Source: Pseudacidovorax sp. NFM-22
GTDB taxonomy: Bacteria > Pseudomonadota > Gammaproteobacteria > Burkholderiales > Burkholderiaceae_C
DNA: 64,000 bases
Assembly (NCBI RefSeq): GCF_021401245.1
Contig: NZ_JACBFY010000002.1
Coordinates: 186,001-250,000, forward strand
Reading direction: 5' to 3'
Under the pieces are notes generated by a model. That model was given only the letters and a program-made list of their open reading frames with translations. It did no database searches and was not told where the DNA came from. A program made the translations under genes and the position numbers. Within the stretch, counting starts at the first letter, position 1; each line of letters opens with the position of its first letter. Shown one piece after another: positions 1 through 64,000 of the stretch.

Positions 1-2
1 TG

Positions 3-782
3 GGCGAGAACCGGCTGGACGAGCCCATCGACATCCGCGGCCCGGCCGACGTGCGGCGCGTGTCGCAGCAGCTGGACTGGCTGCGCCTGCGGCTGATGGA
101 GCTGGACGCCGACAAGGCGCGCTTCCTGCGCCATGTGTCGCACGAGCTCAAGACGCCGCTGGCGGCGCTGCGTGAAGGCGTGTCGCTGCTGGAGGACGGC
201 GTGACCGGCGAACTCAACCCGGCCCAGCGCGAGGTGGCGCAAATCCTGCAACAGAACGCCGTGTCGCTCCAAAGCCAGATCGAGGCGCTGCTGCGCTTCA
301 ATGCCGCCGCCTTCGAGGCCCGCCAGCTCAAGCGCGAGCGCTGCAATCTGGTCAAGCTGGTGCAGGAGCAGATCGACGCCCAGCGGCTGCAGTGGCAGTC
401 GCACGGCCTCACCGTGCGCGTGGAGGGCGAGCCGGTGACGGTGATGGCCGATCCGGCCAAGCTGGGCACGGCGGTGGCCAACCTGCTGTCCAACGCGATC
501 CGCTTCTCGGCCCGCGGCGGCACCATCGCGCTGGTCGTCTCCAGCACCGGCGACACCGCCAGCATCGAGATCAGCGACGCCGGCCCCGGCATCGCGCCGG
601 ACGACCGCGACCGGGTGTTCGAGCCCTTCTTCCGCGGCGAGCGCCAGCCGGAGCACACGGTCAAAGGCACAGGCATCGGCCTGTCCATCGTGCAGGAGTA
701 CATTGCAGCCCATGGTGGCCGCATTGCGCTGCTGCCCACCGGCCCCGGCGCGCGATTCCGCATCGACCTGCCGCGCGGCTGA
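3..782 (+). CDS. glrK: Sensor histidine kinase GlrK/QseE, C-terminal part (5' end outside window)
   Basis: This is the cytoplasmic part of an inner-membrane histidine kinase that would phosphorylate the response regulator encoded two genes downstream. The frame is open to the left edge, so the sensor region and membrane segments are missing. The first 20 or so visible residues look like the end of a HAMP linker. The H-box follows (VSHELKTPLAAL), then an N-box (NLLSNAIRFS), the G1 box (DAGPGIA), an F-box (VFEPFF) and the G2 box (GTGIGLSI). The assignment to GlrK/QseE rests mainly on gene order: kinase, Pro/Ala-rich lipoprotein, sigma-54 activator, as in enterobacterial glrK-qseG-glrR. The lipoprotein gene starts 20 bases after the TGA. 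A GTG at 51 would give a 243-residue fragment, but it is internal to the domain and not a real start. Confidence 0.88.
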   Translation, partial: GENRLDEPIDIRGPADVRRVSQQLDWLRLRLMELDADKARFLRHVSHELKTPLAALREGVSLLEDGVTGELNPAQREVAQILQQNAVSLQSQIEALLRFNAAAFEARQLKRERCNLVKLVQEQIDAQRLQWQSHGLTVRVEGEPVTVMADPAKLGTAVANLLSNAIRFSARGGTIALVVSSTGDTASIEISDAGPGIAPDDRDRVFEPFFRGERQPEHTVKGTGIGLSIVQEYIAAHGGRIALLPTGPGARFRIDLPRG

Positions 783-802
783 CCCCTCCCGACCCCACGC
801 CC

Positions 803-1474
803 ATGACGACCTTGTCCGTCCGCAGCCCTCTCCTTGCCGTTGCCCTGGTCCTGGCCGGGGTGCTGGCAGGCTGCGCCACCCCAGCGCCCACGCCGAGCGT
901 GCCGGCCCCTGCGCCGGCCACCACGGCCAACCCACCCGTGCCGGCCACCCGGCCGGCCGTCCAGCCGGTGGAAGTGCAACCCGTCGCCCCAGCCACCCAG
1001 ATGCAGCCGGCCGGCAACGGCATGGCAGCCAGTGGCTACGGCAGTGCCAGCAGCGAAGCGCTGTCCCGCATGCTGGCCTACGCCGACCGGGCCCGCAGCC
1101 TGCAGTCTGGCGAGGCGGCCGCGGAGATCGCCCGCATCGGCGACCCCGGCGACTCGGCCCCCCTGCAGATGCAGCTCGCCCTGGCGCTGGCGCAGACCCG
1201 CAACCCCGCCGATCTGGCGCGCGCCACGGCCCTGATGCAGCGTGTCGCCGGCAGCGCGCAGGCCGAGGCCCAGCCGCTGCAGCCACTGGCACGGGTGCTG
1301 GCCGCCCGCTATCTGGAGCAGCGGCGCGTCGAGGACGACCGCGACCGGCAGGTGGCGCAGCTCAAGGAGGCGCAGCGGCGCATCGACCACCTCAATGACC
1401 GCATCGAGGCGCTGCGCGCCATCGAACGCAGCTTCGGCCGCCCGTCCAACGGCGCGGCGCGTCCCTCGCCCTGA
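803..1474 (+). CDS. qseG: QseG-like outer-membrane lipoprotein
   Basis: The product is a 223-residue lipoprotein between the kinase and the response regulator. The signal peptide ends in a lipobox LAGC with the lipidated Cys at residue 24. Residues 25 to about 70 are rich in Pro and Ala, like a periplasmic linker. The C-terminal third is charged and helical (around residues 170-210, with heptad-like DRDRQVAQLKEAQ) and probably forms a coiled coil. In enterobacteria QseG is an outer-membrane lipoprotein that signals to the QseE/GlrK kinase. Here the sequence is divergent, so the identity is inferred from position, size and lipobox. The ATG at 803 was chosen because it gives an intact signal peptide directly; longer forms lack one. 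Confidence 0.75.
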   Translation: MTTLSVRSPLLAVALVLAGVLAGCATPAPTPSVPAPAPATTANPPVPATRPAVQPVEVQPVAPATQMQPAGNGMAASGYGSASSEALSRMLAYADRARSLQSGEAAAEIARIGDPGDSAPLQMQLALALAQTRNPADLARATALMQRVAGSAQAEAQPLQPLARVLAARYLEQRRVEDDRDRQVAQLKEAQRRIDHLNDRIEALRAIERSFGRPSNGAARPSP

Positions 1475-1515
1475 ACCGGCCGGCCCGGCCGCACCCACCC
1501 GATCCAGGCAAGCCC

Positions 1516-2934
1516 ATGAGCGACACCGCCAAAGCCGCCGCCACCGGCGCCCGCATCCTGGTCGTGGACGACGATGCCGACATGCTGCGGCTGCTGTCGC
1601 TGCGCTTGGCTGCGGCGGGCTACCAGGTCACGGCCGTCACCTCGGCCGAGTCGGCGCTGACGCAGCTGGAGATCGAGCATCCGCGGCTGGTGCTCAGCGA
1701 CGTGCGCCTGCCCGGACGCGACGGGCTGCAGCTGTTCGACGAGATCCGCAAGCGCCATCCGACGCTGCCGGTGATCCTGCTCACGGCGCACGGCACCATT
1801 CCCGACGCGGTGGAGGCGACATCCCGCGGCGTCTTCACCTACCTCACCAAACCCTACGACGCCCGCGAGCTGCTCGACAAGATCGGCCAGGCGATGGCCC
1901 TGGGCGCCCCCGCCGCCACGCCGGCCGCAGGCGGCGACGAGAGCTGGCGCGCCGAGATCGTCAGCCGCTCCAGCCGGATGGCCGAGGTGCTGGCCGAAGC
2001 GCGCATGGTGGCCAAGTCGGACGCAAGCGTGCTGCTGCGTGGCGACTCCGGCACCGGCAAGGAAGTGCTGGCCCGTGCCATCCACAAGGCCAGCGACCGG
2101 GCGCGCAAGCCCTTCGTGGCCGTCAACTGCGGGGCCATTCCCGAGGCGCTGCTCGAATCCGAGTTGTTCGGCCACGTCAAGGGCGCCTTCACCGACGCCC
2201 ACGCCAACCACAAGGGGCTGTTCCAGCAGGCCGACGGCGGCACGCTGATGCTCGACGAAATCGGCGACATGCCGCCCGCCCTGCAGGTCAAGCTGCTGCG
2301 GGTGCTGCAGGAGCGCGCGGTGCGCCCAGTGGGTGCGACACAGGCGATTGCCGTGGACGTGCGCATCATCTCCGCCACCCATCGCGACCTGGAGGCGGCC
2401 ATGGCCGCCGCCCAGTTCCGGGAGGACCTGTACTACCGCCTGAACGTGGTCACGCTCACGCTGCCGCCCCTGTCGGCCCGGCGCGAGGACATCCCGCTGC
2501 TGGCCAACCACTTCCTGCAGAAGCTGGCCGGCAAGTACGGCAAGCGGCTGTCGGGCTTCGCGCCCGAGGCGCTCAAGGCCCTGACCACGGCCCCCTGGCC
2601 GGGCAACATCCGCCAGCTCTACAACGTGGTGGAGCAGGTGTGCGCCCTGTCGAGCTCGCCGCTGATCCCGCTGGCACTGGTACAGCGGGCGCTGCGCGTG
2701 CCGACTGTGGAGGTGCAGACCTATGCCGAGGCCAAGCAGCGTTTCGAGCGCGATTACCTGGTCGGGCTGCTCAAGCTGACCGACGGCAACGTGGCCGATG
2801 CCGCGCGCCTGGCCGACCGCAACCGCACCGAGTTCTATCGGCTGCTTCAGAAGCACGAGCTCACGCCGGGCCACTTCAAGAACGACGGTGTCGCCGGGGC
2901 TTCGGAGCCTGTCGCCGACGAGCGACAGAGCTAA
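1516..2934 (+). CDS. glrR: Sigma-54-dependent response regulator GlrR/QseF
   Basis: This 472-residue NtrC-family activator should be phosphorylated by the upstream kinase and open sigma-54 promoters. The receiver domain occupies residues 12-130 with acidic pocket D18-D20 and phosphoacceptor D62 (LSDVRLPG). The AAA+ domain follows with Walker A GDSGTGKE, Walker B GGTLMLDEIGD and the sigma-54 contact loop at residues 223-228. The loop reads GAFTDA instead of the usual GAFTGA. A Fis-type helix-turn-helix closes the protein (GNVADAARLADRNRTEFYRLL). Its last codons contain one of two TGTC-N10-GACA motifs that match the enterobacterial GlrR operator, and a sigma-54 promoter lies about 155 bases downstream of the stop. 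This suggests that the adjacent opgH unit is a direct target. Confidence 0.9.
   Translation: MSDTAKAAATGARILVVDDDADMLRLLSLRLAAAGYQVTAVTSAESALTQLEIEHPRLVLSDVRLPGRDGLQLFDEIRKRHPTLPVILLTAHGTIPDAVEATSRGVFTYLTKPYDARELLDKIGQAMALGAPAATPAAGGDESWRAEIVSRSSRMAEVLAEARMVAKSDASVLLRGDSGTGKEVLARAIHKASDRARKPFVAVNCGAIPEALLESELFGHVKGAFTDAHANHKGLFQQADGGTLMLDEIGDMPPALQVKLLRVLQERAVRPVGATQAIAVDVRIISATHRDLEAAMAAAQFREDLYYRLNVVTLTLPPLSARREDIPLLANHFLQKLAGKYGKRLSGFAPEALKALTTAPWPGNIRQLYNVVEQVCALSSSPLIPLALVQRALRVPTVEVQTYAEAKQRFERDYLVGLLKLTDGNVADAARLADRNRTEFYRLLQKHELTPGHFKNDGVAGASEPVADERQS
2910..2927 (+). promoter_or_regulatory. Candidate GlrR operator, site 1
   Basis: TGTCGCCGACGAGCGACA is a perfect TGTC-N10-GACA dyad. 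It overlaps the last codons of glrR. Enterobacterial GlrR sites upstream of glmY share this TGTC-N10-GACA form (recalled from the literature). It lies about 179 bases before the candidate sigma-54 promoter and 67 bases before site 2. Confidence 0.6.
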
Positions 2935-2976
2935 GTCGTTGATTTGAAAAGGATTGGCCGCCACCCCTCGGCGAGT

Positions 2977-2994
2977 TGTCGGGCTGTGGCGACA
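2977..2994 (+). promoter_or_regulatory. Candidate GlrR operator, site 2
   Basis: TGTCGGGCTGTGGCGACA is a second perfect TGTC-N10-GACA dyad, in the spacer after glrR. Its distance of about 112 bases from the -24 element is normal for an enhancer-type sigma-54 activator site. Confidence 0.62.
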
Positions 2995-3056
2995 GATTCG
3001 GCGCTATTACGGCCGCGACGGCCGGAAACGCCAAGAATCAGTCGAGAAAATCACTG

Positions 3057-3069
3057 TAACTCGCTGATT
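3057..3069 (+). promoter_or_regulatory. Possible IHF site between GlrR operators and sigma-54 promoter
   Basis: TAACTCGCTGATT matches the reverse IHF consensus YAANNNNTTGATW with one mismatch. It sits between the enhancer sites and the promoter, where IHF bending sites usually lie. The match is short and could be chance. Confidence 0.3.
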
Positions 3070-3088
3070 TTCAAGAACTAAGTTGTGC

Positions 3089-3104
3089 TGGCATGGGGAT
3101 TGCC
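3089..3104 (+). promoter_or_regulatory. Candidate sigma-54 (RpoN) promoter upstream of opgH
   Basis: TGGCATGGGGATTGCC fits the -24/-12 pattern TGGCACG-N4-TTGCW with the invariant GG and GC doublets exactly 10 bases apart. The only clear mismatches are T for C in the -24 box and C for W at the end. The expected start site is near 3114-3117, at or just before the ATG of the small frame at 3116. Together with two upstream GlrR-type sites this is a coherent enhancer-dependent promoter. Confidence 0.7.
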
Positions 3105-3115
3105 CTATAGCCTGC

Positions 3116-3319
3116 ATGACCCTCCTCACCACCCCCCCTGTCATCCTGCGTCCGCAGCGTGACGCCCTGCGTCGCAAGACCGCGCAGACGGCGCGCGCCC
3201 GCTCGGCGCGGAGCCAGGCCCACGCGCCGGCAGTCGCCGCCAGCGCCAGCGCGGACTGCGTCTTCAAGCGCCTCCCCGCCATCGGTGAGACCCCCCTTTC
3301 GAATTTCCAGCACTGGTAA
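3116..3319 (+). CDS. Possible 67-residue small protein upstream of opgH
   Basis: I do not recognise this product. The frame runs from ATG 3116 to TAA 3317-3319, which overlaps the opgH Shine-Dalgarno (TAAGGA), so the two could be translationally coupled. Third codon positions are almost all G or C, as in the neighbouring real genes. The protein is basic in its first half, Ala-rich in the middle and has no signal peptide or membrane segment. If the sigma-54 promoter is used, the mRNA would begin almost at the ATG. A GTG start at 3083 lies inside the promoter and is unlikely. The alternative is a structured 5' leader of opgH or a small RNA. Confidence 0.4.
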   Translation: MTLLTTPPVILRPQRDALRRKTAQTARARSARSQAHAPAVAASASADCVFKRLPAIGETPLSNFQHW

Positions 3320-3328
3320 GGACTCGCC

Positions 3329-5338
3329 ATGAAACCGAACGAGTTTTCGCACCTGAAGGTCCTGACGCCCGAGCAGTTCCAGCCGCGCCGCCCTGCCGCG
3401 CGCGAGGAACGCCATCCCAACGCCGTCACGGCGCCCCCGATCAACCGCGGTTCCATGACGCCCCGCCCCTGGCGCGGTTTCTGGAACAGCATCGGCACCG
3501 CCCTCCTGCTCAAGATGGGCGCGGGTCGTGCCGCCGCGGCCGCCCAGCCTGCCGGTCCGGTCCAGCCCTGGGAGCGCGCTGCCAAGCGCCGTCGCCTGAC
3601 TTTCACGATGCTGGCCCTGTTCAGCACCGTGCTGGCCTCGGCTCTGTTTGCCCAGGTGCAGCCCGACTATGACAACGCCTTCCTGGAATACGGCCAGATC
3701 GCGCTGTATGGCCTGCTCTCCGGCTGGGTGGTCACCGGCTTCGTGACCGCGCTGATGGGTTTCTACGTGTCTGTGCGTGGCGACAAGTACGCCCTGTCGG
3801 CCAAGCAGGTTGTCGACCATCCGATGAACCCGGAGGCCCGCACCGCGATCATCATGCCGATCTGCAACGAGGACGTAGCCACGGTGTTCGCCGGCCTGCG
3901 CGCCACCTGCGAATCGGTGGCCAACACCGGCCATGCGAAGCAGTTCGACGTCTTCGTGCTGTCCGACAGCTACAACCCCGAGATCGCCAAGGCCGAGCGT
4001 GCCGCCTGGGAAGAACTGCGCGCCGCCCTGGCCCAGTCCTTCGCCGACAGCCCGAACAAGCCGCAGGTGGAGGTGTACTACCGCCTGCGCACCCGCCGCA
4101 CGCACCGCAAGGCCGGCAATGTGGCCGATTTCTGCCGCCGCTGGGGCAAGGACTACCGCTACATGGTCGTGCTCGATGCCGACAGCGTCATGAGCGGCGA
4201 CTGCCTGACCAGCATGGTCAAGCTGATGGAAGCCAATCCCACCGCCGGCATCATCCAGACCGCCACGCAGGCCATCGGCCACGTGACGCTGCATGCCCGC
4301 GCGCAGCAGTTCGCCAGCCGCGTGACCGGCCGCCTGTTCACCCTGGGCATGCAGTTCTGGCAACTGGGCGAGTCGCACTACTGGGGCCACAACGCCATCA
4401 TCCGCGTCGCGCCCTTCATGGAGCACTGCGCACTGGCCCCGATCAAGGGCACGGGCGGCATGTCCGGCGGCATCATGAGCCACGACTTCGTCGAGGCCGC
4501 CCTGATGCGCCGCGCCGGCTACCACGTCTGGCTGGTGTCCGACCTGGTCGGCAGCTACGAGCAGCAACCGCCGGATCTGCTGGCCGAGTTGCAGCGTGAC
4601 CGCCGCTGGTGCCAGGGCAACCTGCAGAACGCCCGCCTGATGGCCGAGCCCGGCATCCACCCCGTGCACCGCGCCATGTTCGTGACCGGCACGATGGCCT
4701 ATGTGTCCGCCCCGATGTGGCTGGCTTTCATGACCCTGGGCACCGCCCTGTGGCTGACCGGCTCGCGTCTGGTCCAGGACTGGGCCGTGCTGCCCATGGA
4801 ACTGGCCGGCCTGTGGATCTGGACGCTGTGCCTGCTGTTCCTGCCCCGCATCCTGGGCGTGGCCGCCGTGTTCATGCGCGGTGAGCAGAAGAACTTCGGC
4901 GGTGCGTTCAGCCTGTTCAAGAGCGCCGCGCTGGAAAGCGTCATGGCCATCGTGCAGGCACCCGTGCGCATGCTGGCCCACTCGCTGTTCGTGATCGTCG
5001 CCCTGACCGGCCTCAAGCTGGAGTGGAAGTCGCCCCCGCGGGAAGCGGCCGCCGTGCCGTGGAGCGAGGCTTTCAACCGCCTGGCGCCGATGAGCGGTCT
5101 GGTGGCTGTGCTGGCCTGCGGCGTGGCGCTGATCGACGCCAGCGCGCTGGTGTGGCTCATGCCCGTCGGCCTGCCGCTGTTGCTGGCCATTCCCATGGCC
5201 GTGCTGACGAGCCGCATCGATGTCGGCGGCGCGATGCGCGAGCGTCACTACCTGCTGATTCCCGAGGAGTCCCGGTCGCCGGCCGTGCTGCGCCGCGCGT
5301 GGGCCCACGCGGACCGGCTGGCCCTGAAGGCAGCCTGA
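3329..5338 (+). CDS. opgH: Glucans biosynthesis glucosyltransferase OpgH (MdoH)
   Basis: OpgH is the inner-membrane glycosyltransferase that builds the beta-1,2 glucan backbone of osmoregulated periplasmic glucans from UDP-glucose. The 669-residue product has two N-terminal membrane segments around residues 90-155. A GT2 catalytic domain follows (IIMPICNEDV, the DADS metal-binding motif, then RDRRWCQGN matching the QxxRW region), and several C-terminal membrane helices close it. It is shorter than the 847-residue E. coli protein. The start ATG has a good Shine-Dalgarno (AAGGA, six bases away). In many proteobacteria opgH is preceded by opgG; here it is not, and the gene instead follows glrR and a candidate sigma-54 promoter. 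A strong terminator follows at 5361. Confidence 0.92.
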   Translation: MKPNEFSHLKVLTPEQFQPRRPAAREERHPNAVTAPPINRGSMTPRPWRGFWNSIGTALLLKMGAGRAAAAAQPAGPVQPWERAAKRRRLTFTMLALFSTVLASALFAQVQPDYDNAFLEYGQIALYGLLSGWVVTGFVTALMGFYVSVRGDKYALSAKQVVDHPMNPEARTAIIMPICNEDVATVFAGLRATCESVANTGHAKQFDVFVLSDSYNPEIAKAERAAWEELRAALAQSFADSPNKPQVEVYYRLRTRRTHRKAGNVADFCRRWGKDYRYMVVLDADSVMSGDCLTSMVKLMEANPTAGIIQTATQAIGHVTLHARAQQFASRVTGRLFTLGMQFWQLGESHYWGHNAIIRVAPFMEHCALAPIKGTGGMSGGIMSHDFVEAALMRRAGYHVWLVSDLVGSYEQQPPDLLAELQRDRRWCQGNLQNARLMAEPGIHPVHRAMFVTGTMAYVSAPMWLAFMTLGTALWLTGSRLVQDWAVLPMELAGLWIWTLCLLFLPRILGVAAVFMRGEQKNFGGAFSLFKSAALESVMAIVQAPVRMLAHSLFVIVALTGLKLEWKSPPREAAAVPWSEAFNRLAPMSGLVAVLACGVALIDASALVWLMPVGLPLLLAIPMAVLTSRIDVGGAMRERHYLLIPEESRSPAVLRRAWAHADRLALKAA

Positions 5339-5360
5339 GTCCGGCGCCTCGCCCAAACAA

Positions 5361-5389
5361 AACGCCCGCGAAATTCGCGGGCGTTTTTC
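5361..5389 (+). terminator. Rho-independent terminator after opgH
   Basis: A perfect 12-bp inverted repeat (AACGCCCGCGAA / TTCGCGGGCGTT) with one central base ends in a T run (GCGTTTTTCTTTT). On the minus strand the hairpin is also followed by a T-rich stretch, so it may stop converging ffh transcripts too. Confidence 0.9.
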
Positions 5390-5428
5390 TTTTGGGGGAG
5401 CGGTTCAGGGCTTGCCGAAGAGGGATGG

Positions 5429-5473
5429 GTCGAAGGGATTGCGGCCAGGCTTCGACAGGCTCAGCCCGAACGG
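5429..5473. repeat. REP-like dispersed element with core CTTCGACAGGCTCAG
   Basis: The stretch carries CTTCGACAGGCTCAG followed by CCCGAACGG, a type of short intergenic repeat I have seen in many betaproteobacteria. An upstream GTCGAAG (5429-5435) pairs with CTTCGAC (5450-5456) to form a hairpin. It lies between the converging ends of opgH and ffh. A degenerate relative is at 29003. Confidence 0.55.
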
Positions 5474-5521
5474 ACTGGGATCAACGGGGCCGCCGCGTGA
5501 ACCGGCGCCCCGCTCTTCTCC

Positions 5522-6916
5522 TCAGAAGGGCAGCTTGGGCCCGCCAGGCCCGCCCATGCCCGGCATCCCGGGCATGCCCTTCATGCCGCCCAGGCGCTTC
5601 ATCATCTTCATGAGGCCGCCGCCCTTCATCTTCTTCATCATGCCCTGCATCTGCTCGAACTCGTTGAGCAGGCGGTTGACCTCCTGAACCTGCACGCCCG
5701 CGCCGGTGGCGATGCGCTTCTTGCGGCTGGCCTTGATGAGCTCGGGCTTGCGGCGCTCCGTGGGCGTCATGCTGTGGATGATGCCTTCCTTGCGGCGGAT
5801 GTCGCGCTCGGCGCGCGTCAGGTCGGCCTCGCTGGCCTTGGCGGCCAGTTGCGTCGGCAGCTTGTCCATGAAGCTGGAGAGGCCGCCCATCTGCTTCATC
5901 TGCTGCAACTGGGCCAGGAAGTCTTCCAGGTCGAAGTGGCCGCTCTTGACCTTGGTGGCGAGCTTCTTGGCCGCCTCCATGTCGACACCGGCCGAGACCT
6001 GCTCGACCAGCGCCACGATGTCGCCCATGCCCAGGATGCGCCCGGCATGGCGCTCGGCGTCGAAGACCTCCAGCCCGTCGATCTTCTCGCTGGTACCGGC
6101 GAACTTGATGGGCACGCCCGTGATCTGCCGCACCGACAGCGCGGCACCGCCGCGCGAGTCGCCGTCCATCTTGGTCAGGATGATGCCGGTCAGCGGCAGC
6201 GCGTCCTTGAAGGCCTTGGCGGTGTTGGCCGCGTCCTGGCCCTGCATGGCGTCGACGACGAACAGGGTCTCGACCGGATTCAAGGCGCCGTGCAGCGTCT
6301 TGATTTCCTCCATCAGCACTTCGTCGATGGCCAGTCGGCCGGCGGTGTCGACCAGCAGCACGTCGAAGTAGTGCCGCTTGGCGTAGTCGAGCGCGGCGCG
6401 GGCGATGTCCAGCGGCTTCTGGTCGGGCGTGCTGGGGAACCACTCGGCGCCCGCCTGCTTCGTCACCGTCTTGAGCTGCTCGATGGCCGCGGGGCGGTAG
6501 ACGTCGCCCGAGACGGTCAGCACCTTCTTCTTGCGCTTCTCGATCAGGTGCTTGGCCAGCTTGGCGGTGGTGGTGGTCTTGCCGGCGCCCTGCAGGCCGG
6601 CCATGAGCACCACCGCCGGCGGCTGGGCGTTGAGGTTGATGTCGGAGACGCCCTCGCCCATGGTCGCCGCCAGTTCGCGGTTGACGATGCCCACCAGCGC
6701 CTGGCCGGGCTTGAGGGAGCCCATCACCTCCTCGCCCATCGCCTTGTCCTTGACCCGGTTGACGAAGTCGCGCACCACCGGCAGCGCCACGTCGGCCTCG
6801 AGCAGCGCCATGCGCACCTCGCGCATCATGTCCTGCACGTTGGTTTCGGTGATGCGCGCCTGCCCGCTCATCTGCTTGACGAGGCGGGAGAACTTGTCGG
6901 TGAGGGCGGTGGCCAT
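5522..6916 (-). CDS. ffh: Signal recognition particle protein Ffh
   Basis: Ffh is the GTPase and signal-sequence-binding subunit of the bacterial signal recognition particle, which directs inner-membrane proteins to FtsY. The 464-residue protein has the N domain, the G domain (P-loop GLQGAGKTTT, then DTAGR and TKMDGD) and a Met-rich C-terminal M domain. The tail is Gly/Met-rich (GGLMKMMKRLGGMKGMPG). The start at 6916 gives the canonical MATALTDKFS N-terminus; the frame continues upstream but without family similarity. It is divergent from a cytochrome c assembly-type gene, as ypjD and ffh are in E. coli. Confidence 0.97.
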   Translation of the reverse strand: MATALTDKFSRLVKQMSGQARITETNVQDMMREVRMALLEADVALPVVRDFVNRVKDKAMGEEVMGSLKPGQALVGIVNRELAATMGEGVSDINLNAQPPAVVLMAGLQGAGKTTTTAKLAKHLIEKRKKKVLTVSGDVYRPAAIEQLKTVTKQAGAEWFPSTPDQKPLDIARAALDYAKRHYFDVLLVDTAGRLAIDEVLMEEIKTLHGALNPVETLFVVDAMQGQDAANTAKAFKDALPLTGIILTKMDGDSRGGAALSVRQITGVPIKFAGTSEKIDGLEVFDAERHAGRILGMGDIVALVEQVSAGVDMEAAKKLATKVKSGHFDLEDFLAQLQQMKQMGGLSSFMDKLPTQLAAKASEADLTRAERDIRRKEGIIHSMTPTERRKPELIKASRKKRIATGAGVQVQEVNRLLNEFEQMQGMMKKMKGGGLMKMMKRLGGMKGMPGMPGMGGPGGPKLPF

Positions 6917-7029
6917 GGATGGGAGGGGAAGAAGGCTGGGGAAGGAAGCGGCGGCGCCGCGGCGGCGGCCGAGTCCGGGGCGGGCACGGCGGGGTGTCCG
7001 GCGGGCCCCGTCCGCTGGGGCCCAAAGGC

Positions 7030-7035
7030 TAAACT
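7030..7035 (+). promoter_or_regulatory. -10 box for the ypjD-like gene, leaderless spacing
   Basis: TAAACT ends exactly six bases before the ATG at 7042. No Shine-Dalgarno is present and no good -35 is visible. The spacing implies transcription starting at or next to the start codon. Confidence 0.5.
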
Positions 7036-7041
7036 CAGCGG

Positions 7042-7851
7042 ATGATTCTAGCGAGCCCCTCCCCACTCAGCGTGGCCCTGGGCATCGCCACGGCCGCGGC
7101 CTACGGCGTGGCCGCCGCCTTCTCCCACAAGCTCAACCGCAGCGCCACCCAGGCCGTGGTCGCCATCGCGTGGCTGCTGCACGCGGCAGCGCTGGCCACC
7201 GGCCTGCTGCCCGGCACGCCGCGCTTCGGCTTCGCACCGGCGCTGTCGATCACGGCCTGGCTGGTGATGACGGTCTATGCGGTGGAAAGCCGGCTCTTCC
7301 CCGGCCTCACGGTGCGCCGCGTGCTCGCCGGACTGGGCGCCCTCGCCGCCCTCCTGGCCGCGGCTTTCCCGGGTTCGCCCTTGCACATGAATGCCTCGCC
7401 CTGGCTGCCGCTGCATCTGGCACTCGGCATCGCCAGCTACGGGCTCTTCGGCGCGGCCGTGGTGCATGCCTGGCTCATGACGCGGGCAGAGCGGCGCATC
7501 CGCCAGGCGGCCGATCCGCATGCGGGCCTGCCGCTGCTGACGCTGGAGCGCCTGACCTTCCGCTTCGTCACCGCCGGCTTCGTGCTGCTGTCGGCCACGC
7601 TGCTGGCGGGCCTGCTGTTCAGCGAGACGCTCTACGGGCCGCAGGTGCGCGCCTGGAAGTGGGACCACAAGACGGTGTTCTCGCTGCTGGCCTGGCTGAG
7701 CTTCGCCATCCTGCTGGCCGGCCGCAGCCGCTTCGGCTGGCGGGGCCGCACGGCCAAGCGCGTGCTCTACGCGGGGGCCGTGCTGCTGCTGCTGGCCTAC
7801 GTGGGCTCGCGCTTCGTGCTCGAAGTGGTGCTGCACCGGCCCGTCGCCTGA
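7042..7851 (+). CDS. Cytochrome c assembly (CcsA/CcmC-like) family membrane protein, YpjD-type
   Basis: This 269-residue protein is almost entirely hydrophobic, with about eight predicted membrane helices. It contains the family WxxD-type region near the C-terminus (AWKWDHKTVFSLLAW) and conserved His residues in membrane loops (LHLALGIASYG). In E. coli the homologue YpjD lies beside ffh and is annotated as an inner-membrane protein; a role in heme or cytochrome biogenesis is suggested only by domain similarity. It starts at an ATG placed six bases after a -10 box. The next gene overlaps it by one base (TGATG). Confidence 0.82.
   Translation: MILASPSPLSVALGIATAAAYGVAAAFSHKLNRSATQAVVAIAWLLHAAALATGLLPGTPRFGFAPALSITAWLVMTVYAVESRLFPGLTVRRVLAGLGALAALLAAAFPGSPLHMNASPWLPLHLALGIASYGLFGAAVVHAWLMTRAERRIRQAADPHAGLPLLTLERLTFRFVTAGFVLLSATLLAGLLFSETLYGPQVRAWKWDHKTVFSLLAWLSFAILLAGRSRFGWRGRTAKRVLYAGAVLLLLAYVGSRFVLEVVLHRPVA
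7045..7050 (-). promoter_or_regulatory. -10 box for ffh
   Basis: On the minus strand this reads TAGAAT. It would give ffh a 5' leader of about 120 bases. It overlaps the first codons of the divergent gene, so the two promoters interlock and may interfere. Confidence 0.45.
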
Positions 7852-8090
7852 TGAAATTCCTGCTCGTGACCCTTGTGGTGGCCGTGGCCATCTGGATCTG
7901 GCGGCGCAACCGCCAGGAAGAACTGGACGCCGCACCGCCGCCCCAGCCCAACGCCAGGCCGGCCGTCCGGGGGCCGCAGCAGATGGTGCGCTGCGCCCAT
8001 TGCGGCCTGCACCTGCCGGCCGCCGACGCCGTGACCGGCCGCCACGGCATCTATTGCAGCGACCGGCACCGCAACGCCGCGGAGCCATGA
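7851..8090 (+). CDS. PP0621-family small zinc-ribbon-like membrane protein
   Basis: The 79-residue protein has one N-terminal membrane segment (residues 2-17), a Pro-rich linker, and a Cys/His-rich tail. The tail motif CAHCGLHLP ... YCSDRHR looks like a small zinc ribbon. It resembles a widespread uncharacterised family known as PP0621, often found just upstream of pilS. Its start overlaps the previous stop by one base, and its own TGA overlaps the pilS ATG (ATGA), so the three genes are probably cotranscribed. Function unknown. Confidence 0.8.
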   Translation: MKFLLVTLVVAVAIWIWRRNRQEELDAAPPPQPNARPAVRGPQQMVRCAHCGLHLPAADAVTGRHGIYCSDRHRNAAEP

Positions 8091-9784
8091 CACCGGACAC
8101 GGACTTTCCGTCGTCGAACACGGACTGGTCCGCGCTGGAAACCCGCACCGAGCGCAGCCAGGCCCTGCAGCGGGTATGGCGGGGCTTCATGACGGCCCGG
8201 CCGGCGGTGGGGCTGCTGCTGCTGGCGCTGCAGGGCATTGCCTTCGCCCTGGGCCAGTCCACGCACGCGCCGACCCTGGCCATCACGGCCCTCTACGCCG
8301 CCTTCACCCTGGCCGACCGGCTGCGTACGCCCGCGCGCCTGCCGCTGCGGCGGCTGGGCATGACCTGGCTGCTGTGCATCGGCCTCGACGTGGGCGTGTT
8401 CGCACTGCTTCAGGCACTGCAGACCGGCACCACGGTCAACTACACGCCCTTGCTGGCCCTTCCGGTCCTCATGGCGGCCGTGGCCGGGGGCCTGGTGGTC
8501 GGGCTGGCCACCACCTCGGCCGCCACGCTGCTGATGCTGGCCGAGGCGCTGCGCTTCCAGCTCGCGGCCGGCCCCGACGGGCCGGGCCGGTTGCTCCAGG
8601 CGGCGCTGACCGGCACGGGCCTGTTCGTGCTGTCGCTGCTGGCCCACCAGTTGGCGCTGCGGCTGGCCCGCGAGGAGGCCCGAGCCAGCCGCAGCCAGGA
8701 TTCGGCCCAGCTGCAGGCGCAGATCAATGCCCTCGTGATCGAGGCGCTGGCCGAAGGCGTGCTGGTGGTGGACGAGGCCGGCCGCGTGCACACGGCCAAC
8801 CCGGCCGCCGATGCCCTGCTGGGAGGTGGGCTGGACCGCGGCTCCCTGCCGCGCTCGCTGATGGCCCATCCGGCGTGGCAGCCGCTGGCCAGCCTTGCGC
8901 AGCGCACCTTCGAGGACAGGGCCGACCTCGGCGCCGACCTGCCGATCGCCCAGCCCCAGGCCACGCCGCGCGAGCTGCGGGTGCGCACCCGGCTGACGGC
9001 CGTGGACGGCGCCCGCGACCGCGGCTTCTGCGTGATGTTCCTGCAGGACCTGCGGCAGCTGGAAGCCCGCATCCGCACCGAGAAGATGGCTGCGATGGGC
9101 CGCATGTCGGCGGCCGTCGCGCACGAGATCCGCAATCCGCTGGCCGCCATCACGCAGGCCAGCGCCCTGCTGGAGGAGGATCTGACCGAGCCGGCCCAGC
9201 AGCGCCTCAATGCCATGGTGCAGCAGAACGCGCGCCGGCTCGGCCGCATCGTCGACGAGGTGCTGGACGTCGCGCGCGTGCGCCAGCAAGGCAGCGACCT
9301 GGGCCAGGGAACGGCCCTGCCCCTGGCCGCCAGCGTCTACGCCATGGTCGACGAATGGAGCCGCCAGAGCGGCCGCGCGCAGCCGGCCCTGCGCCTGGTG
9401 GAAAGCCTGCCGGCGGTGCGCTTCAACGAGGAGCACCTGCGGCGCATCCTGGTCAACCTGCTCGACAACGCCGCCCGCTATGCAGGGCCGGGCGAGGAAT
9501 CCATCCGCGTCCACACCTTCGCCGCAGGCGACGGCCGGCCCACCCTGGCCGTCTGGAGCGACGGCGCGCCCCTGGAGCAGGGCGTGGAACGCCACCTGTT
9601 CGAGCCCTTCTTCTCGTCCGAGAGCCGCTCCAGCGGGCTGGGCCTGTTCATCTGCCGTGAGCTGTGCGAGCGCCATGGAGCCACCATCCGCTACGAACGC
9701 CTGCGTCCCGCACCCGACGTGCCGGCCGGCAATGCCTTCCTGCTGAGCTTCGCGCCAGCGCAGGCGGGCGCTTTGCCACAATAG
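8087..9784 (+). CDS. pilS: Type IV pilus sensor histidine kinase PilS
   Basis: PilS is a membrane kinase that controls PilR and, in other bacteria, pilin transcription. The 565-residue protein has an N-terminal block of about six membrane segments (residues 30-205), then a PAS-like region (VVDEAGRVHTANPAADALL). The HisKA domain follows with the phosphorylated His at residue 346 (AVAHEIRNPLAAI), and a HATPase domain closes it (NLLDNAARY, SSGLGLFICREL). The ATG overlaps the upstream stop by four bases. pilR follows after four bases. No pilin or pilus assembly gene lies nearby. Confidence 0.9.
   Translation: MTPDTDFPSSNTDWSALETRTERSQALQRVWRGFMTARPAVGLLLLALQGIAFALGQSTHAPTLAITALYAAFTLADRLRTPARLPLRRLGMTWLLCIGLDVGVFALLQALQTGTTVNYTPLLALPVLMAAVAGGLVVGLATTSAATLLMLAEALRFQLAAGPDGPGRLLQAALTGTGLFVLSLLAHQLALRLAREEARASRSQDSAQLQAQINALVIEALAEGVLVVDEAGRVHTANPAADALLGGGLDRGSLPRSLMAHPAWQPLASLAQRTFEDRADLGADLPIAQPQATPRELRVRTRLTAVDGARDRGFCVMFLQDLRQLEARIRTEKMAAMGRMSAAVAHEIRNPLAAITQASALLEEDLTEPAQQRLNAMVQQNARRLGRIVDEVLDVARVRQQGSDLGQGTALPLAASVYAMVDEWSRQSGRAQPALRLVESLPAVRFNEEHLRRILVNLLDNAARYAGPGEESIRVHTFAAGDGRPTLAVWSDGAPLEQGVERHLFEPFFSSESRSSGLGLFICRELCERHGATIRYERLRPAPDVPAGNAFLLSFAPAQAGALPQ
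9777..9782 (+). promoter_or_regulatory. Possible internal -10 box for pilR
   Basis: CACAAT lies six bases before the GTG start of pilR, overlapping the pilS stop codon. It repeats the spacing seen at other starts in this window. The genes are probably also cotranscribed, so this box may be fortuitous. Confidence 0.3.
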
Positions 9785-9788
9785 CTCG

Positions 9789-11327
9789 GTGAGCAGTTCT
9801 CCCGCATCGCCGCCGGCGCAGATCCTCGTCGTGGACGACGAGCCCGACCTGCGCACCCTCTACGAACTGACCCTGCTGCGCGAGGGCTACCTGGTCGAAG
9901 CAGCCAGCAGCGTGGAGGAGGCGTGGCAGCACCTGCAGGCCAACCGCTTCGATGCCGTGATCACCGACATGCGGCTGCCCGACGGCCTCGGCCTGGAGCT
10001 GCTGCAGCGCATCGCGCGCCACCAGCGCAGCGAACGCTGCGTCGTGATGACCGCCTACGGCTCGGCCGAGAACGCCGTCGAGGCGCTCAAGGCCGGCGCC
10101 TTCGACTACCTGACCAAGCCGGTGGACCTGAAGCAGTTCCGCAGCGTGGTGGCCTCGGCCGTGCAGGAGCGCCCGGGCGGCACGCCGGCGCGTCCCGCGT
10201 CGCCACGCGAGTCCGCGCCGGTCGTGCCGGCCGAAGAAGCGCCGGCCGAGGCAGGCGTTGCGCCCGCGGCCCGCGCCGCGCTGGCGCGCCTGGTGGGCGA
10301 GTCGGACGCCATGCGCGCAGTCAAGGCCCGCATCGTGCGCGTGGCGCGCGGCATGGCACCGGTGCTGATCCACGGCGAATCGGGCACGGGCAAGGAGCTG
10401 GTGGCGCGCGCCCTGCACGCCTGCAGCCAACGTGCAGGCGGCCCCTTCGTCGCCGTCAACTGCGGCGCCATTCCGGAGGCGCTGCTGGAGGCCGAGTTCT
10501 TCGGCGCGCGCAAGGGCTCCTACACCGGCGCGATGCAGGACCGCGACGGCTACTTCCAGGCGGCGCGCGGCGGCACGCTCTTCCTCGACGAGATCGGCGA
10601 CCTGCCGCTGGCCATGCAGTCCAAGCTGCTGCGGGCCATCCAGGAACGCTGCGTGCGGCCCATCGGCAGCACGCAGGAGGAGCCGGTGGACGTGCGCATC
10701 GTCAGCGCCACACACAAGGACCTGCAGGCCGAGGTGCTGGCGGGCCGCTTCCGACAGGACCTGTTCTACCGCCTCAACGTGATCGAGGTGCGGCTGCCGC
10801 CGCTGCGCGAGCGCCGGGAGGACCTGTCGGCCCTGTGCACCGCCCTGCTGGCACGCATCGCCGAGGAAAGCGGCCAGCCGGTGCCGCGGATGACGATGCA
10901 GGTGCTGCTCAAGCTCGAATCGCATCCGCTGCGCGGCAACGTGCGCGAACTGGAGAACCTGCTACACCGGGCCGTCGCCCTGAGCGAGGGCGACACGCTG
11001 CAGCTGGACGTCGAAGCCGCGGACGGCAGCGGCCTGCAGGACCTGTCCATGCCGCTCTTTGCCATGCCAGCGCCGGGCGCCGTGACGGCCGTTCCCGTGC
11101 CGGAGGCCGCGCCCACCGGATCGCCGGCGATGGCGGGAGACCCCCCCGTGCCGGCCGATCTGCAGCAGTACCTCGACGACCAGGAACGCGGCATCGTCGA
11201 GCGCGCGCTGCGCGAGGCCAACTACAACCGCACCGCCGCCGCCGCGCGCCTGGGCCTGAGCCTGCGCCAGATCCGCTACCGCATCGCGCGTCTGGGCATC
11301 GCGGTGCCGCATGGCGACGATGACTGA
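9789..11327 (+). CDS. pilR: Type IV pilus sigma-54 response regulator PilR
   Basis: PilR is an NtrC-type activator paired with PilS. The 512-residue protein has a receiver domain with phosphoacceptor D60 (ITDMRLPDG) and a Pro/Ala-rich linker. The AAA+ domain has Walker A GESGTGKE, Walker B GGTLFLDEIGD and the sigma-54 loop GSYTGA at residues 243-248. The C-terminal Fis-type helix-turn-helix reads NYNRTAAAARLGLSLRQIRYR. The loop differs from the GAFTGA or GSFTGA of most PilR proteins by Tyr at the aromatic position. The start is GTG, four bases after pilS, with no Shine-Dalgarno. ampD overlaps its 3' end by 17 bases if ampD starts at 11311. Confidence 0.93.
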   Translation: MSSSPASPPAQILVVDDEPDLRTLYELTLLREGYLVEAASSVEEAWQHLQANRFDAVITDMRLPDGLGLELLQRIARHQRSERCVVMTAYGSAENAVEALKAGAFDYLTKPVDLKQFRSVVASAVQERPGGTPARPASPRESAPVVPAEEAPAEAGVAPAARAALARLVGESDAMRAVKARIVRVARGMAPVLIHGESGTGKELVARALHACSQRAGGPFVAVNCGAIPEALLEAEFFGARKGSYTGAMQDRDGYFQAARGGTLFLDEIGDLPLAMQSKLLRAIQERCVRPIGSTQEEPVDVRIVSATHKDLQAEVLAGRFRQDLFYRLNVIEVRLPPLRERREDLSALCTALLARIAEESGQPVPRMTMQVLLKLESHPLRGNVRELENLLHRAVALSEGDTLQLDVEAADGSGLQDLSMPLFAMPAPGAVTAVPVPEAAPTGSPAMAGDPPVPADLQQYLDDQERGIVERALREANYNRTAAAARLGLSLRQIRYRIARLGIAVPHGDDD

Positions 11328-11901
11328 GCCCGACGCCGACATCTGGGACGGTGGCTGGCTGCGCGCGGCGCGGCGGCTGGACTCCCCCAACTTCGGCCCC
11401 CGTCCGGCGGGGGCCTGCATCGATCTCCTGGTGGTGCACTCCATCAGCCTGCCGCCCGGCCACTATGGCGGCGAGGAAGTGCAGCAGCTCTTCACCAACC
11501 GGCTGGACTGGGACGCGCATCCCTACTTTGCGCAGATCCGGGGTCTGGAGGTCTCGGCGCACTTCTACATCCGCCGCGATGGCGAACTCTGGCAGTTCGT
11601 CAGCGCGGACGACCGGGCCTGGCACGCGGGCGTCTCGCAGTGGCGGGGTCGCGCCAGCTGCAATGACGATTCGGTGGGCGTGGAGCTGGAAGGCCTTGAA
11701 GGCGAGCGCTTCGAAGACGCGCAGTACGAGACCCTGGCCCAGCTCGCGCGGGCACTGTCGGCCTGCTATCCGATCGCCTACGTCGCCGGCCACGAACACA
11801 TCGCTCCCGGCCGCAAATACGACCCGGGGCCGGGCTTCGACTGGGCCCGCCTGGCGCGGCAGCTGGCGGGCACCGCCATCGCCTTCCCGGCCGCTCCTTA
11901 A
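11311..11901 (+). CDS. ampD: 1,6-anhydro-N-acetylmuramyl-L-alanine amidase AmpD
   Basis: AmpD is a cytoplasmic zinc amidase that removes the stem peptide from anhydro-muropeptides during peptidoglycan recycling and so limits AmpC induction. The 196-residue protein shows the amidase_2 fold. Zinc-ligand His occurs near the start of the domain (LLVVHSISLPPG), and the second His and Asp occur in GHEHIAPGRKYDPGP. It is close to the usual 180-190 residues. Two in-frame starts exist, ATG 11311 and ATG 11320; both overlap pilR. With mpl elsewhere in the window, this indicates an active recycling pathway. Confidence 0.93.
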   Translation: MATMTEPDADIWDGGWLRAARRLDSPNFGPRPAGACIDLLVVHSISLPPGHYGGEEVQQLFTNRLDWDAHPYFAQIRGLEVSAHFYIRRDGELWQFVSADDRAWHAGVSQWRGRASCNDDSVGVELEGLEGERFEDAQYETLAQLARALSACYPIAYVAGHEHIAPGRKYDPGPGFDWARLARQLAGTAIAFPAAP

Positions 11902-12121
11902 ATTTTTCAATCGGACCCCGGGGAGCGATGGCGCCAGCGCTCCGGGGCGGGCCGGATGGCCGGGCGTCGCCAAGCCCCTGTTCATGCGGGTTTGCGCGCC
12001 AAATCGCCCGCCAAGCCGCATCGCTGCGGCCTCGGCCGCGTACCCACCTACTGCTGCTTGGCTCCGGCGCGGCATCCTGGGGTTTCACCGGAAGTCAAGC
12101 TTGACCCGGCGCCCCGACCAA
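11902..12121. other. Spacer after ampD with imperfect GC hairpin
   Basis: I see no gene here. An imperfect hairpin (CCCCGGGGAGCG 11916-11927 against CGCTCCGGGG 11938-11947) follows ampD but has no T run. A perfect 12-bp palindrome GTCAAGCTTGAC lies at 12094-12105, 17 bases before the first NrdR box; its role is unknown. Confidence 0.5.
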
Positions 12122-12137
12122 ACACTACCGGTAGTGC
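12122..12137 (+). promoter_or_regulatory. NrdR box 1
   Basis: ACACTACCGGTAGTGC is nearly palindromic and fits the NrdR operator pattern ACAC..TA..GTGT. It abuts the -35 of the nrdA promoter and is 32 bases (three helical turns) from box 2. Confidence 0.78.
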
Positions 12138-12138
12138 A

Positions 12139-12167
12139 TTGGCTCCCCCCGGGACACCAGATATAGT
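12139..12167 (+). promoter_or_regulatory. nrdA promoter (-35 TTGGCT, -10 TATAGT)
   Basis: TTGGCT at 12139-12144 and TATAGT at 12162-12167 are 17 bases apart, the ideal sigma-70 spacing. The expected start is near 12174, giving a leader of about 76 bases before nrdA. NrdR box 2 covers the -10. Confidence 0.75.
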
Positions 12168-12169
12168 GC
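12154..12169 (+). promoter_or_regulatory. NrdR box 2
   Basis: ACACCAGATATAGTGC fits the NrdR box consensus and overlaps the -10. Paired boxes at 31-32 bp spacing are the hallmark of NrdR-repressed ribonucleotide reductase promoters. Confidence 0.8.
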
Positions 12170-12250
12170 CCCTCCATCGACGCGGCGGCATGGATCCCTG
12201 CCCGCCCGCGCCCTGATCGACGAACACCAAGCCCCCTCAAGAGGAACCGC

Positions 12251-15190
<2,940 letters not shown>

Positions 15191-15214
15191 TCGCAGCGCG
15201 CATCGCGCGTTGAT

Positions 15215-15247
15215 GCATGCGTTCCTGCGCAAAGCAGGAACGCATGC
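15215..15247 (+). other. Perfect 14-bp stem-loop in nrdA-nrdB spacer
   Basis: GCATGCGTTCCTGC (15215-15228) pairs perfectly with 15234-15247 across a five-base loop. No T run follows, so it is not a standard terminator. It is the first of three hairpins in the spacer. Confidence 0.75.
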
Positions 15248-15257
15248 CTTCATGTCG

Positions 15258-15284
15258 GGGCATCGGACGACAGACCCGATGCCC
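15258..15284 (+). other. 9-bp stem-loop in nrdA-nrdB spacer
   Basis: GGGCATCGG (15258-15266) pairs with CCGATGCCC (15276-15284) across nine bases. It is the second of three hairpins. Confidence 0.6.
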
Positions 15285-15300
15285 AGGCACAACAAAATTC

Positions 15301-15344
15301 AGCAACGACACAGCCGAAGAACTTTTCAATCGCGTGTCGTTGCT
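15301..15344 (+). other. 11-bp inverted repeat just before nrdB
   Basis: AGCAACGACAC (15301-15311) and GTGTCGTTGCT (15334-15344) are perfect complements with a 22-base loop. The right arm ends 26 bases before the chosen nrdB start, so it could affect ribosome access or be a protein-binding dyad. Confidence 0.6.
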
Positions 15345-15370
15345 CTGATAATTGAGCATTGGATTTTTCT

Positions 15371-16576
15371 ATGTTGACCTGGGACGACGAAGTCAAGCCC
15401 TCCAATTCGGGCGCACTGTCGAATGCATCGGACATGGCCGCAGGCCGGTCGATGGCATCCCCTTCCTCCCCCGCTTCCTTTGCACAGCCCGCGCTGGCCA
15501 CGCACAGCTTCAGCGCTCCTGCTGCTGCGCAACCCGGTGCTGCCACGACTGCCGCTGCGCGCCGCGTGAATGCCGCCGACAAGCGCATCATCAACGGCCA
15601 GACCGACGTCAACCAGCTGGTGCCCTTCAAGTACAAGTGGGCCTGGGAAAAGTACCTCGCCACCTGCGCCAATCACTGGATGCCGCAGGAGGTCAACATG
15701 AACCGCGACATCGCCCTCTGGAAGGACCCGAACGGCCTGACCGAGGACGAGCGCCGCATCGTCAAGCGCAACCTCGGCTTCTTCGTCACCGCCGACTCGC
15801 TGGCCGCCAACAACATCGTGCTGGGCACCTACCGGCACATCACCGCGCCCGAATGCCGCCAGTTCCTGCTGCGCCAGGCCTTCGAGGAAGCGATCCACAC
15901 CCACGCCTACCAGTACATCGTCGAGTCGCTGGGCCTGGACGAGTCCGAGATCTTCAACGCCTACAACGAAGTCCAGTCGATCCGCGACAAGGACGAGTTC
16001 CTGATCCCGTTCATCGACGCGATCATGGATCCGAACTTCAAGACCGGCACGCCCGAGACCGACCAGACGCTGCTGAAGTCGCTGATCGTCTTCGCCTGCC
16101 TGATGGAAGGCCTTTTCTTCTACGTCGGCTTCACGCAGATCCTCGCGCTCGGACGCCAGAACAAGATGACCGGTGCCGCCGAGCAGTACCAGTACATCCT
16201 GCGCGACGAGTCGATGCACTGCAACTTCGGCATCGACCTGATCAACCAGCTCAAGCTCGAGAACCCGCATCTGTGGACGCCCGAGTTCAAGGCCGAGATC
16301 AAGGCCCTGTTCCAGAAGGCCGTCGAGCTCGAATACCGCTATGCCGAAGACACCATGCCCCGCGGCGTGCTCGGCATGAATGCCTCCATGTTCAAGGGCT
16401 ACCTGCGCTACATCGCCAACCGGCGTGCCACGCAGATCGGCCTGGAAGCGCTCTTCCCGAACGAGGAAAACCCGTTCCCCTGGATGAGCGAAATGATCGA
16501 CCTGAAGAAAGAGCGCAATTTCTTCGAAACCCGCGTGATCGAATACCAGTCGGGTGGTGCGCTCTCATGGGACTGA
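15371..16576 (+). CDS. nrdB: Class Ia ribonucleoside-diphosphate reductase, beta subunit
   Basis: NrdB holds the di-iron centre and tyrosyl radical that drive NrdA. The 401-residue protein begins with an unusual Ala/Ser-rich stretch of about 55 residues, then the ferritin-like helices. Metal ligands and radical residues are visible: Asp in TADSLAANN, Glu and His in [10 protein letters not shown] with the Tyr that aligns to E. coli Y122, and later Glu and His in the [10 protein letters not shown] segment. ATG 15371 was chosen; an upstream TTG at 15359 would add four residues. The Shine-Dalgarno is weak. The Ala-rich N-terminus is not part of the conserved fold. Confidence 0.93.
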
Positions 16577-16615
16577 GCACGACTCTTTCCTGAAGGACGA
16601 ATGGATCTGAGACCC

Positions 16616-16662
16616 GCCCCGGACGCCAGACGCACCCCAGAGTGCGGCGTCCGGGGCTTTCC
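16616..16662 (+). terminator. Terminator-like hairpin after nrdB
   Basis: GCCCCGGACGCC (16616-16627) pairs perfectly with GGCGTCCGGGGC (16646-16657), and GCAC/GTGC extend pairing within the loop. A short T stretch (TTTCCC) follows. Confidence 0.75.
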
Positions 16663-16770
16663 CATTCGTGGTGGCGGGGTGTGCCCCGACGTCACGGATC
16701 GCTGGCCGCAGGCACACGGGCGGCCCGTGCAATTCGAAGGTTGATTTCCAACTTGATCAAGGAGAAAGAA

Positions 16771-17346
16771 ATGGCAACTGCAAAGAAGGCTCCGGCCAAG
16801 AAGGTCGCTGCAAAGAAGGCCGCTCCGGCCAAGAAGGTCGCGGCGAAGAAGGCGGCTCCGGCCAAGAAGGCCGCCGCACCGGCGAAGAAGGTTGCGGCCA
16901 AGAAGGCGGCACCGGCCAAGAAGGTCGCAGCGAAGAAGGCTGCACCCGCCAAGAAGGCAGCGCCGGCAAAGAAGGTTGCGGCCAAGAAGGCGGCACCGGC
17001 CAAGAAGGTCGCGGCGAAGAAGGCTGCGCCCGCCAAGAAGGCCGCAGCGCCGGCGAAGAAGGTTGCCGCCAAGAAGGCCGCAGCACCTGCGAAGAAGGTC
17101 GCCGCCAAGAAGGCTGCACCGGCCAAGAAGGTCGCCGCCAAGAAGACGACGGCGGCCAAGACGGCTGCGGCCCCCAAGGCCCCCGCCAAGAAGGCCGCTG
17201 CCAAGAAGGCTGCCGCCAAAAAGCCTGCCCCTGCGAAAGCGCCTGCCCCTGCGGCTGCGCCCGCGCCTGCCGCTGCAGCCCCTGCAGCACAGACCACGCT
17301 GAGCCCGCAGGCCGCCTGGCCCTTCCCCACGGCCAGCAAGCCCTGA
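16771..17346 (+). CDS. Histone H1-like lysine/alanine-repeat DNA-binding protein
   Basis: This 191-residue protein consists almost wholly of AAKKAAPAKKV-type repeats, resembling eukaryotic H1 tails and bacterial H1-like proteins such as BpH1 and AlgP. It should bind and compact DNA non-specifically through its lysines. The repeats run from residue 5 to about 150, then become Ala/Pro-rich, and the protein ends with a short hydrophobic tail (AAWPFPTASKP). The start is fixed by a Shine-Dalgarno (AAGGAG) and the MATAKKAP N-terminus; upstream in-frame codons lack this character. The DNA repeats in units of GCCAAGAAGGC could change length by slippage. It is a single-gene unit with its own terminator. 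Confidence 0.88.
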   Translation: MATAKKAPAKKVAAKKAAPAKKVAAKKAAPAKKAAAPAKKVAAKKAAPAKKVAAKKAAPAKKAAPAKKVAAKKAAPAKKVAAKKAAPAKKAAAPAKKVAAKKAAAPAKKVAAKKAAPAKKVAAKKTTAAKTAAAPKAPAKKAAAKKAAAKKPAPAKAPAPAAAPAPAAAAPAAQTTLSPQAAWPFPTASKP

Positions 17347-17387
17347 GGCGGAACGAAGCGCCGCGCCAGCGGCCTTCGAAGCCCGAA

Positions 17388-17416
17388 CCCGGCGACCGCA
17401 AGGCGCCGGGTTTTTT
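17388..17416 (+). terminator. Rho-independent terminator after the H1-like gene
   Basis: CCCGGCG (17388-17394) pairs with CGCCGGG (17404-17410) and is followed by six T. It separates the converging H1-like and PfkB genes. Confidence 0.88.
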
Positions 17417-17436
17417 ATTGCCGCGTCGCGCGCCGC

Positions 17437-18339
17437 TCAGAGGCCCAGCGCGGCGCGGTCGACCTGGTAGTTCTGGGGGCCGCGCTGCGCGATCTTGAGG
17501 GCGCCCAGGCGGTTGCCCAGTTCGGCGCAGCGCACCAGGTCCCAGCCCTGTTCCAGGCCATAGAGCAGGCCGCCGCGCCAGGCATCGCCGCAGCCGGTGG
17601 GATCGACCACGGCCTCGGGCGTCACGGGCGCCACGCGCGTGGCCTCGCCGCCGACCCACACGTCGCAGCCCTCGGCGCCCAGCGTGACCACCATGCCGCG
17701 CACACGGCGCGAGATCTCGGCCGTGCTCCAGCCCGTGCGCTCGCTGAGCATGCGGCCCTCGTAGTCGTTGACCACGACCCAGTCCGCCTGATCGATGAAG
17801 TGGGCCAGGTCCTTACCGTCGAACATCGGCAGACCCTGACCCGGATCGAAGACGAAGGGAATGCCGGCAGCCTTGAACTGCGCGGCATGCTGCAGCATCG
17901 CCTCGCGGCCGTCGGGCGCGATGATGCCCAGGCGGATGTCCTCGCGTGCCTCGATGCGGTTGAGGTGGGCCTGCTGCATCGCACCCGGGTGGAAGGCCGT
18001 GATCTGGTTGTTGTCGCGGTCGGTCATGATCATGGCCTGCGCGGTGTAGCTGTCGTCCAGCTGCAGGATGAACTCCGTGCCCACGCCCAGTTCCTTCAGG
18101 CGCTGCACGTAGTCGGCGCCATCGCTGCCCACGGCCGCCATGGGCAGGGCGCGGCCGCCCAGCGCATTCAGGCTGTAGGCAATGTTGCCGGCGCACCCGC
18201 CGAAGTCCCGGCGCAGGCCGGGCACCAGGAAGGACACGTTCAGGATGTGCAGCTGGTCGGGCAGGATCTGCTCGGCGAAGCGGCCCTCGAAGGTCATGAT
18301 GGTGTCGAATGCGAGCGAGCCGCAGATCACGGAAGCCAT
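17437..18339 (-). CDS. PfkB-family carbohydrate/adenosine kinase
   Basis: The 300-residue protein is a ribokinase-superfamily kinase. It shows the N-terminal sugar-binding region (GSLAFDTIM), a glycine-rich substrate segment (FGGCAGNIAYSLNALGG) and the PfkB signature with the catalytic Asp (DPTGCGDAWRGG). The GCGD variant of the usual GAGD is found in adenosine kinase-like members of Burkholderiales, so adenosine is the likeliest substrate, but this is inference. The start at 18339 gives the conserved MASVICGSLAFDT. It is the last gene of the accB-accC-prmA-zinc ribbon-kinase series. Confidence 0.85.
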   Translation of the reverse strand: MASVICGSLAFDTIMTFEGRFAEQILPDQLHILNVSFLVPGLRRDFGGCAGNIAYSLNALGGRALPMAAVGSDGADYVQRLKELGVGTEFILQLDDSYTAQAMIMTDRDNNQITAFHPGAMQQAHLNRIEAREDIRLGIIAPDGREAMLQHAAQFKAAGIPFVFDPGQGLPMFDGKDLAHFIDQADWVVVNDYEGRMLSERTGWSTAEISRRVRGMVVTLGAEGCDVWVGGEATRVAPVTPEAVVDPTGCGDAWRGGLLYGLEQGWDLVRCAELGNRLGALKIAQRGPQNYQVDRAALGL

Positions 18340-18407
18340 GGCGGGATCAATCCTGCAGAAGCGGTGGGAGACAAGGCAAAGCCGCGGGCACGGTGTGACC
18401 GTCGGCC

Positions 18408-19856
18408 TCAGGGATAGAAGGCGAGCACGCTGTGGCCCACCACGGAAGGCAGCGGCCGGCCGGCCACCGCGTGCAACTCGAGCGCCAGTGCGACCTCCTC
18501 TTCGGCACGGCCCGGCAATACGGCGGCACGCGCCATCTCGGCCGGCTGGACGACGCGCCGCAGCACCGGGCGTTCGGAGCCGTCGAGCAAGGACAGTTCG
18601 ATCGCCGGCATGGCCACGGCCACCGGCGCCGCATTGCGCAGCGTGAAGACCAGCCGGTAGCGGCCTTCCGCGCCGTCGCGCATCAACGTGGAGCCATCCA
18701 CGCGGATGTCGTCGATGCGGCGCGGTGCCTCGATCGTGCAGGCCGTCGCCTGGCACACGGCCGTCAGCAACGGCAGCAGGGCTGGCCGGGACAGCGCCCA
18801 CTGGTCGCGTTCATGCCGCATCACCTGCGCGCCCAGCATGATCAGCAGGCCCGCTGCGGCGAGCGACCACAGCCAGAAGCGGCGGCGCCGCGGCGCCTCG
18901 CCTTCCTCTGGCGCGTCCGGCGTGTCCAGGAAGCTGGGGCGCAGGGGGGTGAACGGCGGCGCCGCCAGGTCGTCCCGAGCAGCAGGCTCATCGGCCATCG
19001 GCAGAGCGGACGACGGCGGGGTCGATTCCGCCGTCGGGGACTCTTCGACCAACGGCGGGGGCGCCTGCCCTGGCGCTTCGTCGACGTCGACGTCGAAGTC
19101 GACGTCGGCGCTTGGCGAGGGGCGGTCAAGGCCCGCATCCGGCGTGGGGATGACCGGGGCCGGCGGCGGATCCGCCTCCAGCGAGGGCTCGAGGGGGGCC
19201 GGGCGCGGCGGTACCGCAGCACGCCCCGGCCGCAGGAAGGCGGCGAGCGCGGTGGGCTCGGCATTCACCCATGCGCGACCGCGGCGCAGGACGCGGCCGA
19301 CCTGCGCCGCGTCGGCCGCCGGGCGCGCAGGGATGGCCGAGGGCGTGGAGGACGCCGACGGCGCCTGGGCATCCTGCGTCGACGCCGCCCTGTCTTCGGG
19401 CTGCGCCAGATCCAGCAGGTCGCGCGCAGGCAGCCGGGGCTCGACACGTTCGGCCGCCGGGGGCGCAGATGTCGCACCACCTGCAGACAGATCGAGCCAG
19501 TCGACAGAGGGCCAGGGCTGGGCGGTCGGCGAAGTGTTGGCAGACAGCGAGGGCGACGCTGCGCCGGGCATATCGTCGTCCACCGGCTCACTCTCTGGGT
19601 CCCGCATCGCAGAGGCCGACTCCGCGTCGCCCACCCCCGCCGCAGCCCCCGGCTCCGCGGCAGGCCATGCGCCCCCGGAGGCGGGCGCCGCCAGCACCAC
19701 CCAACGGCCGTCGGGCAACTGCTCGCGCAGGTCGGACTGCGCATCGAACACCTCGCCGCACCGGCCACAGCGCACCCATCCGTCGGACAGCCGCAACTGG
19801 TCGCGCACCACCTTGAAGGCGGTCGTGCAGGACGGACAGCGGGTGACAAGACTCAT
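18408..19856 (-). CDS. Zinc-ribbon (MJ0042) and DUF3426 membrane protein
   Basis: The 482-residue protein begins with a zinc ribbon whose ligands are C7, C10, C30 and C33. A long, low-complexity Pro/Ala/Asp-rich region of about 260 residues follows, then one membrane segment near residues 322-340. The C-terminal region matches DUF3426, probably outside the cytoplasm. Homologues commonly follow prmA in Burkholderiales; the function is unknown. The ATG overlaps the prmA stop by four bases. The disordered middle is rich in near-repeated Asp/Val codons (DVDFDVDVD). Confidence 0.85.
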   Translation of the reverse strand: MSLVTRCPSCTTAFKVVRDQLRLSDGWVRCGRCGEVFDAQSDLREQLPDGRWVVLAAPASGGAWPAAEPGAAAGVGDAESASAMRDPESEPVDDDMPGAASPSLSANTSPTAQPWPSVDWLDLSAGGATSAPPAAERVEPRLPARDLLDLAQPEDRAASTQDAQAPSASSTPSAIPARPAADAAQVGRVLRRGRAWVNAEPTALAAFLRPGRAAVPPRPAPLEPSLEADPPPAPVIPTPDAGLDRPSPSADVDFDVDVDEAPGQAPPPLVEESPTAESTPPSSALPMADEPAARDDLAAPPFTPLRPSFLDTPDAPEEGEAPRRRRFWLWSLAAAGLLIMLGAQVMRHERDQWALSRPALLPLLTAVCQATACTIEAPRRIDDIRVDGSTLMRDGAEGRYRLVFTLRNAAPVAVAMPAIELSLLDGSERPVLRRVVQPAEMARAAVLPGRAEEEVALALELHAVAGRPLPSVVGHSVLAFYP

Positions 19857-20746
19857 GCCGCGCGGCGGCCGGTCATCAGGATCCAGCCGTCTTCGGTGTC
19901 GGCGACCTCGAGCGCGATCCAGGGCGCATAGGCCTCCTTCAACTCGTCGGCCTGCGGCGCCAGGATGCCGGCCAGCACCAGGTGGCCGCCCGGTCGCACA
20001 TAGGCGCAGAGCAACGGCGCCAGCACCTTCAGGGGCGTGGCCAGGATGTTGGCAAGCACGGTGTCGTATTCGCCCTGGGCCCGCTCGGGCAGGCCGGGCG
20101 AGAGCTCGACGGCATTGGCATCGGCATTGAGGTGGGTCGATTCCACGGCCGCTTCGTCGATGTCGACGGCATCGATCTCCGTAGCGCCGAACTTCGCAGC
20201 GCCGATGGCCAGGATGCCCGAGCCGCACCCGTAGTCGAGCACGCGCGAACCCAGCACGTCGGCCGGCTGGGTCGCGATCCAGCGCAGGCACATGCGCGTG
20301 GTCGGATGGGTGCCGGTGCCGAACGCCAGGCCCGGATCGAGGCGGATCACCTGCACGGCCTGCGCGGGCGGCTCATGCCAGGTCGGGACGATCCAGAAGC
20401 TCCCGGTGATCTCTACCGGCGCGAACTGCGACTGGGTCAGCCGCACCCAGTCCTGCTCGGGCACCTCGGCGATGCCCGCCAGGCTGCAGCCTTCGAAGAA
20501 GTCCTGCGCCTGCAGCAGCGCGGCGGCCTCGTCGGCCTTGGCGCGGGTGTCGAAGAGGGCCACCACGCGCGAGCGCTGCCAGCCTTCGCGCGGCGGCGGC
20601 ATGCCGGGCTCGCCGAACAGGGCCTGCTCGGCCTCGGTGTGGGCATCGGCATCCTCCACCGAGACGGAGAGGGCATCGAGCGCATCGAGCGCATCGCCCA
20701 CCACCTCGACCCGGTCTTCGGGCGCCAAGAGCCGCAGTTCGAACAT
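19853..20746 (-). CDS. prmA: Ribosomal protein L11 methyltransferase PrmA
   Basis: PrmA is a SAM-dependent enzyme that trimethylates ribosomal protein L11. The 297-residue protein has the N-terminal substrate-recognition domain and a Rossmann methyltransferase domain. The methyltransferase motifs include GTGTHPTTRMCLRW, DYGCGSGILAIGAAK and NILATPLKVLAPLL. The start MFELRLLAPED was chosen with Shine-Dalgarno AGGAAAGG. It sits downstream of accC with a spacer of about 140 bases. Confidence 0.95.
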   Translation of the reverse strand: MFELRLLAPEDRVEVVGDALDALDALSVSVEDADAHTEAEQALFGEPGMPPPREGWQRSRVVALFDTRAKADEAAALLQAQDFFEGCSLAGIAEVPEQDWVRLTQSQFAPVEITGSFWIVPTWHEPPAQAVQVIRLDPGLAFGTGTHPTTRMCLRWIATQPADVLGSRVLDYGCGSGILAIGAAKFGATEIDAVDIDEAAVESTHLNADANAVELSPGLPERAQGEYDTVLANILATPLKVLAPLLCAYVRPGGHLVLAGILAPQADELKEAYAPWIALEVADTEDGWILMTGRRAA

Positions 20747-20888
20747 GAATCGCCTTTCCTCAACGGGCCGCGCGCCCATGCCGCGCAGCCCCATAACGAA
20801 CGCGCCGCGGACCGGAAGGCCGGGCCGCGGCGCAAGTCTTCACAAAGTATCGCCGGTGCGGGTCGCCCCGCCCAGGGCCGCGCGCCGA

Positions 20889-22238
20889 CTAGCGCTTGTG
20901 GGCGGCCATCCACTCTTCCAGATAGTGGATGTTGGTGCCGCCGGCCATGAACTTGGCGTCCACCATCAGCTCGCGGTGCAGCGGGATGTTGGTCAGGATG
21001 CCTTCGACCACCGTCTCGTTGAGCGCCGTGCGCATGCGGGCCATGGCCTGCTCGCGCGTGTCGCCGTAGACGATCAGCTTGCCGATCATCGAGTCGTAGT
21101 TGGGCGGCACGAAGTAGTTGGTGTAGACGTGCGAATCGACGCGCACGCCGGGACCGCCCGGCGGATGCCACATGGTGATGCGGCCCGGCGACGGCGTGAA
21201 CTTGTACGGGTCTTCGGCATTGATCCGGCACTCGATGGCATGGCCCTTGAGCTGGATCTGGCGCTGGGTGAAGGGCAGCTTCTCGCCGGCGGCGACCATG
21301 ATCTGCGTCTTCACGATGTCGATGCCGGTCACCAGCTCCGTCACCGGATGCTCCACCTGCACGCGGGTGTTCATCTCGATGAAATAGAACTCGCCGTTCT
21401 CGTACAGGAACTCGAAGGTGCCGGCGCCGCGGTAGCCGATCTTCTTGCAGGCGGCGGCGCAGCGCTCGCCGATCTTTTCGATCAGCTTGCGCGGGATGCC
21501 CGGGGCCGGCGATTCCTCGATCACCTTCTGGTGGCGGCGCTGCATGGAGCAGTCACGCTCGCCCAGGTAGACGGCGTTCTTGTGCTTGTCCGCGAGGATC
21601 TGGATCTCGATGTGCCGCGGGTTCTGGAGGAACTTCTCCATGTAAACCGCGGGATTGTTGAAGGCCGCGGCCGCCTCGGCCTTGGTCATCTGGATCGCAT
21701 TGACCAGCGCGGCTTCGGTGTGCACCACGCGCATGCCGCGGCCACCGCCACCGCCCGCGGCCTTGATGATCACCGGATAGCCGATGGCGCGGGCGATGCG
21801 CTTGTTGGCCGTCGCATCGTCCGACAGCTCGCCGTCCGAGCCGGGCACGCAGGGCACGCCGGCCTTGATCATGGCCTGCTTGGCCGACACCTTGTCGCCC
21901 ATGATGCGGATCGACTCGGGCGTGGGGCCGATGAACTGGAAGCCGCTCTGCTCCACCCGTTCGGCGAAGTTGGCGTTTTCCGAGAGGAAGCCGTAGCCGG
22001 GGTGGATGGCCTCGGCGTCCGTGACCTCGGCAGCCGAGATGATGGCCGGCATGTTGAGGTAGCTCTGCGACGAGGGCGCCGGGCCGATGCACACGGCCTC
22101 TTCGGCCAGCTTGACGTACTTGGCCTCGCGGTCGGCCTCGGAATACACCATGACCGCCTTGATGCCCAGTTCGCTGCAGGCGCGCTGGATCCGCAAAGCG
22201 ATCTCGCCCCGGTTGGCAACGAGGATCTTCTTGAACAT
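20889..22238 (-). CDS. accC: Acetyl-CoA carboxylase biotin carboxylase subunit AccC
   Basis: AccC carboxylates the biotin on AccB using ATP and bicarbonate, the first half-reaction of acetyl-CoA carboxylase in fatty acid synthesis. The 449-residue length equals E. coli AccC. It has the N-terminal [17 protein letters not shown], the glycine-rich ATP-grasp loop ([11 protein letters not shown]), and the catalytic region ([14 protein letters not shown]). It follows accB by eight bases. Confidence 0.98.
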
Positions 22239-22246
22239 TCAGCGTC

Positions 22247-22714
22247 TCACTCGATGATGAACAGCGGCTGGCCGTATTCGACGGCCTGGCCGTTCTCGCC
22301 GAGGATCTGCTTGACGGTGCCCGACTTGTCGGCCTCGATCTCGTTGAGGATCTTCATCGCCTCGATGATGCAGAGGGTGTCGCCCTCCTTCACCTGGGAG
22401 CCGACCTCCACGAACGCGGCGGCGCCGGGACTGGAGGAGCGGTAGAAGGTGCCGACCATGGGCGACTTCACCACATGGCCCGACGGCGCCGCCTCAGCGG
22501 ACGCCGCGGCCGGCGCCGCAGCCTGTGCTGCCGGGGCAGCCGCCATGACGGCAGGCGCCGCGGCCGCGGGCATGGCCGCCTGGACATACTGAACGGGGGC
22601 GGCTTCGCCCGCCTTGACGATGCGCACCTTGCCTTCGGCTTCGGTGATCTCGAGTTCGGAAATATTGGATTCAGACACCAGGTCGATCAGTGTCTTGAGT
22701 TTGCGCAGATCCAT
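22247..22714 (-). CDS. accB: Biotin carboxyl carrier protein AccB
   Basis: AccB carries biotin between the carboxylase and transferase subunits of acetyl-CoA carboxylase. The 155-residue protein has an N-terminal helical domain ([16 protein letters not shown]), an Ala/Pro-rich linker and the biotinyl domain. The biotinylation motif reads [11 protein letters not shown] with biotinyl Lys at residue 121; Ile replaces the more common Leu or Val after the Lys. Confidence 0.97.
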
Positions 22715-22809
22715 GATTCTCCAGCGCCGGCCGCGGAGGCCGTCTATCGAACTTGCTTGAAAGTCGGCGTACGTCGGCGTTTTGACGCCATCTGCCGAGA
22801 AGGTCGCGG

Positions 22810-22815
22810 ATTCTA
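22810..22815 (-). promoter_or_regulatory. -10 box for accB-accC
   Basis: On the minus strand this reads TAGAAT. A TTGGCA lies 19 bases upstream (22835-22840), slightly long spacing. The leader of about 95 bases contains a small hairpin at 22776-22789 and a tandem GTCGGCGT repeat. It overlaps the end of the TlpA-like gene. Confidence 0.45.
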
Positions 22816-23361
22816 GCCGTGAACCACTGCGCGCTGCCAAGCCTGCAGATCCGCTGGCTCGACCTTGCCCATTCTACGGTCACACACGGCACCGCCCGAA
22901 TCGAGCACGAGCGTGAAGGGCAGGCCGCCGCTGTCATTGCCCAGGGCCTTGACCAGCGACAGGGCCTGCGCGCCTGCGATGCCGATCGGGAAACCGACTG
23001 GAAGCCGCGCCAGGAACTTGTCCACGGGCTCCGCGCGATCGACGGCGATGCCGACCACCTGCCAGCCATTGGCCGTGTTTTCGCGGTGGAAGCGGTCGAG
23101 CAGCGGCATCTCTTCGACGCAGGGGGGACACCAGGTCGCCCAGAAATTGACCAGCGTCGGCTTGCCCCGCAGCGCCGCGAGGGCCAGTTCGCCACCGCCG
23201 GGCCGCGGAAGGCGCAGCGACCACAGCGCGTCCGGGACCTCCCCCGCTGCCGACCCACCGGCCTGCGGCTGTTCACGATGCCGCCACAGTGCCAGGCCCG
23301 CGCCGGCGGCCACCGCGGCGGCACCGCCATACGCCAGCCACTGCCGACGGTTGGCCGTCAT
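22813..23361 (-). CDS. TlpA-like thioredoxin-fold protein
   Basis: The 182-residue protein has an N-terminal membrane anchor or signal (residues 7-25, after an RRQW twin-arginine-like start) and a periplasmic thioredoxin domain. The redox motif is WCPPC within [15 protein letters not shown], and the cis-Pro region GLPFTLVL is present. It resembles TlpA/ResA-type thiol-disulfide oxidoreductases, which reduce cytochrome c or other periplasmic thiols; the partner cannot be told from sequence. It overlaps the upstream gene by four bases. Confidence 0.88.
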
Positions 23362-23948
23362 TGCCCTTCCTCCACCAGGCGCCGGACCGACGCCAGATCG
23401 CCGCGGGGTGTGCGCCCCTGGCTGTCGGGCCGCAAGGCACCGCGCAGGTCGTCGAGGTCGTAGATCATCAGGTGCACCCCCACTTCGGTGCCCAGTTCGC
23501 GGCTGCGGGCATGGACGCTGAGCGCCTCGACGCTCTCGCCGTGGAAGCCTGTCACGGTACGGGGCTCGTACTCGACGCGGTGGTCGATGAGCGCGATCTC
23601 CGCCGACTTGGAGTCATCGCAGAACAGCTGGATATAGATGTCGCTCAGGCGGGTGGCGGTCCCGTGCCAGACAGAGCCCCCGAGATGCGGCCTGAAGGCC
23701 GCCATGTGCTCCATCCATTCCAGTGCCAGACGTCGCAGCACTTGCAATTCAGCCGGCTGGGTATCGGCGCAGAAGATGCGGATGTAGTCGCGCACCTCCT
23801 CCTCGACCTCGTCGTTGCCGGGCAGGGCCGTGCGTTGCGGCAGGCCGAGGTCGCGCAGGGCACGGCGCTTGGCAGGGCCGTATTCGAGCCCCTCCTCCAC
23901 GATGAGGCGGGCAGCAGCGGCAGCGATGTCGCGCTTGGCGGAGTCCAT
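23358..23948 (-). CDS. Conserved hypothetical protein divergent from mpl
   Basis: I do not recognise a named domain in this 196-residue protein. The N-terminal half is helical and begins MDSAKRDIAAAAARLIVEEG, followed by a segment rich in acidic residues. The C-terminal half looks like mixed alpha/beta (IYIQLFCDDSKSAEIALIDHRVEY). There is no signal peptide or membrane helix. It resembles proteins from other Burkholderiales encoded beside mpl. Homologues are sometimes labelled as nucleotidyltransferases or murein ligases, which I cannot support. Its stop overlaps the start of the TlpA-like gene by four bases. Confidence 0.8.
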   Translation of the reverse strand: MDSAKRDIAAAAARLIVEEGLEYGPAKRRALRDLGLPQRTALPGNDEVEEEVRDYIRIFCADTQPAELQVLRRLALEWMEHMAAFRPHLGGSVWHGTATRLSDIYIQLFCDDSKSAEIALIDHRVEYEPRTVTGFHGESVEALSVHARSRELGTEVGVHLMIYDLDDLRGALRPDSQGRTPRGDLASVRRLVEEGQ

Positions 23949-24005
23949 CGGCGCATTGTGCCGCCGCGAGGCCGACCCCGGGGCGGACGGCCCTGCGGCC
24001 CTTCC

Positions 24006-24011
24006 TAGAAT
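24006..24011 (+). promoter_or_regulatory. -10 box for mpl, leaderless spacing
   Basis: TAGAAT ends six bases before the mpl ATG at 24018. No Shine-Dalgarno and no clear -35 are present. Confidence 0.55.
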
Positions 24012-24017
24012 CCGGCG

Positions 24018-25493
24018 ATGCATATTCACATCCTCGGCATCTGCGGCACCTTCATGGGTGGACTGGCCGCCCTGGCCCGCGAGGCCGGCCACCGCGTCAC
24101 CGGCTGTGATGCGGGCGTCTATCCGCCGATGAGCACCCAGTTGCGCGAGCTCGGCATCGAACTGATCGAAGGCTATGGCGCGGACCAGTTGGCGCTCGCG
24201 CCCGACATGTTCGTGATCGGCAATGTCGTCTCCCGTGCGCGGCTGGCCGATGGCCGTCCCAAGTTCCCGCTGATGGAAGCGATCCTGGACGCCGGCGCGC
24301 CCTACACCAGCGGCCCGCAGTGGCTGGCCGAGCATGTGCTGCAGGGCCGCCATGTGCTGGCCGTGGCCGGCACCCATGGCAAAACCACGACCACCTCGAT
24401 GCTGACCTGGGTGCTGGACCAGGCGGGCCTGCAGCCCGGCTTCCTGGTCGGCGGCGTGCCGCTGGACTTCGGCGTCTCCGCGCGCCTGGGTCTTCTGGCT
24501 GCCGAAACCCCGGCGTCGAGCCAGACCGAACCAGCGGCCATCGCCTCCGCGGCGCAGGCAGGCGGTTGGGCCCCCTTCGTCATCGAAGCCGACGAGTACG
24601 ACACCGCCTTCTTCGACAAGCGCAGCAAGTTCGTCCACTACCGGCCGCGCACGGCGGTGCTGAACAACCTGGAGTTCGACCACGCGGACATCTTCGACAA
24701 CCTGGCGGCCATCGAGCGGCAATTCCACCACCTGGTGCGAACCGTGCCCTCCACCGGCCGATTGGTCGTCCACGCGGGCGAGCAAAGCCTGGAGCGGGTA
24801 CTGGCCCAGGGCTGCTGGAGCGAGGTCGCCCGCTTCGGCGAGGCGCCAGAGGCACAGTGGCGCGCCCGCGGCCCCGCCCATGCCTTCGACGTGCTGCGCG
24901 GCGGCGAGATCGTCGGCCGCGTCGAGTGGGCGCTGAGCGGCCAGCACAACCAGGCCAACGCGCTGGCCGCCATCGCCGCCGCCCAGCATTTGGGCGTGAC
25001 GCCGGCGCAGGCCGCCGAGGCGCTCTGCCGCTTCCGCAATGTGCGACGCCGCATGGAACTGCGCGGCGAAGTGGCGCGGCCGGGCGGCGAGCCGATCCGC
25101 GTCTACGACGACTTCGCCCACCATCCGACCGCCATCCAGACCACGCTGGACGGCCTGCGCCAGCGGCTGGACGCTGACGGGCGGCAGGGCGAACGCATCC
25201 TGGCCATCTTCGAGCCGCGCAGCAACACCATGAAACTGGGCACCATGGCCGCCCAACTGCCAGACAGCCTGCGCGACGCCGCCCTCGCCTTCTGCCACAC
25301 GGCCGGCCTGGACTGGGATGTGGCCGGCGCGCTCGCGCCGATGGGCGAACGCGCGGCCTGCTTCGACAACGTCGACAGCCTGGTCGAGGCCGTGGCCGCC
25401 GCTGCGCGACCGGGCGACCATCTGGTGTGCATGAGCAATGGCGGCTTTGGCCGTATCCATGGCAAGCTGATCGCCGCATTGCAAGCCGCCTGA
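24018..25493 (+). CDS. mpl: UDP-N-acetylmuramate:L-alanyl-gamma-D-glutamyl-meso-diaminopimelate ligase Mpl
   Basis: Mpl joins recycled tripeptide to UDP-MurNAc, bypassing MurC, MurD and MurE in peptidoglycan recycling. The 491-residue protein has the N-terminal Rossmann-like domain (HIHILGICGTFMGGLA), the Mur-ligase P-loop ([12 protein letters not shown]) and the C-terminal ligase domain (YDDFAHHPTAI). It is distinct from MurC elsewhere in the window. It starts directly after a -10 box. The cupin gene follows after 19 bases. Confidence 0.96.
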   Translation: MHIHILGICGTFMGGLAALAREAGHRVTGCDAGVYPPMSTQLRELGIELIEGYGADQLALAPDMFVIGNVVSRARLADGRPKFPLMEAILDAGAPYTSGPQWLAEHVLQGRHVLAVAGTHGKTTTTSMLTWVLDQAGLQPGFLVGGVPLDFGVSARLGLLAAETPASSQTEPAAIASAAQAGGWAPFVIEADEYDTAFFDKRSKFVHYRPRTAVLNNLEFDHADIFDNLAAIERQFHHLVRTVPSTGRLVVHAGEQSLERVLAQGCWSEVARFGEAPEAQWRARGPAHAFDVLRGGEIVGRVEWALSGQHNQANALAAIAAAQHLGVTPAQAAEALCRFRNVRRRMELRGEVARPGGEPIRVYDDFAHHPTAIQTTLDGLRQRLDADGRQGERILAIFEPRSNTMKLGTMAAQLPDSLRDAALAFCHTAGLDWDVAGALAPMGERAACFDNVDSLVEAVAAAARPGDHLVCMSNGGFGRIHGKLIAALQAA

Positions 25494-25512
25494 ACGCCGG
25501 AGAACCCACCCC

Positions 25513-26028
25513 ATGGCCCAAGCCCCATCGCGCGCCCGGCAGCTGATCGAGACGCTGCAACTCCAGTCCCATCCCGAGGGCGGTTGGTACCGCGAGGTGT
25601 TCCGCGCACCGACCCCGGTGCAGCCCGCCGACCACCGGGGACCGCGTGCAGCACTGACCAGCATCTACTTCCTGCTGGAGGCCGGCCAGCACTCCCGCTG
25701 GCACCAGGTGCTGTCGGACGAACTCTGGGTGCATCTGGAGGGCGTGCCGCTCACCCTGTGGACCGCCGACGCCGCCTTCCGCACGGCGCCGGCCCATGTG
25801 CGCCTGGCCCCGGTGGACGTCCACGGCGGCCGCCCCCAGCACGTGGTGCCCGCCGGCCAGTGGCAGGCGGCGCAGCCCGTGGCCACGCACAGCGCCGGCG
25901 ACTACACCCTGGCCGCCTGCGCCGTCGCGCCGGGCTTCGACTTCGCCGACTTCACGCTGATGGACGCCCAGGGCGAGGTGGCCGCCGCCGTGCGGCACCA
26001 CTGGCCCGCGCTGGCTTCCTTCATCTGA
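25513..26028 (+). CDS. Cupin-fold protein of the DUF985 family
   Basis: The 171-residue protein matches the DUF985 cupin family, with a typical N-terminus (IETLQLQSHPEGGWYREVFR). Conserved features include SIYFLLEAGQHSRWHQVLSDELW, AGQWQAAQ and AVAPGFDFADF. The fold is a small beta barrel; the substrate is unknown. It is probably cotranscribed with mpl, without an obvious functional link. Its stop lies one base from the converging aroG stop. Confidence 0.85.
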   Translation: MAQAPSRARQLIETLQLQSHPEGGWYREVFRAPTPVQPADHRGPRAALTSIYFLLEAGQHSRWHQVLSDELWVHLEGVPLTLWTADAAFRTAPAHVRLAPVDVHGGRPQHVVPAGQWQAAQPVATHSAGDYTLAACAVAPGFDFADFTLMDAQGEVAAAVRHHWPALASFI

Positions 26029-26029
26029 T

Positions 26030-27145
26030 TCAACCGCGACGCTTCTTCACCGCCTGCGACAGCACATCCAGCAGGCTGCGCGAATCGTCCCAGCCCAGGC
26101 AGGCGTCGGTGATGCTCTTGCCGTATTCCAGCGCCGACGGCACATCCTTGCCCGGCGAGAACTTCTGCGCGCCGGCCTGGATGTGGCTCTCCACCATCAC
26201 GCCGAAGACCTTGCGGCTGCCACCGGCGATCTGGTCCGCGATGTCGCGCGCCACGTCGACCTGCTTCTGGTGCTGCTTGCTGCTGTTGGCATGGCTGCAG
26301 TCCACCATCAGCGTGGGCGGCAGGCCGGCGGCCTCCAGGTCGCGGCAGGCGGTCTCGACGCTGGTGGCGTCGTAGTTGGGCGCCTTGCCGCCGCGCAGGA
26401 TCACATGGCAGTCCTTGTTGCCATTGGTCTGCACGATGGCGACCTGGCCGTTCTTGTGCACCGACAGGAAGTGGTGGCCGCGCGCCGCCGCCTGGATGGC
26501 GTCGGTGGCGATGCGGATGTTGCCGTCGGTGCCGTTCTTGAAGCCGATGGGCGCCGACAGGCCCGAGGCCAGTTCGCGGTGCACCTGGCTCTCGGTGGTG
26601 CGCGCGCCGATGGCGCCCCAGGCGATCAGGTCGCCGATGTACTGGGGCGAGATCACGTCCAGGAACTCGCTGCCCGCCGGCAGGCCCATGCGGTTGATGT
26701 CGATGAGCAACTGACGGGCGATGCGCAGGCCCTCGTCGATGCGGTAGCTCTCGTCCAGGTACGGGTCGTTGATCAGGCCCTTCCAGCCGACGGTGGTGCG
26801 CGGCTTCTCGAAGTACACGCGCATCACGATCTCCAGCGAGTCGGCGTACTTTTCGCGCTCGGCCTTCAGGCGTCGGGCGTAATCCAGGGCCGCGGCCGGG
26901 TCATGGATGGAACACGGCCCCATCACCACCAGCAGCCGGTCGTCCTGACCGGCCATGATGTTGTGGATGTTGCGGCGGGTGTCGGTGATCAGCTTCTCCA
27001 CGGCCGTGCCGTGGATGGGGAAGAAGCGGATGAGGTGTTCCGGAGGGGGCAGCACGTTGATGTCCTTGATGCGTTCGTCGTCGGTCTGGCTGGTTTTCTC
27101 GACGGGCGCATACCAGGGGTTGGCGGTGGCATTGCTGCTGTTCAT
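26030..27145 (-). CDS. aroG: 3-deoxy-7-phosphoheptulonate synthase (DAHP synthase, class I AroG type)
   Basis: This enzyme condenses phosphoenolpyruvate and erythrose 4-phosphate, the first step to phenylalanine, tyrosine and tryptophan. The 371-residue protein has the class I landmarks: VMGPCSIHDP, RVYFEKPRTTVGWKGLINDP, KNGTDGN and VDCSHANSSK. The start MNSSNATANPWY has a Shine-Dalgarno AAGGA. A leader peptide and terminator/antiterminator lie directly upstream (27195-27325), so expression should respond to charged aromatic tRNAs. Which of the three amino acids inhibits the enzyme cannot be told. Confidence 0.95.
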   Translation of the reverse strand: MNSSNATANPWYAPVEKTSQTDDERIKDINVLPPPEHLIRFFPIHGTAVEKLITDTRRNIHNIMAGQDDRLLVVMGPCSIHDPAAALDYARRLKAEREKYADSLEIVMRVYFEKPRTTVGWKGLINDPYLDESYRIDEGLRIARQLLIDINRMGLPAGSEFLDVISPQYIGDLIAWGAIGARTTESQVHRELASGLSAPIGFKNGTDGNIRIATDAIQAAARGHHFLSVHKNGQVAIVQTNGNKDCHVILRGGKAPNYDATSVETACRDLEAAGLPPTLMVDCSHANSSKQHQKQVDVARDIADQIAGGSRKVFGVMVESHIQAGAQKFSPGKDVPSALEYGKSITDACLGWDDSRSLLDVLSQAVKKRRG

Positions 27146-27194
27146 GGGAACGATCCTTCTTGTGGGTTGGTGTGTGACGGAAAACGGGGGGGCG

Positions 27195-27231
27195 AAAAAA
27201 AACCGCCGGGCTTTTGGCACCGGCGGTTTTT
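27195..27231 (-). terminator. Transcription attenuator (terminator) of aroG
   Basis: On the minus strand CCGCCGG (27226-27220) pairs with CCGGCGG (27209-27203), flanked by A-T pairs, and ends in eight T. It lies between the leader peptide stop and the aroG start. The terminator loop contains CCAAAAG. Both CCGCCGG and CCAAAAG are complementary to the leader (27270-27276 and 27287-27293), so a 7+7 bp antiterminator can replace it. Confidence 0.9.
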
Positions 27232-27250
27232 GAGGGTTGGGTTGTTGCGT

Positions 27251-27325
27251 TTACGCGCGCGCCTCTCGTCCGCCGGAGTCCGGGAACCAAAAGTAGGCAA
27301 AGTAATAAGCGCGTTGAGCGAACAT
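27251..27325 (-). CDS. aroG leader peptide (24 residues, aromatic-rich)
   Basis: An ATG-initiated frame of 24 codons ends at TAA 27253-27251. Residues 7-14 read YYFAYFWF, seven aromatic residues in eight, with one more Phe at position 2. All three aromatic amino acids are represented. The density and position just before a terminator are diagnostic of ribosome-mediated attenuation. If ribosomes stall in this run, codons 17-19 (TCC GGC GGA) stay free and pair with the terminator's left arm. If they reach the stop, those codons are covered and the terminator forms. The frame has no Shine-Dalgarno; the promoter places the 5' end at or next to the ATG. Confidence 0.9.
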   Translation of the reverse strand: MFAQRAYYFAYFWFPDSGGREARA

Positions 27326-27333
27326 GGAGCGCG

Positions 27334-27361
27334 ACTCTAGCACGTGAAAACGGCTTGCCAA
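27334..27361 (-). promoter_or_regulatory. aroG leader promoter (-35 TTGGCA, -10 TAGAGT)
   Basis: On the minus strand TTGGCA (27361-27356) and TAGAGT (27339-27334) are 16 bases apart. The -10 ends eight bases before the leader ATG, so the transcript should start at or a few bases before it. The promoter begins 13 bases after the tldD stop codon. Confidence 0.75.
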
Positions 27362-27374
27362 GCTGTATTTATGT

Positions 27375-28835
<1,461 letters not shown>

Positions 28836-28841
28836 CGGCAG

Positions 28842-28847
28842 ATTATT
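28842..28847 (-). promoter_or_regulatory. -10 box for tldD, leaderless spacing
   Basis: On the minus strand AATAAT ends six bases before the tldD ATG. No Shine-Dalgarno is present. Confidence 0.45.
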
Positions 28848-29002
28848 GCTCGCGCCTCCAGACGCTGCCCCCGTCCTCGCGGATCGGCAGGCCGGGGATC
28901 AGGGGCAATGCCAACGCTGCGCGCGCGGCTGCTGCGGACAAGTCGCGGCGCGTAGAAACCGGATCGGGGCGTGGGGCCGACGGCGCAAGCGCTCGCCAGA
29001 TG

Positions 29003-29026
29003 CGACAGGCTCAGCGCGACGACCGG
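29003..29026. repeat. Degenerate REP-like element (CGACAGGCTCAG core)
   Basis: CGACAGGCTCAGCGCGACG resembles the element at 5450. It lies just after the rodA stop codon, in the rodA-tldD spacer. Confidence 0.4.
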
Positions 29027-29030
29027 GGAA

Positions 29031-30185
29031 TCAGGTCTGCATCAGGCGCCGCGAGCGCGCGATCGACATCAGGATGCCCAGCCCCAGCCCCAGCGTGACC
29101 ATGGCCGTGCCGCCATAGCTGACGAAGGGCAGCGGCACGCCCACCACCGGCAGGATGCCGCTGACCATGCCCATGTTCACGAAGGCATAGGTGAAGAAGA
29201 TCATCGTCACCGCCCCGGCCAGCAGCCGCGAGAACAGCGTCGGCGCCGACGAGGCGATGGCCAGGCCGCGGAAGATCAGGAAGATGAAGCCGCAGATCAG
29301 GAACAGGTTGCCGGCCAGGCCGAACTCCTCGGAATAGGCGGCAAAGATGAAGTCGGTGGTGCGCTCGGGAATGAACTCCAGGTGCGTCTGCGTGCCCTGC
29401 ATGAAGCCCTTGCCGCCCAGGCCGCCCGAGCCGATGGCGATCATGCCCTGGATGATGTGGAAGCCCTTGCCCAGCGGGTCGCGGAAGGGATCGAGCAGCG
29501 TGCACACCCGCTGGCGCTGGTACTCGTGCAGGATGCGCCAGTCGACGCCGTCGGCGCACAGCTGCGGCTCGTACCAGACGATCAGCGTCACGGCGATGGC
29601 GATGACGATCACCGGCGGCACGATCAGCTTCCAGGGCAGGCCGGCGAAGAAGATCACCGACAGGCCGGCCGCCAGCACCAGCAGCGAGGTGCCCAGGTCG
29701 GGCTGCTTCATGATCAGGCCGACCGGAACCGCGAGCAGCACGAAGGAGACCACGAAATCCAGCGGCCGCAACTGGCCTTCGCGCCGCTGGAACCACCAGG
29801 CCAGCATCATCGGCATGGCGATCTTCAGGATCTCGCTGGGCTGGATCACCACGCCCACGTTCAGCCACCGCGTGGCGCCCTTCTTGGTGACGCCGAACAG
29901 CGCCACCGCCACCAGCAGCGTGACGCCGAACGCATACAGGGGCACCGCCAGGCTCATCAGCCGCTGCGGCGGCACCTGGGCCACCAGGAACATGATGCCG
30001 GCCGCGAGCAGCATGTTGCGGCCATGGTCGGAGAAGCGGGTGCCGCTGTCGTAGCCCGAGGAATACATGGCCACCATGCCGGTCGAGGCCAGCACCACCA
30101 GCGCGAGCACCAGCAGCACGTCGAAGCCCTGGAACACAGGCGCGATGCGGCGCAGGAGCGAGGGGCGCTGGAAGACGGCAGACAT
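29031..30185 (-). CDS. rodA: Rod-shape-determining peptidoglycan polymerase RodA
   Basis: RodA is the SEDS-family glycosyltransferase of the elongation machinery. The 384-residue protein has about ten membrane helices, and family motifs such as KKGATRWLNVG, QPSEILKIAMP, MKQPDLGTSLLV and the C-terminal LPFVSYGGTAM. It is distinct from FtsW elsewhere in the window. The usual neighbour pbp2/mrdA is not downstream in the window, and upstream lies a divergent hydrolase gene, so rodA seems to head its own unit here. A -10 box (GATAAT) lies ten bases before the start. Confidence 0.95.
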   Translation of the reverse strand: MSAVFQRPSLLRRIAPVFQGFDVLLVLALVVLASTGMVAMYSSGYDSGTRFSDHGRNMLLAAGIMFLVAQVPPQRLMSLAVPLYAFGVTLLVAVALFGVTKKGATRWLNVGVVIQPSEILKIAMPMMLAWWFQRREGQLRPLDFVVSFVLLAVPVGLIMKQPDLGTSLLVLAAGLSVIFFAGLPWKLIVPPVIVIAIAVTLIVWYEPQLCADGVDWRILHEYQRQRVCTLLDPFRDPLGKGFHIIQGMIAIGSGGLGGKGFMQGTQTHLEFIPERTTDFIFAAYSEEFGLAGNLFLICGFIFLIFRGLAIASSAPTLFSRLLAGAVTMIFFTYAFVNMGMVSGILPVVGVPLPFVSYGGTAMVTLGLGLGILMSIARSRRLMQT

Positions 30186-30195
30186 GAGGCGCGCG

Positions 30196-30219
30196 ATTAT
30201 CCGCGTGCGCCGCTACAGT
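30196..30219. promoter_or_regulatory. Divergent -10 boxes for rodA and the YqiA-like gene
   Basis: GATAAT on the minus strand (30201-30196) serves rodA, and TACAGT on the plus strand (30214-30219) serves the hydrolase gene, ending seven bases before its ATG. The whole divergent intergenic region is only 41 bases, so the -35 regions must lie in the opposite gene. Confidence 0.5.
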
Positions 30220-30226
30220 GCGGCAA

Positions 30227-30814
30227 ATGTCGACCACCCACCTGCTCTACCTGCATGGCTTTCGCTCGTCGCCGCAATCGGCCAAGGCGCGGCTGATGGC
30301 GGCGCGGATGGCGGCGCGGCATCCGGCGGTGCACTGGTGGTGCCCGCAGTTGCCGCCCTCGCCGCGCGCGGCGGCGGAACTGATCGCGCAGGGCACCGCC
30401 GGCTGGCCCAGCGACAGCATGGCAGTGGTCGGCTCCTCGCTCGGCGGCTTTTATGCGACCTGGCTGGCGGCGCGCACCGGCTGCCGCGCGGTGCTGGTCA
30501 ACCCGGCCGTCGATCCGGCGCGCGACCTCGAGAAGTACATCGGCGAACAGACCGCCTGGCACGACCCCGAGGCGCATTTCTTCTTCCGCCCCGAGTACAT
30601 CGACGAGCTGCGCGCCCTGCAGGTCGGCGCGCTGCCGCACCCTGAGCGCCTGATGGCCGTGATCGCCAAAGGCGACGAGGTGCTGGACTGGGGCGAGATG
30701 ACGGCGCGCTACCCCGGCAGCCTGCTGCGCGTGGTCGAGGGCGGCGACCATGCGCTGTCCGATTTCGAGACGGCCCACCTGGACGCCGTGATCGCCTTCC
30801 TGCAGCCGGCCTGA
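30227..30814 (+). CDS. YqiA/YcfP-type alpha/beta hydrolase
   Basis: The 195-residue protein has the alpha/beta hydrolase fold of the YqiA/YcfP esterase family. The oxyanion region is LLYLHGFRSSPQS, the nucleophile elbow is GSSLGGFYATWLA, and the catalytic His is in GGDHALSDFE. In E. coli YqiA is an esterase of unknown physiological role. The ATG at 30227 was chosen over an in-frame GTG at 30218, which overlaps the -10 box. Confidence 0.85.
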   Translation: MSTTHLLYLHGFRSSPQSAKARLMAARMAARHPAVHWWCPQLPPSPRAAAELIAQGTAGWPSDSMAVVGSSLGGFYATWLAARTGCRAVLVNPAVDPARDLEKYIGEQTAWHDPEAHFFFRPEYIDELRALQVGALPHPERLMAVIAKGDEVLDWGEMTARYPGSLLRVVEGGDHALSDFETAHLDAVIAFLQPA

Positions 30815-30850
30815 GCCCGTCGCGTGCCCGGCGCGCCGCGGGGCGCGTGT

Positions 30851-30856
30851 GACAAT
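30851..30856 (+). promoter_or_regulatory. Extended -10 box for the RNB nuclease gene
   Basis: TGTGACAAT combines an extended -10 TG (30848-30849) with GACAAT, ending six bases before the ATG at 30863. No Shine-Dalgarno is present. Confidence 0.5.
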
Positions 30857-30862
30857 CGCCGG

Positions 30863-32935
30863 ATGTTTGTGTTGTTCGAAGAAGCCGGCAAGTACCTCGG
30901 CGGCCGTGTGCTGTCCGAGGCCGAAGCGTCGGCGCAGGTGGAGCTGGAAAGCGGCAAGCGCGTCAAGGTCAAGGGCGCGAACATCGTGCTGCGTTTCGAC
31001 AAGCCGGCGCCCGCCGAGCTGATCGCCGAGGCGCGCGCGCTGGCCGCCACGATGGACCTGGACCTGGCCTGGGAATTCGCGTCCGACGAGGAATTCGGCT
31101 TCGCCGAACTCGCGGCCGACTATTTCAGCGACAAGCCCACGCTGGCCCAGCAGGCCGCGGCCCTCTTCGCGTTGTTCGACGCGCCCCACTACTTCCGCCG
31201 CAGCGGCAAGGGGCGCTTCCGCAAGGCGCCGGCCGAGATCGTGCAGCAGGCGCTGGCCGCCATCGAGAAGAAGAAGGCCGTCCAGGCCCAGATCGCCGAA
31301 TGGTCGGCCGAGCTGGTGGCCGGCCGCTGCCCGGCGCCGATCCGCGAGCAGCTCTACCGCATCCTCTTCAAGCCCGACAAGAACGCGCCCGAGTACAAGG
31401 CCGTGGTCGAGGCCGCCCGCACCGCGCAGCGCCCGCCGCTGGACCTGCTGACGACCGCCGGCGCCATCGACTCGTCCTACCAGTTCCACTGGAAGCGCTT
31501 CCTGTTCGAGAACTTCCCCAAGGGCACGGGCTTCCCGGCTGCGCTCACCGCGCCCGCGGTGGCCGACGACCTGCCGCTGGCCGAGGGCGTGGAAGCCTTC
31601 TCCATCGACGACTCGCAGACCACCGAGATCGACGACGCGCTGTCCGTGCAGGGCCTGGGCAGCGGCACCGTGACCGTCGGCGTGCACATCGCCGCGCCCG
31701 GCCTGGCGCTCGCGCCCGGCGACGCGCTGGACCAGGTGGCGCGCGCGCGCATGTCCACCGTCTACATGCCGGGCCACAAGATCACCATGCTGCCCGACGC
31801 TGTGGTGCAGACCTACACCCTGCTCGAAGGCGCGCCGCGCCCGGCGGTGTCGCTCTATGCCCGCTTCGACGAGGCCACGCTGGCGCTGCAGGGCATCGAG
31901 ACGAAGATCGAACGCGTGCCAGTGGTCGCCAACCTGCGCCACGACCAGCTCGACGCCGTGATCGACGAAGCCTGGCTGGAGGCGCCCGCCGCCACCGGCG
32001 GCCCCGAGGAGGCGCAGCGCCTGCATGCGCCACTGGCCTTCCTGTTCCGCCTGGCCAAGACGCTGAAGGCACAGCGCGAAGTGGTGCGCGGCAAGCCCGA
32101 GAGCTTCAACCGCCCCGACTACAACTTCCGCCTGGTCGGCCATGAGGACCGGCCCGAGCCCGACGGCAGCGAGACCGTGCAGATCACCACCCGCCGCCGC
32201 GGCGCGCCGCTGGACCTGATCGTCTCCGAGGCCATGATCCTGGCCAACAGCAGCTGGGGCGGCTGGCTGGGCGAGCTGGGCGTGCCCGCGCTCTACCGCA
32301 GCCAGGCCAGCCTGGCGCCCGGCATCAAGGTGCGCATGGGCACCAAGGCGCTGCCGCATGCCGGCCTGGGCGTGAAGAGCTACGCGTGGAGCACCTCGCC
32401 GCTGCGCCGCTACACCGACCTGGTCAACCAGTGGCAGATCATTGCCGCCGCGCGCCACGGCAAGACGGCCGCGCTGGCCGCGCCCTTCAAGCCCAAGGAC
32501 GCGGGACTGTTCTCCATCCTCTCCGGCTTCGACGCGGCGTACTCGACCTACAACGCCTACCAGTCCGGCATGGAGCGCTTCTGGACGCTCAAGTACCTGC
32601 AGCAGCACGGCATCCGCGAGCTGGAGGCCACGCTGGTGCGCGACGCCGGCGGCGGCGAGGCGCTGGCCCGCGCCGACACGCTGCCGTTGGTGCTGCCGGT
32701 GATCGGTGCCCAGGGCCTGCCGCGCGGCGCCCGCGTGCGGCTGCGCCTGGGCGACATCGACGAGATCGCGCTGGCCGTCAACGGCAGCGTGATCGAGCGC
32801 CTGGACGCCGAGGCCTCACCCGCCGCCGACGATGCCGAGGCCGACGAGGAAGAAGCCGCCACCGGCGCGCTGACCATCGCCGTCGATGTGAACGACGCCG
32901 AACCCGAGGCCCCTGCGCCCGCCCCCGCGGCCTGA
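30863..32935 (+). CDS. RNase II/R-family (RNB domain) exoribonuclease
   Basis: The 690-residue protein contains a central RNB catalytic domain with the metal-binding Asp cluster (FSIDDSQTTEIDDALSVQ). Further conserved segments are MLPDAVVQTYTLLEG, SEAMILANSSWG and STSPLRRYTDLVNQWQI. The flanks differ from E. coli RNase II and RNase R, and it ends with an acidic, Ala-rich tail of about 40 residues. It should degrade single-stranded RNA 3' to 5'. In Burkholderiales such genes often precede tonB-like, aroE and mtgA genes, as here. The start MFVLFEEAGKYL follows a -10 box directly. Confidence 0.9.
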   Translation: MFVLFEEAGKYLGGRVLSEAEASAQVELESGKRVKVKGANIVLRFDKPAPAELIAEARALAATMDLDLAWEFASDEEFGFAELAADYFSDKPTLAQQAAALFALFDAPHYFRRSGKGRFRKAPAEIVQQALAAIEKKKAVQAQIAEWSAELVAGRCPAPIREQLYRILFKPDKNAPEYKAVVEAARTAQRPPLDLLTTAGAIDSSYQFHWKRFLFENFPKGTGFPAALTAPAVADDLPLAEGVEAFSIDDSQTTEIDDALSVQGLGSGTVTVGVHIAAPGLALAPGDALDQVARARMSTVYMPGHKITMLPDAVVQTYTLLEGAPRPAVSLYARFDEATLALQGIETKIERVPVVANLRHDQLDAVIDEAWLEAPAATGGPEEAQRLHAPLAFLFRLAKTLKAQREVVRGKPESFNRPDYNFRLVGHEDRPEPDGSETVQITTRRRGAPLDLIVSEAMILANSSWGGWLGELGVPALYRSQASLAPGIKVRMGTKALPHAGLGVKSYAWSTSPLRRYTDLVNQWQIIAAARHGKTAALAAPFKPKDAGLFSILSGFDAAYSTYNAYQSGMERFWTLKYLQQHGIRELEATLVRDAGGGEALARADTLPLVLPVIGAQGLPRGARVRLRLGDIDEIALAVNGSVIERLDAEASPAADDAEADEEEAATGALTIAVDVNDAEPEAPAPAPAA

Positions 32936-32954
32936 GCCTGCCCGCTTCTTCGCC

Positions 32955-33821
32955 ATGCGCCTGGCCGACCTGACTCCGCTGCACATGGCACTGGGTGTGT
33001 CGGTGCTGGTGCATGCGGCGGTGCTGGGCGTGCGCGTGGCCGACCCGGCCGCCTTCGACCGCGTGCTGCAGGAGTCGCCGCTGGAGATCATCCTGGTCAA
33101 CGCCCGCAGTTCGCAGACCGACCTGCCGGCCAAGCCGGCGGCCCTGGCCCAGGCCACGCTGGCCGGCGGAGGCGACCTGGAGCGGGGCCGCGCCACCAGC
33201 CCGCTGCCGCCCTCGGCCTTCCGCGCCGTCGGCGATTCCGACCAGGACGCCCAGCGCCGCATCGAGGCGCTGCAGGAGCAGCAGCAGATGCTGCTGGCCC
33301 GCGTGCGCAAGCAGCTGGCATCGCTGCCCGCGCCCGACCCCAGCCGCACCGGCCAGACCACCGACAGCACCGCGCAGGAAGAGCGCCGGCGCCAGCTGCT
33401 GGACCTGCTCGCCGAGATCGAGCGCCGCGTCAACGAAGAGAACGCCCGCCCCAAGCGCCGCTACATCAGCCCCTCCACCCGCGAAGTGGCCTATGCCGGC
33501 TACGTGGATGCGCTGCGCCGGCGCATCGAGGCGCGCGGCACGCTGAACTTTCCCGAGGCGCGGGGCCAGAAGCTCTACGGCCAGCTCACGCTGCTGATCA
33601 CCGTCAACCACGACGGCCGCCTGCTGGCGACCGAGCTGGTGGAAAGCTCCGGCAATGCCGACCTGGACCGCCGCGCCCAGGCCATCGTGCGCAGTCTTGG
33701 CAACTTCGGCCCCTTCACCGACGCCATGCGCCGCCAGGCCGACCAGATCGTGCTGCCCTCGCGCTTCCGCTTCACCCGCGACGAGACGCTGGAGACCCAG
33801 GTGTCCGCGACGCCGCAGTGA
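32955..33821 (+). CDS. TonB-family C-terminal domain protein
   Basis: The 288-residue protein has an N-terminal membrane segment (residues 8-28), a central region with a coiled coil (residues 95-165, AQRRIEALQEQQQML) and a C-terminal TonB-like domain (residues 185-275, YGQLTLLITVNHDGRLLATELVES). It lacks the long Pro/Lys repeat of classical TonB and no exbB-exbD genes are nearby. It may span the periplasm to contact an outer-membrane partner, but the partner is unknown. It lies 20 bases after the RNB gene. Confidence 0.8.
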   Translation: MRLADLTPLHMALGVSVLVHAAVLGVRVADPAAFDRVLQESPLEIILVNARSSQTDLPAKPAALAQATLAGGGDLERGRATSPLPPSAFRAVGDSDQDAQRRIEALQEQQQMLLARVRKQLASLPAPDPSRTGQTTDSTAQEERRRQLLDLLAEIERRVNEENARPKRRYISPSTREVAYAGYVDALRRRIEARGTLNFPEARGQKLYGQLTLLITVNHDGRLLATELVESSGNADLDRRAQAIVRSLGNFGPFTDAMRRQADQIVLPSRFRFTRDETLETQVSATPQ

Positions 33822-33861
33822 GCCGTCCCCCGTCTTTTTCCTTCGACCGCATCACAACCCC

Positions 33862-34728
33862 ATGGACCGCTACTGCGTGATGGGCAACCCGGTGGCGCAC
33901 AGCCGCTCGCCGTGGATCCACGCCCGCTTCGCCCAACTCACCGGCCAGACGCTGGACTACGGACGCCGCGAGGTCGCACCGGGCGTCTTCGCGCAGGCCG
34001 TGGCCGACTTCCGCCGCGAGGCGCAGGAGGCCGGCGACCGCGCTGGCGGCTGCAATGTGACGGTGCCCTGCAAGTTCGACGCCGCCGCGCTGGCCGGCGA
34101 ACGGCTGAGCGCGCGCGCCCGTCTGGCCGGCGCGGTCAACACCCTGCGCTTCGACGAGGACGGCCATGTGCACGGCGACAACACCGACGGTGCCGGCCTG
34201 GTGGCCGACATCGTGCGCCATGCCGGCCGCGCGCTGGCGGGCGCGCGGGTGCTGCTGATCGGCGCAGGTGGCGCGGCGGCCGGCGTAATGGGGCCGCTGA
34301 TCGAGGCGGCGCCTTCGCGCCTGGTGGTGGCCAACCGCACCGCCGCCAAGGCCGAGGCGCTGGTGACGCAGCATGCCCACCTGGCCCGAGGCACGGATTG
34401 CGAGCTTCAGGCCGCCGGCCTGGACGGCCTGGGCGATGCCCGCTTCGACATCGTCGTCAACGGCACCGCCTCCAGCCTGGCGGGTGACGGCGTGCCCGTG
34501 CCGGCCCGCGTACTGGCCGAGGGCGCCCTGGCCGTGGACATGATGTACGGCCCCGCCGCCGCCGGCTTCATCGGCTGGGCCCAGGCCCACGGCGCCATCG
34601 GCCGCGACGGCCTGGGCATGCTGGTTGAGCAGGCGGCGGAGGCGTTCGCCGTGTGGCGCGGCGTGCGGCCCGATGCGGCGCCGGTGCTGGCCGAGCTGCG
34701 CGCCCTGGTCGACGCCAAACCCGCATGA
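33862..34728 (+). CDS. aroE: Shikimate dehydrogenase AroE
   Basis: AroE reduces 3-dehydroshikimate to shikimate with NADPH in aromatic amino acid synthesis. The 288-residue protein has the substrate-binding region (MGNPVAHSRSPWIH), the catalytic Lys segment (NVTVPCKFDA, with Cys where Phe or Tyr is usual before Lys), the DNTDGAG motif and the NADPH loop (LIGAGGAAAGV). The gene overlaps mtgA at its 3' end. It is far from aroG and outside the attenuator's control. Confidence 0.95.
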   Translation: MDRYCVMGNPVAHSRSPWIHARFAQLTGQTLDYGRREVAPGVFAQAVADFRREAQEAGDRAGGCNVTVPCKFDAAALAGERLSARARLAGAVNTLRFDEDGHVHGDNTDGAGLVADIVRHAGRALAGARVLLIGAGGAAAGVMGPLIEAAPSRLVVANRTAAKAEALVTQHAHLARGTDCELQAAGLDGLGDARFDIVVNGTASSLAGDGVPVPARVLAEGALAVDMMYGPAAAGFIGWAQAHGAIGRDGLGMLVEQAAEAFAVWRGVRPDAAPVLAELRALVDAKPA

Positions 34729-35471
34729 TGCGTCCGCTCGGCCGCTGGCTGGTCTGTCTGCTGCTGGCGGGCGTGGCGCTGCAGCTGTTCTTCCTGCTGC
34801 GCATCGCGCTCATGCTGGTGCTCGATCCGCAGTCCACCAGCTTCCAGCGCTCGGAGATGTGGCGCCTCGCGCGGCAGGACGGGCCGCGCGCACAGTGGAG
34901 CCAGACCTGGTTGCCCTACGAACGCATCGCCGATCCGCTCAAGCGCGCCGTCATCGCCAGCGAGGATGCCGCCTTCGTCGAACACGGCGGCGTGGAATGG
35001 GAGGCCATCGAACGTGCCCGCCAGCGCAACGCGCGCGCCGAGGAGCTGGCTGCGCGCCGGGCCGCCCGTGCCGCCGCGCAGGGCCGGCCCACCCGCCCGC
35101 CGCAGCTGCGCGGCGGCTCCACCATCAGCCAGCAGCTGGCCAAGAACCTGCTGCTGTCGGGCGAGCGCACGCTGCTGCGCAAGGGCCAGGAGCTGGTGCT
35201 GACGCAGCTGCTGGAGCTCTTCCTGGGCAAGCGCCGCATCCTGGAGATCTACCTCAACAGCGTGGAATGGGGCGAAGGCGTCTTCGGTGCCGAGGCCGCG
35301 GCGCGCCACTACTTCGGCAAGGGCGCCGACCGCCTGACGGCCAGCGAGGCGGCGCGGCTGGCCGTCATGCTGCCCAGCCCCAAGTTCTACGAGAAGCGGC
35401 CCTACTCGCCCTACCTCAATGGCAGGGCGTCGACCATCGTTGCGCGCATGGGCGCGGTCGAGCTGCCCTGA
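34725..35471 (+). CDS. mtgA: Monofunctional biosynthetic peptidoglycan transglycosylase MtgA
   Basis: MtgA polymerises glycan strands from lipid II. The 248-residue protein has an N-terminal membrane anchor (residues 6-30) and a GT51 domain with the catalytic Glu in IASEDAAFVEHGG. Further family motifs are GGSTISQQLAKNLLL and KRRILEIYLNSVEWG. Two adjacent ATG codons (34725 and 34728) overlap the aroE stop. An inserted basic Ala/Arg-rich stretch (about residues 100-123) separates the first two motifs and is longer than in E. coli. Confidence 0.94.
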   Translation: MMRPLGRWLVCLLLAGVALQLFFLLRIALMLVLDPQSTSFQRSEMWRLARQDGPRAQWSQTWLPYERIADPLKRAVIASEDAAFVEHGGVEWEAIERARQRNARAEELAARRAARAAAQGRPTRPPQLRGGSTISQQLAKNLLLSGERTLLRKGQELVLTQLLELFLGKRRILEIYLNSVEWGEGVFGAEAAARHYFGKGADRLTASEAARLAVMLPSPKFYEKRPYSPYLNGRASTIVARMGAVELP

Positions 35472-35481
35472 CCCCCGCCCG

Positions 35482-35487
35482 TATCAT
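35482..35487 (+). promoter_or_regulatory. -10 box for the plsC-like gene, leaderless spacing
   Basis: TATCAT ends six bases before the ATG at 35494. There is no Shine-Dalgarno; the upstream gene ends only 22 bases before the start. Confidence 0.45.
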
Positions 35488-35493
35488 CGACCG

Positions 35494-36141
35494 ATGTACC
35501 TTGCCAAGCTGACGGGCGCCCTGCTGCTGGGCGTCACGCGCCTGCTCACCGGGGCCCAGGCGCGCTGGTGGGGCTGCCCGCCCAAGGCCGAGCAGCGCAT
35601 CTACTTCGCCAACCACCAGAGCCACATCGACCTGGTCATGATCTGGGCCGCACTGCCCGGCGAACTGCGCAGCATCACCCGGCCCATCGCGGCGCGCGAC
35701 TACTGGGCCAATTCGTCCTTCAAGCGCTGGATCACCACCGAGGTCTTCAACGCCATCTATGTGGAGCGCGGCGGCACGCCCGCACCGGCCGAGGACGGCG
35801 CCGCGCCGCCCGACCCGATGGCGCCGCTGCAGCCGCTGATCGAGGCGCTGAAGAGCGGCGACTCGATCATCATCTTTCCCGAAGGCACGCGCGGCCACAC
35901 GGGCGTGCCGCAGAAGTTCAAGTCGGGCCTCTACACGCTGGCGCAGATGTTCCCGGAGGTGGTGCTGGTGCCGGCCTGGATCGACAACGTCCAGCGCGTG
36001 ATGCCCAAGGGCGAAGTGGTGCCCGTGCCCATCCTCTGCTCGGTGACCTTCGGCGCGCCGATCCGCATCGAGCCGGGCGAGGAGCGTCGGGCCTTCCTCG
36101 ACCGGGCGCGCGAGGCCGTGATCGCCCTGCGCGACGTGTAG
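35494..36141 (+). CDS. 1-acyl-sn-glycerol-3-phosphate acyltransferase (PlsC-like)
   Basis: The 215-residue membrane-associated enzyme has the acyltransferase HX4D motif (NHQSHIDLV) and the FPEGTRG motif that binds glycerol phosphate. The N-terminal helix (residues 4-20) anchors it. It should make phosphatidic acid, the substrate of the cytidylyltransferase-like enzyme encoded 15 bases downstream, so the two probably form a small phospholipid module. Whether it is the housekeeping PlsC is unknown. Confidence 0.88.
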   Translation: MYLAKLTGALLLGVTRLLTGAQARWWGCPPKAEQRIYFANHQSHIDLVMIWAALPGELRSITRPIAARDYWANSSFKRWITTEVFNAIYVERGGTPAPAEDGAAPPDPMAPLQPLIEALKSGDSIIIFPEGTRGHTGVPQKFKSGLYTLAQMFPEVVLVPAWIDNVQRVMPKGEVVPVPILCSVTFGAPIRIEPGEERRAFLDRAREAVIALRDV

Positions 36142-36156
36142 GAAGGAGGACGCCCC

Positions 36157-37224
36157 ATGGAAAGCTTCCTTCGCAACCTCGGCCCCTCGGAGCAGGTGGC
36201 CGCCCTCTTCCTGCTGGTCTTCGGCATCCTGGCCCTGGTCAGCGCCGCCCTCTTCTTCGTGGGCCTGCGCGAGCGCCGCAATCCCGTGCATGGGGAGGCC
36301 TGGGAAGAGGAGCTCGTGCACCTGCGCGCCCTGCTGCGCACCACCTGGGTGATGGTCATCATCTTCTGGATCGGCTGGGCGCTGGGCGAGACGGTGGCCA
36401 CGGTGCTCTTCGGCCTGATCGCCTTTCTGGCGCTGCGCGAGTTCATCACCCTCTCGCCCACACGGCGCGGCGACCACCGCAGTCTGCTGCTGGCCTTCTT
36501 CGTGGTCCTGCCGATCCAGTTCGTGCTGGTGGGCACGGCCCGCTTCGACCTGTTCACGGTGTTCATCCCCGTCTACGCCTTCCTGGCGCTGCCCACGGCC
36601 GCCGCCCTGGCGGACGACCCGGACCACTTCCTGGAGCGCAATGCCAAGCTGCAGTGGGGCATCATGGTCTGCGTCTACGGGCTGTCGCATGTGCCGGCGC
36701 TGCTGTTGCTGCAGTTTCCGGGCTACGACGGCAAGAACGCCTTCCTGGTGTTTTTCCTGGTCGCGACGGTGCAGACCTGCATGCTGGTGCAGCACCTGAT
36801 CTACCGGCACCTGGCCGCCTCCGGCAGCGACAGCCAGGCCGGCCCACCGGCGCCGCCCGGCCGTGGCGGCCTGCTGCGCCAGATCCTGCGGCCCCGCGCG
36901 CCCATCGCGCCGCATGTCAGCCGCAGCTTCAACTGGGCCAGCTGGGGCGTGGGCATGGGCGTGGCCAGCTTCGTGGGTGCGCTGCTTTCGTTCATCACGC
37001 CCTTCCACTTCTGGCAGGCCTTCGTGGCCGCGCTGGTGGCCTGTGTCGCGGGCTCCATGGGCCACCTGGTGATGAAGGCCCTCAAGCGCGACCGCGGCGT
37101 GCCGCACTGGGGCCGCAAGGGCGTGGGCATCACCGGGGCCAACGGCCTGCTGGACCGGGTGGATGCGCTGTGCTTCGCCGCACCCATCTTTTTCCACTCC
37201 GTCCGCTGGTACTTCAACGCATGA
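36157..37224 (+). CDS. Phosphatidate cytidylyltransferase-like membrane protein (YnbB type)
   Basis: The 355-residue protein has about eight membrane segments and a C-terminal CdsA-like signature (MKALKRDRGVP, then GITGANGLLDRVDALCF, with the DR..D residues). It resembles YnbB-type CDP-diglyceride synthases rather than canonical CdsA, since GANG replaces the usual GGHGG-type segment. It should activate phosphatidic acid with CTP. It has a good Shine-Dalgarno (GGAAGGAGG) and follows the plsC-like gene closely. Confidence 0.85.
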   Translation: MESFLRNLGPSEQVAALFLLVFGILALVSAALFFVGLRERRNPVHGEAWEEELVHLRALLRTTWVMVIIFWIGWALGETVATVLFGLIAFLALREFITLSPTRRGDHRSLLLAFFVVLPIQFVLVGTARFDLFTVFIPVYAFLALPTAAALADDPDHFLERNAKLQWGIMVCVYGLSHVPALLLLQFPGYDGKNAFLVFFLVATVQTCMLVQHLIYRHLAASGSDSQAGPPAPPGRGGLLRQILRPRAPIAPHVSRSFNWASWGVGMGVASFVGALLSFITPFHFWQAFVAALVACVAGSMGHLVMKALKRDRGVPHWGRKGVGITGANGLLDRVDALCFAAPIFFHSVRWYFNA

Positions 37225-37235
37225 AGACCAGAAGG

Positions 37236-37360
37236 CACCCCCCACGCCGCTTCGCGGCCCTCCCCTCTCTTGCGCCTTCGGCTTGGAGGGGGGCGCACCC
37301 GGAGGCCTGGCGAAGCCAGTTCCTCGGGTGCCCTGGCGTGGCCTGCTCCGCGGCCTTGCG
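37236..37360 (+). repeat. Dispersed intergenic repeat, copy A
   Basis: This stretch between the cytidylyltransferase-like gene and ruvC aligns with the minus strand of 62034-62148. Shared segments include GGCCTGGCGAAGCCAGTTCC and CTGGCGTGGCCTGCTCCGCG, plus a C-run/G-run hairpin. Elements like this are, from memory, scattered through Comamonadaceae genomes. It has no credible coding capacity. Confidence 0.75.
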
Positions 37361-37422
37361 ACGCCTGCGGTTGCGCGGGTACCAAACGCTATGCACGGCA
37401 TTCGATGCCGAGGAACGCTGAC

Positions 37423-37971
37423 GTGCGTGTACTCGGCATCGATCCTGGGCTGCAGACGACCGGCTTCGGCGTGGTGGATGTGGACGGCCATGCGCTGCGC
37501 TACGTGGCCAGCGGCACCATCAGCACGCGGCACCTGGCGACCACGGCGCTGCCTGCGCGGCTCAAGGTGCTGTTCGATGGCATCGGCGAGCTCAGCCAGC
37601 GCTACCAGCCGGATGCAGCGTCGGTGGAGATCGTGTTCGTCAACGTCAACCCGCAGTCCACGCTGCTGCTGGGCCAGGCCCGCGGTGCCTGCCTGACGGC
37701 CCTGGTGACCAACGGCCTGCCGGTGGCGGAGTACACGGCCACGCAGATGAAGCAGGCGGTGGCCGGCCATGGCCGCGCCGCCAAGGCGCAGGTGCAGGAG
37801 ATGGTGCGCCGGCTGCTGGAGCTGCCCGGCCTGCCCGGCAGCGACGCGGCCGATGCGCTGGGGCTGGCCATCACCCATGCGCAGGTCGGCCGGGTGCGGG
37901 CCCGTCTCGGTGGGGCCACCACGCTGCAGCCGCGGGCCAGTGGGCTCTACAAGGGCGGACGATCGCGCTGA
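37423..37971 (+). CDS. ruvC: Crossover junction endodeoxyribonuclease RuvC
   Basis: RuvC cuts Holliday junctions in partnership with RuvAB. The 182-residue protein has the catalytic acids in [23 protein letters not shown] and the paired Asp in [14 protein letters not shown]. The GTG at 37423 was chosen because AGGA lies eight bases upstream and gives MRVLGIDPG; an ATG at 37405 would add six residues but has no Shine-Dalgarno. ruvA and ruvB are not in the window. Confidence 0.95.
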
Positions 37972-38064
37972 AGGCCGGACGCGTGCGTCGAACAGCCCGT
38001 CGCTTGCATTGAGGGCAGGACCCGGGCGCCAAGGGTCGCGTCGACGCCTGGCGTCGAGGCACGC

Positions 38065-38997
38065 CTACTGCAGTGCCGTGGCCGTGTCGCTCACCCAGCT
38101 GGCGGAGCGGCCGATGCTCTCCAGCAGGTGCTCGGTGAAGGCCCGCACTTTGAGGCTGGCCTGCGGCGCCGCCCGCAGCATGTAGATGCCGCTGGCCGAC
38201 TGGCGCGGCGCGCCTTCGAGCTGGAGCTCGACGATGCGGCCGGCGGCCAGGTCCTCGCCGATGGCCCAGTTGGGCATCAGCGCGATGCCCAGACCCTGCG
38301 CCGCGCAATGCCGACGCGAGTCGCAGTCGTCGCTCTCCAGCACGAAGTGCGGCGGCTGGCTCCAGTCGAAGCCGTCCAGCTCGCGCCAGCCACGGGCGCT
38401 GGTGCTGTGCTGGCGGTCGATCAGCCGGTGATGCGCCAGGTCCTCGAAGCGCTCGGGCCGCCCGTGGCGCGCCAGGTAGGCGGGCGAGGCGCCCATGATG
38501 TAGCGCTGGCTGCCGATGCGCTGGCCCACCAGGCTGCTGTCGGGCTGCGGGCCGATGCGGATCACCAGGTCGAAGCGCTCCAGCACCGGGTCGACCAGGC
38601 GCTCCGTCAACTCCAGTTCCACCCGCAGCGCAGGATGGCGCTCGAACAGAGAGCCCAGGTGCGGCACCACATGCCGGCGGCCGAAGGCGGGTACGCAGCT
38701 CACGCGCAGCAGGCCCTGCACACTGCGGTCGAGCGAGACGACCTCGCTGCGCGCGTCGGTCATGTCGCGCAGGATCTTGCGCGCCCGCTCCAGCAGCAGC
38801 ACGCCCGCCTCGGTGGGCACCAGCGCGCGGGTGGACCGGGTGAAGAGCGGCACCTTCAGGTCCTGCTCCAGCGCATCGATCTGGCGGGCCACCGAGGAGG
38901 CCACCATGCCGCGTCGGCGCGCCACCGCCGAGAAGCTGCCGGCCTCGGCCACGTCGACGAAGACGGCCAGGGATTCGGCGAAGCGGATCGATTCCAT
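38065..38997 (-). CDS. LysR-type transcriptional regulator
   Basis: The 310-residue protein has an N-terminal winged helix-turn-helix (FVDVAEAGSFSAVARRRGMVASSVARQIDALE) and a substrate-binding co-inducer domain. It is divergent from the Bug receptor and maleylacetate reductase genes, with about 100 bases between, the usual arrangement for a LysR regulator and its target. The start MESIRFAESL was chosen; 26 further in-frame codons upstream overlap the probable control region. The inducer is unknown. Confidence 0.92.
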   Translation of the reverse strand: MESIRFAESLAVFVDVAEAGSFSAVARRRGMVASSVARQIDALEQDLKVPLFTRSTRALVPTEAGVLLLERARKILRDMTDARSEVVSLDRSVQGLLRVSCVPAFGRRHVVPHLGSLFERHPALRVELELTERLVDPVLERFDLVIRIGPQPDSSLVGQRIGSQRYIMGASPAYLARHGRPERFEDLAHHRLIDRQHSTSARGWRELDGFDWSQPPHFVLESDDCDSRRHCAAQGLGIALMPNWAIGEDLAAGRIVELQLEGAPRQSASGIYMLRAAPQASLKVRAFTEHLLESIGRSASWVSDTATALQ

Positions 38998-39098
38998 CTG
39001 TGCAGACCTCGCAAAGGCGTTTGGCAGACGCAGCGGATTCTGCAGATGCCACGCAAAGAATAGCATCCGATCCACTTCACAAGAACCAGGAATCGCTC

Positions 39099-40100
39099 AT
39101 GTTCCAAGCAGAGACAACGCGCGGCGGCGCCTCCCGCCGCAGCCTCCTCGGCCAGGGCCTCGCACTCGGCCTCGGTCTGTTCGCGGCCCATGCGGCGCTG
39201 GCACAGCCGGCCTATCCCTCGCGCCTCGTGACCTTCGTCGTGCCCTTCGCGGCCGGCGGCACGGTCGACAAGGTGGCACGCCAGATCCAGGAGCCGCTGG
39301 CCGCCCGCCTGGGCCAGCAGGTGATCGTCGACAACCGCGGCGGCGCCGGCGGCACCATCGGCATGGCGCTGGTGGCGAAGGCCGTGCCCGATGGCCACAC
39401 GGTGGCGATGGTGTTCGACTCCTACGCCACCGAGCAGCACATCTATCCCCGGCTGACCTATTCCACCGAGCGCGACCTCACCGGTGTGTCGTACATCGCC
39501 CGTTCGCCCATGGTGCTGGTGGTGCCGGCCGCCTCGCCCTACCGGACGCTGCAGGACTATGTGGCGGCCGCCAAGGCTGGCAACGGCGTCTCCTATGCCT
39601 CGGTGGGGGCCGGCAGCTCCAACCACCTGGCGGCCGAACTCTTCCTCGAAACCGCCGGCGGCAAGGGCACGCATGTGCCCTTCAAGGGCGGCGGCCCGGC
39701 CATGACCGACCTGATGGGCGGCCATGTGGACTCGATGATCGCCAGCCTGCCGCTGGTGCTGCCGCAGGTGCAGAGCGGCAAGCTGCGCGCCCTGGCCGTG
39801 ACCTCCCCGCAGCGAAGCGCGGCCCTGCCCGACGTGCCGGCCGTGGCCGAGCGCTACAAGGGCTTCGAGGTCTATTCCTGGGTCGGCATGGTGGCGCCTG
39901 CCAAGGTGCCGGAGCCGGTGCTCGACCGCCTGGCGGCCGACGTGACCGCGACGCTGCGCCAGCCCGAGGTGGCCAAGCGCCTGGCCGAGGGCGGCTTCGA
40001 GGTGGTGGCCGGCTCGCGCGAAGCCATGAACCAGCTCGTTCGCAGCGAAAGCGCCCGCTGGGGCCGTCTGATCAAGGCCCGCAACATCGTCGCCGAATGA
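39099..40100 (+). CDS. Bug-type (TctC family) periplasmic substrate-binding protein
   Basis: The 333-residue protein is a tripartite tricarboxylate transporter receptor of the Bug family. It has a signal peptide with a twin-arginine-like motif (SRRSLLGQG) and a cleavage region near ALAQPAYPS. The mature part shows family features (RLVTFVVPFAAGGTVDKVAR, DNRGGAGGTIG, YASVGAGSSNHLAAELF). No membrane components (TctA/TctB) are nearby, which is common for Bug genes in Burkholderiales. Its stop overlaps the next start (ATGA), so it is translationally coupled to the reductase. The ligand may be an aromatic-derived carboxylic acid, by context only. Confidence 0.9.
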   Translation: MFQAETTRGGASRRSLLGQGLALGLGLFAAHAALAQPAYPSRLVTFVVPFAAGGTVDKVARQIQEPLAARLGQQVIVDNRGGAGGTIGMALVAKAVPDGHTVAMVFDSYATEQHIYPRLTYSTERDLTGVSYIARSPMVLVVPAASPYRTLQDYVAAAKAGNGVSYASVGAGSSNHLAAELFLETAGGKGTHVPFKGGGPAMTDLMGGHVDSMIASLPLVLPQVQSGKLRALAVTSPQRSAALPDVPAVAERYKGFEVYSWVGMVAPAKVPEPVLDRLAADVTATLRQPEVAKRLAEGGFEVVAGSREAMNQLVRSESARWGRLIKARNIVAE

Positions 40101-41158
40101 AGCCCTTCGTCTACGAAAGCCGGGCGCAGCGCGTGCTGTTCGGCAACGGCACGCTCGCGAAGGTCGCGGCGGAAGTCGATGCGCTGGGCGCGCGCAAGGC
40201 ACTGGTGCTGTGCACGCCCCCGCAGCGGGCCCAGGCCGAACAGGTGGCCGACCTGCTCGGCGAACGGGCCGCGGGTGTGTTCGACGGCGCGGTCATGCAT
40301 GTGCCCATGGCGGCCGCGCGCGAGGCCCGCGCCGTGGCGCAGCGCCTGGGCGCCGATTGCGCGGTGGCAGTGGGCGGCGGCTCCACCATCGGCCTGGGCA
40401 AGGCCATCGCGCTGGATTCGGGCCTGCCCATCCTGGCCGTGCCCACCACCTATGCCGGCTCGGAGATGACGCCCATCTACGGCCTCACCGACGAGGGCGT
40501 GAAGCGCACCGGCCGCGACCCGCGCGTGCTGCCGCGCACCGTGATCTACGACCCGCAGCTCAGCCTGGGCCTGCCCGTGGGCCTGTCGGTGGTCAGCGGC
40601 ATCAATGCCATGGCCCATGCGGCCGAAGGCCTGTATGCCGACGACGCCAACCCGGTGACGCAACTGATGGCCGAGGAAGGCCTGGCCGCACTGGGCCGCG
40701 CCCTGCCCGCCATCCATGCCGACAGCGGTGATCGACAGGCCCGCGCCGATGCGCTCTACGGCGCCTGGCTGTGCGGCACCGTGCTGGGCAGCGTCGCCAT
40801 GGCCCTGCACCACAAGCTGTGCCACACGCTGGGCGGCAGCTTCAACCTGCCGCATGCCGAGACCCACACCATCGTGCTGCCGCATGCGCTGGCCTACAAC
40901 GCGCCGGCCGCACCCGCGGCCGTGACGCGCATCGCCCGCGCCCTGAATGCGGAAGATGCCCCGCTGGCGCTGTACGAACTCGCCCACGGCCACGGCGCGC
41001 CGGTGGCGCTCAAGCAGATCGGTTTGCGCGAAGAGGACCTGGACCGCGCCTGCGCGCTGGCGATGCAGAACCAGTACCCGAATCCTCGGCCTCTGGAAGC
41101 CGCGGCGCTGCGCCGGTTGCTGCAGAACGCCTACGACGGGGTACCGCCCGCGGCGTGA
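40097..41158 (+). CDS. Maleylacetate reductase
   Basis: The 353-residue protein belongs to the iron-type alcohol dehydrogenase superfamily, in the maleylacetate reductase branch. It has the NAD(P)-binding segment (VAVGGGSTIGLGKAIAL), PTTYAGSEMTPIYGL, and the conserved region ALHHKLCHTLGGSFNLPHAETH. Maleylacetate reductase converts maleylacetate to 3-oxoadipate in hydroxyquinol, resorcinol and chloroaromatic pathways. No hydroxyquinol dioxygenase gene is adjacent. It is coupled to the Bug receptor and presumably controlled by the divergent LysR protein. Confidence 0.9.
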   Translation: MKPFVYESRAQRVLFGNGTLAKVAAEVDALGARKALVLCTPPQRAQAEQVADLLGERAAGVFDGAVMHVPMAAAREARAVAQRLGADCAVAVGGGSTIGLGKAIALDSGLPILAVPTTYAGSEMTPIYGLTDEGVKRTGRDPRVLPRTVIYDPQLSLGLPVGLSVVSGINAMAHAAEGLYADDANPVTQLMAEEGLAALGRALPAIHADSGDRQARADALYGAWLCGTVLGSVAMALHHKLCHTLGGSFNLPHAETHTIVLPHALAYNAPAAPAAVTRIARALNAEDAPLALYELAHGHGAPVALKQIGLREEDLDRACALAMQNQYPNPRPLEAAALRRLLQNAYDGVPPAA

Positions 41159-41163
41159 AGGCC

Positions 41164-41190
41164 GCCTGGCCTGCGCGGGTCAGGCCAGGC
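41164..41190. terminator. Hairpin between converging genes
   Basis: GCCTGGCCTG (41164-41173) and CAGGCCAGGC (41181-41190) are perfect complements with a seven-base loop. It separates the maleylacetate reductase gene from the converging 58-residue gene, whose stop codon lies at the loop-right arm boundary. There is no T run on either strand. Confidence 0.5.
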
Positions 41191-41356
41191 GCTCGGCGAT
41201 CAGCACGGCGAAGAAGCCGAGCGCCGCGAGGAAGGTCCACTTGAAGACGATCCAGCCCAGGCGCCGGTAGCGCATCTGGCCGGTGGCCGCATAGAAGGCA
41301 AAGCACACGCCCGCCACCAGCAGCAAGAGAAGGATGACCCAGCGGAAGAGCAGCAT
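41180..41356 (-). CDS. Small two-helix membrane protein (58 residues)
   Basis: The frame encodes MLLFRWVILLLLLVAGVCFA as its first membrane helix, a short basic loop (RYRRLGW) and a second helix (residues 38-55), ending ERLA. High third-position GC and an 18-base distance from the lpxC stop support a real gene at the end of the lpxC unit. I do not recognise a named family. Both termini probably lie on the same side of the inner membrane. Confidence 0.7.
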   Translation of the reverse strand: MLLFRWVILLLLLVAGVCFAFYAATGQMRYRRLGWIVFKWTFLAALGFFAVLIAERLA

Positions 41357-41374
41357 GCGAAGGGGGCGTGCGCC

Positions 41375-42298
41375 TTACCAGGCGCGGGCGATCTCGCCGA
41401 AGCCGCGGGGGGCCTGGCGCGTGTCCTCGAAGGTCACGATCTCGTAGGCGTCGGACTGGGCCAGCAGTTCGCGCAGCAATTTGTTGTTGAGCGCATGGCC
41501 CGAGCGGAAGGCGCTGTAGGCCGCCAGCAGCGGCTTGCCGACGATGTAGAGGTCGCCCATGGCGTCGAGGATCTTGTGCTTGACGAACTCGTCGTCGTAG
41601 CGAAGGCCGCCGGCATTGAGCACCTTGTGGTCATCCATGACGATGGCGTTGTCCAGGCCACCACCCAGGGCCAGGCCCTTGCTGCGCATGTACTCGACCT
41701 CCTTGGTGAAGCCGAAGGTGCGCGCGCGGGCGATGTCGCGGGCGTACTGGCCCACGCTCAGGTCGAACTCGTAGCGCTGGCCGGTCGCGTTGACCACGCG
41801 GTGATCGAAGTCGATCTCGAAGCTCAGCTTGAAGCCGTGGTAGGGCTCCAGGCGGGCCCACTTGAGCTGGTCCCCGACACCTTCGCGGATCTCGACGGGC
41901 CGCAGCACGCGGATGAAGCGGCGCGGCGCCTTCTGCAGTTCGATGCCGGCGCTCTGCAGCAGGAAGACGAAGGACGAGGCCGAGCCGTCGAGGATCGGCA
42001 CCTCGTCGGCGGTGATGTCGATGTAGAGGTTGTCCAGCCCCAGGCCGGCGCAGGCCGACATGATGTGCTCCACCGTCTGCACCTTCGCGCCCCCGGTGGA
42101 GACCGTGGACGCCAGGCGCGTGTCGGTCACCGACTCGGCCCGCATGGGGATGTCCACCGGCTCGGGCAGGTCGACACGCCGGAACACGATGCCCGTGTCC
42201 GCCGGCGCGGGTCGCAGCGTCAGCTCCACACGCTGGCCGCTGTGCAGGCCGACGCCCACGGCGCGGGTGATGGACTTGAGGGTTCGTTGTTGCAGCAC
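41375..42298 (-). CDS. lpxC: UDP-3-O-acyl-N-acetylglucosamine deacetylase LpxC
   Basis: LpxC is the zinc deacetylase that commits UDP-acyl-GlcNAc to lipid A synthesis. The 307-residue protein (E. coli 305) has the N-terminal [20 protein letters not shown]. Zinc ligands are the His in QTVEHIMSA and the His and Asp in [14 protein letters not shown] start at 42298 gives the canonical length; eight extra in-frame codons upstream overlap the -10 box. It lies after ftsZ, separated by a large palindrome. Confidence 0.96.
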
Positions 42299-42305
42299 GG
42301 CGCGG

Positions 42306-42311
42306 ATTGTA
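42306..42311 (-). promoter_or_regulatory. -10 box for lpxC, leaderless spacing
   Basis: On the minus strand TACAAT ends seven bases before the GTG start. TTGGCG lies 15 bases upstream (42332-42327), short for a -35. No Shine-Dalgarno is present, so lpxC probably has its own promoter separate from the dcw operon. Confidence 0.5.
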
Positions 42312-42495
42312 ATTTTGGCCACCCCGCGCCAACCCCACTCTTCGGCCTATGACCGTGATAGCCGTAAGGAGGCGTAAGGGCCCGCGGGCAAGCAAGACGA
42401 ACGAAAACGCCGCGCATCGAACCCGGTGCGTGGCGCTTCTGCTTGGACTCCGCACCGCAGCCGCAGGCTGCCGGTGCCAGCAATCAAGCGCAGGC

Positions 42496-42620
42496 GATTG
42501 ATGGGTCAGACGGCGTAGCGAGCGCCCCGAGGTTGCGCCGAGCATCGCAGCCGTACTTGGGTACGGCGAGAAGCGCAGGCGCAAGATCGGGGCGCGCAGT
42601 AGCCGTATGCCCCATCAATC
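42496..42620. repeat. 125-bp imperfect palindrome overlapping the ftsZ stop
   Basis: GATTGATGGG (42496-42505) and CCCATCAATC (42611-42620) bound a long inverted repeat. Inner matches include GCGCCCCGA against TCGGGGCGCG and the centre CCGTAC-TTGG-GTACGG at 42551-42566. Its right arm contains the last ftsZ codons and stop. The rest of the ftsZ-lpxC spacer, 42312-42495, shows no gene. Confidence 0.8.
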
Positions 42621-43835
42621 AGCTTGGCGGCGGAGGAAGGCGGGGATCTCGAAATCGTCCATCCCGCCCGACGACAGCGCATCCACCTTGGCGGCGGCCA
42701 TCGTGCGGTTGGTGCGCCACACGCTGGGCACGGCCATGCCGTCGTACTTGGCCTGGCCGGCCGCGCCGGCGGCCACGCCACTGGCCAGCGCGCCGCCCAG
42801 GGTCGGGACCTGGAAGGCCACGTTGTCGGTGCCGGTGCGGATGACCTGCAGCTCGGGCTGGCCACGGCCGGCGGCCGGGCGCGACAGGCCGGTGGCCACC
42901 ACGGTGACGCGCATGTCGTCGCCCAGGCTGTCGTCGTAGGCGGCGCCGTAGATGACGTTGGCTTCGGGCGAGGCGTAGGCGCGGATGGTGTTCATCGCCA
43001 GCTTCGATTCCGACAGCTTCAGCGAGGCCTTCGAGGCCGTCACCAGCACCAGCACGCCCTTGGCGCCGGACAGGTCGATGCCCTCCAGCAGCGGGCAGGC
43101 CACGGCCTGCTCGGCGGCGATGCGGGCGCGGTCCGGGCCGTTGGCCGAGGCGGTGCCCATCATGGCCTTGCCGGGCTCGCCCATCACGGTGCGCACGTCC
43201 TCGAAGTCGACGTTCACGCCGCCGTACTCGTTGATGATTTCCGAAATACCGCCGACGGCGTTCTTCAGCACGTCGTTGGCATGCGCGAAGGCCTCGGCCT
43301 GCGTCACCTCGTCGCCCAGCACCTCGAGCAGCTTCTCGTTCAGGATGACGATCAGCGAGTCGACATTCGCTTCGAGTTCGGACAGGCCCGACTCGGCGTT
43401 GTTCATGCGCTTGCCGCCTTCCCAGTCGAAGGGCTTGGTGACCACGCCGACGGTGAGGATGCCCATCTCCTTGGCCACGCGGGCGATGACGGGCGCCGCG
43501 CCGGTGCCCGTGCCGCCGCCCATGCCGGCGGTGATGAACAGCATGTGGGCGCCGTCGATGGCGGTGCGGATCTCGTCCACCGCCGCCTCGGCCGCCTCGC
43601 GGCCCTTGTCGGGCTTGCCGCCGGCACCCAGGCCGTTGTTGCCCAGCTGGATCAGCTTGGGCGCGCCGCAGCGGTTGAGGGCCTGGGCGTCGGTGTTGGC
43701 GCAGACGAACTGCACCCCCTGGACGCCCCGCTCCATCATGTGGGAGACGGCATTGCCGCCGCCGCCGCCGACACCGATCACCTTGATCTGCGTGCCTTGG
43801 TTGAACTCTTCGACTTCGATCATTTCGATGGGCAT
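42615..43835 (-). CDS. ftsZ: Cell division protein FtsZ
   Basis: FtsZ is the tubulin-like GTPase that forms the division ring. The 406-residue protein has the nucleotide-binding region (IGVGGGGGNAVSHM), the tubulin signature (AGMGGGTGTGAAP), and the C-terminal peptide that binds FtsA and ZipA (DDFEIPAFLRRQAD). ATG 43835 was chosen over the adjacent ATG 43838 because GGAG lies at proper spacing and yields MPIEMIEVEEF. The stop lies inside the palindrome at 42496-42620. A spacer of 169 bases separates it from ftsA, and I find no clear promoter there. Confidence 0.98.
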   Translation of the reverse strand: MPIEMIEVEEFNQGTQIKVIGVGGGGGNAVSHMMERGVQGVQFVCANTDAQALNRCGAPKLIQLGNNGLGAGGKPDKGREAAEAAVDEIRTAIDGAHMLFITAGMGGGTGTGAAPVIARVAKEMGILTVGVVTKPFDWEGGKRMNNAESGLSELEANVDSLIVILNEKLLEVLGDEVTQAEAFAHANDVLKNAVGGISEIINEYGGVNVDFEDVRTVMGEPGKAMMGTASANGPDRARIAAEQAVACPLLEGIDLSGAKGVLVLVTASKASLKLSESKLAMNTIRAYASPEANVIYGAAYDDSLGDDMRVTVVATGLSRPAAGRGQPELQVIRTGTDNVAFQVPTLGGALASGVAAGAAGQAKYDGMAVPSVWRTNRTMAAAKVDALSSGGMDDFEIPAFLRRQAD

Positions 43836-44004
43836 CATGAACTCCTGGATCCTTGCAGTTGCTGCTTGACTGACGTTGGCTTTGTTGTAGGGGGCGTGGT
43901 GCGGAAGGTGGAAGCGGCGGTCACTTCCGGCGATGGTGGCGGCCCCGTACGTCGCCATCGCTCGTTGAAATGGATGAGGTGGGGTTGAGGTGCTGCGTGG
44001 TGCA

Positions 44005-45234
44005 TCAGAAATTCCCCACGATGAAATCCTTGAATCGGCCGAAGGCCGTCTTCACTGAACCATTTTTTTGCGCGACCTTGTAGCCACGCATGCGTGCATG
44101 CCGGGCTTCTTCGAGCAGGCCCATGACAGTGGCGGCACGCGGCTGGGCCACCATGTCCGACAGGGCGCTGGCGTACTTCGGGATGCCGCGGCGTACCGGC
44201 TTGAGGAAGATGTCCTCGCCCAGCTCGACCATGCCCGGCATGACGGCGCTACCGCCGGTGAGCACCACGCCGGACGAGAGCACTTCCTCGTAGCCCGACT
44301 CGCGCACCACCTGCTGCACCAACTGGAAGATCTCTTCCACGCGCGGCTCGATCACGCCGGCCAGCGCCTGCTTGCTCAGCATGCGCGGGCCCCGGTCGCC
44401 CAGGCCCGGCACCTCGACCTGCGTCTCGGGGTCGGCCAGCAGCTGCTTGGCGAAGCCGTTCTCGACCTTGATGTCCTCGGCGTCCTTGGTGGGCGTGCGC
44501 AGCGCCATGGCGATGTCGCTGGTGATCAGGTCGCCTGCGATCGGAATCACGGCCGTGTGGCGGATCGCGCCGTTGGTGAAGATGGCCACGTCGGTGGTGC
44601 CGGCGCCGATGTCCACCAGGCACACGCCCAGTTCGCGCTCGTCCTCGGTGAGCACCGCCAGGCTGGAGGCCAGCGGGTTCAGCATCAGCTGATCCACCTC
44701 CAGGCCGCAGCGGCGCACGCACTTGATGATGTTCTCGGCCGCGCTCTGGGCGCCGGTGACGATGTGCACCTTGGCCTCCAGGCGCATGCCGCTCATGCCG
44801 ATCGGCTCCTTCACGTCCTGGCCGTCGATCACGAATTCCTGCGGCTCCACCAGCAGCAGCCGCTGGTCGCTGGAGATGTTGATGGCGCGCGCCGTCTCCA
44901 CCACGCGGGCCACGTCGGTGGTGCTGACCTCGCGGTCCTTCACGGCCACCATGCCGCTGGAGTTGATGCCGCGGATGTGGCTGCCGGTGATGCCGGTGTA
45001 GACACGGCCGATCTTGCAGTCGGCCATCAGCTCCGCTTCCTTGAGCGCCTGCTGGATGCTCTGCACGGTGGCGTCGATGTTGACCACCACGCCGCGCTTG
45101 AGGCCGTTGGACGGCGCCACGCCCAGGCCGGCGAGCTTGAGCTCGCCGCCCGGCAGCACCTCGGCCACCACCGCCATCACCTTGGCGGTGCCGATGTCGA
45201 GTCCGACGACCAGGTCCTTGTAGTCTTTGGCCAT
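44005..45234 (-). CDS. ftsA: Cell division protein FtsA
   Basis: FtsA is the actin-like protein that tethers FtsZ to the membrane. The 409-residue protein has the ATPase phosphate loop (VVGLDIGTAKVMAVVAE), the second phosphate region (LVDIGAGTTDVAIF), the adenosine motif (VVLTGGSAVMPGM) and a C-terminal amphipathic helix (FGRFKDFIVGNF). It follows ftsQ after 56 bases. Confidence 0.98.
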   Translation of the reverse strand: MAKDYKDLVVGLDIGTAKVMAVVAEVLPGGELKLAGLGVAPSNGLKRGVVVNIDATVQSIQQALKEAELMADCKIGRVYTGITGSHIRGINSSGMVAVKDREVSTTDVARVVETARAINISSDQRLLLVEPQEFVIDGQDVKEPIGMSGMRLEAKVHIVTGAQSAAENIIKCVRRCGLEVDQLMLNPLASSLAVLTEDERELGVCLVDIGAGTTDVAIFTNGAIRHTAVIPIAGDLITSDIAMALRTPTKDAEDIKVENGFAKQLLADPETQVEVPGLGDRGPRMLSKQALAGVIEPRVEEIFQLVQQVVRESGYEEVLSSGVVLTGGSAVMPGMVELGEDIFLKPVRRGIPKYASALSDMVAQPRAATVMGLLEEARHARMRGYKVAQKNGSVKTAFGRFKDFIVGNF

Positions 45235-45290
45235 GATGTGTGAGTGTTCCCTCGGGGCTCTCGTTCGTTCTGTCTGTCTGTGCGTCGGGC

Positions 45291-46091
45291 CTAGCGCCGC
45301 CGTGCCGCGGCGGCGGCAGGTGCATCGGCCGAGACGGTGGTGACGCCGCGGATGCGCACCGCATAGGCGTCGGCATGGCGCAGGTCGGCGCTTTCGATGG
45401 ATTCGATGCTGCGGCCGTACTGGGCGGCCACATGGCGGGCGCTGAGCAGGAAGCGCCGCACGCGCGCCACCACCTCCTCGGGCGTGCCGCGGCCGATCTC
45501 CACGGTGGCGCCGGAGTCGAGCACCGCCTGCCAGCCACCGCGGGTGGACAGCCGCAGCTCGGTGAGCTTCAGGCCGCTGCCGTCGAAGGCCGGGGCCAGC
45601 TCGCGGTACATGCCCAGCACCTGGCTGGCCTGGTCGTCGGGGCCTTCCAGCCGCGGCAGGTCGTCGCCGGCCTCGTCGGTGTTGGCCTCGAAGACCTCGC
45701 CGAAGGTGTTGATCATGCGGGACTCGTCCTCGGCGCCCCACAGCGCGGCCGGCACATGCTCGGTGAGCGTGGCGCGCAGCGCGTTCGGGAATTCGCGCCG
45801 CACGACGGCCTTGCGCACCCAGGGCACCGACTCGAAGGCCACGCGGGCGCGCTGCAGGTCCACGGTGAAGAAGTTGCCCGCCAGCCGCGGCGCGACGTTG
45901 GCGCGCAGGGTGATCGGGTTGTTGTGCGTCACGTCGCCATCCACACGGATCACACCCAGCGGCAGGAAGGGCTGGCGCAGCACCCACCAGCCGCCGGCGG
46001 CGAGCAGCATCAGCCCGCACAGCGCGTACAGGACGGTCGCCGTGAGGTTCATGAGGCGCACGTCCAGCGGGACTGCGATGCCGTCGGCCAT
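45291..46091 (-). CDS. ftsQ: Cell division protein FtsQ
   Basis: FtsQ is a single-pass divisome protein that recruits FtsL and FtsB. The 266-residue protein has one membrane segment (about residues 17-38), then a POTRA domain (LPLGVIRVDGDVTHNNPITL) and the beta domain (VPWVRKAVVRREFPNALRATLTEH). It follows ddl by three bases. Confidence 0.96.
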   Translation of the reverse strand: MADGIAVPLDVRLMNLTATVLYALCGLMLLAAGGWWVLRQPFLPLGVIRVDGDVTHNNPITLRANVAPRLAGNFFTVDLQRARVAFESVPWVRKAVVRREFPNALRATLTEHVPAALWGAEDESRMINTFGEVFEANTDEAGDDLPRLEGPDDQASQVLGMYRELAPAFDGSGLKLTELRLSTRGGWQAVLDSGATVEIGRGTPEEVVARVRRFLLSARHVAAQYGRSIESIESADLRHADAYAVRIRGVTTVSADAPAAAAARRR

Positions 46092-46094
46092 GGG

Positions 46095-47096
46095 TCAGGC
46101 ACCTTCCTTGGGGACGGGCCGGGTGTCCAGCGCCGCCTGGGCCAGGATGCGCAGGCACAGCTGCTCGTAGCTCAGGCCCGCAGCGCGCGCCGCCATCGGC
46201 ACCAGCGAATGGCTGGTCATGCCGGGCGAGGTATTCATCTCCAGCAGGAAGGGCTGCTGGTCGCGTGCGCGCACCATGAAGTCGGCCCGGCCCCAGCCGC
46301 GGCAACCCAGGCTGCGGTAGGCCGCGATGGCCAGCTGGCGCACCTGCGCCTCCAGCGCGTCGGGCAGGCCGGCCGGGCAGTGGTACTTCACGTCGTCGGT
46401 GAAGTACTTGTTCTGGTAGTCGTAGGCCCCCTCGGGCGCGGCGATGCGGATCACCGGCAGCGCGACGGCGCCAGCGCCCGTGCCGAGCACGGCGCAGGTC
46501 AGCTCGTCGCCGTCGATGAATTCCTCGCACAGCACCTCAGGGTCGTAGCGCGCGGCCAGCTGCACGGCCTCCTGCATCTGCGAATAGCCCTGCACCTTGG
46601 TGACGCCGATGGACGAGCCCTCGTGCGGCGGCTTGACGATCAGCGGCAGGCCCAGGTTGTCGGGCACCTCGCGCACCCGCTCGCGCGCCTGGCCGTCGGC
46701 CTGCAGCAGCACATGGCGCGGCGTGGGCAGGCCCTCGGCCAGCCACACGCGCTTGGTCATGGTCTTGTCCATGGCCACGCTGGAGGCCATCACGCCCGAG
46801 CCGGTGTAGGGAATGCCCAGCAGTTCGAGCGCACCCTGCACCGTGCCGTCCTCGCCGTGGCGGCCGTGCAGCGCGATGAAGCAGCGGTCGAAGCCTTCGT
46901 GGCGCAGCTCGGCCAGCTCGCGCTCGGCGGGGTCGAAGGCATGCGCGTCCACACCCAGCGAGCGCAGCGCCTGCAGCACGCCGGTGCCGGACATCAGCGA
47001 CACCTCGCGCTCGGCCGAGCGGCCGCCGAAGAGCACAGCCACGCGCCCCATGTCGGCGGCGTCGGGCAACGGGGGAAAGACGAACTGCGGGTTCAT
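46095..47096 (-). CDS. ddl: D-alanine--D-alanine ligase
   Basis: Ddl makes D-Ala-D-Ala for the peptidoglycan stem. The 333-residue ATP-grasp enzyme has the substrate loop ([17 protein letters not shown]), [12 protein letters not shown], the serine loop ([13 protein letters not shown]) and the C-terminal ligand region ([17 protein letters not shown]). It overlaps murC by four bases. Confidence 0.97.
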
Positions 47097-48508
47097 GCAG
47101 GCTGTCCTGGTTGCTGGGCGCGTTCCACCACCTGGCCAGCGACCGCGCCGATGGAGCCGGCGCCCATGCACAGCACCACGTCGCCGTCGCGGGCGTTGTC
47201 CAGCACCGACTGCGGCAGCGCGCGGACGTCGTCGACGAACACCGGCTCGACCTTGCCGGCCACCCGCAGTGCGCGCGCCAGGCTGCGGCCGTCGGCGGCC
47301 ACGATGGGCGCCTCGCCGGCGGCGTAGACCTCGGTCAGCAGCACCGCATCGGCGCCGCCGAGCACCTTGACGAAGTCCTCGAAGCAGTCGCGGGTGCGGG
47401 TGAAGCGGTGCGGCTGGAAGGCCAGCACGAGCCGCCGGCCCGGGAAGGCGCCGCGCGCGGCCGCGATGGTGGCGGCCATCTCCACCGGGTGGTGGCCGTA
47501 GTCGTCGATCAGCGTGAAGCGCCCGCCGCTGGCGGCAGCCACCTCGCCATAGCGCTGGAAGCGCCGGCCCACGCCCTTGAACTCGGCCAGGCCGCGCTGT
47601 ACCGCCTCGTCGGGCAGGCCCAGCTCGACCGCGATGGCGATCACCGACAGCGCATTGCGCACGTTGTGCTCGCCCGGCAGGTTGAGCACCACCGGCAGGT
47701 CCGGCAGCACCACGCCGTTGCGGCGCTGGGCGGTGAAGTGCATCTGCGCGCCCACGGCCCGCACGTCGATGGCGCGCACCTGCGCGTCCTCGCTGAAGCC
47801 GTAGCTGGTGACCGGGCAGGTCACCTGCGGCAGGATCTGGCGGATGGCCGGATCGTCCACGCACAGGATGGCGGTGCCGTAGAAGGGCATGCGGTGCAGG
47901 AAGTCGACGAAGGCCTTCTGCAGCCGGCCGAAGTCGTGGCCATAGGTGTCCATGTGGTCGGCGTCGATGTTGGTGACGACCGCCATCACGGGCAGCAGGT
48001 TGAGGAAGGAGGCGTCGGACTCGTCGGCCTCGACCACGATGTACTCGCCCTGGCCCAGCCGCGCATTGGCGCCGGCGCTGTTCAGGCGCCCGCCGATCAC
48101 GAAGGTCGGGTCCAGCCCGGCCGTGGCCAGCACGCTGGCGGCGAGGCTGGTGGTGGTGGTCTTGCCGTGGGTGCCGGCGATGGCGATGCCGCTGCGCAGG
48201 CGCATCAGCTCGGCCAGCATCAGCGCGCGCGGCACCACCGGGATCTTCTTCGCGCGGGCGGCGATCACCTCGGGGTTGTCGGCCTGCACGGCAGTGGAGG
48301 TCACGACCGCATCGGCACCGGCGATGTTGGCGGCATCGTGGCCCACGAAGGTGCGGATGCCCAGATCGGCCAGGCGGCGCAGCGTGGCGCTGTCGGCCAG
48401 GTCCGAGCCCGACACGCCGTAGCCCAGGTTGAACAGCACCTCGGCGATGCCGCTCATGCCCGAGCCACCCAGGCCGACGAAATGGATGTGGCGGATCGCG
48501 TGCTTCAT
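47093..48508 (-). CDS. murC: UDP-N-acetylmuramate--L-alanine ligase MurC
   Basis: MurC adds L-Ala to UDP-MurNAc. The 471-residue protein has the N-terminal dinucleotide-like motif ([17 protein letters not shown]), the P-loop ([12 protein letters not shown]) and the C-terminal ligase domain ([10 protein letters not shown]). It overlaps murG and ddl by four bases each. Confidence 0.98.
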
Positions 48509-49575
48509 GGCTTGACCAGCTCCTCACAGGCCAGGGCCACCTGGGCCACGGCATCGGTCTTGCGCATCGAATGGGCGCGCTGCGCGCGCTCGAGCAGCTC
48601 GGCGCGCGTCGTCTTCTGGATCAGGTCGGACAAGAGTTCAGGCGTGAGATCGGTCTGCTGCACCAGCCAGGCGCCGCCCGCGTCCGCCAGGAAGCGGGCA
48701 TTGGTTGTCTGGTGGTCGTCGACCGCGAAGGGAAAGGGAACGAAGAGCGCGGCGGCACCCACCGCGGCGATCTCGGTCACGGTGCTGGCGCCGGCGCGCG
48801 CCACGATGAGATCGGCCGCGGCGAAGGCCTCGGCCGTGTTGTCGATGAAGGGCACCAGCTCGGCCTCGACGCCGGCAGCGGCGTAGTTGGCGCGCAGCTC
48901 GTCGATCTGTTTTTCGCCGCTCTGATGCAGCACCACGGGCCGCTCGGCCGGCGCGATGCGGGCCAGGGCCTGCGGCACCACGGTGTTGAGCGCCTTGGCG
49001 CCCAGGCTGCCGCCCACCACCAGCAGCTTGAGCGGGCCGCTGCGGCCTTCGAAGCGCTCGGCCGGCGCGGCCTGCGACAGGAAGGGCCCGCGCAGCGGAT
49101 TGCCCACCCAGGCGGCATTCGGCAGCACGTCGGGAAAGGCGCTGAAGCAGCGGTCGGCGATGCGCGCCAGCACGCGGTTGACCAGGCCGGCCACCGAGTT
49201 CTGCTCGTGCAGCACCAGCGGACGGCCGCGCAGCACGCCCATCATGCCGCCCGGAAAGCTGATGTAGCCGCCCAAGCCGACCACCACGTCGGGCTGGACG
49301 CGGCCCACGGCCTTGAAGCTCTGCCAGAAGGCGCGCAAGAGGCGCAGCGGCAGCAACGCCAGCGTGAGCGGACCCTTGCCGCGCACGCCGCCGAACTGGA
49401 TCGGCTCGAAGGCGAAGCCGCGCGGCGGCACCAGGCGCTCTTCCATGCTGCCGGGCGCGCCCAGCCAGTGCACGCGCCAGCCGCGGGCGCGCAGCTCTTC
49501 CGCCACGGCGAGGCCCGGGAAGATGTGGCCGCCCGTGCCGCCGGCCATCACGAGCGCGGTGCGGGCGCCGGTCAT
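48505..49575 (-). CDS. murG: Lipid II synthase MurG
   Basis: MurG transfers GlcNAc to lipid I on the inner membrane. The 356-residue GT-B enzyme has the N-terminal glycine-rich loop ([17 protein letters not shown]), [28 protein letters not shown] and the C-terminal UDP-GlcNAc region ([16 protein letters not shown]). It overlaps ftsW and murC by four bases each. Confidence 0.98.
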
Positions 49576-50879
49576 ACGCGGCCCCCTCGCATCAAGACTC
49601 TGTTCTCGTAGTCGACGCGCAGCACCACCGCCAGCGCCACCACGTTCATCAGGATGGCCGAGCCGCCGAAGCTCATCAGCGGCAGGGTCAGGCCCTTGGT
49701 GGGCAGCGCGCCCAGGTTCACGCCCATGTTGATGAAGGTCTGGAAGCCCATCCACACGCCCACGCCCTGCGCGGCCAGGCCGGCGAACACGCGGTCCAGC
49801 GCGATGGCCTGGCGGCCGATGTGCATGATGCGGCGGGTGAGCCACAGGAAGAGCGCGATGGCGATCAGCACGCCGACCAGGCCCAGCTCTTCGCCGATCA
49901 CGGCCAGCAGGAAGTCGGTGTGCGCCTCGGGCAGCCAGTGCAGCTTCTCGACGCTGCCGCCCAGGCCGACGCCGAAGATCTCGCCGCGGCCGATGGCGAT
50001 CAGCGAATGGGAGAGCTGGTAGCCCTTGCCCAGCGCATGCTCCTCGCTGAACGGGTCGAGGTAGGCAAAGATGCGCTCGCGCCGCCAAGGGCTGGCCGCC
50101 ACCATGGTGGCGAAGGCCACGACCACCAGCATGGCGATCAGGAAGAACATGCGCGCATTCACGCCGCCCAGGAACAGGATGCCCATGGCGATGATGGCGA
50201 TCACCATGAAGGCGCCCATGTCGGGCTCCGCCAGCAGCAGCATGCCGACCACCACCACGGCCACGCCCATGGGCAGCACGGCGCGGAAGAAGCGCTCCTT
50301 GATCTCCATCTTGCGCACCATGTAGCTGGCCGCATAGAAGACCATGGACACCTTGGCCAGCTCCGAAGGCTGGAAGCGCATGAAACCCAGCGGCAGCCAG
50401 CGGCGAGCGCCATTGACGTTGATGCCCACGTGCGGGATCAGCACCACCACCAGCAACAGCAGCGACACCACGAACAGCCACGGCGCCGTGCGCTCCCAGG
50501 TGCGCATGGGCACCTGGAAGGCGATCAGGCCAGCGACAAAGGCGAACACCAGCGAGATGGCGTGGCGGATCAGGTGATAGGACTCGCTGTAGCCGCCGAC
50601 GCGGTTGAAGCGCGGGTTGTCGCCCATGGCGATGGAGGCCGAGAACACCATCACCAGGCCCCACATCAAGAGCGCGATGGTGACCCACACCAGCGGCTGG
50701 TCGAAGCCGGCCACACGCACCGGCGCGGCGCGGGTCTGGGCGATGTCGGCGCCGCCCAGGCGCACCGGCAGGTGCATGGGCAGGGCGTCCATGCCGCTCT
50801 TGGCGGCACGGCGGAACCAGCCGAAGAAGCGGCTGCCACCCTCGTTGGGCGTGGCGGCGGCGGGCAGGCGGGCGCTCAT
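49572..50879 (-). CDS. ftsW: Septal peptidoglycan polymerase FtsW
   Basis: FtsW is the SEDS-family glycosyltransferase of the divisome, partner of FtsI. The 435-residue protein has ten membrane helices, preceded by a cytoplasmic N-terminal extension of about 65 residues. Conserved segments include [33 protein letters not shown] and [11 protein letters not shown]. The start at 50879 has a GGAGGA Shine-Dalgarno. The spacer to murD is 61 bases. Confidence 0.96.
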
Positions 50880-50940
50880 TCTGGAATCCTCCGTGCTGCG
50901 CACTGCGGATGCGAGCGCCTGCGGAACGGCCGGGCGGCGC

Positions 50941-52710
50941 TCATTCGTAGGCCTCCTCGTCGGCCAGCGCCTCGACCGCCTCGCGGAACACGTCCGCCCG
51001 GTGCGCGTAGTCGCGGAACATGTCCAGGCTGGCGCAGGCGGGCGACAGCAGCACGGCGTCGCCGGGCTGGGCCTGGTCGGCGCAGAGGCCGACGGCCTCG
51101 GGCAGCGTGGCGGCGGCGAGCAGCGGCACGCCGGTCTCGGCCAGGGCCTCGCCGATGGCGGGGCCGTCGCGGCCGATCAGCACCACGGCGCGCACGTACT
51201 GGCGCACCAGCGGCGCCAGCGGCGAGAAGTTCTGGCCCTTGCCGTCGCCGCCCAGGATGACGACCAGCTTGCGCTCCAGCCCCAGGCCCTGCAGCGCGGC
51301 CGCCGTGGCGCCCACGTTGGTGCCCTTGCTGTCGTCGAAGTATTCGACCTCGTCCACGATGGCGATGGGCTCCACGCGGTGCGGCTCGCCACGGTATTCG
51401 CGCAGGCCGTAGAGCATGGGCGCCAGCGCGCAGCCGGCGGCGCTGGCCAGCGCCAGGGCGGCCAGGGCGTTCAGCGCGTTGTGCTGGCCACGGATGCGCA
51501 GCGCATCGGCGGGCATCAGGCGCTGCAGGTGGATCTCTTCCTGCGCCGCGGCGCGGCGGCGGCGCTTGAGGGTCTCGTCGGCCTCGTGCGCGCGCACCAG
51601 CCAGGCCAGGCCGTTGACGCGCTCGATGCCGTAGTCGCCGGGACGCTGCGGCAGGTCGGCGCCGAAGGTTACATGGGCGCGCAGCTGCGGGCGCTGCAGC
51701 CGCACCTTGACTGGCGCGGGCAGCATGCCCATCACACGGACGTCGTCGCGGTTGAGCACCATGAGGCCGGTCTGGCCGAAGACGCGCGCCTTGGCGGCGG
51801 CATAGGCCTCCATGCCGCCATGCCAGTCCAGGTGGTCCTGCGTGACATTCAGCACCGCGGCGGCGGCGGGCTCGAAGCCCTGCACGCCATCGAGCTGGAA
51901 GCTGGAAAGCTCGAGCACCCACACCTGCGGCAGGGCGTCGGCGTCCATGCGCTCCGACAGGGTGTCCAGCAGCGAGGGGCCGATGTTGCCGGCCACGGCC
52001 ACGGTCTTGCCGGCGCGCTCCACCAGCTGGCCGGTGAGCGAGGTCACCGTGGTCTTGCCGTTGGTGCCGGTGATCGCCAGCACGGCGGGGCGGTAGCCGG
52101 GCTCGGGGGCCGGCGGCGGCGCGATGGGCAGGGGGGCGGGCGCCTCGTCGGTCGGCTCGTCGTCCGCGGCGGCATCGTCGGCCGCCACTGCCGACGGCAA
52201 GGCCGCGGCTTCGCCGTCGTCGAAGGGCTCAGCGGCGACGTCCACGACGGCTTCTGCCGCGTCGGTGGAGGACGCGGGCACGGCGGCGGACGCCTCGGCA
52301 TCGCCGGGCACATCGGGCGCGGCATCTTCCTCCGTGGCGTCTTCGCCGGGCGCTGCCTCCGGTGGCAGCCGCAGGTCGGCCAGCGCCTGCGCGAACAGGT
52401 CCAGCTCGCCGCCCACCGGCAGTCCGATGGCGCGCGCCGCGTCGACCACGGGCGCGAGGGTGGCAGGCGACAGGCCCGGCGAGCGGTAGACGGCGCGCAC
52501 CGGCTGCCCCTCGACCAGCGCGGCCGTGAGCGGCCCACCGACGAAGCGCACCTGCGGCAATTCGGCCTTCAACGTGGCCAGCTGCGGCGGCGCCTCGCGC
52601 GTGTCGGCCACCGTGACATGCGCACCATGGCGGGCGCACCAGCGCGCCATGGCCAGGCCCGAGGCGCCCAGGCCCAGGATCAGCACATGCAGGTCGGCGA
52701 GATGCTTCAT
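50941..52710 (-). CDS. murD: UDP-N-acetylmuramoyl-L-alanine--D-glutamate ligase MurD with acidic insertion
   Basis: MurD adds D-Glu to UDP-MurNAc-L-Ala. The 589-residue protein is about 140 residues longer than E. coli MurD. Domain 1 (residues 1-115) has the UMP-binding start ([16 protein letters not shown]). The P-loop is at residues 215-221 (GTNGKTT), and the C-terminal domain includes [11 protein letters not shown]. Between domains 1 and 2, at about residues 116-206, lies an insertion rich in Ala, Asp, Glu and Pro with no similarity to the Mur ligase fold. Codon use there is as GC-rich as the rest. The insertion is in frame with no sign of a frameshift. Confidence 0.95.
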
Positions 52711-52723
52711 GGTCGTCCCGGCC

Positions 52724-53902
52724 TCAACGCAGCTTGAGCGTGGACAGGCCCACCAGGCACAGCAGCATGGTGATGATCCAGAAGCGGACCACGACCTGCG
52801 TCTCGCGCCAGCCGGACTTCTCGAAGTGATGGTGCAGCGGCGCCATCTTGAGCACGCGACGGCCTTCGCCGTACTTGCGCTTGGTGTACTTGAACCAGCT
52901 CACCTGGGCCATGACCGAGATCGCCTCGACCACGAAGATGCCGCCCATGATGAAGAACACGATCTCCTGCCGCACGATCACGGCCACGGTGCCCAGGGCA
53001 CCGCCGAGCGCCAGCGCGCCCACGTCGCCCATGAAGACCTGCGCCGGATGGGTGTTGAACCACAGGAAGGCCAGGCCCGCGCCCGCCATGGCCGAGCAGA
53101 ACACCAGCAGTTCGCCCGCACCGGGAATGGAGGGGAACAGCAGGTAGCGCGAATACATCGCATTGCCCGTGACATAAGCGAACACGCCCAGGGCCGAGCC
53201 CACCATCACCACCGGCATGATGGCCAGCCCGTCCAGGCCGTCGGTGAGGTTCACCGCGTTGCTCGCGCCCACGATCACCAGGTAGGTGAGGATGACGAAG
53301 CCGATGCCACCCAGCGGATAGCTGATCTCCTTGAAGAAGGGCACCAGCAGGTTGGTCTTGGTGGGGAAGTCCATCGCGAAGCCGGAGCGCACCCAGTTGC
53401 CGAACAGCTCCAGCACGCGCCAGTTGGAACTCTCGGAGATGGAGAAGAGCAGGTAGAAGGCTGCCACCAGGCCGATGAGCGACTGCCACATGTACTTCTC
53501 GCGCGAGCGCATGCCCTCCGGGTCCTTGTTGACCACCTTGCGCCAGTCGTCCACCCAGCCGATGGCGCCAAAGCCCAGCGTCACCCACAGCACGATCCAG
53601 ACGAAGCGGTTGGACAGGTCGAACCACAGCAGCGTCGCGATGGCGATGGCGAACAGCACCAGCACGCCGCCCATGGTGGGCGTCCCGCTCTTGGCCAGAT
53701 GCGTCTCCATGGCATAGCCGCGCACCGGCTGGCCGATCTTGAGGGCGCGCAGCCGGCGGATCACCGCCGGACCGGCGGCCAGGCCCACCACCAGCGCGGT
53801 CAGGGCGGCCATCAGCGCGCGGAAGGTGAGGTACTGGAAGACGCGCAGGAAACCGAGTTCGGGCGACAGCGTCTGCAGCCATTGGGCCAGGCTCATCAGC
53901 AT
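52724..53902 (-). CDS. mraY: Phospho-N-acetylmuramoyl-pentapeptide transferase MraY
   Basis: MraY makes lipid I from UDP-MurNAc-pentapeptide and undecaprenyl phosphate. The 392-residue protein has ten membrane helices. The signatures are [11 protein letters not shown] and the catalytic Asp-rich loop [13 protein letters not shown], with the loop [11 protein letters not shown] near the C-terminus. It overlaps the murF end by seven bases. Confidence 0.98.
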
Positions 53903-55350
53903 GGGCGGGCGTCCGTGTCATGCGTCATGACCGGCTCCTTGTTGTTGTTCGAGCCGGCGGCGCCGGCCACCAGGGCCTGCACCACGCGCTCCATCTTCAT
54001 GAACCGCGAACCCTTGACGAGCACGCTCGATGCGGCGCCGGCCTGGGCCAGCGCCGCGGCGTTGAGGGCCTCGATGGCCTCGAAGTGGCGACCGGCCGCG
54101 CCGAAGGCGTCCACCGCGTAGCGGCTGGCATCGCCCAGCGCGAACAGCGCGTCGATGCCGCGCTGGCGCGCCCAGTCGCCCACCTCGGCATGGAAGCGCG
54201 GCCCCTGGTCGCCGACCTCGCCCATGTCGCCCAGCACCAGCAGGCGCGGGCCGGGCAGTTCGGCCAGCACGTCGATGGCGGCGCGCACCGAGTCGGGATT
54301 GGCGTTGTAGCTGTCGTCCACCAGCGTGAGACGGCGGCCATCGGGGCGCTGCAGCAGTTGCGCCCGCGAACGGCCACCCACGGGCTCGAAGGCCGACAGG
54401 CCGGCGCCGATGGCCTCGGGCGTCACGCCGGCGGCCAGCGCGCAGGCCGTGGCGGCGAGCGCATTGCGCAGGTTGTGCCGGCCGGGAATGGCCAGACGCG
54501 CCTGCACCCTGCCGGCGGGCGAGCGGGCCACGAAGCGCCAGGCCTCGCCGTCCCACTCGGCCTCGGCGAGCGACACGTCGGCCTCGGGCGATTCGCCGAA
54601 CAGCAGGCAGCCGGCACCGGCCGGCACCAGGCCACGCCAGAGCGCCGTGTAATCGTCGCCGTGCGGAAAGACCGCCGTGCCGCCGGCCGACAGCGCCTGC
54701 AGCACGCAGCCGTTCTCGCGCGCCACGGCCTCGACCGTCGCCATGAATTCCTGGTGCTCGCGCTGCGCGTTGTTGACCAGGGCCACCGTCGGCCGGGCGA
54801 TGGCGGCCAGCCGCGCGATCTCGCCCGGATGGTTCATGCCCAGCTCGACCACGGCCAGGCGATGCGCGGGCCGCAGGCGCATCAGCGTCAGCGGCAGGCC
54901 GATCTCGTTGTTGAAGTTGCCCTGTGTCGCCAGGCTGGCCTGCGGCGCGGCGGCGCGCAGGATGGACGCGACCATCTGCGTGACCGTGGTCTTGCCGTTG
55001 CTGCCCGTCACCGCCACCAGCGGCAGCGTGAAGCGGGCGCGCCAGCCGGCGGCGATAGCGCCCAGCGCGGCCAGGGTGTCGGGCACTTCCAGGCCGGACA
55101 GGCCCAACGGCGCCAGACGCCCGGGCTCGGCCACGGCGGCGATGCCGCCCTGGGCCTGCACCTGTGGCAGGAAGTCGTGCGCGTCGAAGCGCTCGCCGCG
55201 CAGCGCGACGAAGAGGTCGCCCGCGACCAGCGTGCGCGAGTCGGTGTGCACCCGCGCGACCGCGCGGCTGCCCTCACCCACCACGCGCGCACCCGGCACC
55301 CAGCCGGCAGCCTCGGACAGCGTGAACAAGAATTCCATCGAAGCGTTCAT
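53896..55350 (-). CDS. murF: UDP-N-acetylmuramoyl-tripeptide--D-alanyl-D-alanine ligase MurF
   Basis: MurF adds D-Ala-D-Ala to the UDP-MurNAc tripeptide. The 484-residue protein has the P-loop [11 protein letters not shown] and the C-terminal [11 protein letters not shown] and [13 protein letters not shown] motifs. A tail of about 15 residues after the last conserved segment overlaps the mraY start. It overlaps murE by four bases; in some relatives the two are fused, but here they are separate. Confidence 0.97.
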
Positions 55351-56846
55351 GCCGACCGGCTCCTGGCGGCAAGCGCCGCCTGCGCCTGGGCGCGGTCGGA
55401 AAAGGGAAGTCGCCGGCCGGCGACTTCCTGGTAGTCCTCATGGCCCTTGCCGGCGAGCAGCACCACGTCCTGTGCGGCGGCCCCGGCCAGGGTCTTGGCG
55501 ATGGCGGCGGCGCGGTCGACCACCACGCGGGCCGCCTGCGGCGCGGCCAGGCCGGCCACGATCTGGTCGACGATGGCCTGCGGCGATTCGCTGCGGGGGT
55601 TGTCGCTGGTGACCACGACGCGGTCGGCGCCCTGCTCGGCCACCGCGCCCATCAGCGGGCGCTTGCCGGCATCGCGGTCGCCGCCGCAACCGAACACGCA
55701 CCACAGCCGGCCGCCGCGCGCTGCGGCGAAGGGGCGCAGCGCGGCCAGCGCCTTCTGCAGCGCATCGGGCGTGTGGGCATAGTCCACCACCACCAGGGGC
55801 AGGCCGGCATCGGCCGGGACCACGTCCATGCGGCCGGGCACGCTGCCCAGGCGGGCGCAGGCCGCGGCGGCGTCGCCCAGCGGCATGCCGAGCGCGCGCA
55901 GCGTGCCGATCACGCCCAGCAGGTTGGCCACGTTGTAGTCGCCCACCAGCGTGGTGGCGACCAGGGCCTCGGCGCCGCCCTGCTCCACCACCTGGAAGCG
56001 CAGGCCCTGCGGACCGTGGCCGGCATCGCGGGCCGACAGGCGCGCAGGCGCGCCCGCGGCCGAGCAGGTCCACAACTCGGTGAGCGCCATGTCGAGCAGC
56101 TCGCCGGCCAGCCGCGCCCCTTGCGGGTCGTCGATGTTGACCACGGCCGCGCGCAGGCCCGGCCAGCGGAACAGCTCGGCCTTGGCCGCCCAGTAGCTCG
56201 CCATGTCGCCGTGGTAGTCCAGGTGGTCCTGCGTGAAGTTGGTGAAGATGGCGACGTCGAAGCGCAGGCCGTCCAGCCGCCGCTCGGCGATGCCGATGGA
56301 CGAGGCCTCCATGGCGCAGGCCTTGACGCCCCGCGCCACCAGGTCGCGCAACGCGCGGTGCAGCGTCACCGGGTCGGGCGTGGTCAGGCCGTTGTAGTCG
56401 ACGGCCGGCGGCACGCCGATGCCCAGCGTGCCAGCGACGGCACAGGGGCCGAAGGCGCTGCCTTCGAGCGCCTGGGCCAGCCACCAGGCGGTGGAGGTCT
56501 TGCCGTTGGTGCCCGTGACGGCCAGCAACGTCATGGCGTCGGCCGGCCGGCCGCACCAGGCAGCAGCGATGGGGCCGGTGGCGGCCTTCAGACCTTCGTA
56601 GGCGGCCACGGATGGCTCGTCGGCGAAGTCGTAGGCCTCGCTGCCGTCGGCTTCGACCAGGCAGGCGGCGGCGCCCTGCGCCAATGCCGACTGCACGAAA
56701 CGCCGGCCGTCGGTGGCCGCGCCCGGCCAGGCGATGAAGCCGTCGCCCGCGCCCACGGCGCGGCTGTCCACCTGCAGTTGCCCGCGCACGCGCGCGGACA
56801 ACCAGGCGGCGGCCTCGTCGGGGGAGTGGAGACGGTGCAGCGCCAT
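55347..56846 (-). CDS. murE: UDP-N-acetylmuramoyl-L-alanyl-D-glutamate--2,6-diaminopimelate ligase MurE
   Basis: MurE adds meso-diaminopimelate to the stem peptide. The 499-residue protein has the P-loop GTNGKTSTAWW and the DNPRSE motif, which marks diaminopimelate rather than lysine specificity. The GKGHEDYQE segment follows near the C-terminus. This shows a standard Gram-negative stem peptide. The start overlaps the ftsI stop by one base. Confidence 0.97.
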   Translation of the reverse strand: MALHRLHSPDEAAAWLSARVRGQLQVDSRAVGAGDGFIAWPGAATDGRRFVQSALAQGAAACLVEADGSEAYDFADEPSVAAYEGLKAATGPIAAAWCGRPADAMTLLAVTGTNGKTSTAWWLAQALEGSAFGPCAVAGTLGIGVPPAVDYNGLTTPDPVTLHRALRDLVARGVKACAMEASSIGIAERRLDGLRFDVAIFTNFTQDHLDYHGDMASYWAAKAELFRWPGLRAAVVNIDDPQGARLAGELLDMALTELWTCSAAGAPARLSARDAGHGPQGLRFQVVEQGGAEALVATTLVGDYNVANLLGVIGTLRALGMPLGDAAAACARLGSVPGRMDVVPADAGLPLVVVDYAHTPDALQKALAALRPFAAARGGRLWCVFGCGGDRDAGKRPLMGAVAEQGADRVVVTSDNPRSESPQAIVDQIVAGLAAPQAARVVVDRAAAIAKTLAGAAAQDVVLLAGKGHEDYQEVAGRRLPFSDRAQAQAALAARSRSA

Positions 56847-58597
56847 CAGAAGCTCTCGTCCACGCCCTGGGTGAGCACCAGCGGCTTGACGGCCAGGTCG
56901 GGCGCGACGTTCATCATGCGCAGCGTCTGCTGCACCACTTCGCTGAACACCGGGCCGGCCACGGTGCCGCCGTAGAAGTTGCCGTCGCTCGGCTCGTCGA
57001 TCATGACGCCCACGATGATGCGCGGCTTGTCGATGGGCGCCATGCCGGTGAACCAGCCGCGGTACTTGCCTGCCGCATAGCCCTTGCCGACCTGCTTGCG
57101 CGCGGTGCCCGACTTGCCGCCCACCGAGTAGCCCACGGTCTGCGCCAGCTGGCCGGTGCCGCCGGGGCCGGCGGCCATCTGCAGCATCTTGCGGATGGAC
57201 GCCGCGGTGGAGGGCGAGAACACGCGCACGCCCGGCGGCTCCTCGTTGCTCTTGAGCATGGTCAGCGGCAGCACCTTCCCGTCGTGCGAGAAGGCGGTGT
57301 ACGAATGGCACATCTGCAGCAGCGAGGCCGACAGGCCGTAGCCGTAGGCCATGGTGGCCTGCTCGACGGGCTTCCAGGTCTTCCAGGGACGCAGGCGGCC
57401 CGGCGCGGCACCGGGGAAGGTGATCTGCGGCTTCTGGCCGTAGCCCAGCGCGGTGTAGGTCTCCCACATCTCGCTGGGGCTCATCTTCTGCGCGATCTTG
57501 AGGGCGCCGACGTTGCTGGACTTCTGGATCACGCCCTCCACCGTCAGCACGCCATAGTTGTGGGTGTCGCTGATGGTGAAGCCGCCGATCTGGTAGCGGC
57601 CCGGCGTGGTGTCGATGATGGTGCTGGGCTTGACGCGCCCGGCCTCCAGCGCCATGGCCACGGTGATCGGCTTCATGGTCGAGCCGGGCTCGAAGGTGTC
57701 GGTGATGGCACGGTTGCGCAACTGCTCGCCGGTGAGGTTGCGGCGCTTGTCGGGCACGTAGCTGGGGTAGTTGGCCAGCGCCAGCACCTCGCCGGTCACG
57801 GCGTCGAGCACCACCACGCTGCCGGCCTTGGCCCGGTGCTTGGTCACGGCGTCGCGCAGCTTCTGGTAGGCGAAGAACTGCACCTTGGAGTCGATGGACA
57901 GCTGGATGTCCTTGCCGTCCAGGGGCGGCACGCGTTCGCCCACGCCCTCGACCACGCGGCCCAGGCGGTCCTTGATCACCCGCTGCGAACCGGGCTTGCC
58001 GCCCAGGTCCTTGTCGAAGGCCAGCTCGATGCCTTCCTGGCCGTGGTCCTCGACGTTGGTGAAGCCCACCACGTGCGCGGCGGATTCGCCCTCGGGATAC
58101 TGGCGCTTGTATTCGCGGGTCTGGTAGAGGCCCTTGACGCCCAGCGCAGCGATCTCCTTGGCGATGGGCTCGTCGACCTGGCGCTGGATCCAGACGAAGC
58201 TCTTGTCCTCGTCGGCCAGTTTCTGGTCGAGGTCCTGCGGCTTCATGCCGAGCAACTGGGCGACGCGGCGCAGCTTGGTCCGGGTCTCGGGATCGTTGCG
58301 GTCGATGTCCTCGGGAATCGCCCACACGCTGGGGGCGATCACGCTGGAGGCCAGGATCAGGCCGTTGCGGTCCAGGATGCGGCCGCGGCTGGCGGGCAGC
58401 TCGATGGTGCGGGTGAAGCGCACCTCGCCCTGCCGCTGGAAGAAGTCCTGGCCGATCACCTGCACATAGGCTGCGCGGCCGGCCAGCACCACGAAGCCCA
58501 TCGCGATGGCGGCCACGATGAACTTGCTGCGCCAGACCGGCGTCTTGCTGGCCAGCAGCGGGCTGGTCGTGTAGCGGACGGAAGGGCCGCGGCTCAT
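56846..58597 (-). CDS. ftsI: Septal transpeptidase FtsI (PBP3)
   Basis: FtsI crosslinks septal peptidoglycan. The 583-residue protein has a membrane anchor (about residues 26-48), a pedestal domain (RGRILDRNGLILA) and the transpeptidase domain. The active-site Ser is residue 306 in STMK, with SSN in KSSNVGALK and the KSGT box in GKSGTARK. It overlaps ftsL by four bases. Confidence 0.97.
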   Translation of the reverse strand: MSRGPSVRYTTSPLLASKTPVWRSKFIVAAIAMGFVVLAGRAAYVQVIGQDFFQRQGEVRFTRTIELPASRGRILDRNGLILASSVIAPSVWAIPEDIDRNDPETRTKLRRVAQLLGMKPQDLDQKLADEDKSFVWIQRQVDEPIAKEIAALGVKGLYQTREYKRQYPEGESAAHVVGFTNVEDHGQEGIELAFDKDLGGKPGSQRVIKDRLGRVVEGVGERVPPLDGKDIQLSIDSKVQFFAYQKLRDAVTKHRAKAGSVVVLDAVTGEVLALANYPSYVPDKRRNLTGEQLRNRAITDTFEPGSTMKPITVAMALEAGRVKPSTIIDTTPGRYQIGGFTISDTHNYGVLTVEGVIQKSSNVGALKIAQKMSPSEMWETYTALGYGQKPQITFPGAAPGRLRPWKTWKPVEQATMAYGYGLSASLLQMCHSYTAFSHDGKVLPLTMLKSNEEPPGVRVFSPSTAASIRKMLQMAAGPGGTGQLAQTVGYSVGGKSGTARKQVGKGYAAGKYRGWFTGMAPIDKPRIIVGVMIDEPSDGNFYGGTVAGPVFSEVVQQTLRMMNVAPDLAVKPLVLTQGVDESF

Positions 58598-58941
58598 CGC
58601 GTGCTCCTGGGTGCGGCGGCCGGCGCACCGGCGGGCACCACGGGCGGTGCTGGCGGCACGGCGGGGATCACCGTGCCATCCGCCCGCACGTACAGCGTGA
58701 TGGCGGGCGTGGTGGTGCGCATCTTGAGCTTGTCCTTGACCAGCGTCTCGATGCGCAGCGGCGTGGCCTGCGCGCGGCGCTCGACCTGTAGGCGCTCGTA
58801 CTCGGTCTCCAGCGTGCGGGCCTCGGCCTGGGCGCGGTAGTACTGGCCGTAGAGCTGGCGCGACTGGTACTGGGTGTGCACCAGCAGCAGCGCGGTGCCG
58901 ATCACGGCCAGCAGCAGCAGGAGGTTCAACCGGGTAATCAC
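58594..58941 (-). CDS. ftsL: Cell division protein FtsL
   Basis: FtsL is a small bitopic divisome protein that forms a coiled coil with FtsB. The 115-residue product has a membrane segment (about residues 5-22), a heptad-bearing periplasmic helix (residues 30-70) and a Pro/Ala-rich tail. It overlaps rsmH and ftsI by four bases each. Confidence 0.93.
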
Positions 58942-59864
58942 GCCGGCACCTCGGTGCGCTCGGCCACGCGCAGGATCGCGCTGCGCGCACGCGGGTTGGC
59001 CGCCACTTCTTCGGCCGAGGGCTTGATGCGCTCGAGCGCACGCAGCCTCATGGGCTTGGGCGCGGCGAAAGGCGCGCGGCGGTCGTAGACCTCCTTGGAG
59101 TGCTCGGCGATGAACTGCTTGACGATGCGGTCTTCCAGCGAATGGAAGCTGATCACCGCCAGCCGCCCTCCCGGCTCCAGCACCGACAGGCTGGCGCTCA
59201 GCGCCTGTTGCAGCTCTTCAAGCTCGGCGTTGATGAAAATCCGAAGAGCCTGAAATGTGCGCGTTGCAGGGTTCTGGCCCGGCTCGCGGGTTTTGACCGT
59301 GCCAGCCACGAGCTCGGCCAGCTCGGCGGTGGTTGAAATTGCGCCCCGTTCTTGTCGGCGAGCAGCAATCGCCTTTGCAATCTGAACAGCAAACCGTTCT
59401 TCGCCATAGTCACGGATCACCTCTGCAATCTGCTGTGGTTCGGCTGTGGCCAGCCAGTCGGCCACGCTCTGGCCGCGCGTGGGATCCATGCGCATGTCGA
59501 GCGGGCCGTCCAAACGAAAAGAAAAACCCCGGGCGGGGTTGTCGATCTGGGGGGAGCTGACGCCGAGGTCCATCAGGACCCCGGCCACACTGCCGGGTGG
59601 CAGCTCCCCCAGGTGGGTGAAGCCCTGGTGCCGGATGGAAAAGCGCGGGTCGGCGATGGTGCCGGCCTGCGCCACCGCCTCCGGATCCTTGTCGAAGGCC
59701 ACGAGGCGGGCGCCTGGCGCCAGCCGCTCCAGCAGCAGCCGCGAATGACCGCCGCGACCGAAGGTGGCGTCGACGAAGGTGCCGTCGGGCGCCGGCGCAT
59801 CGCCGAGCACGGCGCGCACGCCCTCTTCGAGCAGCACGGTTGTGTGGAGGAAGGATGCGGCCAT
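58938..59864 (-). CDS. rsmH: 16S rRNA (cytosine1402-N4)-methyltransferase RsmH
   Basis: RsmH methylates C1402 of 16S rRNA and is standard in the dcw cluster. The 308-residue protein has the N-terminal [16 protein letters not shown]-binding [24 protein letters not shown] and the C-terminal [17 protein letters not shown] 59864 was chosen. A GTG at 59873 overlapping the mraZ stop (GTGA) would add three residues and is also plausible. Confidence 0.96.
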
Positions 59865-59869
59865 CTGGG

Positions 59870-60304
59870 TCACAGCTTGAGCATCCGGGCCGCCTCGGAG
59901 TTGCGGATGTTCTCCATCATCTCCGCGGCTTCCTTGGCCTGGTAGGCCGCCTTGTCCCACAGCTCGAAGCGGTGGCCCACGCCGAGCAGCAGCACGTCGC
60001 GGGTGATGCCCGCGAGCTCACGCAACTCGGGCGAGATCAGCACACGGCCGGTGCCGTCGAGTTCCACGTCGGAGGCGCTGCCCAGGTAGAAGCGCTTGAG
60101 CCATTGCTCGGAGGACGGCAGCGCCGCCAGGCTGGCGCGCGCCTCTTCCCACACCGGGCGGGGGTACAGGTTCAGGCCACCGTCGGGATTGCGGGTCACG
60201 GTGATCTGACCACCGGCCTCCGTGCGCAGGGCGTCCAGATACCGGGCAGGCATCGACAGCCGCCCCTTGGCATCCAGATTCAGCGATGACGTGCCCTGAA
60301 ACAC
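59870..60304 (-). CDS. mraZ: Transcriptional regulator MraZ
   Basis: MraZ is the AbrB-fold repressor of the dcw operon. The 144-residue protein has two swapped-hairpin domains, with [13 protein letters not shown] and [14 protein letters not shown] as the paired DXXXR motifs. The GTG start at 60304 gives the canonical length beginning (M)[13 protein letters not shown]; upstream codons in frame have no family similarity. Three GTGGG-like repeats lie upstream at 60361-60385. Confidence 0.95.
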
Positions 60305-60360
60305 GAACCCATAACTCCCGAAAAAGCGGTCGGCGAACTGCCGAGTAGGACGGGGCCTAA

Positions 60361-60385
60361 CCCACGTTTTCCCACTTTCCTGCAC
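60361..60385 (-). promoter_or_regulatory. MraZ operator: three GTGGG-like repeats
   Basis: On the minus strand the order is GTGCA-n5-GTGGG-n5-GTGGG, a 10-base period. MraZ is known to bind TGGGN repeats with five-base spacers. The repeats lie at the predicted transcription start, so binding would block initiation. Confidence 0.75.
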
Positions 60386-60393
60386 TTTTTTGC

Positions 60394-60399
60394 ACTGTA
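60394..60399 (-). promoter_or_regulatory. -10 box for the mraZ (dcw) operon
   Basis: On the minus strand this reads TACAGT. TTGGCG lies 15 bases upstream (60420-60415), a short spacing. The predicted start is near 60387, just before the MraZ repeats, leaving a leader of about 84 bases. Confidence 0.5.
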
Positions 60400-60420
60400 G
60401 CAGGAAACACCTGCCGCCAA

Positions 60421-60570
60421 TCGACTGTTACGAGGTATTTTTTGTAATGGAATCAATGACTTAGAGCACAACTTTCCTGCGGCTTCAGCCCTCATTTCTC
60501 TTTGCTGATGAAGCACTTAGCTACCACAGTGGAAGTTCCGCGTTAGCTGGTGTAGGCCCAGGCCTGCATC
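60421..60570. other. AT-richer stretch upstream of the dcw promoter
   Basis: No gene is visible. The base composition is clearly more AT-rich than the surroundings, with runs such as GTATTTTTTGTAATGG. It may hold additional promoters, an UP element or a small RNA, none of which I can identify firmly. Confidence 0.4.
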
Positions 60571-60606
60571 AAAAGGCAACGGCCCGGGCGTCGCCACCCG
60601 GGCCGT
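60571..60606 (-). terminator. Terminator after hslU
   Basis: ACGGCCCGGG (60579-60588) and CCCGGGCCGT (60597-60606) form a perfect 10-bp stem with an eight-base loop. On the minus strand the hairpin is followed by TGCCTTTTG, a short T run. Confidence 0.75.
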
Positions 60607-60632
60607 CGAACTGTCAAGAGTCTTTCGCGCGC

Positions 60633-61964
60633 TCAGAGAATGAAACGCGACAGATCCTCGTCCTTGCTGAGCATGTCCAGCCGTGCATCCACATAGGCGG
60701 CATCGATGCTCACCGTCTGGCCCGAGAGCTTGGCCGCGTCGAAGCTCACCTCGTCCAGCAGCCGCTCCATCACGGTCGACAGGCGCCGCGCGCCGATGTT
60801 CTCGGTGCGCTCGTTCACTTCGAAGGCGATGGTCGCCAGCCGGGTGATGCCGTCCGGCGTGAAGGCCAGCGTGACGCCTTCGGTGGCCAGCAGCGCCTCG
60901 TACTGCTTGACCAGCGACGCGCGGGTCTGCGTGAGGATGCTCTCGAAATCCGCCACCGACAGCGACTGCAGCTCCACGCGGATCGGCAGCCGGCCCTGCA
61001 GCTCCGGGATCAGGTCGCTGGGCTTGGCCAGGTGGAAGGCGCCGCTGGCGATGAACAGGATGTGGTCGGTACGCACCACGCCGTACTTGGTGGTGACGGC
61101 CGTGCCCTCCACCAGCGGCAGCAGGTCGCGCTGCACGCCCTGGCGGGAGACGTCGGCACCCTGCGCCTCGCTGCGGGTGGCCACCTTGTCGATCTCGTCG
61201 ATGAAGACGATGCCGTTCTGCTCGGCGTTGACCAGCGCCTGGGCACGGATCTCCTCCTCGTTGAGCAGCTTGCCGGCTTCTTCCTCGGTCAGCAGGCGCA
61301 GCGCCTCGGCGATCTTGAGCTTGCGCGTCTTGCGACGGCCCTGGCCCAGCTGGCTGAACATGCCGCGCAGCTGCTCGGCCATCTCCTCCATGCCGGCGGG
61401 GCCCATGATTTCCATCGCGGGCCGCGCCTCGGCCACCTCGATCTCGATCTCCTTGTCGTCCAGCTCCTTCTGGCGCAGCTTCTTGCGGAAGGCCTGGCGG
61501 GTGGCGTTTGCGCTGTCACTGGCCACTACGCGGCCTTCTGCATCCCGGGCGGCGGGCAGCAGTGCGTCGAGGATGCGCTCCTCGGCCGCGTCCTCGGCGC
61601 GCACCCGCACCTTGGCCACCTCGGCCTCCCGCGTGCGCTTGACCGAGACCTCGGCCAGGTCGCGGATGATCGAATCCACGTCCTTGCCCACGTAGCCCAC
61701 CTCGGTGAACTTGGTGGCCTCGACCTTGATGAAGGGCGCGTCCGCCAGCCGGGCCAGCCGGCGGGCGATCTCCGTCTTGCCCACGCCGGTGGGGCCGATC
61801 ATGAGGATGTTCTTGGGCGTGATCTCGGGCCGCAATTTCTCGTCGACCTGCTGGCGGCGCCAGCGGTTGCGCAGCGCGATCGCCACGGCCCGCTTGGCCT
61901 CCTTCTGGCCGACGATGTGGTTGTCCAGCTCGGACACGATTTCCTGGGGGGTCATGGCGGACAT
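60633..61964 (-). CDS. hslU: ATP-dependent protease ATPase subunit HslU
   Basis: HslU unfolds substrates for the HslV peptidase. The 443-residue protein equals the E. coli length. It has the N-domain [17 protein letters not shown], Walker [10 protein letters not shown], Walker [10 protein letters not shown], and a C-terminal end LSRFIL typical of HslU docking into HslV. The start at 61964 has a GGA upstream; an ATG at 61979 would add five residues. It is separated from hslV by 185 bases holding a dispersed repeat. Confidence 0.97.
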
Positions 61965-62033
61965 CGGGTTCCTATCCATTCAATGAAGCACGCGCCGCAC
62001 ACGGCACGGAAAAAGATGCGCCTTGGCGCGGTC

Positions 62034-62148
62034 AGACGGCCGCGGAGCAGGCCACGCCAGCGGCCGCCGCGGAACTGGCTTCGCCAGGCCGCCGGCGGCG
62101 CCCCCTCGCAGGGGGTTGGCGGAGCGCGAAGCGCGCAGCCTGGGGGTG
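62034..62148 (-). repeat. Dispersed intergenic repeat, copy B
   Basis: The minus strand aligns with copy A at 37236-37360, sharing GGCCTGGCGAAGCCAGTTCC and CTGGCGTGGCCTGCTCCGCG. It contains a CCCCCT/AGGGGG hairpin at 62101-62115. It begins immediately after the hslV stop and fills most of the spacer to hslU. Confidence 0.75.
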
Positions 62149-62149
62149 G

Positions 62150-62695
62150 TCAAAGTGTTTCTATCGTGTGGTGCATGTTGGTGTAGATGCACAGCTGGCC
62201 GGAGATCTCCAGCGACTTGCGCACCACATCCTCGGCCGACAGATCGGTGTTCTCGACCAGCGCCTTGGCCGCCGAGTGGGCATAGGCGCCGCCCGATCCG
62301 ATGGCCACGATGCCCTGCTCGGGCTCCAGCACATCGCCATTGCCGGTGATGATGAGCGAGGTGGTGCGGTCGGCCACCGCCAGCATCGCCTCCAGGCGCC
62401 GCAGCACGCGGTCGGTGCGCCAGTCCTTGGTCAGCTCGATGGCGGCGCGGGAGAGTTGGCCCTGGTGCTTCTCCAACTTGGCCTCGAAGCGCTCGAACAG
62501 CGTGAAGGCATCGGCCGTGGCACCCGCGAACCCGGCGATCACCTTGCCCTGGTAGAGCCGGCGTACCTTGCGCGCCGAACCCTTGAAGACGATGTTGCCC
62601 AGCGTCACCTGGCCGTCGCCGCCGATGGCGACCTGCTCGCCCTGCGGCGTGCTGCGGCGCACGCTGACGATGGTGGTTCCATGAAATTGTTCCAT
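62150..62695 (-). CDS. hslV: ATP-dependent protease peptidase subunit HslV
   Basis: HslV is the threonine peptidase of the HslUV complex. The 181-residue protein has a six-residue propeptide before the catalytic Thr (MEQFHG then TTIVSVRR), GDGQVTLGN and the conserved [18 protein letters not shown]. The ATG at 62695 has AGGTGG upstream; a GTG at 62704 would add three residues. hslU follows after a spacer holding repeat copy B. Confidence 0.97.
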
Positions 62696-62789
62696 CGCAG
62701 CCACCTGGGGGCGTTCCGGGGCTGCACAAGGGCGGCGCGGGATTTTTTCTGTCGGCGCAGCCCTGGCCGCCGCTCCCAGGCCCAGGCCG

Positions 62790-63998
62790 TCAGCCCGCGC
62801 GGGGCACGACCACGGCGCAGCGATCCACGCCGGTCAGCCGCAGGAACTCGGCCAGCACCCCATGCACCGCCAGCAGCCGCAGGCCCGGCCGGGCACCCAG
62901 CCGGGCACGCAGGGCCTCGGCGGCCGCCAGGTCCATGCGCACGAGCGCGGCGCAGTCGATCTCGGGGCCGGCACCGGCCCGGTCGAGCGCCTCCTCGATA
63001 CTGGACCAGGGCAGGCTGTCGGCCCCCGCGAGCTCGCCGGCCAGGAAGGCGCCCCGCGCCGCCGCCGGATCCAGCGCGGCACGGGTGCTGGACAGCCCCG
63101 CGTCGCCCATCTCCGCCACGGTGCCGCGCGGCGCCTGCCACGAGGGCGGCGTGATCTCGTAGGTGATGCAGTAGTTGAGGGCCACCAGCTCGAAGTCGTC
63201 CAGGCGATTGAGCAGGCGAAGGACGGCCAGGTGCAGGCTCCACCAGCCCGCGTCGACGCCGCGCTCACCCAACGGGGTGGCGGCAGCCAGCACCGCCAGC
63301 AAGTCATCGGTGCCCAGGAAACCCATCTGCACTGGCGAGAGCGCCCAGTGCGTGACCAGCGTCGTGAGCGGCTGCACGGCATCTGCCTCGATCTGGCCCA
63401 GGCCGCGCCAGTCCAGGCGCCAGACGCTGCCCTTCGCCCGCGACAGGGCCTGCGTGAGCGCCAGCAGCGCCGGGCGGTCCAATCGGGCGGGCGCCTGCCA
63501 GTCGGTCTCCGTGCGCGCATCCAGGCGTTGCGCCACCTCGCCCGTGCGCGCATCCCGCGCCAGCGTCCGCAGCGACACCCAGGCCGGTACCGGCAGGCCG
63601 AAGCGCTCGGCATAGGGGGCAGCCGCCTCGGCAAAGCGCTCCGCGTCGCCCGTGGCGCGGTAGAAGTCGAGCAGGGCGCGCCAGGTCTGGAGTTGGTCGG
63701 CAAAGGCGCTGCCGGGCACCAGGGCCTGCCGCAGCGCGCTTTCGGCGCCGGGGTCATCGCCCTGAGCGAAGCGGACGGCCGCTTCTTCGAGGGGCGTGTC
63801 GAAGGCCAGGCGCGGCGCCGCGGTGTACGCCGGCCGGTGCGTGGAGAAGGACGGCAGCAGCACTTCGGGCGCCGCAGGCGCCATGGCCTCACGCGGCGGC
63901 TGCAGATCGGTCGGCACGACCGGCGCGGTATCGGCATAGGCGCGCGCGTGGTGCTCGGCCAAAGAGGCATCCCCCGCAGGGGTGCCGGCCGGCACCGT
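62790..63998 (-). CDS. STAS-like domain protein, partial (5' end outside window)
   Basis: The frame is open to the right edge, so the true start is not seen. About 400 residues are visible. The N-terminal part is Pro/Ala-rich and low in complexity, followed by helical segments ([24 protein letters not shown]). Two regions resemble STAS/anti-anti-sigma folds: around [21 protein letters not shown] and at the C-terminus ([23 protein letters not shown]). No enzyme motif is visible. Proteins of this type appear next to hslV in relatives, from memory. Function unknown. Confidence 0.7.
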
Positions 63999-64000
63999 GT

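Follow-up and report, generated by a model that had tools for sequence, protein, structure and literature searches.

What does the short open reading frame (ORF) immediately upstream of aroG do in the 64-kb stretch of Pseudacidovorax DNA analysed here (hereafter the window)? The gene encodes a DAHP synthase, the enzyme that commits carbon to all aromatic amino acids, and the ORF is crowded with codons for those same amino acids and is followed by an intrinsic terminator. An earlier note on this DNA had read the arrangement as trp/phe-type attenuation with pooled sensing of Phe, Tyr and Trp. The features of the locus are as follows, all on the minus strand and given in the direction of transcription, with the basis of each in brackets.

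27375..28835, minus: upstream gene, TldD-like (ORF only)
27356..27361, minus: -35-like hexamer TTGGCA, 16-nt spacer (sequence)
27334..27339, minus: extended -10 (TG-c-TAGAGT), ending 8 nt before the leader ATG (sequence and relatives)
27251..27325, minus: predicted leader peptide ORF, MFAQRAYYFAYFWFPDSGGREARA followed by a stop codon, 24 codons, no SD (ORF reading and comparison)
27284..27307, minus: putative control codons 7-14, Y Y F A Y F W F (ORF reading and comparison)
27280..27293, minus: segment 1, CUUUUgGUUCCCGG, able to pair with segment 2 (fold and swap test, moderate support)
27262..27276, minus: segment 2, CCGGCGGacgaGAGG, predicted antiterminator arm (GGCGG core retained whatever the reading frame)
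27232..27235, minus: CCUC, 5' part of segment 3, pairing with GAGG at 27265-27262 (fold and swap test)
27220..27230, minus: segment 3, left arm of the terminator, AAAACCGCCGG (complementarity, covariation, fold)
27199..27209, minus: segment 4, right arm of the terminator, CCGGCGGTTTT (complementarity, covariation, fold)
27195..27202, minus: U-run (8 T) of the intrinsic terminator (sequence and relatives)
26030..27145, minus: aroG, type I 3-deoxy-7-phosphoheptulonate (DAHP) synthase (profile match and genome search)

AroG belongs to the type I DAHP synthases (TIGR00034, 543 bits against a cut-off of 173), and no other DAHP synthase gene was found in the window's genome: a search with the AroG protein returned its own gene as the only match, no type II DAHP synthase was found there, and the sole other PF00793 protein was KdsA. 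The closest named locus, among the best 80 of 590 confirmed loci, belonged to an uncultured Pseudacidovorax with 97% AroG identity.

The leader ORF lies between aroG (ATG at 27145) and a gene that we take from its sequence to be TldD-like (stop at 27375), with 49 bp between the stop of the latter and the leader ATG. Its translation, MFAQRAYYFAYFWFPDSGGREARA, agrees with the 24-codon frame (27325-27251, minus strand) and the YYFAYFWF stretch at residues 7-14 that the earlier note had described; seven of these eight residues are aromatic. On either strand of the window it was the only ORF of 8-45 codons with at least six aromatics in eight codons, and such an ORF occurred in none of 40 shuffled windows; shuffling the 250-nt upstream region 2000 times never gave seven or more aromatics in eight codons. 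The aromatic ORF before aroG is genuine and not a product of chance. The leader peptide had no Pfam or NCBIfam match, and no Rfam family, amino acid leaders and T-box included, matched the window at its gathering score. The best Rfam match to the element (E ≤ 10) was a full-length one to Leu_leader (RF00512; E = 0.1); its 18.9 bits fall short of the gathering score of 50, and membership was rejected.

The element also gave a weak full-length match to BcKCsr7 (RF02884; 14.8 bits, gathering score 59). Identity with this Burkholderia sRNA was rejected, as the strong match lies before argD and not aroG. Across 150 genomes, BcKCsr7 exceeded its cut-off in a single match (92.6 bits; locus L083, 1514-1665, genome G119), directly upstream of an acetylornithine transaminase (argD) gene. 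The matched stretch contains a 16-codon ORF, MLSLQTNLRRRRSLLP, in which four consecutive codons specify Arg, and a hairpin that resembles a terminator and bears a T-run; these features make it resemble an attenuator with an arginine leader peptide more than a free sRNA.

The distribution of the aroG leader was first assessed at the aroG loci of named genomes that ranked as the best 80 of 590 confirmed; 79 of these close loci had usable upstream sequence. When any ATG-started ORF with four or more aromatics within ten codons was taken as a leader, 75 of the 79 had one; the exceptions were two Cupriavidus and two Polynucleobacter loci (L076, L077, L079, L080). These four were excluded before alignment, together with L046 (4 nt upstream) and L020 (no T-run). 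The set of 107 leaders used below (77 near and 30 of other families; 102 distinct peptides) holds 72 of the 75 near leaders because L020 lacked a T-run and L040 and L042, dropped further, failed the hairpin filter. The earlier note had named a lack of conservation of the aromatic run or the stems in close relatives as grounds for abandoning its reading, and the comparison found both to be conserved.

At the level of the order, aroG was found in 149 of 200 genomes, and 110 aroG upstream regions were fetched, one of them that of the window. A filter for an ATG-started ORF, aromatics and a terminator was passed by 34 of the 109 others, in 13 families. In a fourteenth family (f20), the sequence model matched before aroG and the leader (L175) failed the filter, as did L145; both are positive by eye. 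The leader was thus seen in 14 of the 33 families fetched (at least 14 of the order) and was not seen in the other 19, a point against the attenuator reading; five more families (f9, f17, f24, f37, f49) had an aroG match with upstream regions outside the fetched set. The 45 best model matches in the 200 genomes (E ≤ 6.4e-6, one per genome), for which the position relative to aroG was checked, all lay 15-146 nt upstream of aroG on the same strand. At E ≤ 0.01, 81 of the 200 genomes were matched, many by the terminator only, and some of the weaker matches were also near aroG; in the window's own genome, the leader was the sole match below E = 0.05.

Outside the order, the model matched 6 of 274 genomes of the class (E ≤ 1e-5): three in the window's own family, two (f63) before aroG, and one to the terminator only. 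Among 60 aroG upstream regions from other families of the class, leader and terminator occurred together in two, both of f63 (L203/L258 and L204/L256), while three others (L220, L235, L247) contained an ORF with five aromatics and, by eye, no such architecture. A Solimonas record (L024) carried the leader before an aroG 83% identical to that of the window. Horizontal movement of aroG together with its leader is a possible reading of the f63 and Solimonas cases. None of the 11 second aroG copies fetched (L181, L183-L191, L194) passed the leader filter; two that failed it (L184, L185) have Trp/Phe-rich ORFs. Genome G158 has a copy (L096) that is nearer to the window's AroG and without a leader, and a more distant one (L124) with a leader. 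Control of the aroG copies probably differs.

The start of the transcript was approached through promoter spacing. The window has TTGGCA-16-TAGAGT with the TG of an extended -10. At 75 of 76 loci, an extended -10 (by-eye consensus TGnTACATT) ended 6-9 nt short of the leader ATG, compared with 0.5% of shuffled upstream stretches searched with the same finder; in the outlier (L036), an in-frame upstream ATG gives a spacing of 10. No common -35 was seen by eye in the relatives, and an SD-like motif was present at 1 of the 76 loci. At the 34 loci of the order, the best -10-like hexamer lay 6-9 nt before the ATG in 20 and an SD-like motif occurred in 1. From this spacing, the transcription start is predicted at or next to the A of the leader ATG, and the -10 spacing together with the lack of an SD therefore suggests that the leader is probably read from a leaderless mRNA.

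Whether the run is selected as peptide or as nucleotides was addressed in the 107 leaders. Aromatic codons made up 713 of 831 run codons, compared with 493 expected from position-wise base frequencies; Phe was encoded by TTT 295 times and by TTC 155 times, and Leu TTA and TTG together occurred only twice. The translated residues therefore appear to matter. Phe was present in all 107 leaders, Tyr in 102 and Trp in 87 (on average 4.36, 1.64 and 0.88 per leader, respectively), and all three occurred in 85 (70 of 77 near leaders, 15 of 30 in other families). Downstream of the run, selection seems to act on the RNA. The GGCGG core was read in frames 0, 2 and 1 in 58, 36 and 4 of the 98 scored leaders and was usually followed by a GAGAGG-like motif; in 8 of the 98 the stop came directly after GGCGGA or GGCGGC, so that the motif spans the stop. 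These eight loci (L012-L014, L016, L045, L049, L065, L069), from Acidovorax, Extensimonas, Curvibacter, Simplicispira and Comamonas, keep GAGAGG across the stop. With GGCGG in all frames and the motif running across the stop, the part downstream of the run is therefore best read as an RNA element.

Three pairings are predicted within this region. The terminator (3:4) joins 27230-27220 with 27209-27199; the whole hairpin with its eight-T run (27231-27195), as already drawn in the earlier note, folds at -21.7 kcal/mol, a stability reached by none of 200 shuffles. The predicted antiterminator (2:3) joins CCGGCGG (27276-27270) to CCGCCGG (27226-27220), a complementarity on which the earlier note was right, and GAGG (27265-27262) to CCUC (27235-27232); these pairs appear when 27276-27210, which a stalled ribosome would leave exposed, is folded to minimum energy. 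The 1:2 hairpin joins 27293-27280 with 27276-27262 at -15.2 kcal/mol. The antiterminator had previously been drawn with 7+7 bp, of which the inner CCGGCGG helix stands and the outer one does not: CTTTTGG (27293-27287) is complementary to CCAAAAG in the window, and this helix was rejected as a functional part, since just 9 of 75 aligned leaders form it in full (gaps scored as unpaired) and its covariation is no better than shuffled (0.063 vs 0.073; 471 of 500 shuffles at least as high). That drawing also lacked the GAGG:CCUC extension, the possible 1:2 hairpin and the promoter position that implies a leaderless mRNA.

On the whole alignment, RNAalifold recovered the terminator only and nothing on the leader ORF part; alignment-free swap tests, whose permutations ignore relatedness, were used in its place. 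The 2:3 duplex of each leader with its own partner averaged -17.21 kcal/mol, against -15.76 kcal/mol for swapped partners, and 0 of 20000 permutations were as good; with one leader per family, 161 of 20000 were. Outside family f1, the duplex beat the mean other-family swap in only 19 of 30 leaders. Cells with two-sided changes numbered 11 for the terminator and 8 for the antiterminator (0 of 500 shuffles for each), and two antiterminator pairs had a two-sided change, which is not unusual (374 of 500 shuffles). The two outer antiterminator pairs were broken in 17 and 16 of 37 distinct arm sets, and the core is invariant partly by choice, because the arms were anchored on a GGCG-like core. At the sixth core position, a left-arm A (20 leaders, 8 families) was met by T in the ORF arm in 13, and a left-arm G (77 leaders) by C in 55, A in 17 and T in 5. 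In the window alone, the antiterminator did not stand out (z = -0.63; 52 of 200 shuffles reached its stability). Overall, terminator and antiterminator are well supported by the comparison. The 1:2 hairpin is moderately supported: 0 of 20000 permutations were as good overall and 978 of 20000 with one leader per family, z was -1.85 in the window alone (13 of 200 shuffles as stable), and against shuffles of segment 1 the mean z was -0.78, falling below -2 in 10 of 107 leaders. That 104 of 107 leaders form at least five 1:2 pairs carries no weight here, because 93% of segment-1 shuffles do so as well.

The position of the aromatic codons was then related to segment 2. In the near group, the aromatic frequency upstream of GGCGG was 0% at 8-10 nt, 49% at 11-13 nt, 84% at 14-16 nt and 95% at 17-22 nt; in other families it was 10% at 8-10 nt, 33% at 11-13 nt, 77% at 14-16 nt, 67% at 17-19 nt and 97% at 20-22 nt. 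The front of a ribosome lies about 12 nt beyond the first base of its A-site codon, and 17-22 nt before GGCGG is the distance at which a stalled ribosome would just clear segment 2. Stalls at Tyr11, Phe12 and Trp13 would cover most or all of segment 1 and free segment 2, while stalls at codons 7-8 would not combine segment 1 cover with a free segment 2. In the window, the best stall positions hold one codon each of Tyr, Phe and Trp. Among the 107 leaders, all three residues lay within 11-22 nt before GGCGG in 37. Only Tyr was missing from this span in 40, only Trp in 18 and only Phe in 1; in the remaining 11, Phe was the sole aromatic there. A Trp codon lay at a good stall position, 14-19 nt before GGCGG, in 62 of 77 near and 12 of 30 other leaders. 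The commonest end of the stop codon (34 of 98) is 24 nt past the start of GGCGG, a position from which a terminating ribosome would cover GGCGG only in part; this counts against an attenuator.

Taken together, the locus has a predicted short ORF rich in end-product codons, an intrinsic terminator between this ORF and the structural gene, and a 2:3 pairing that excludes the terminator and is kept across species, more weakly so with one leader per family. The conserved leader, terminator and antiterminator support the earlier trp/phe-type reading, and on this comparative evidence the element is probably a ribosome-mediated transcription attenuator of aroG (probability about 0.88). Conditional termination, the stall positions and the amino acids that act are what we infer for it. 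RNA polymerase would start at or next to the leader AUG, giving the leaderless mRNA expected from promoter spacing, and a ribosome would follow closely, translating the 24-codon peptide. If charged Phe-, Tyr- and Trp-tRNA are sufficient, the ribosome would proceed towards the stop, and either its own cover or the 1:2 hairpin would keep segment 2 unavailable, allowing the terminator 3:4 to form. When an aromatic tRNA is short, the ribosome would stall at about codons 11-13 (one Tyr, one Phe, one Trp) and cover segment 1, so that segment 2 becomes available to segment 3; CCGGCGG:CCGCCGG and GAGG:CCUC would then form, and polymerase would read through into aroG.

Other accounts of the locus fare less well. 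A chance ORF, which has nothing in its favour except the U-rich composition, is of negligible probability given the shuffled windows and upstream regions and the recurrence of the leader at the close loci. The hairpin could instead be a constitutive terminator of the TldD-like transcript, or the source of an sRNA, with the ORF incidental; it is indeed a strong terminator downstream of that gene, but a promoter-like site lies between the two, and the ORF, segment 2 and the terminator are conserved jointly beside aroG, which makes this very unlikely. Equally improbable is a TnaC-like arrest, in which the nascent peptide itself stalls the ribosome on a free amino acid or other ligand. The aromatic-rich chain and a PGGRE-like tail conserved in the near group would suit it, but the tail is not conserved as peptide, as the three frames of GGCGG and the stops directly after GGCGGA or GGCGGC indicate, and Phe, Tyr and Trp interchange within the run.

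What an attenuator at this position would sense may be read in two ways. The pooled sensing of the earlier note is putative: 85 of 107 leaders contain all three aromatics, and only 37 have them together in the best stall slots. Tentatively, at a little below even odds, the leader may act as an OR-gate in which a shortage of any of Tyr, Phe or Trp opens the only DAHP synthase gene, widespread and through a leaderless leader; as all three fill the best slots in only those 37 leaders, the gate may therefore be two-input elsewhere. If so, a single RNA switch in such bacteria would stand in for the isoenzyme-specific repressors that serve E. coli. The same attenuator might instead sense Phe, with Tyr minor and the Trp and Tyr codons adding little, a reading that we hold at appreciably less than even odds. 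Phe is the one residue found in every leader and the most frequent, at least one of the three aromatics is missing in 15 of the 30 leaders outside the near group, the best stall slots hold all three in only 37 of the 107, and the C. glutamicum aroR leader is reported, in the excerpts available of PMC11802643, to respond to Phe and not Tyr. Against a Phe sensor stand the prevalence of Tyr and Trp among the 107 leaders and the placement of Trp codons at 14-19 nt, which is frequent in the near group.

Under the attenuator reading, the control of betaproteobacterial aroG becomes directly testable, since a leader can be recognised in 14 or more families of the order. For annotation, the gain is a missing short gene and an RNA element, of which the window copy has no Rfam, Pfam or NCBIfam match. 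As a natural design, one leader may read several tRNA pools on an apparently leaderless mRNA.

Among known systems, the E. coli leaders trpL and pheL use ribosome stalling at end-product codons to decide between terminator and antiterminator, the choice proposed here for aroG. Each of them responds to one amino acid, precedes branch genes and is SD-led, whereas the window leader has mixed aromatics, precedes a DAHP synthase gene and lacks an SD. The Sinorhizobium meliloti trpL leader peptide is leaderless and starts at the mRNA 5' end, as is predicted here; it is Trp-specific, stands before trpE(G) and belongs to the alphaproteobacteria. In the Vibrio aroA-tyrA nomenclature, aroA is the DAHP synthase gene. 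Vibrio aroA-tyrA entries appear in a list of putative attenuators whose table is limited to tyrA operons (PMC1173090, in excerpt). In the available parts of PMC11802643, E. coli trpL and pheL are named as leader genes and the E. coli DAHP synthase genes are described as repressed by regulators with bound amino acids; attenuation of E. coli aroF was hypothesised (cited in the excerpts available of PMC8632094).

The main text of one attenuator survey (PMC2965389), in the portion available, does not mention aroG or DAHP, and among the literature matches listed neither a betaproteobacterial aroG leader was recognised nor control of a betaproteobacterial DAHP synthase gene found. The earlier description of the arrangement as unusual is fair for betaproteobacteria and too broad otherwise, as attenuators of DAHP synthase genes are known in Corynebacterium and predicted in Acholeplasma. 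As in the window, the C. glutamicum aroR leader places an aromatic-codon leader peptide and an attenuator before a DAHP synthase gene, aroF (excerpts of PMC4046766 and PMC11802643); the accessible part of the review adds that, for this Phe-Tyr-Phe leader, Phe limitation, and not Tyr availability, affects transcription (PMC11802643). The likeness is by description only: C. glutamicum belongs to another phylum and its F-Y-F motif is short, whereas the run of the window leader is longer, and aroF is one of two DAHP synthases there (PMC4046766, in excerpt), compared with one found in the window's genome. The uORFC-13-1 motif of Acholeplasma aroF likewise sets a predicted Phe-coding uORF and then a terminator before a DAHP synthase gene; as given in the excerpts of PMC8632094, it has 24 representatives (Acholeplasma and environmental DNA), with an RBS and at least one Phe, and is a prediction only. 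Relative to these attenuators, the element described here is new in its lineage, its long mixed aromatic run, its probable leaderless start and its place before the only DAHP synthase gene found.
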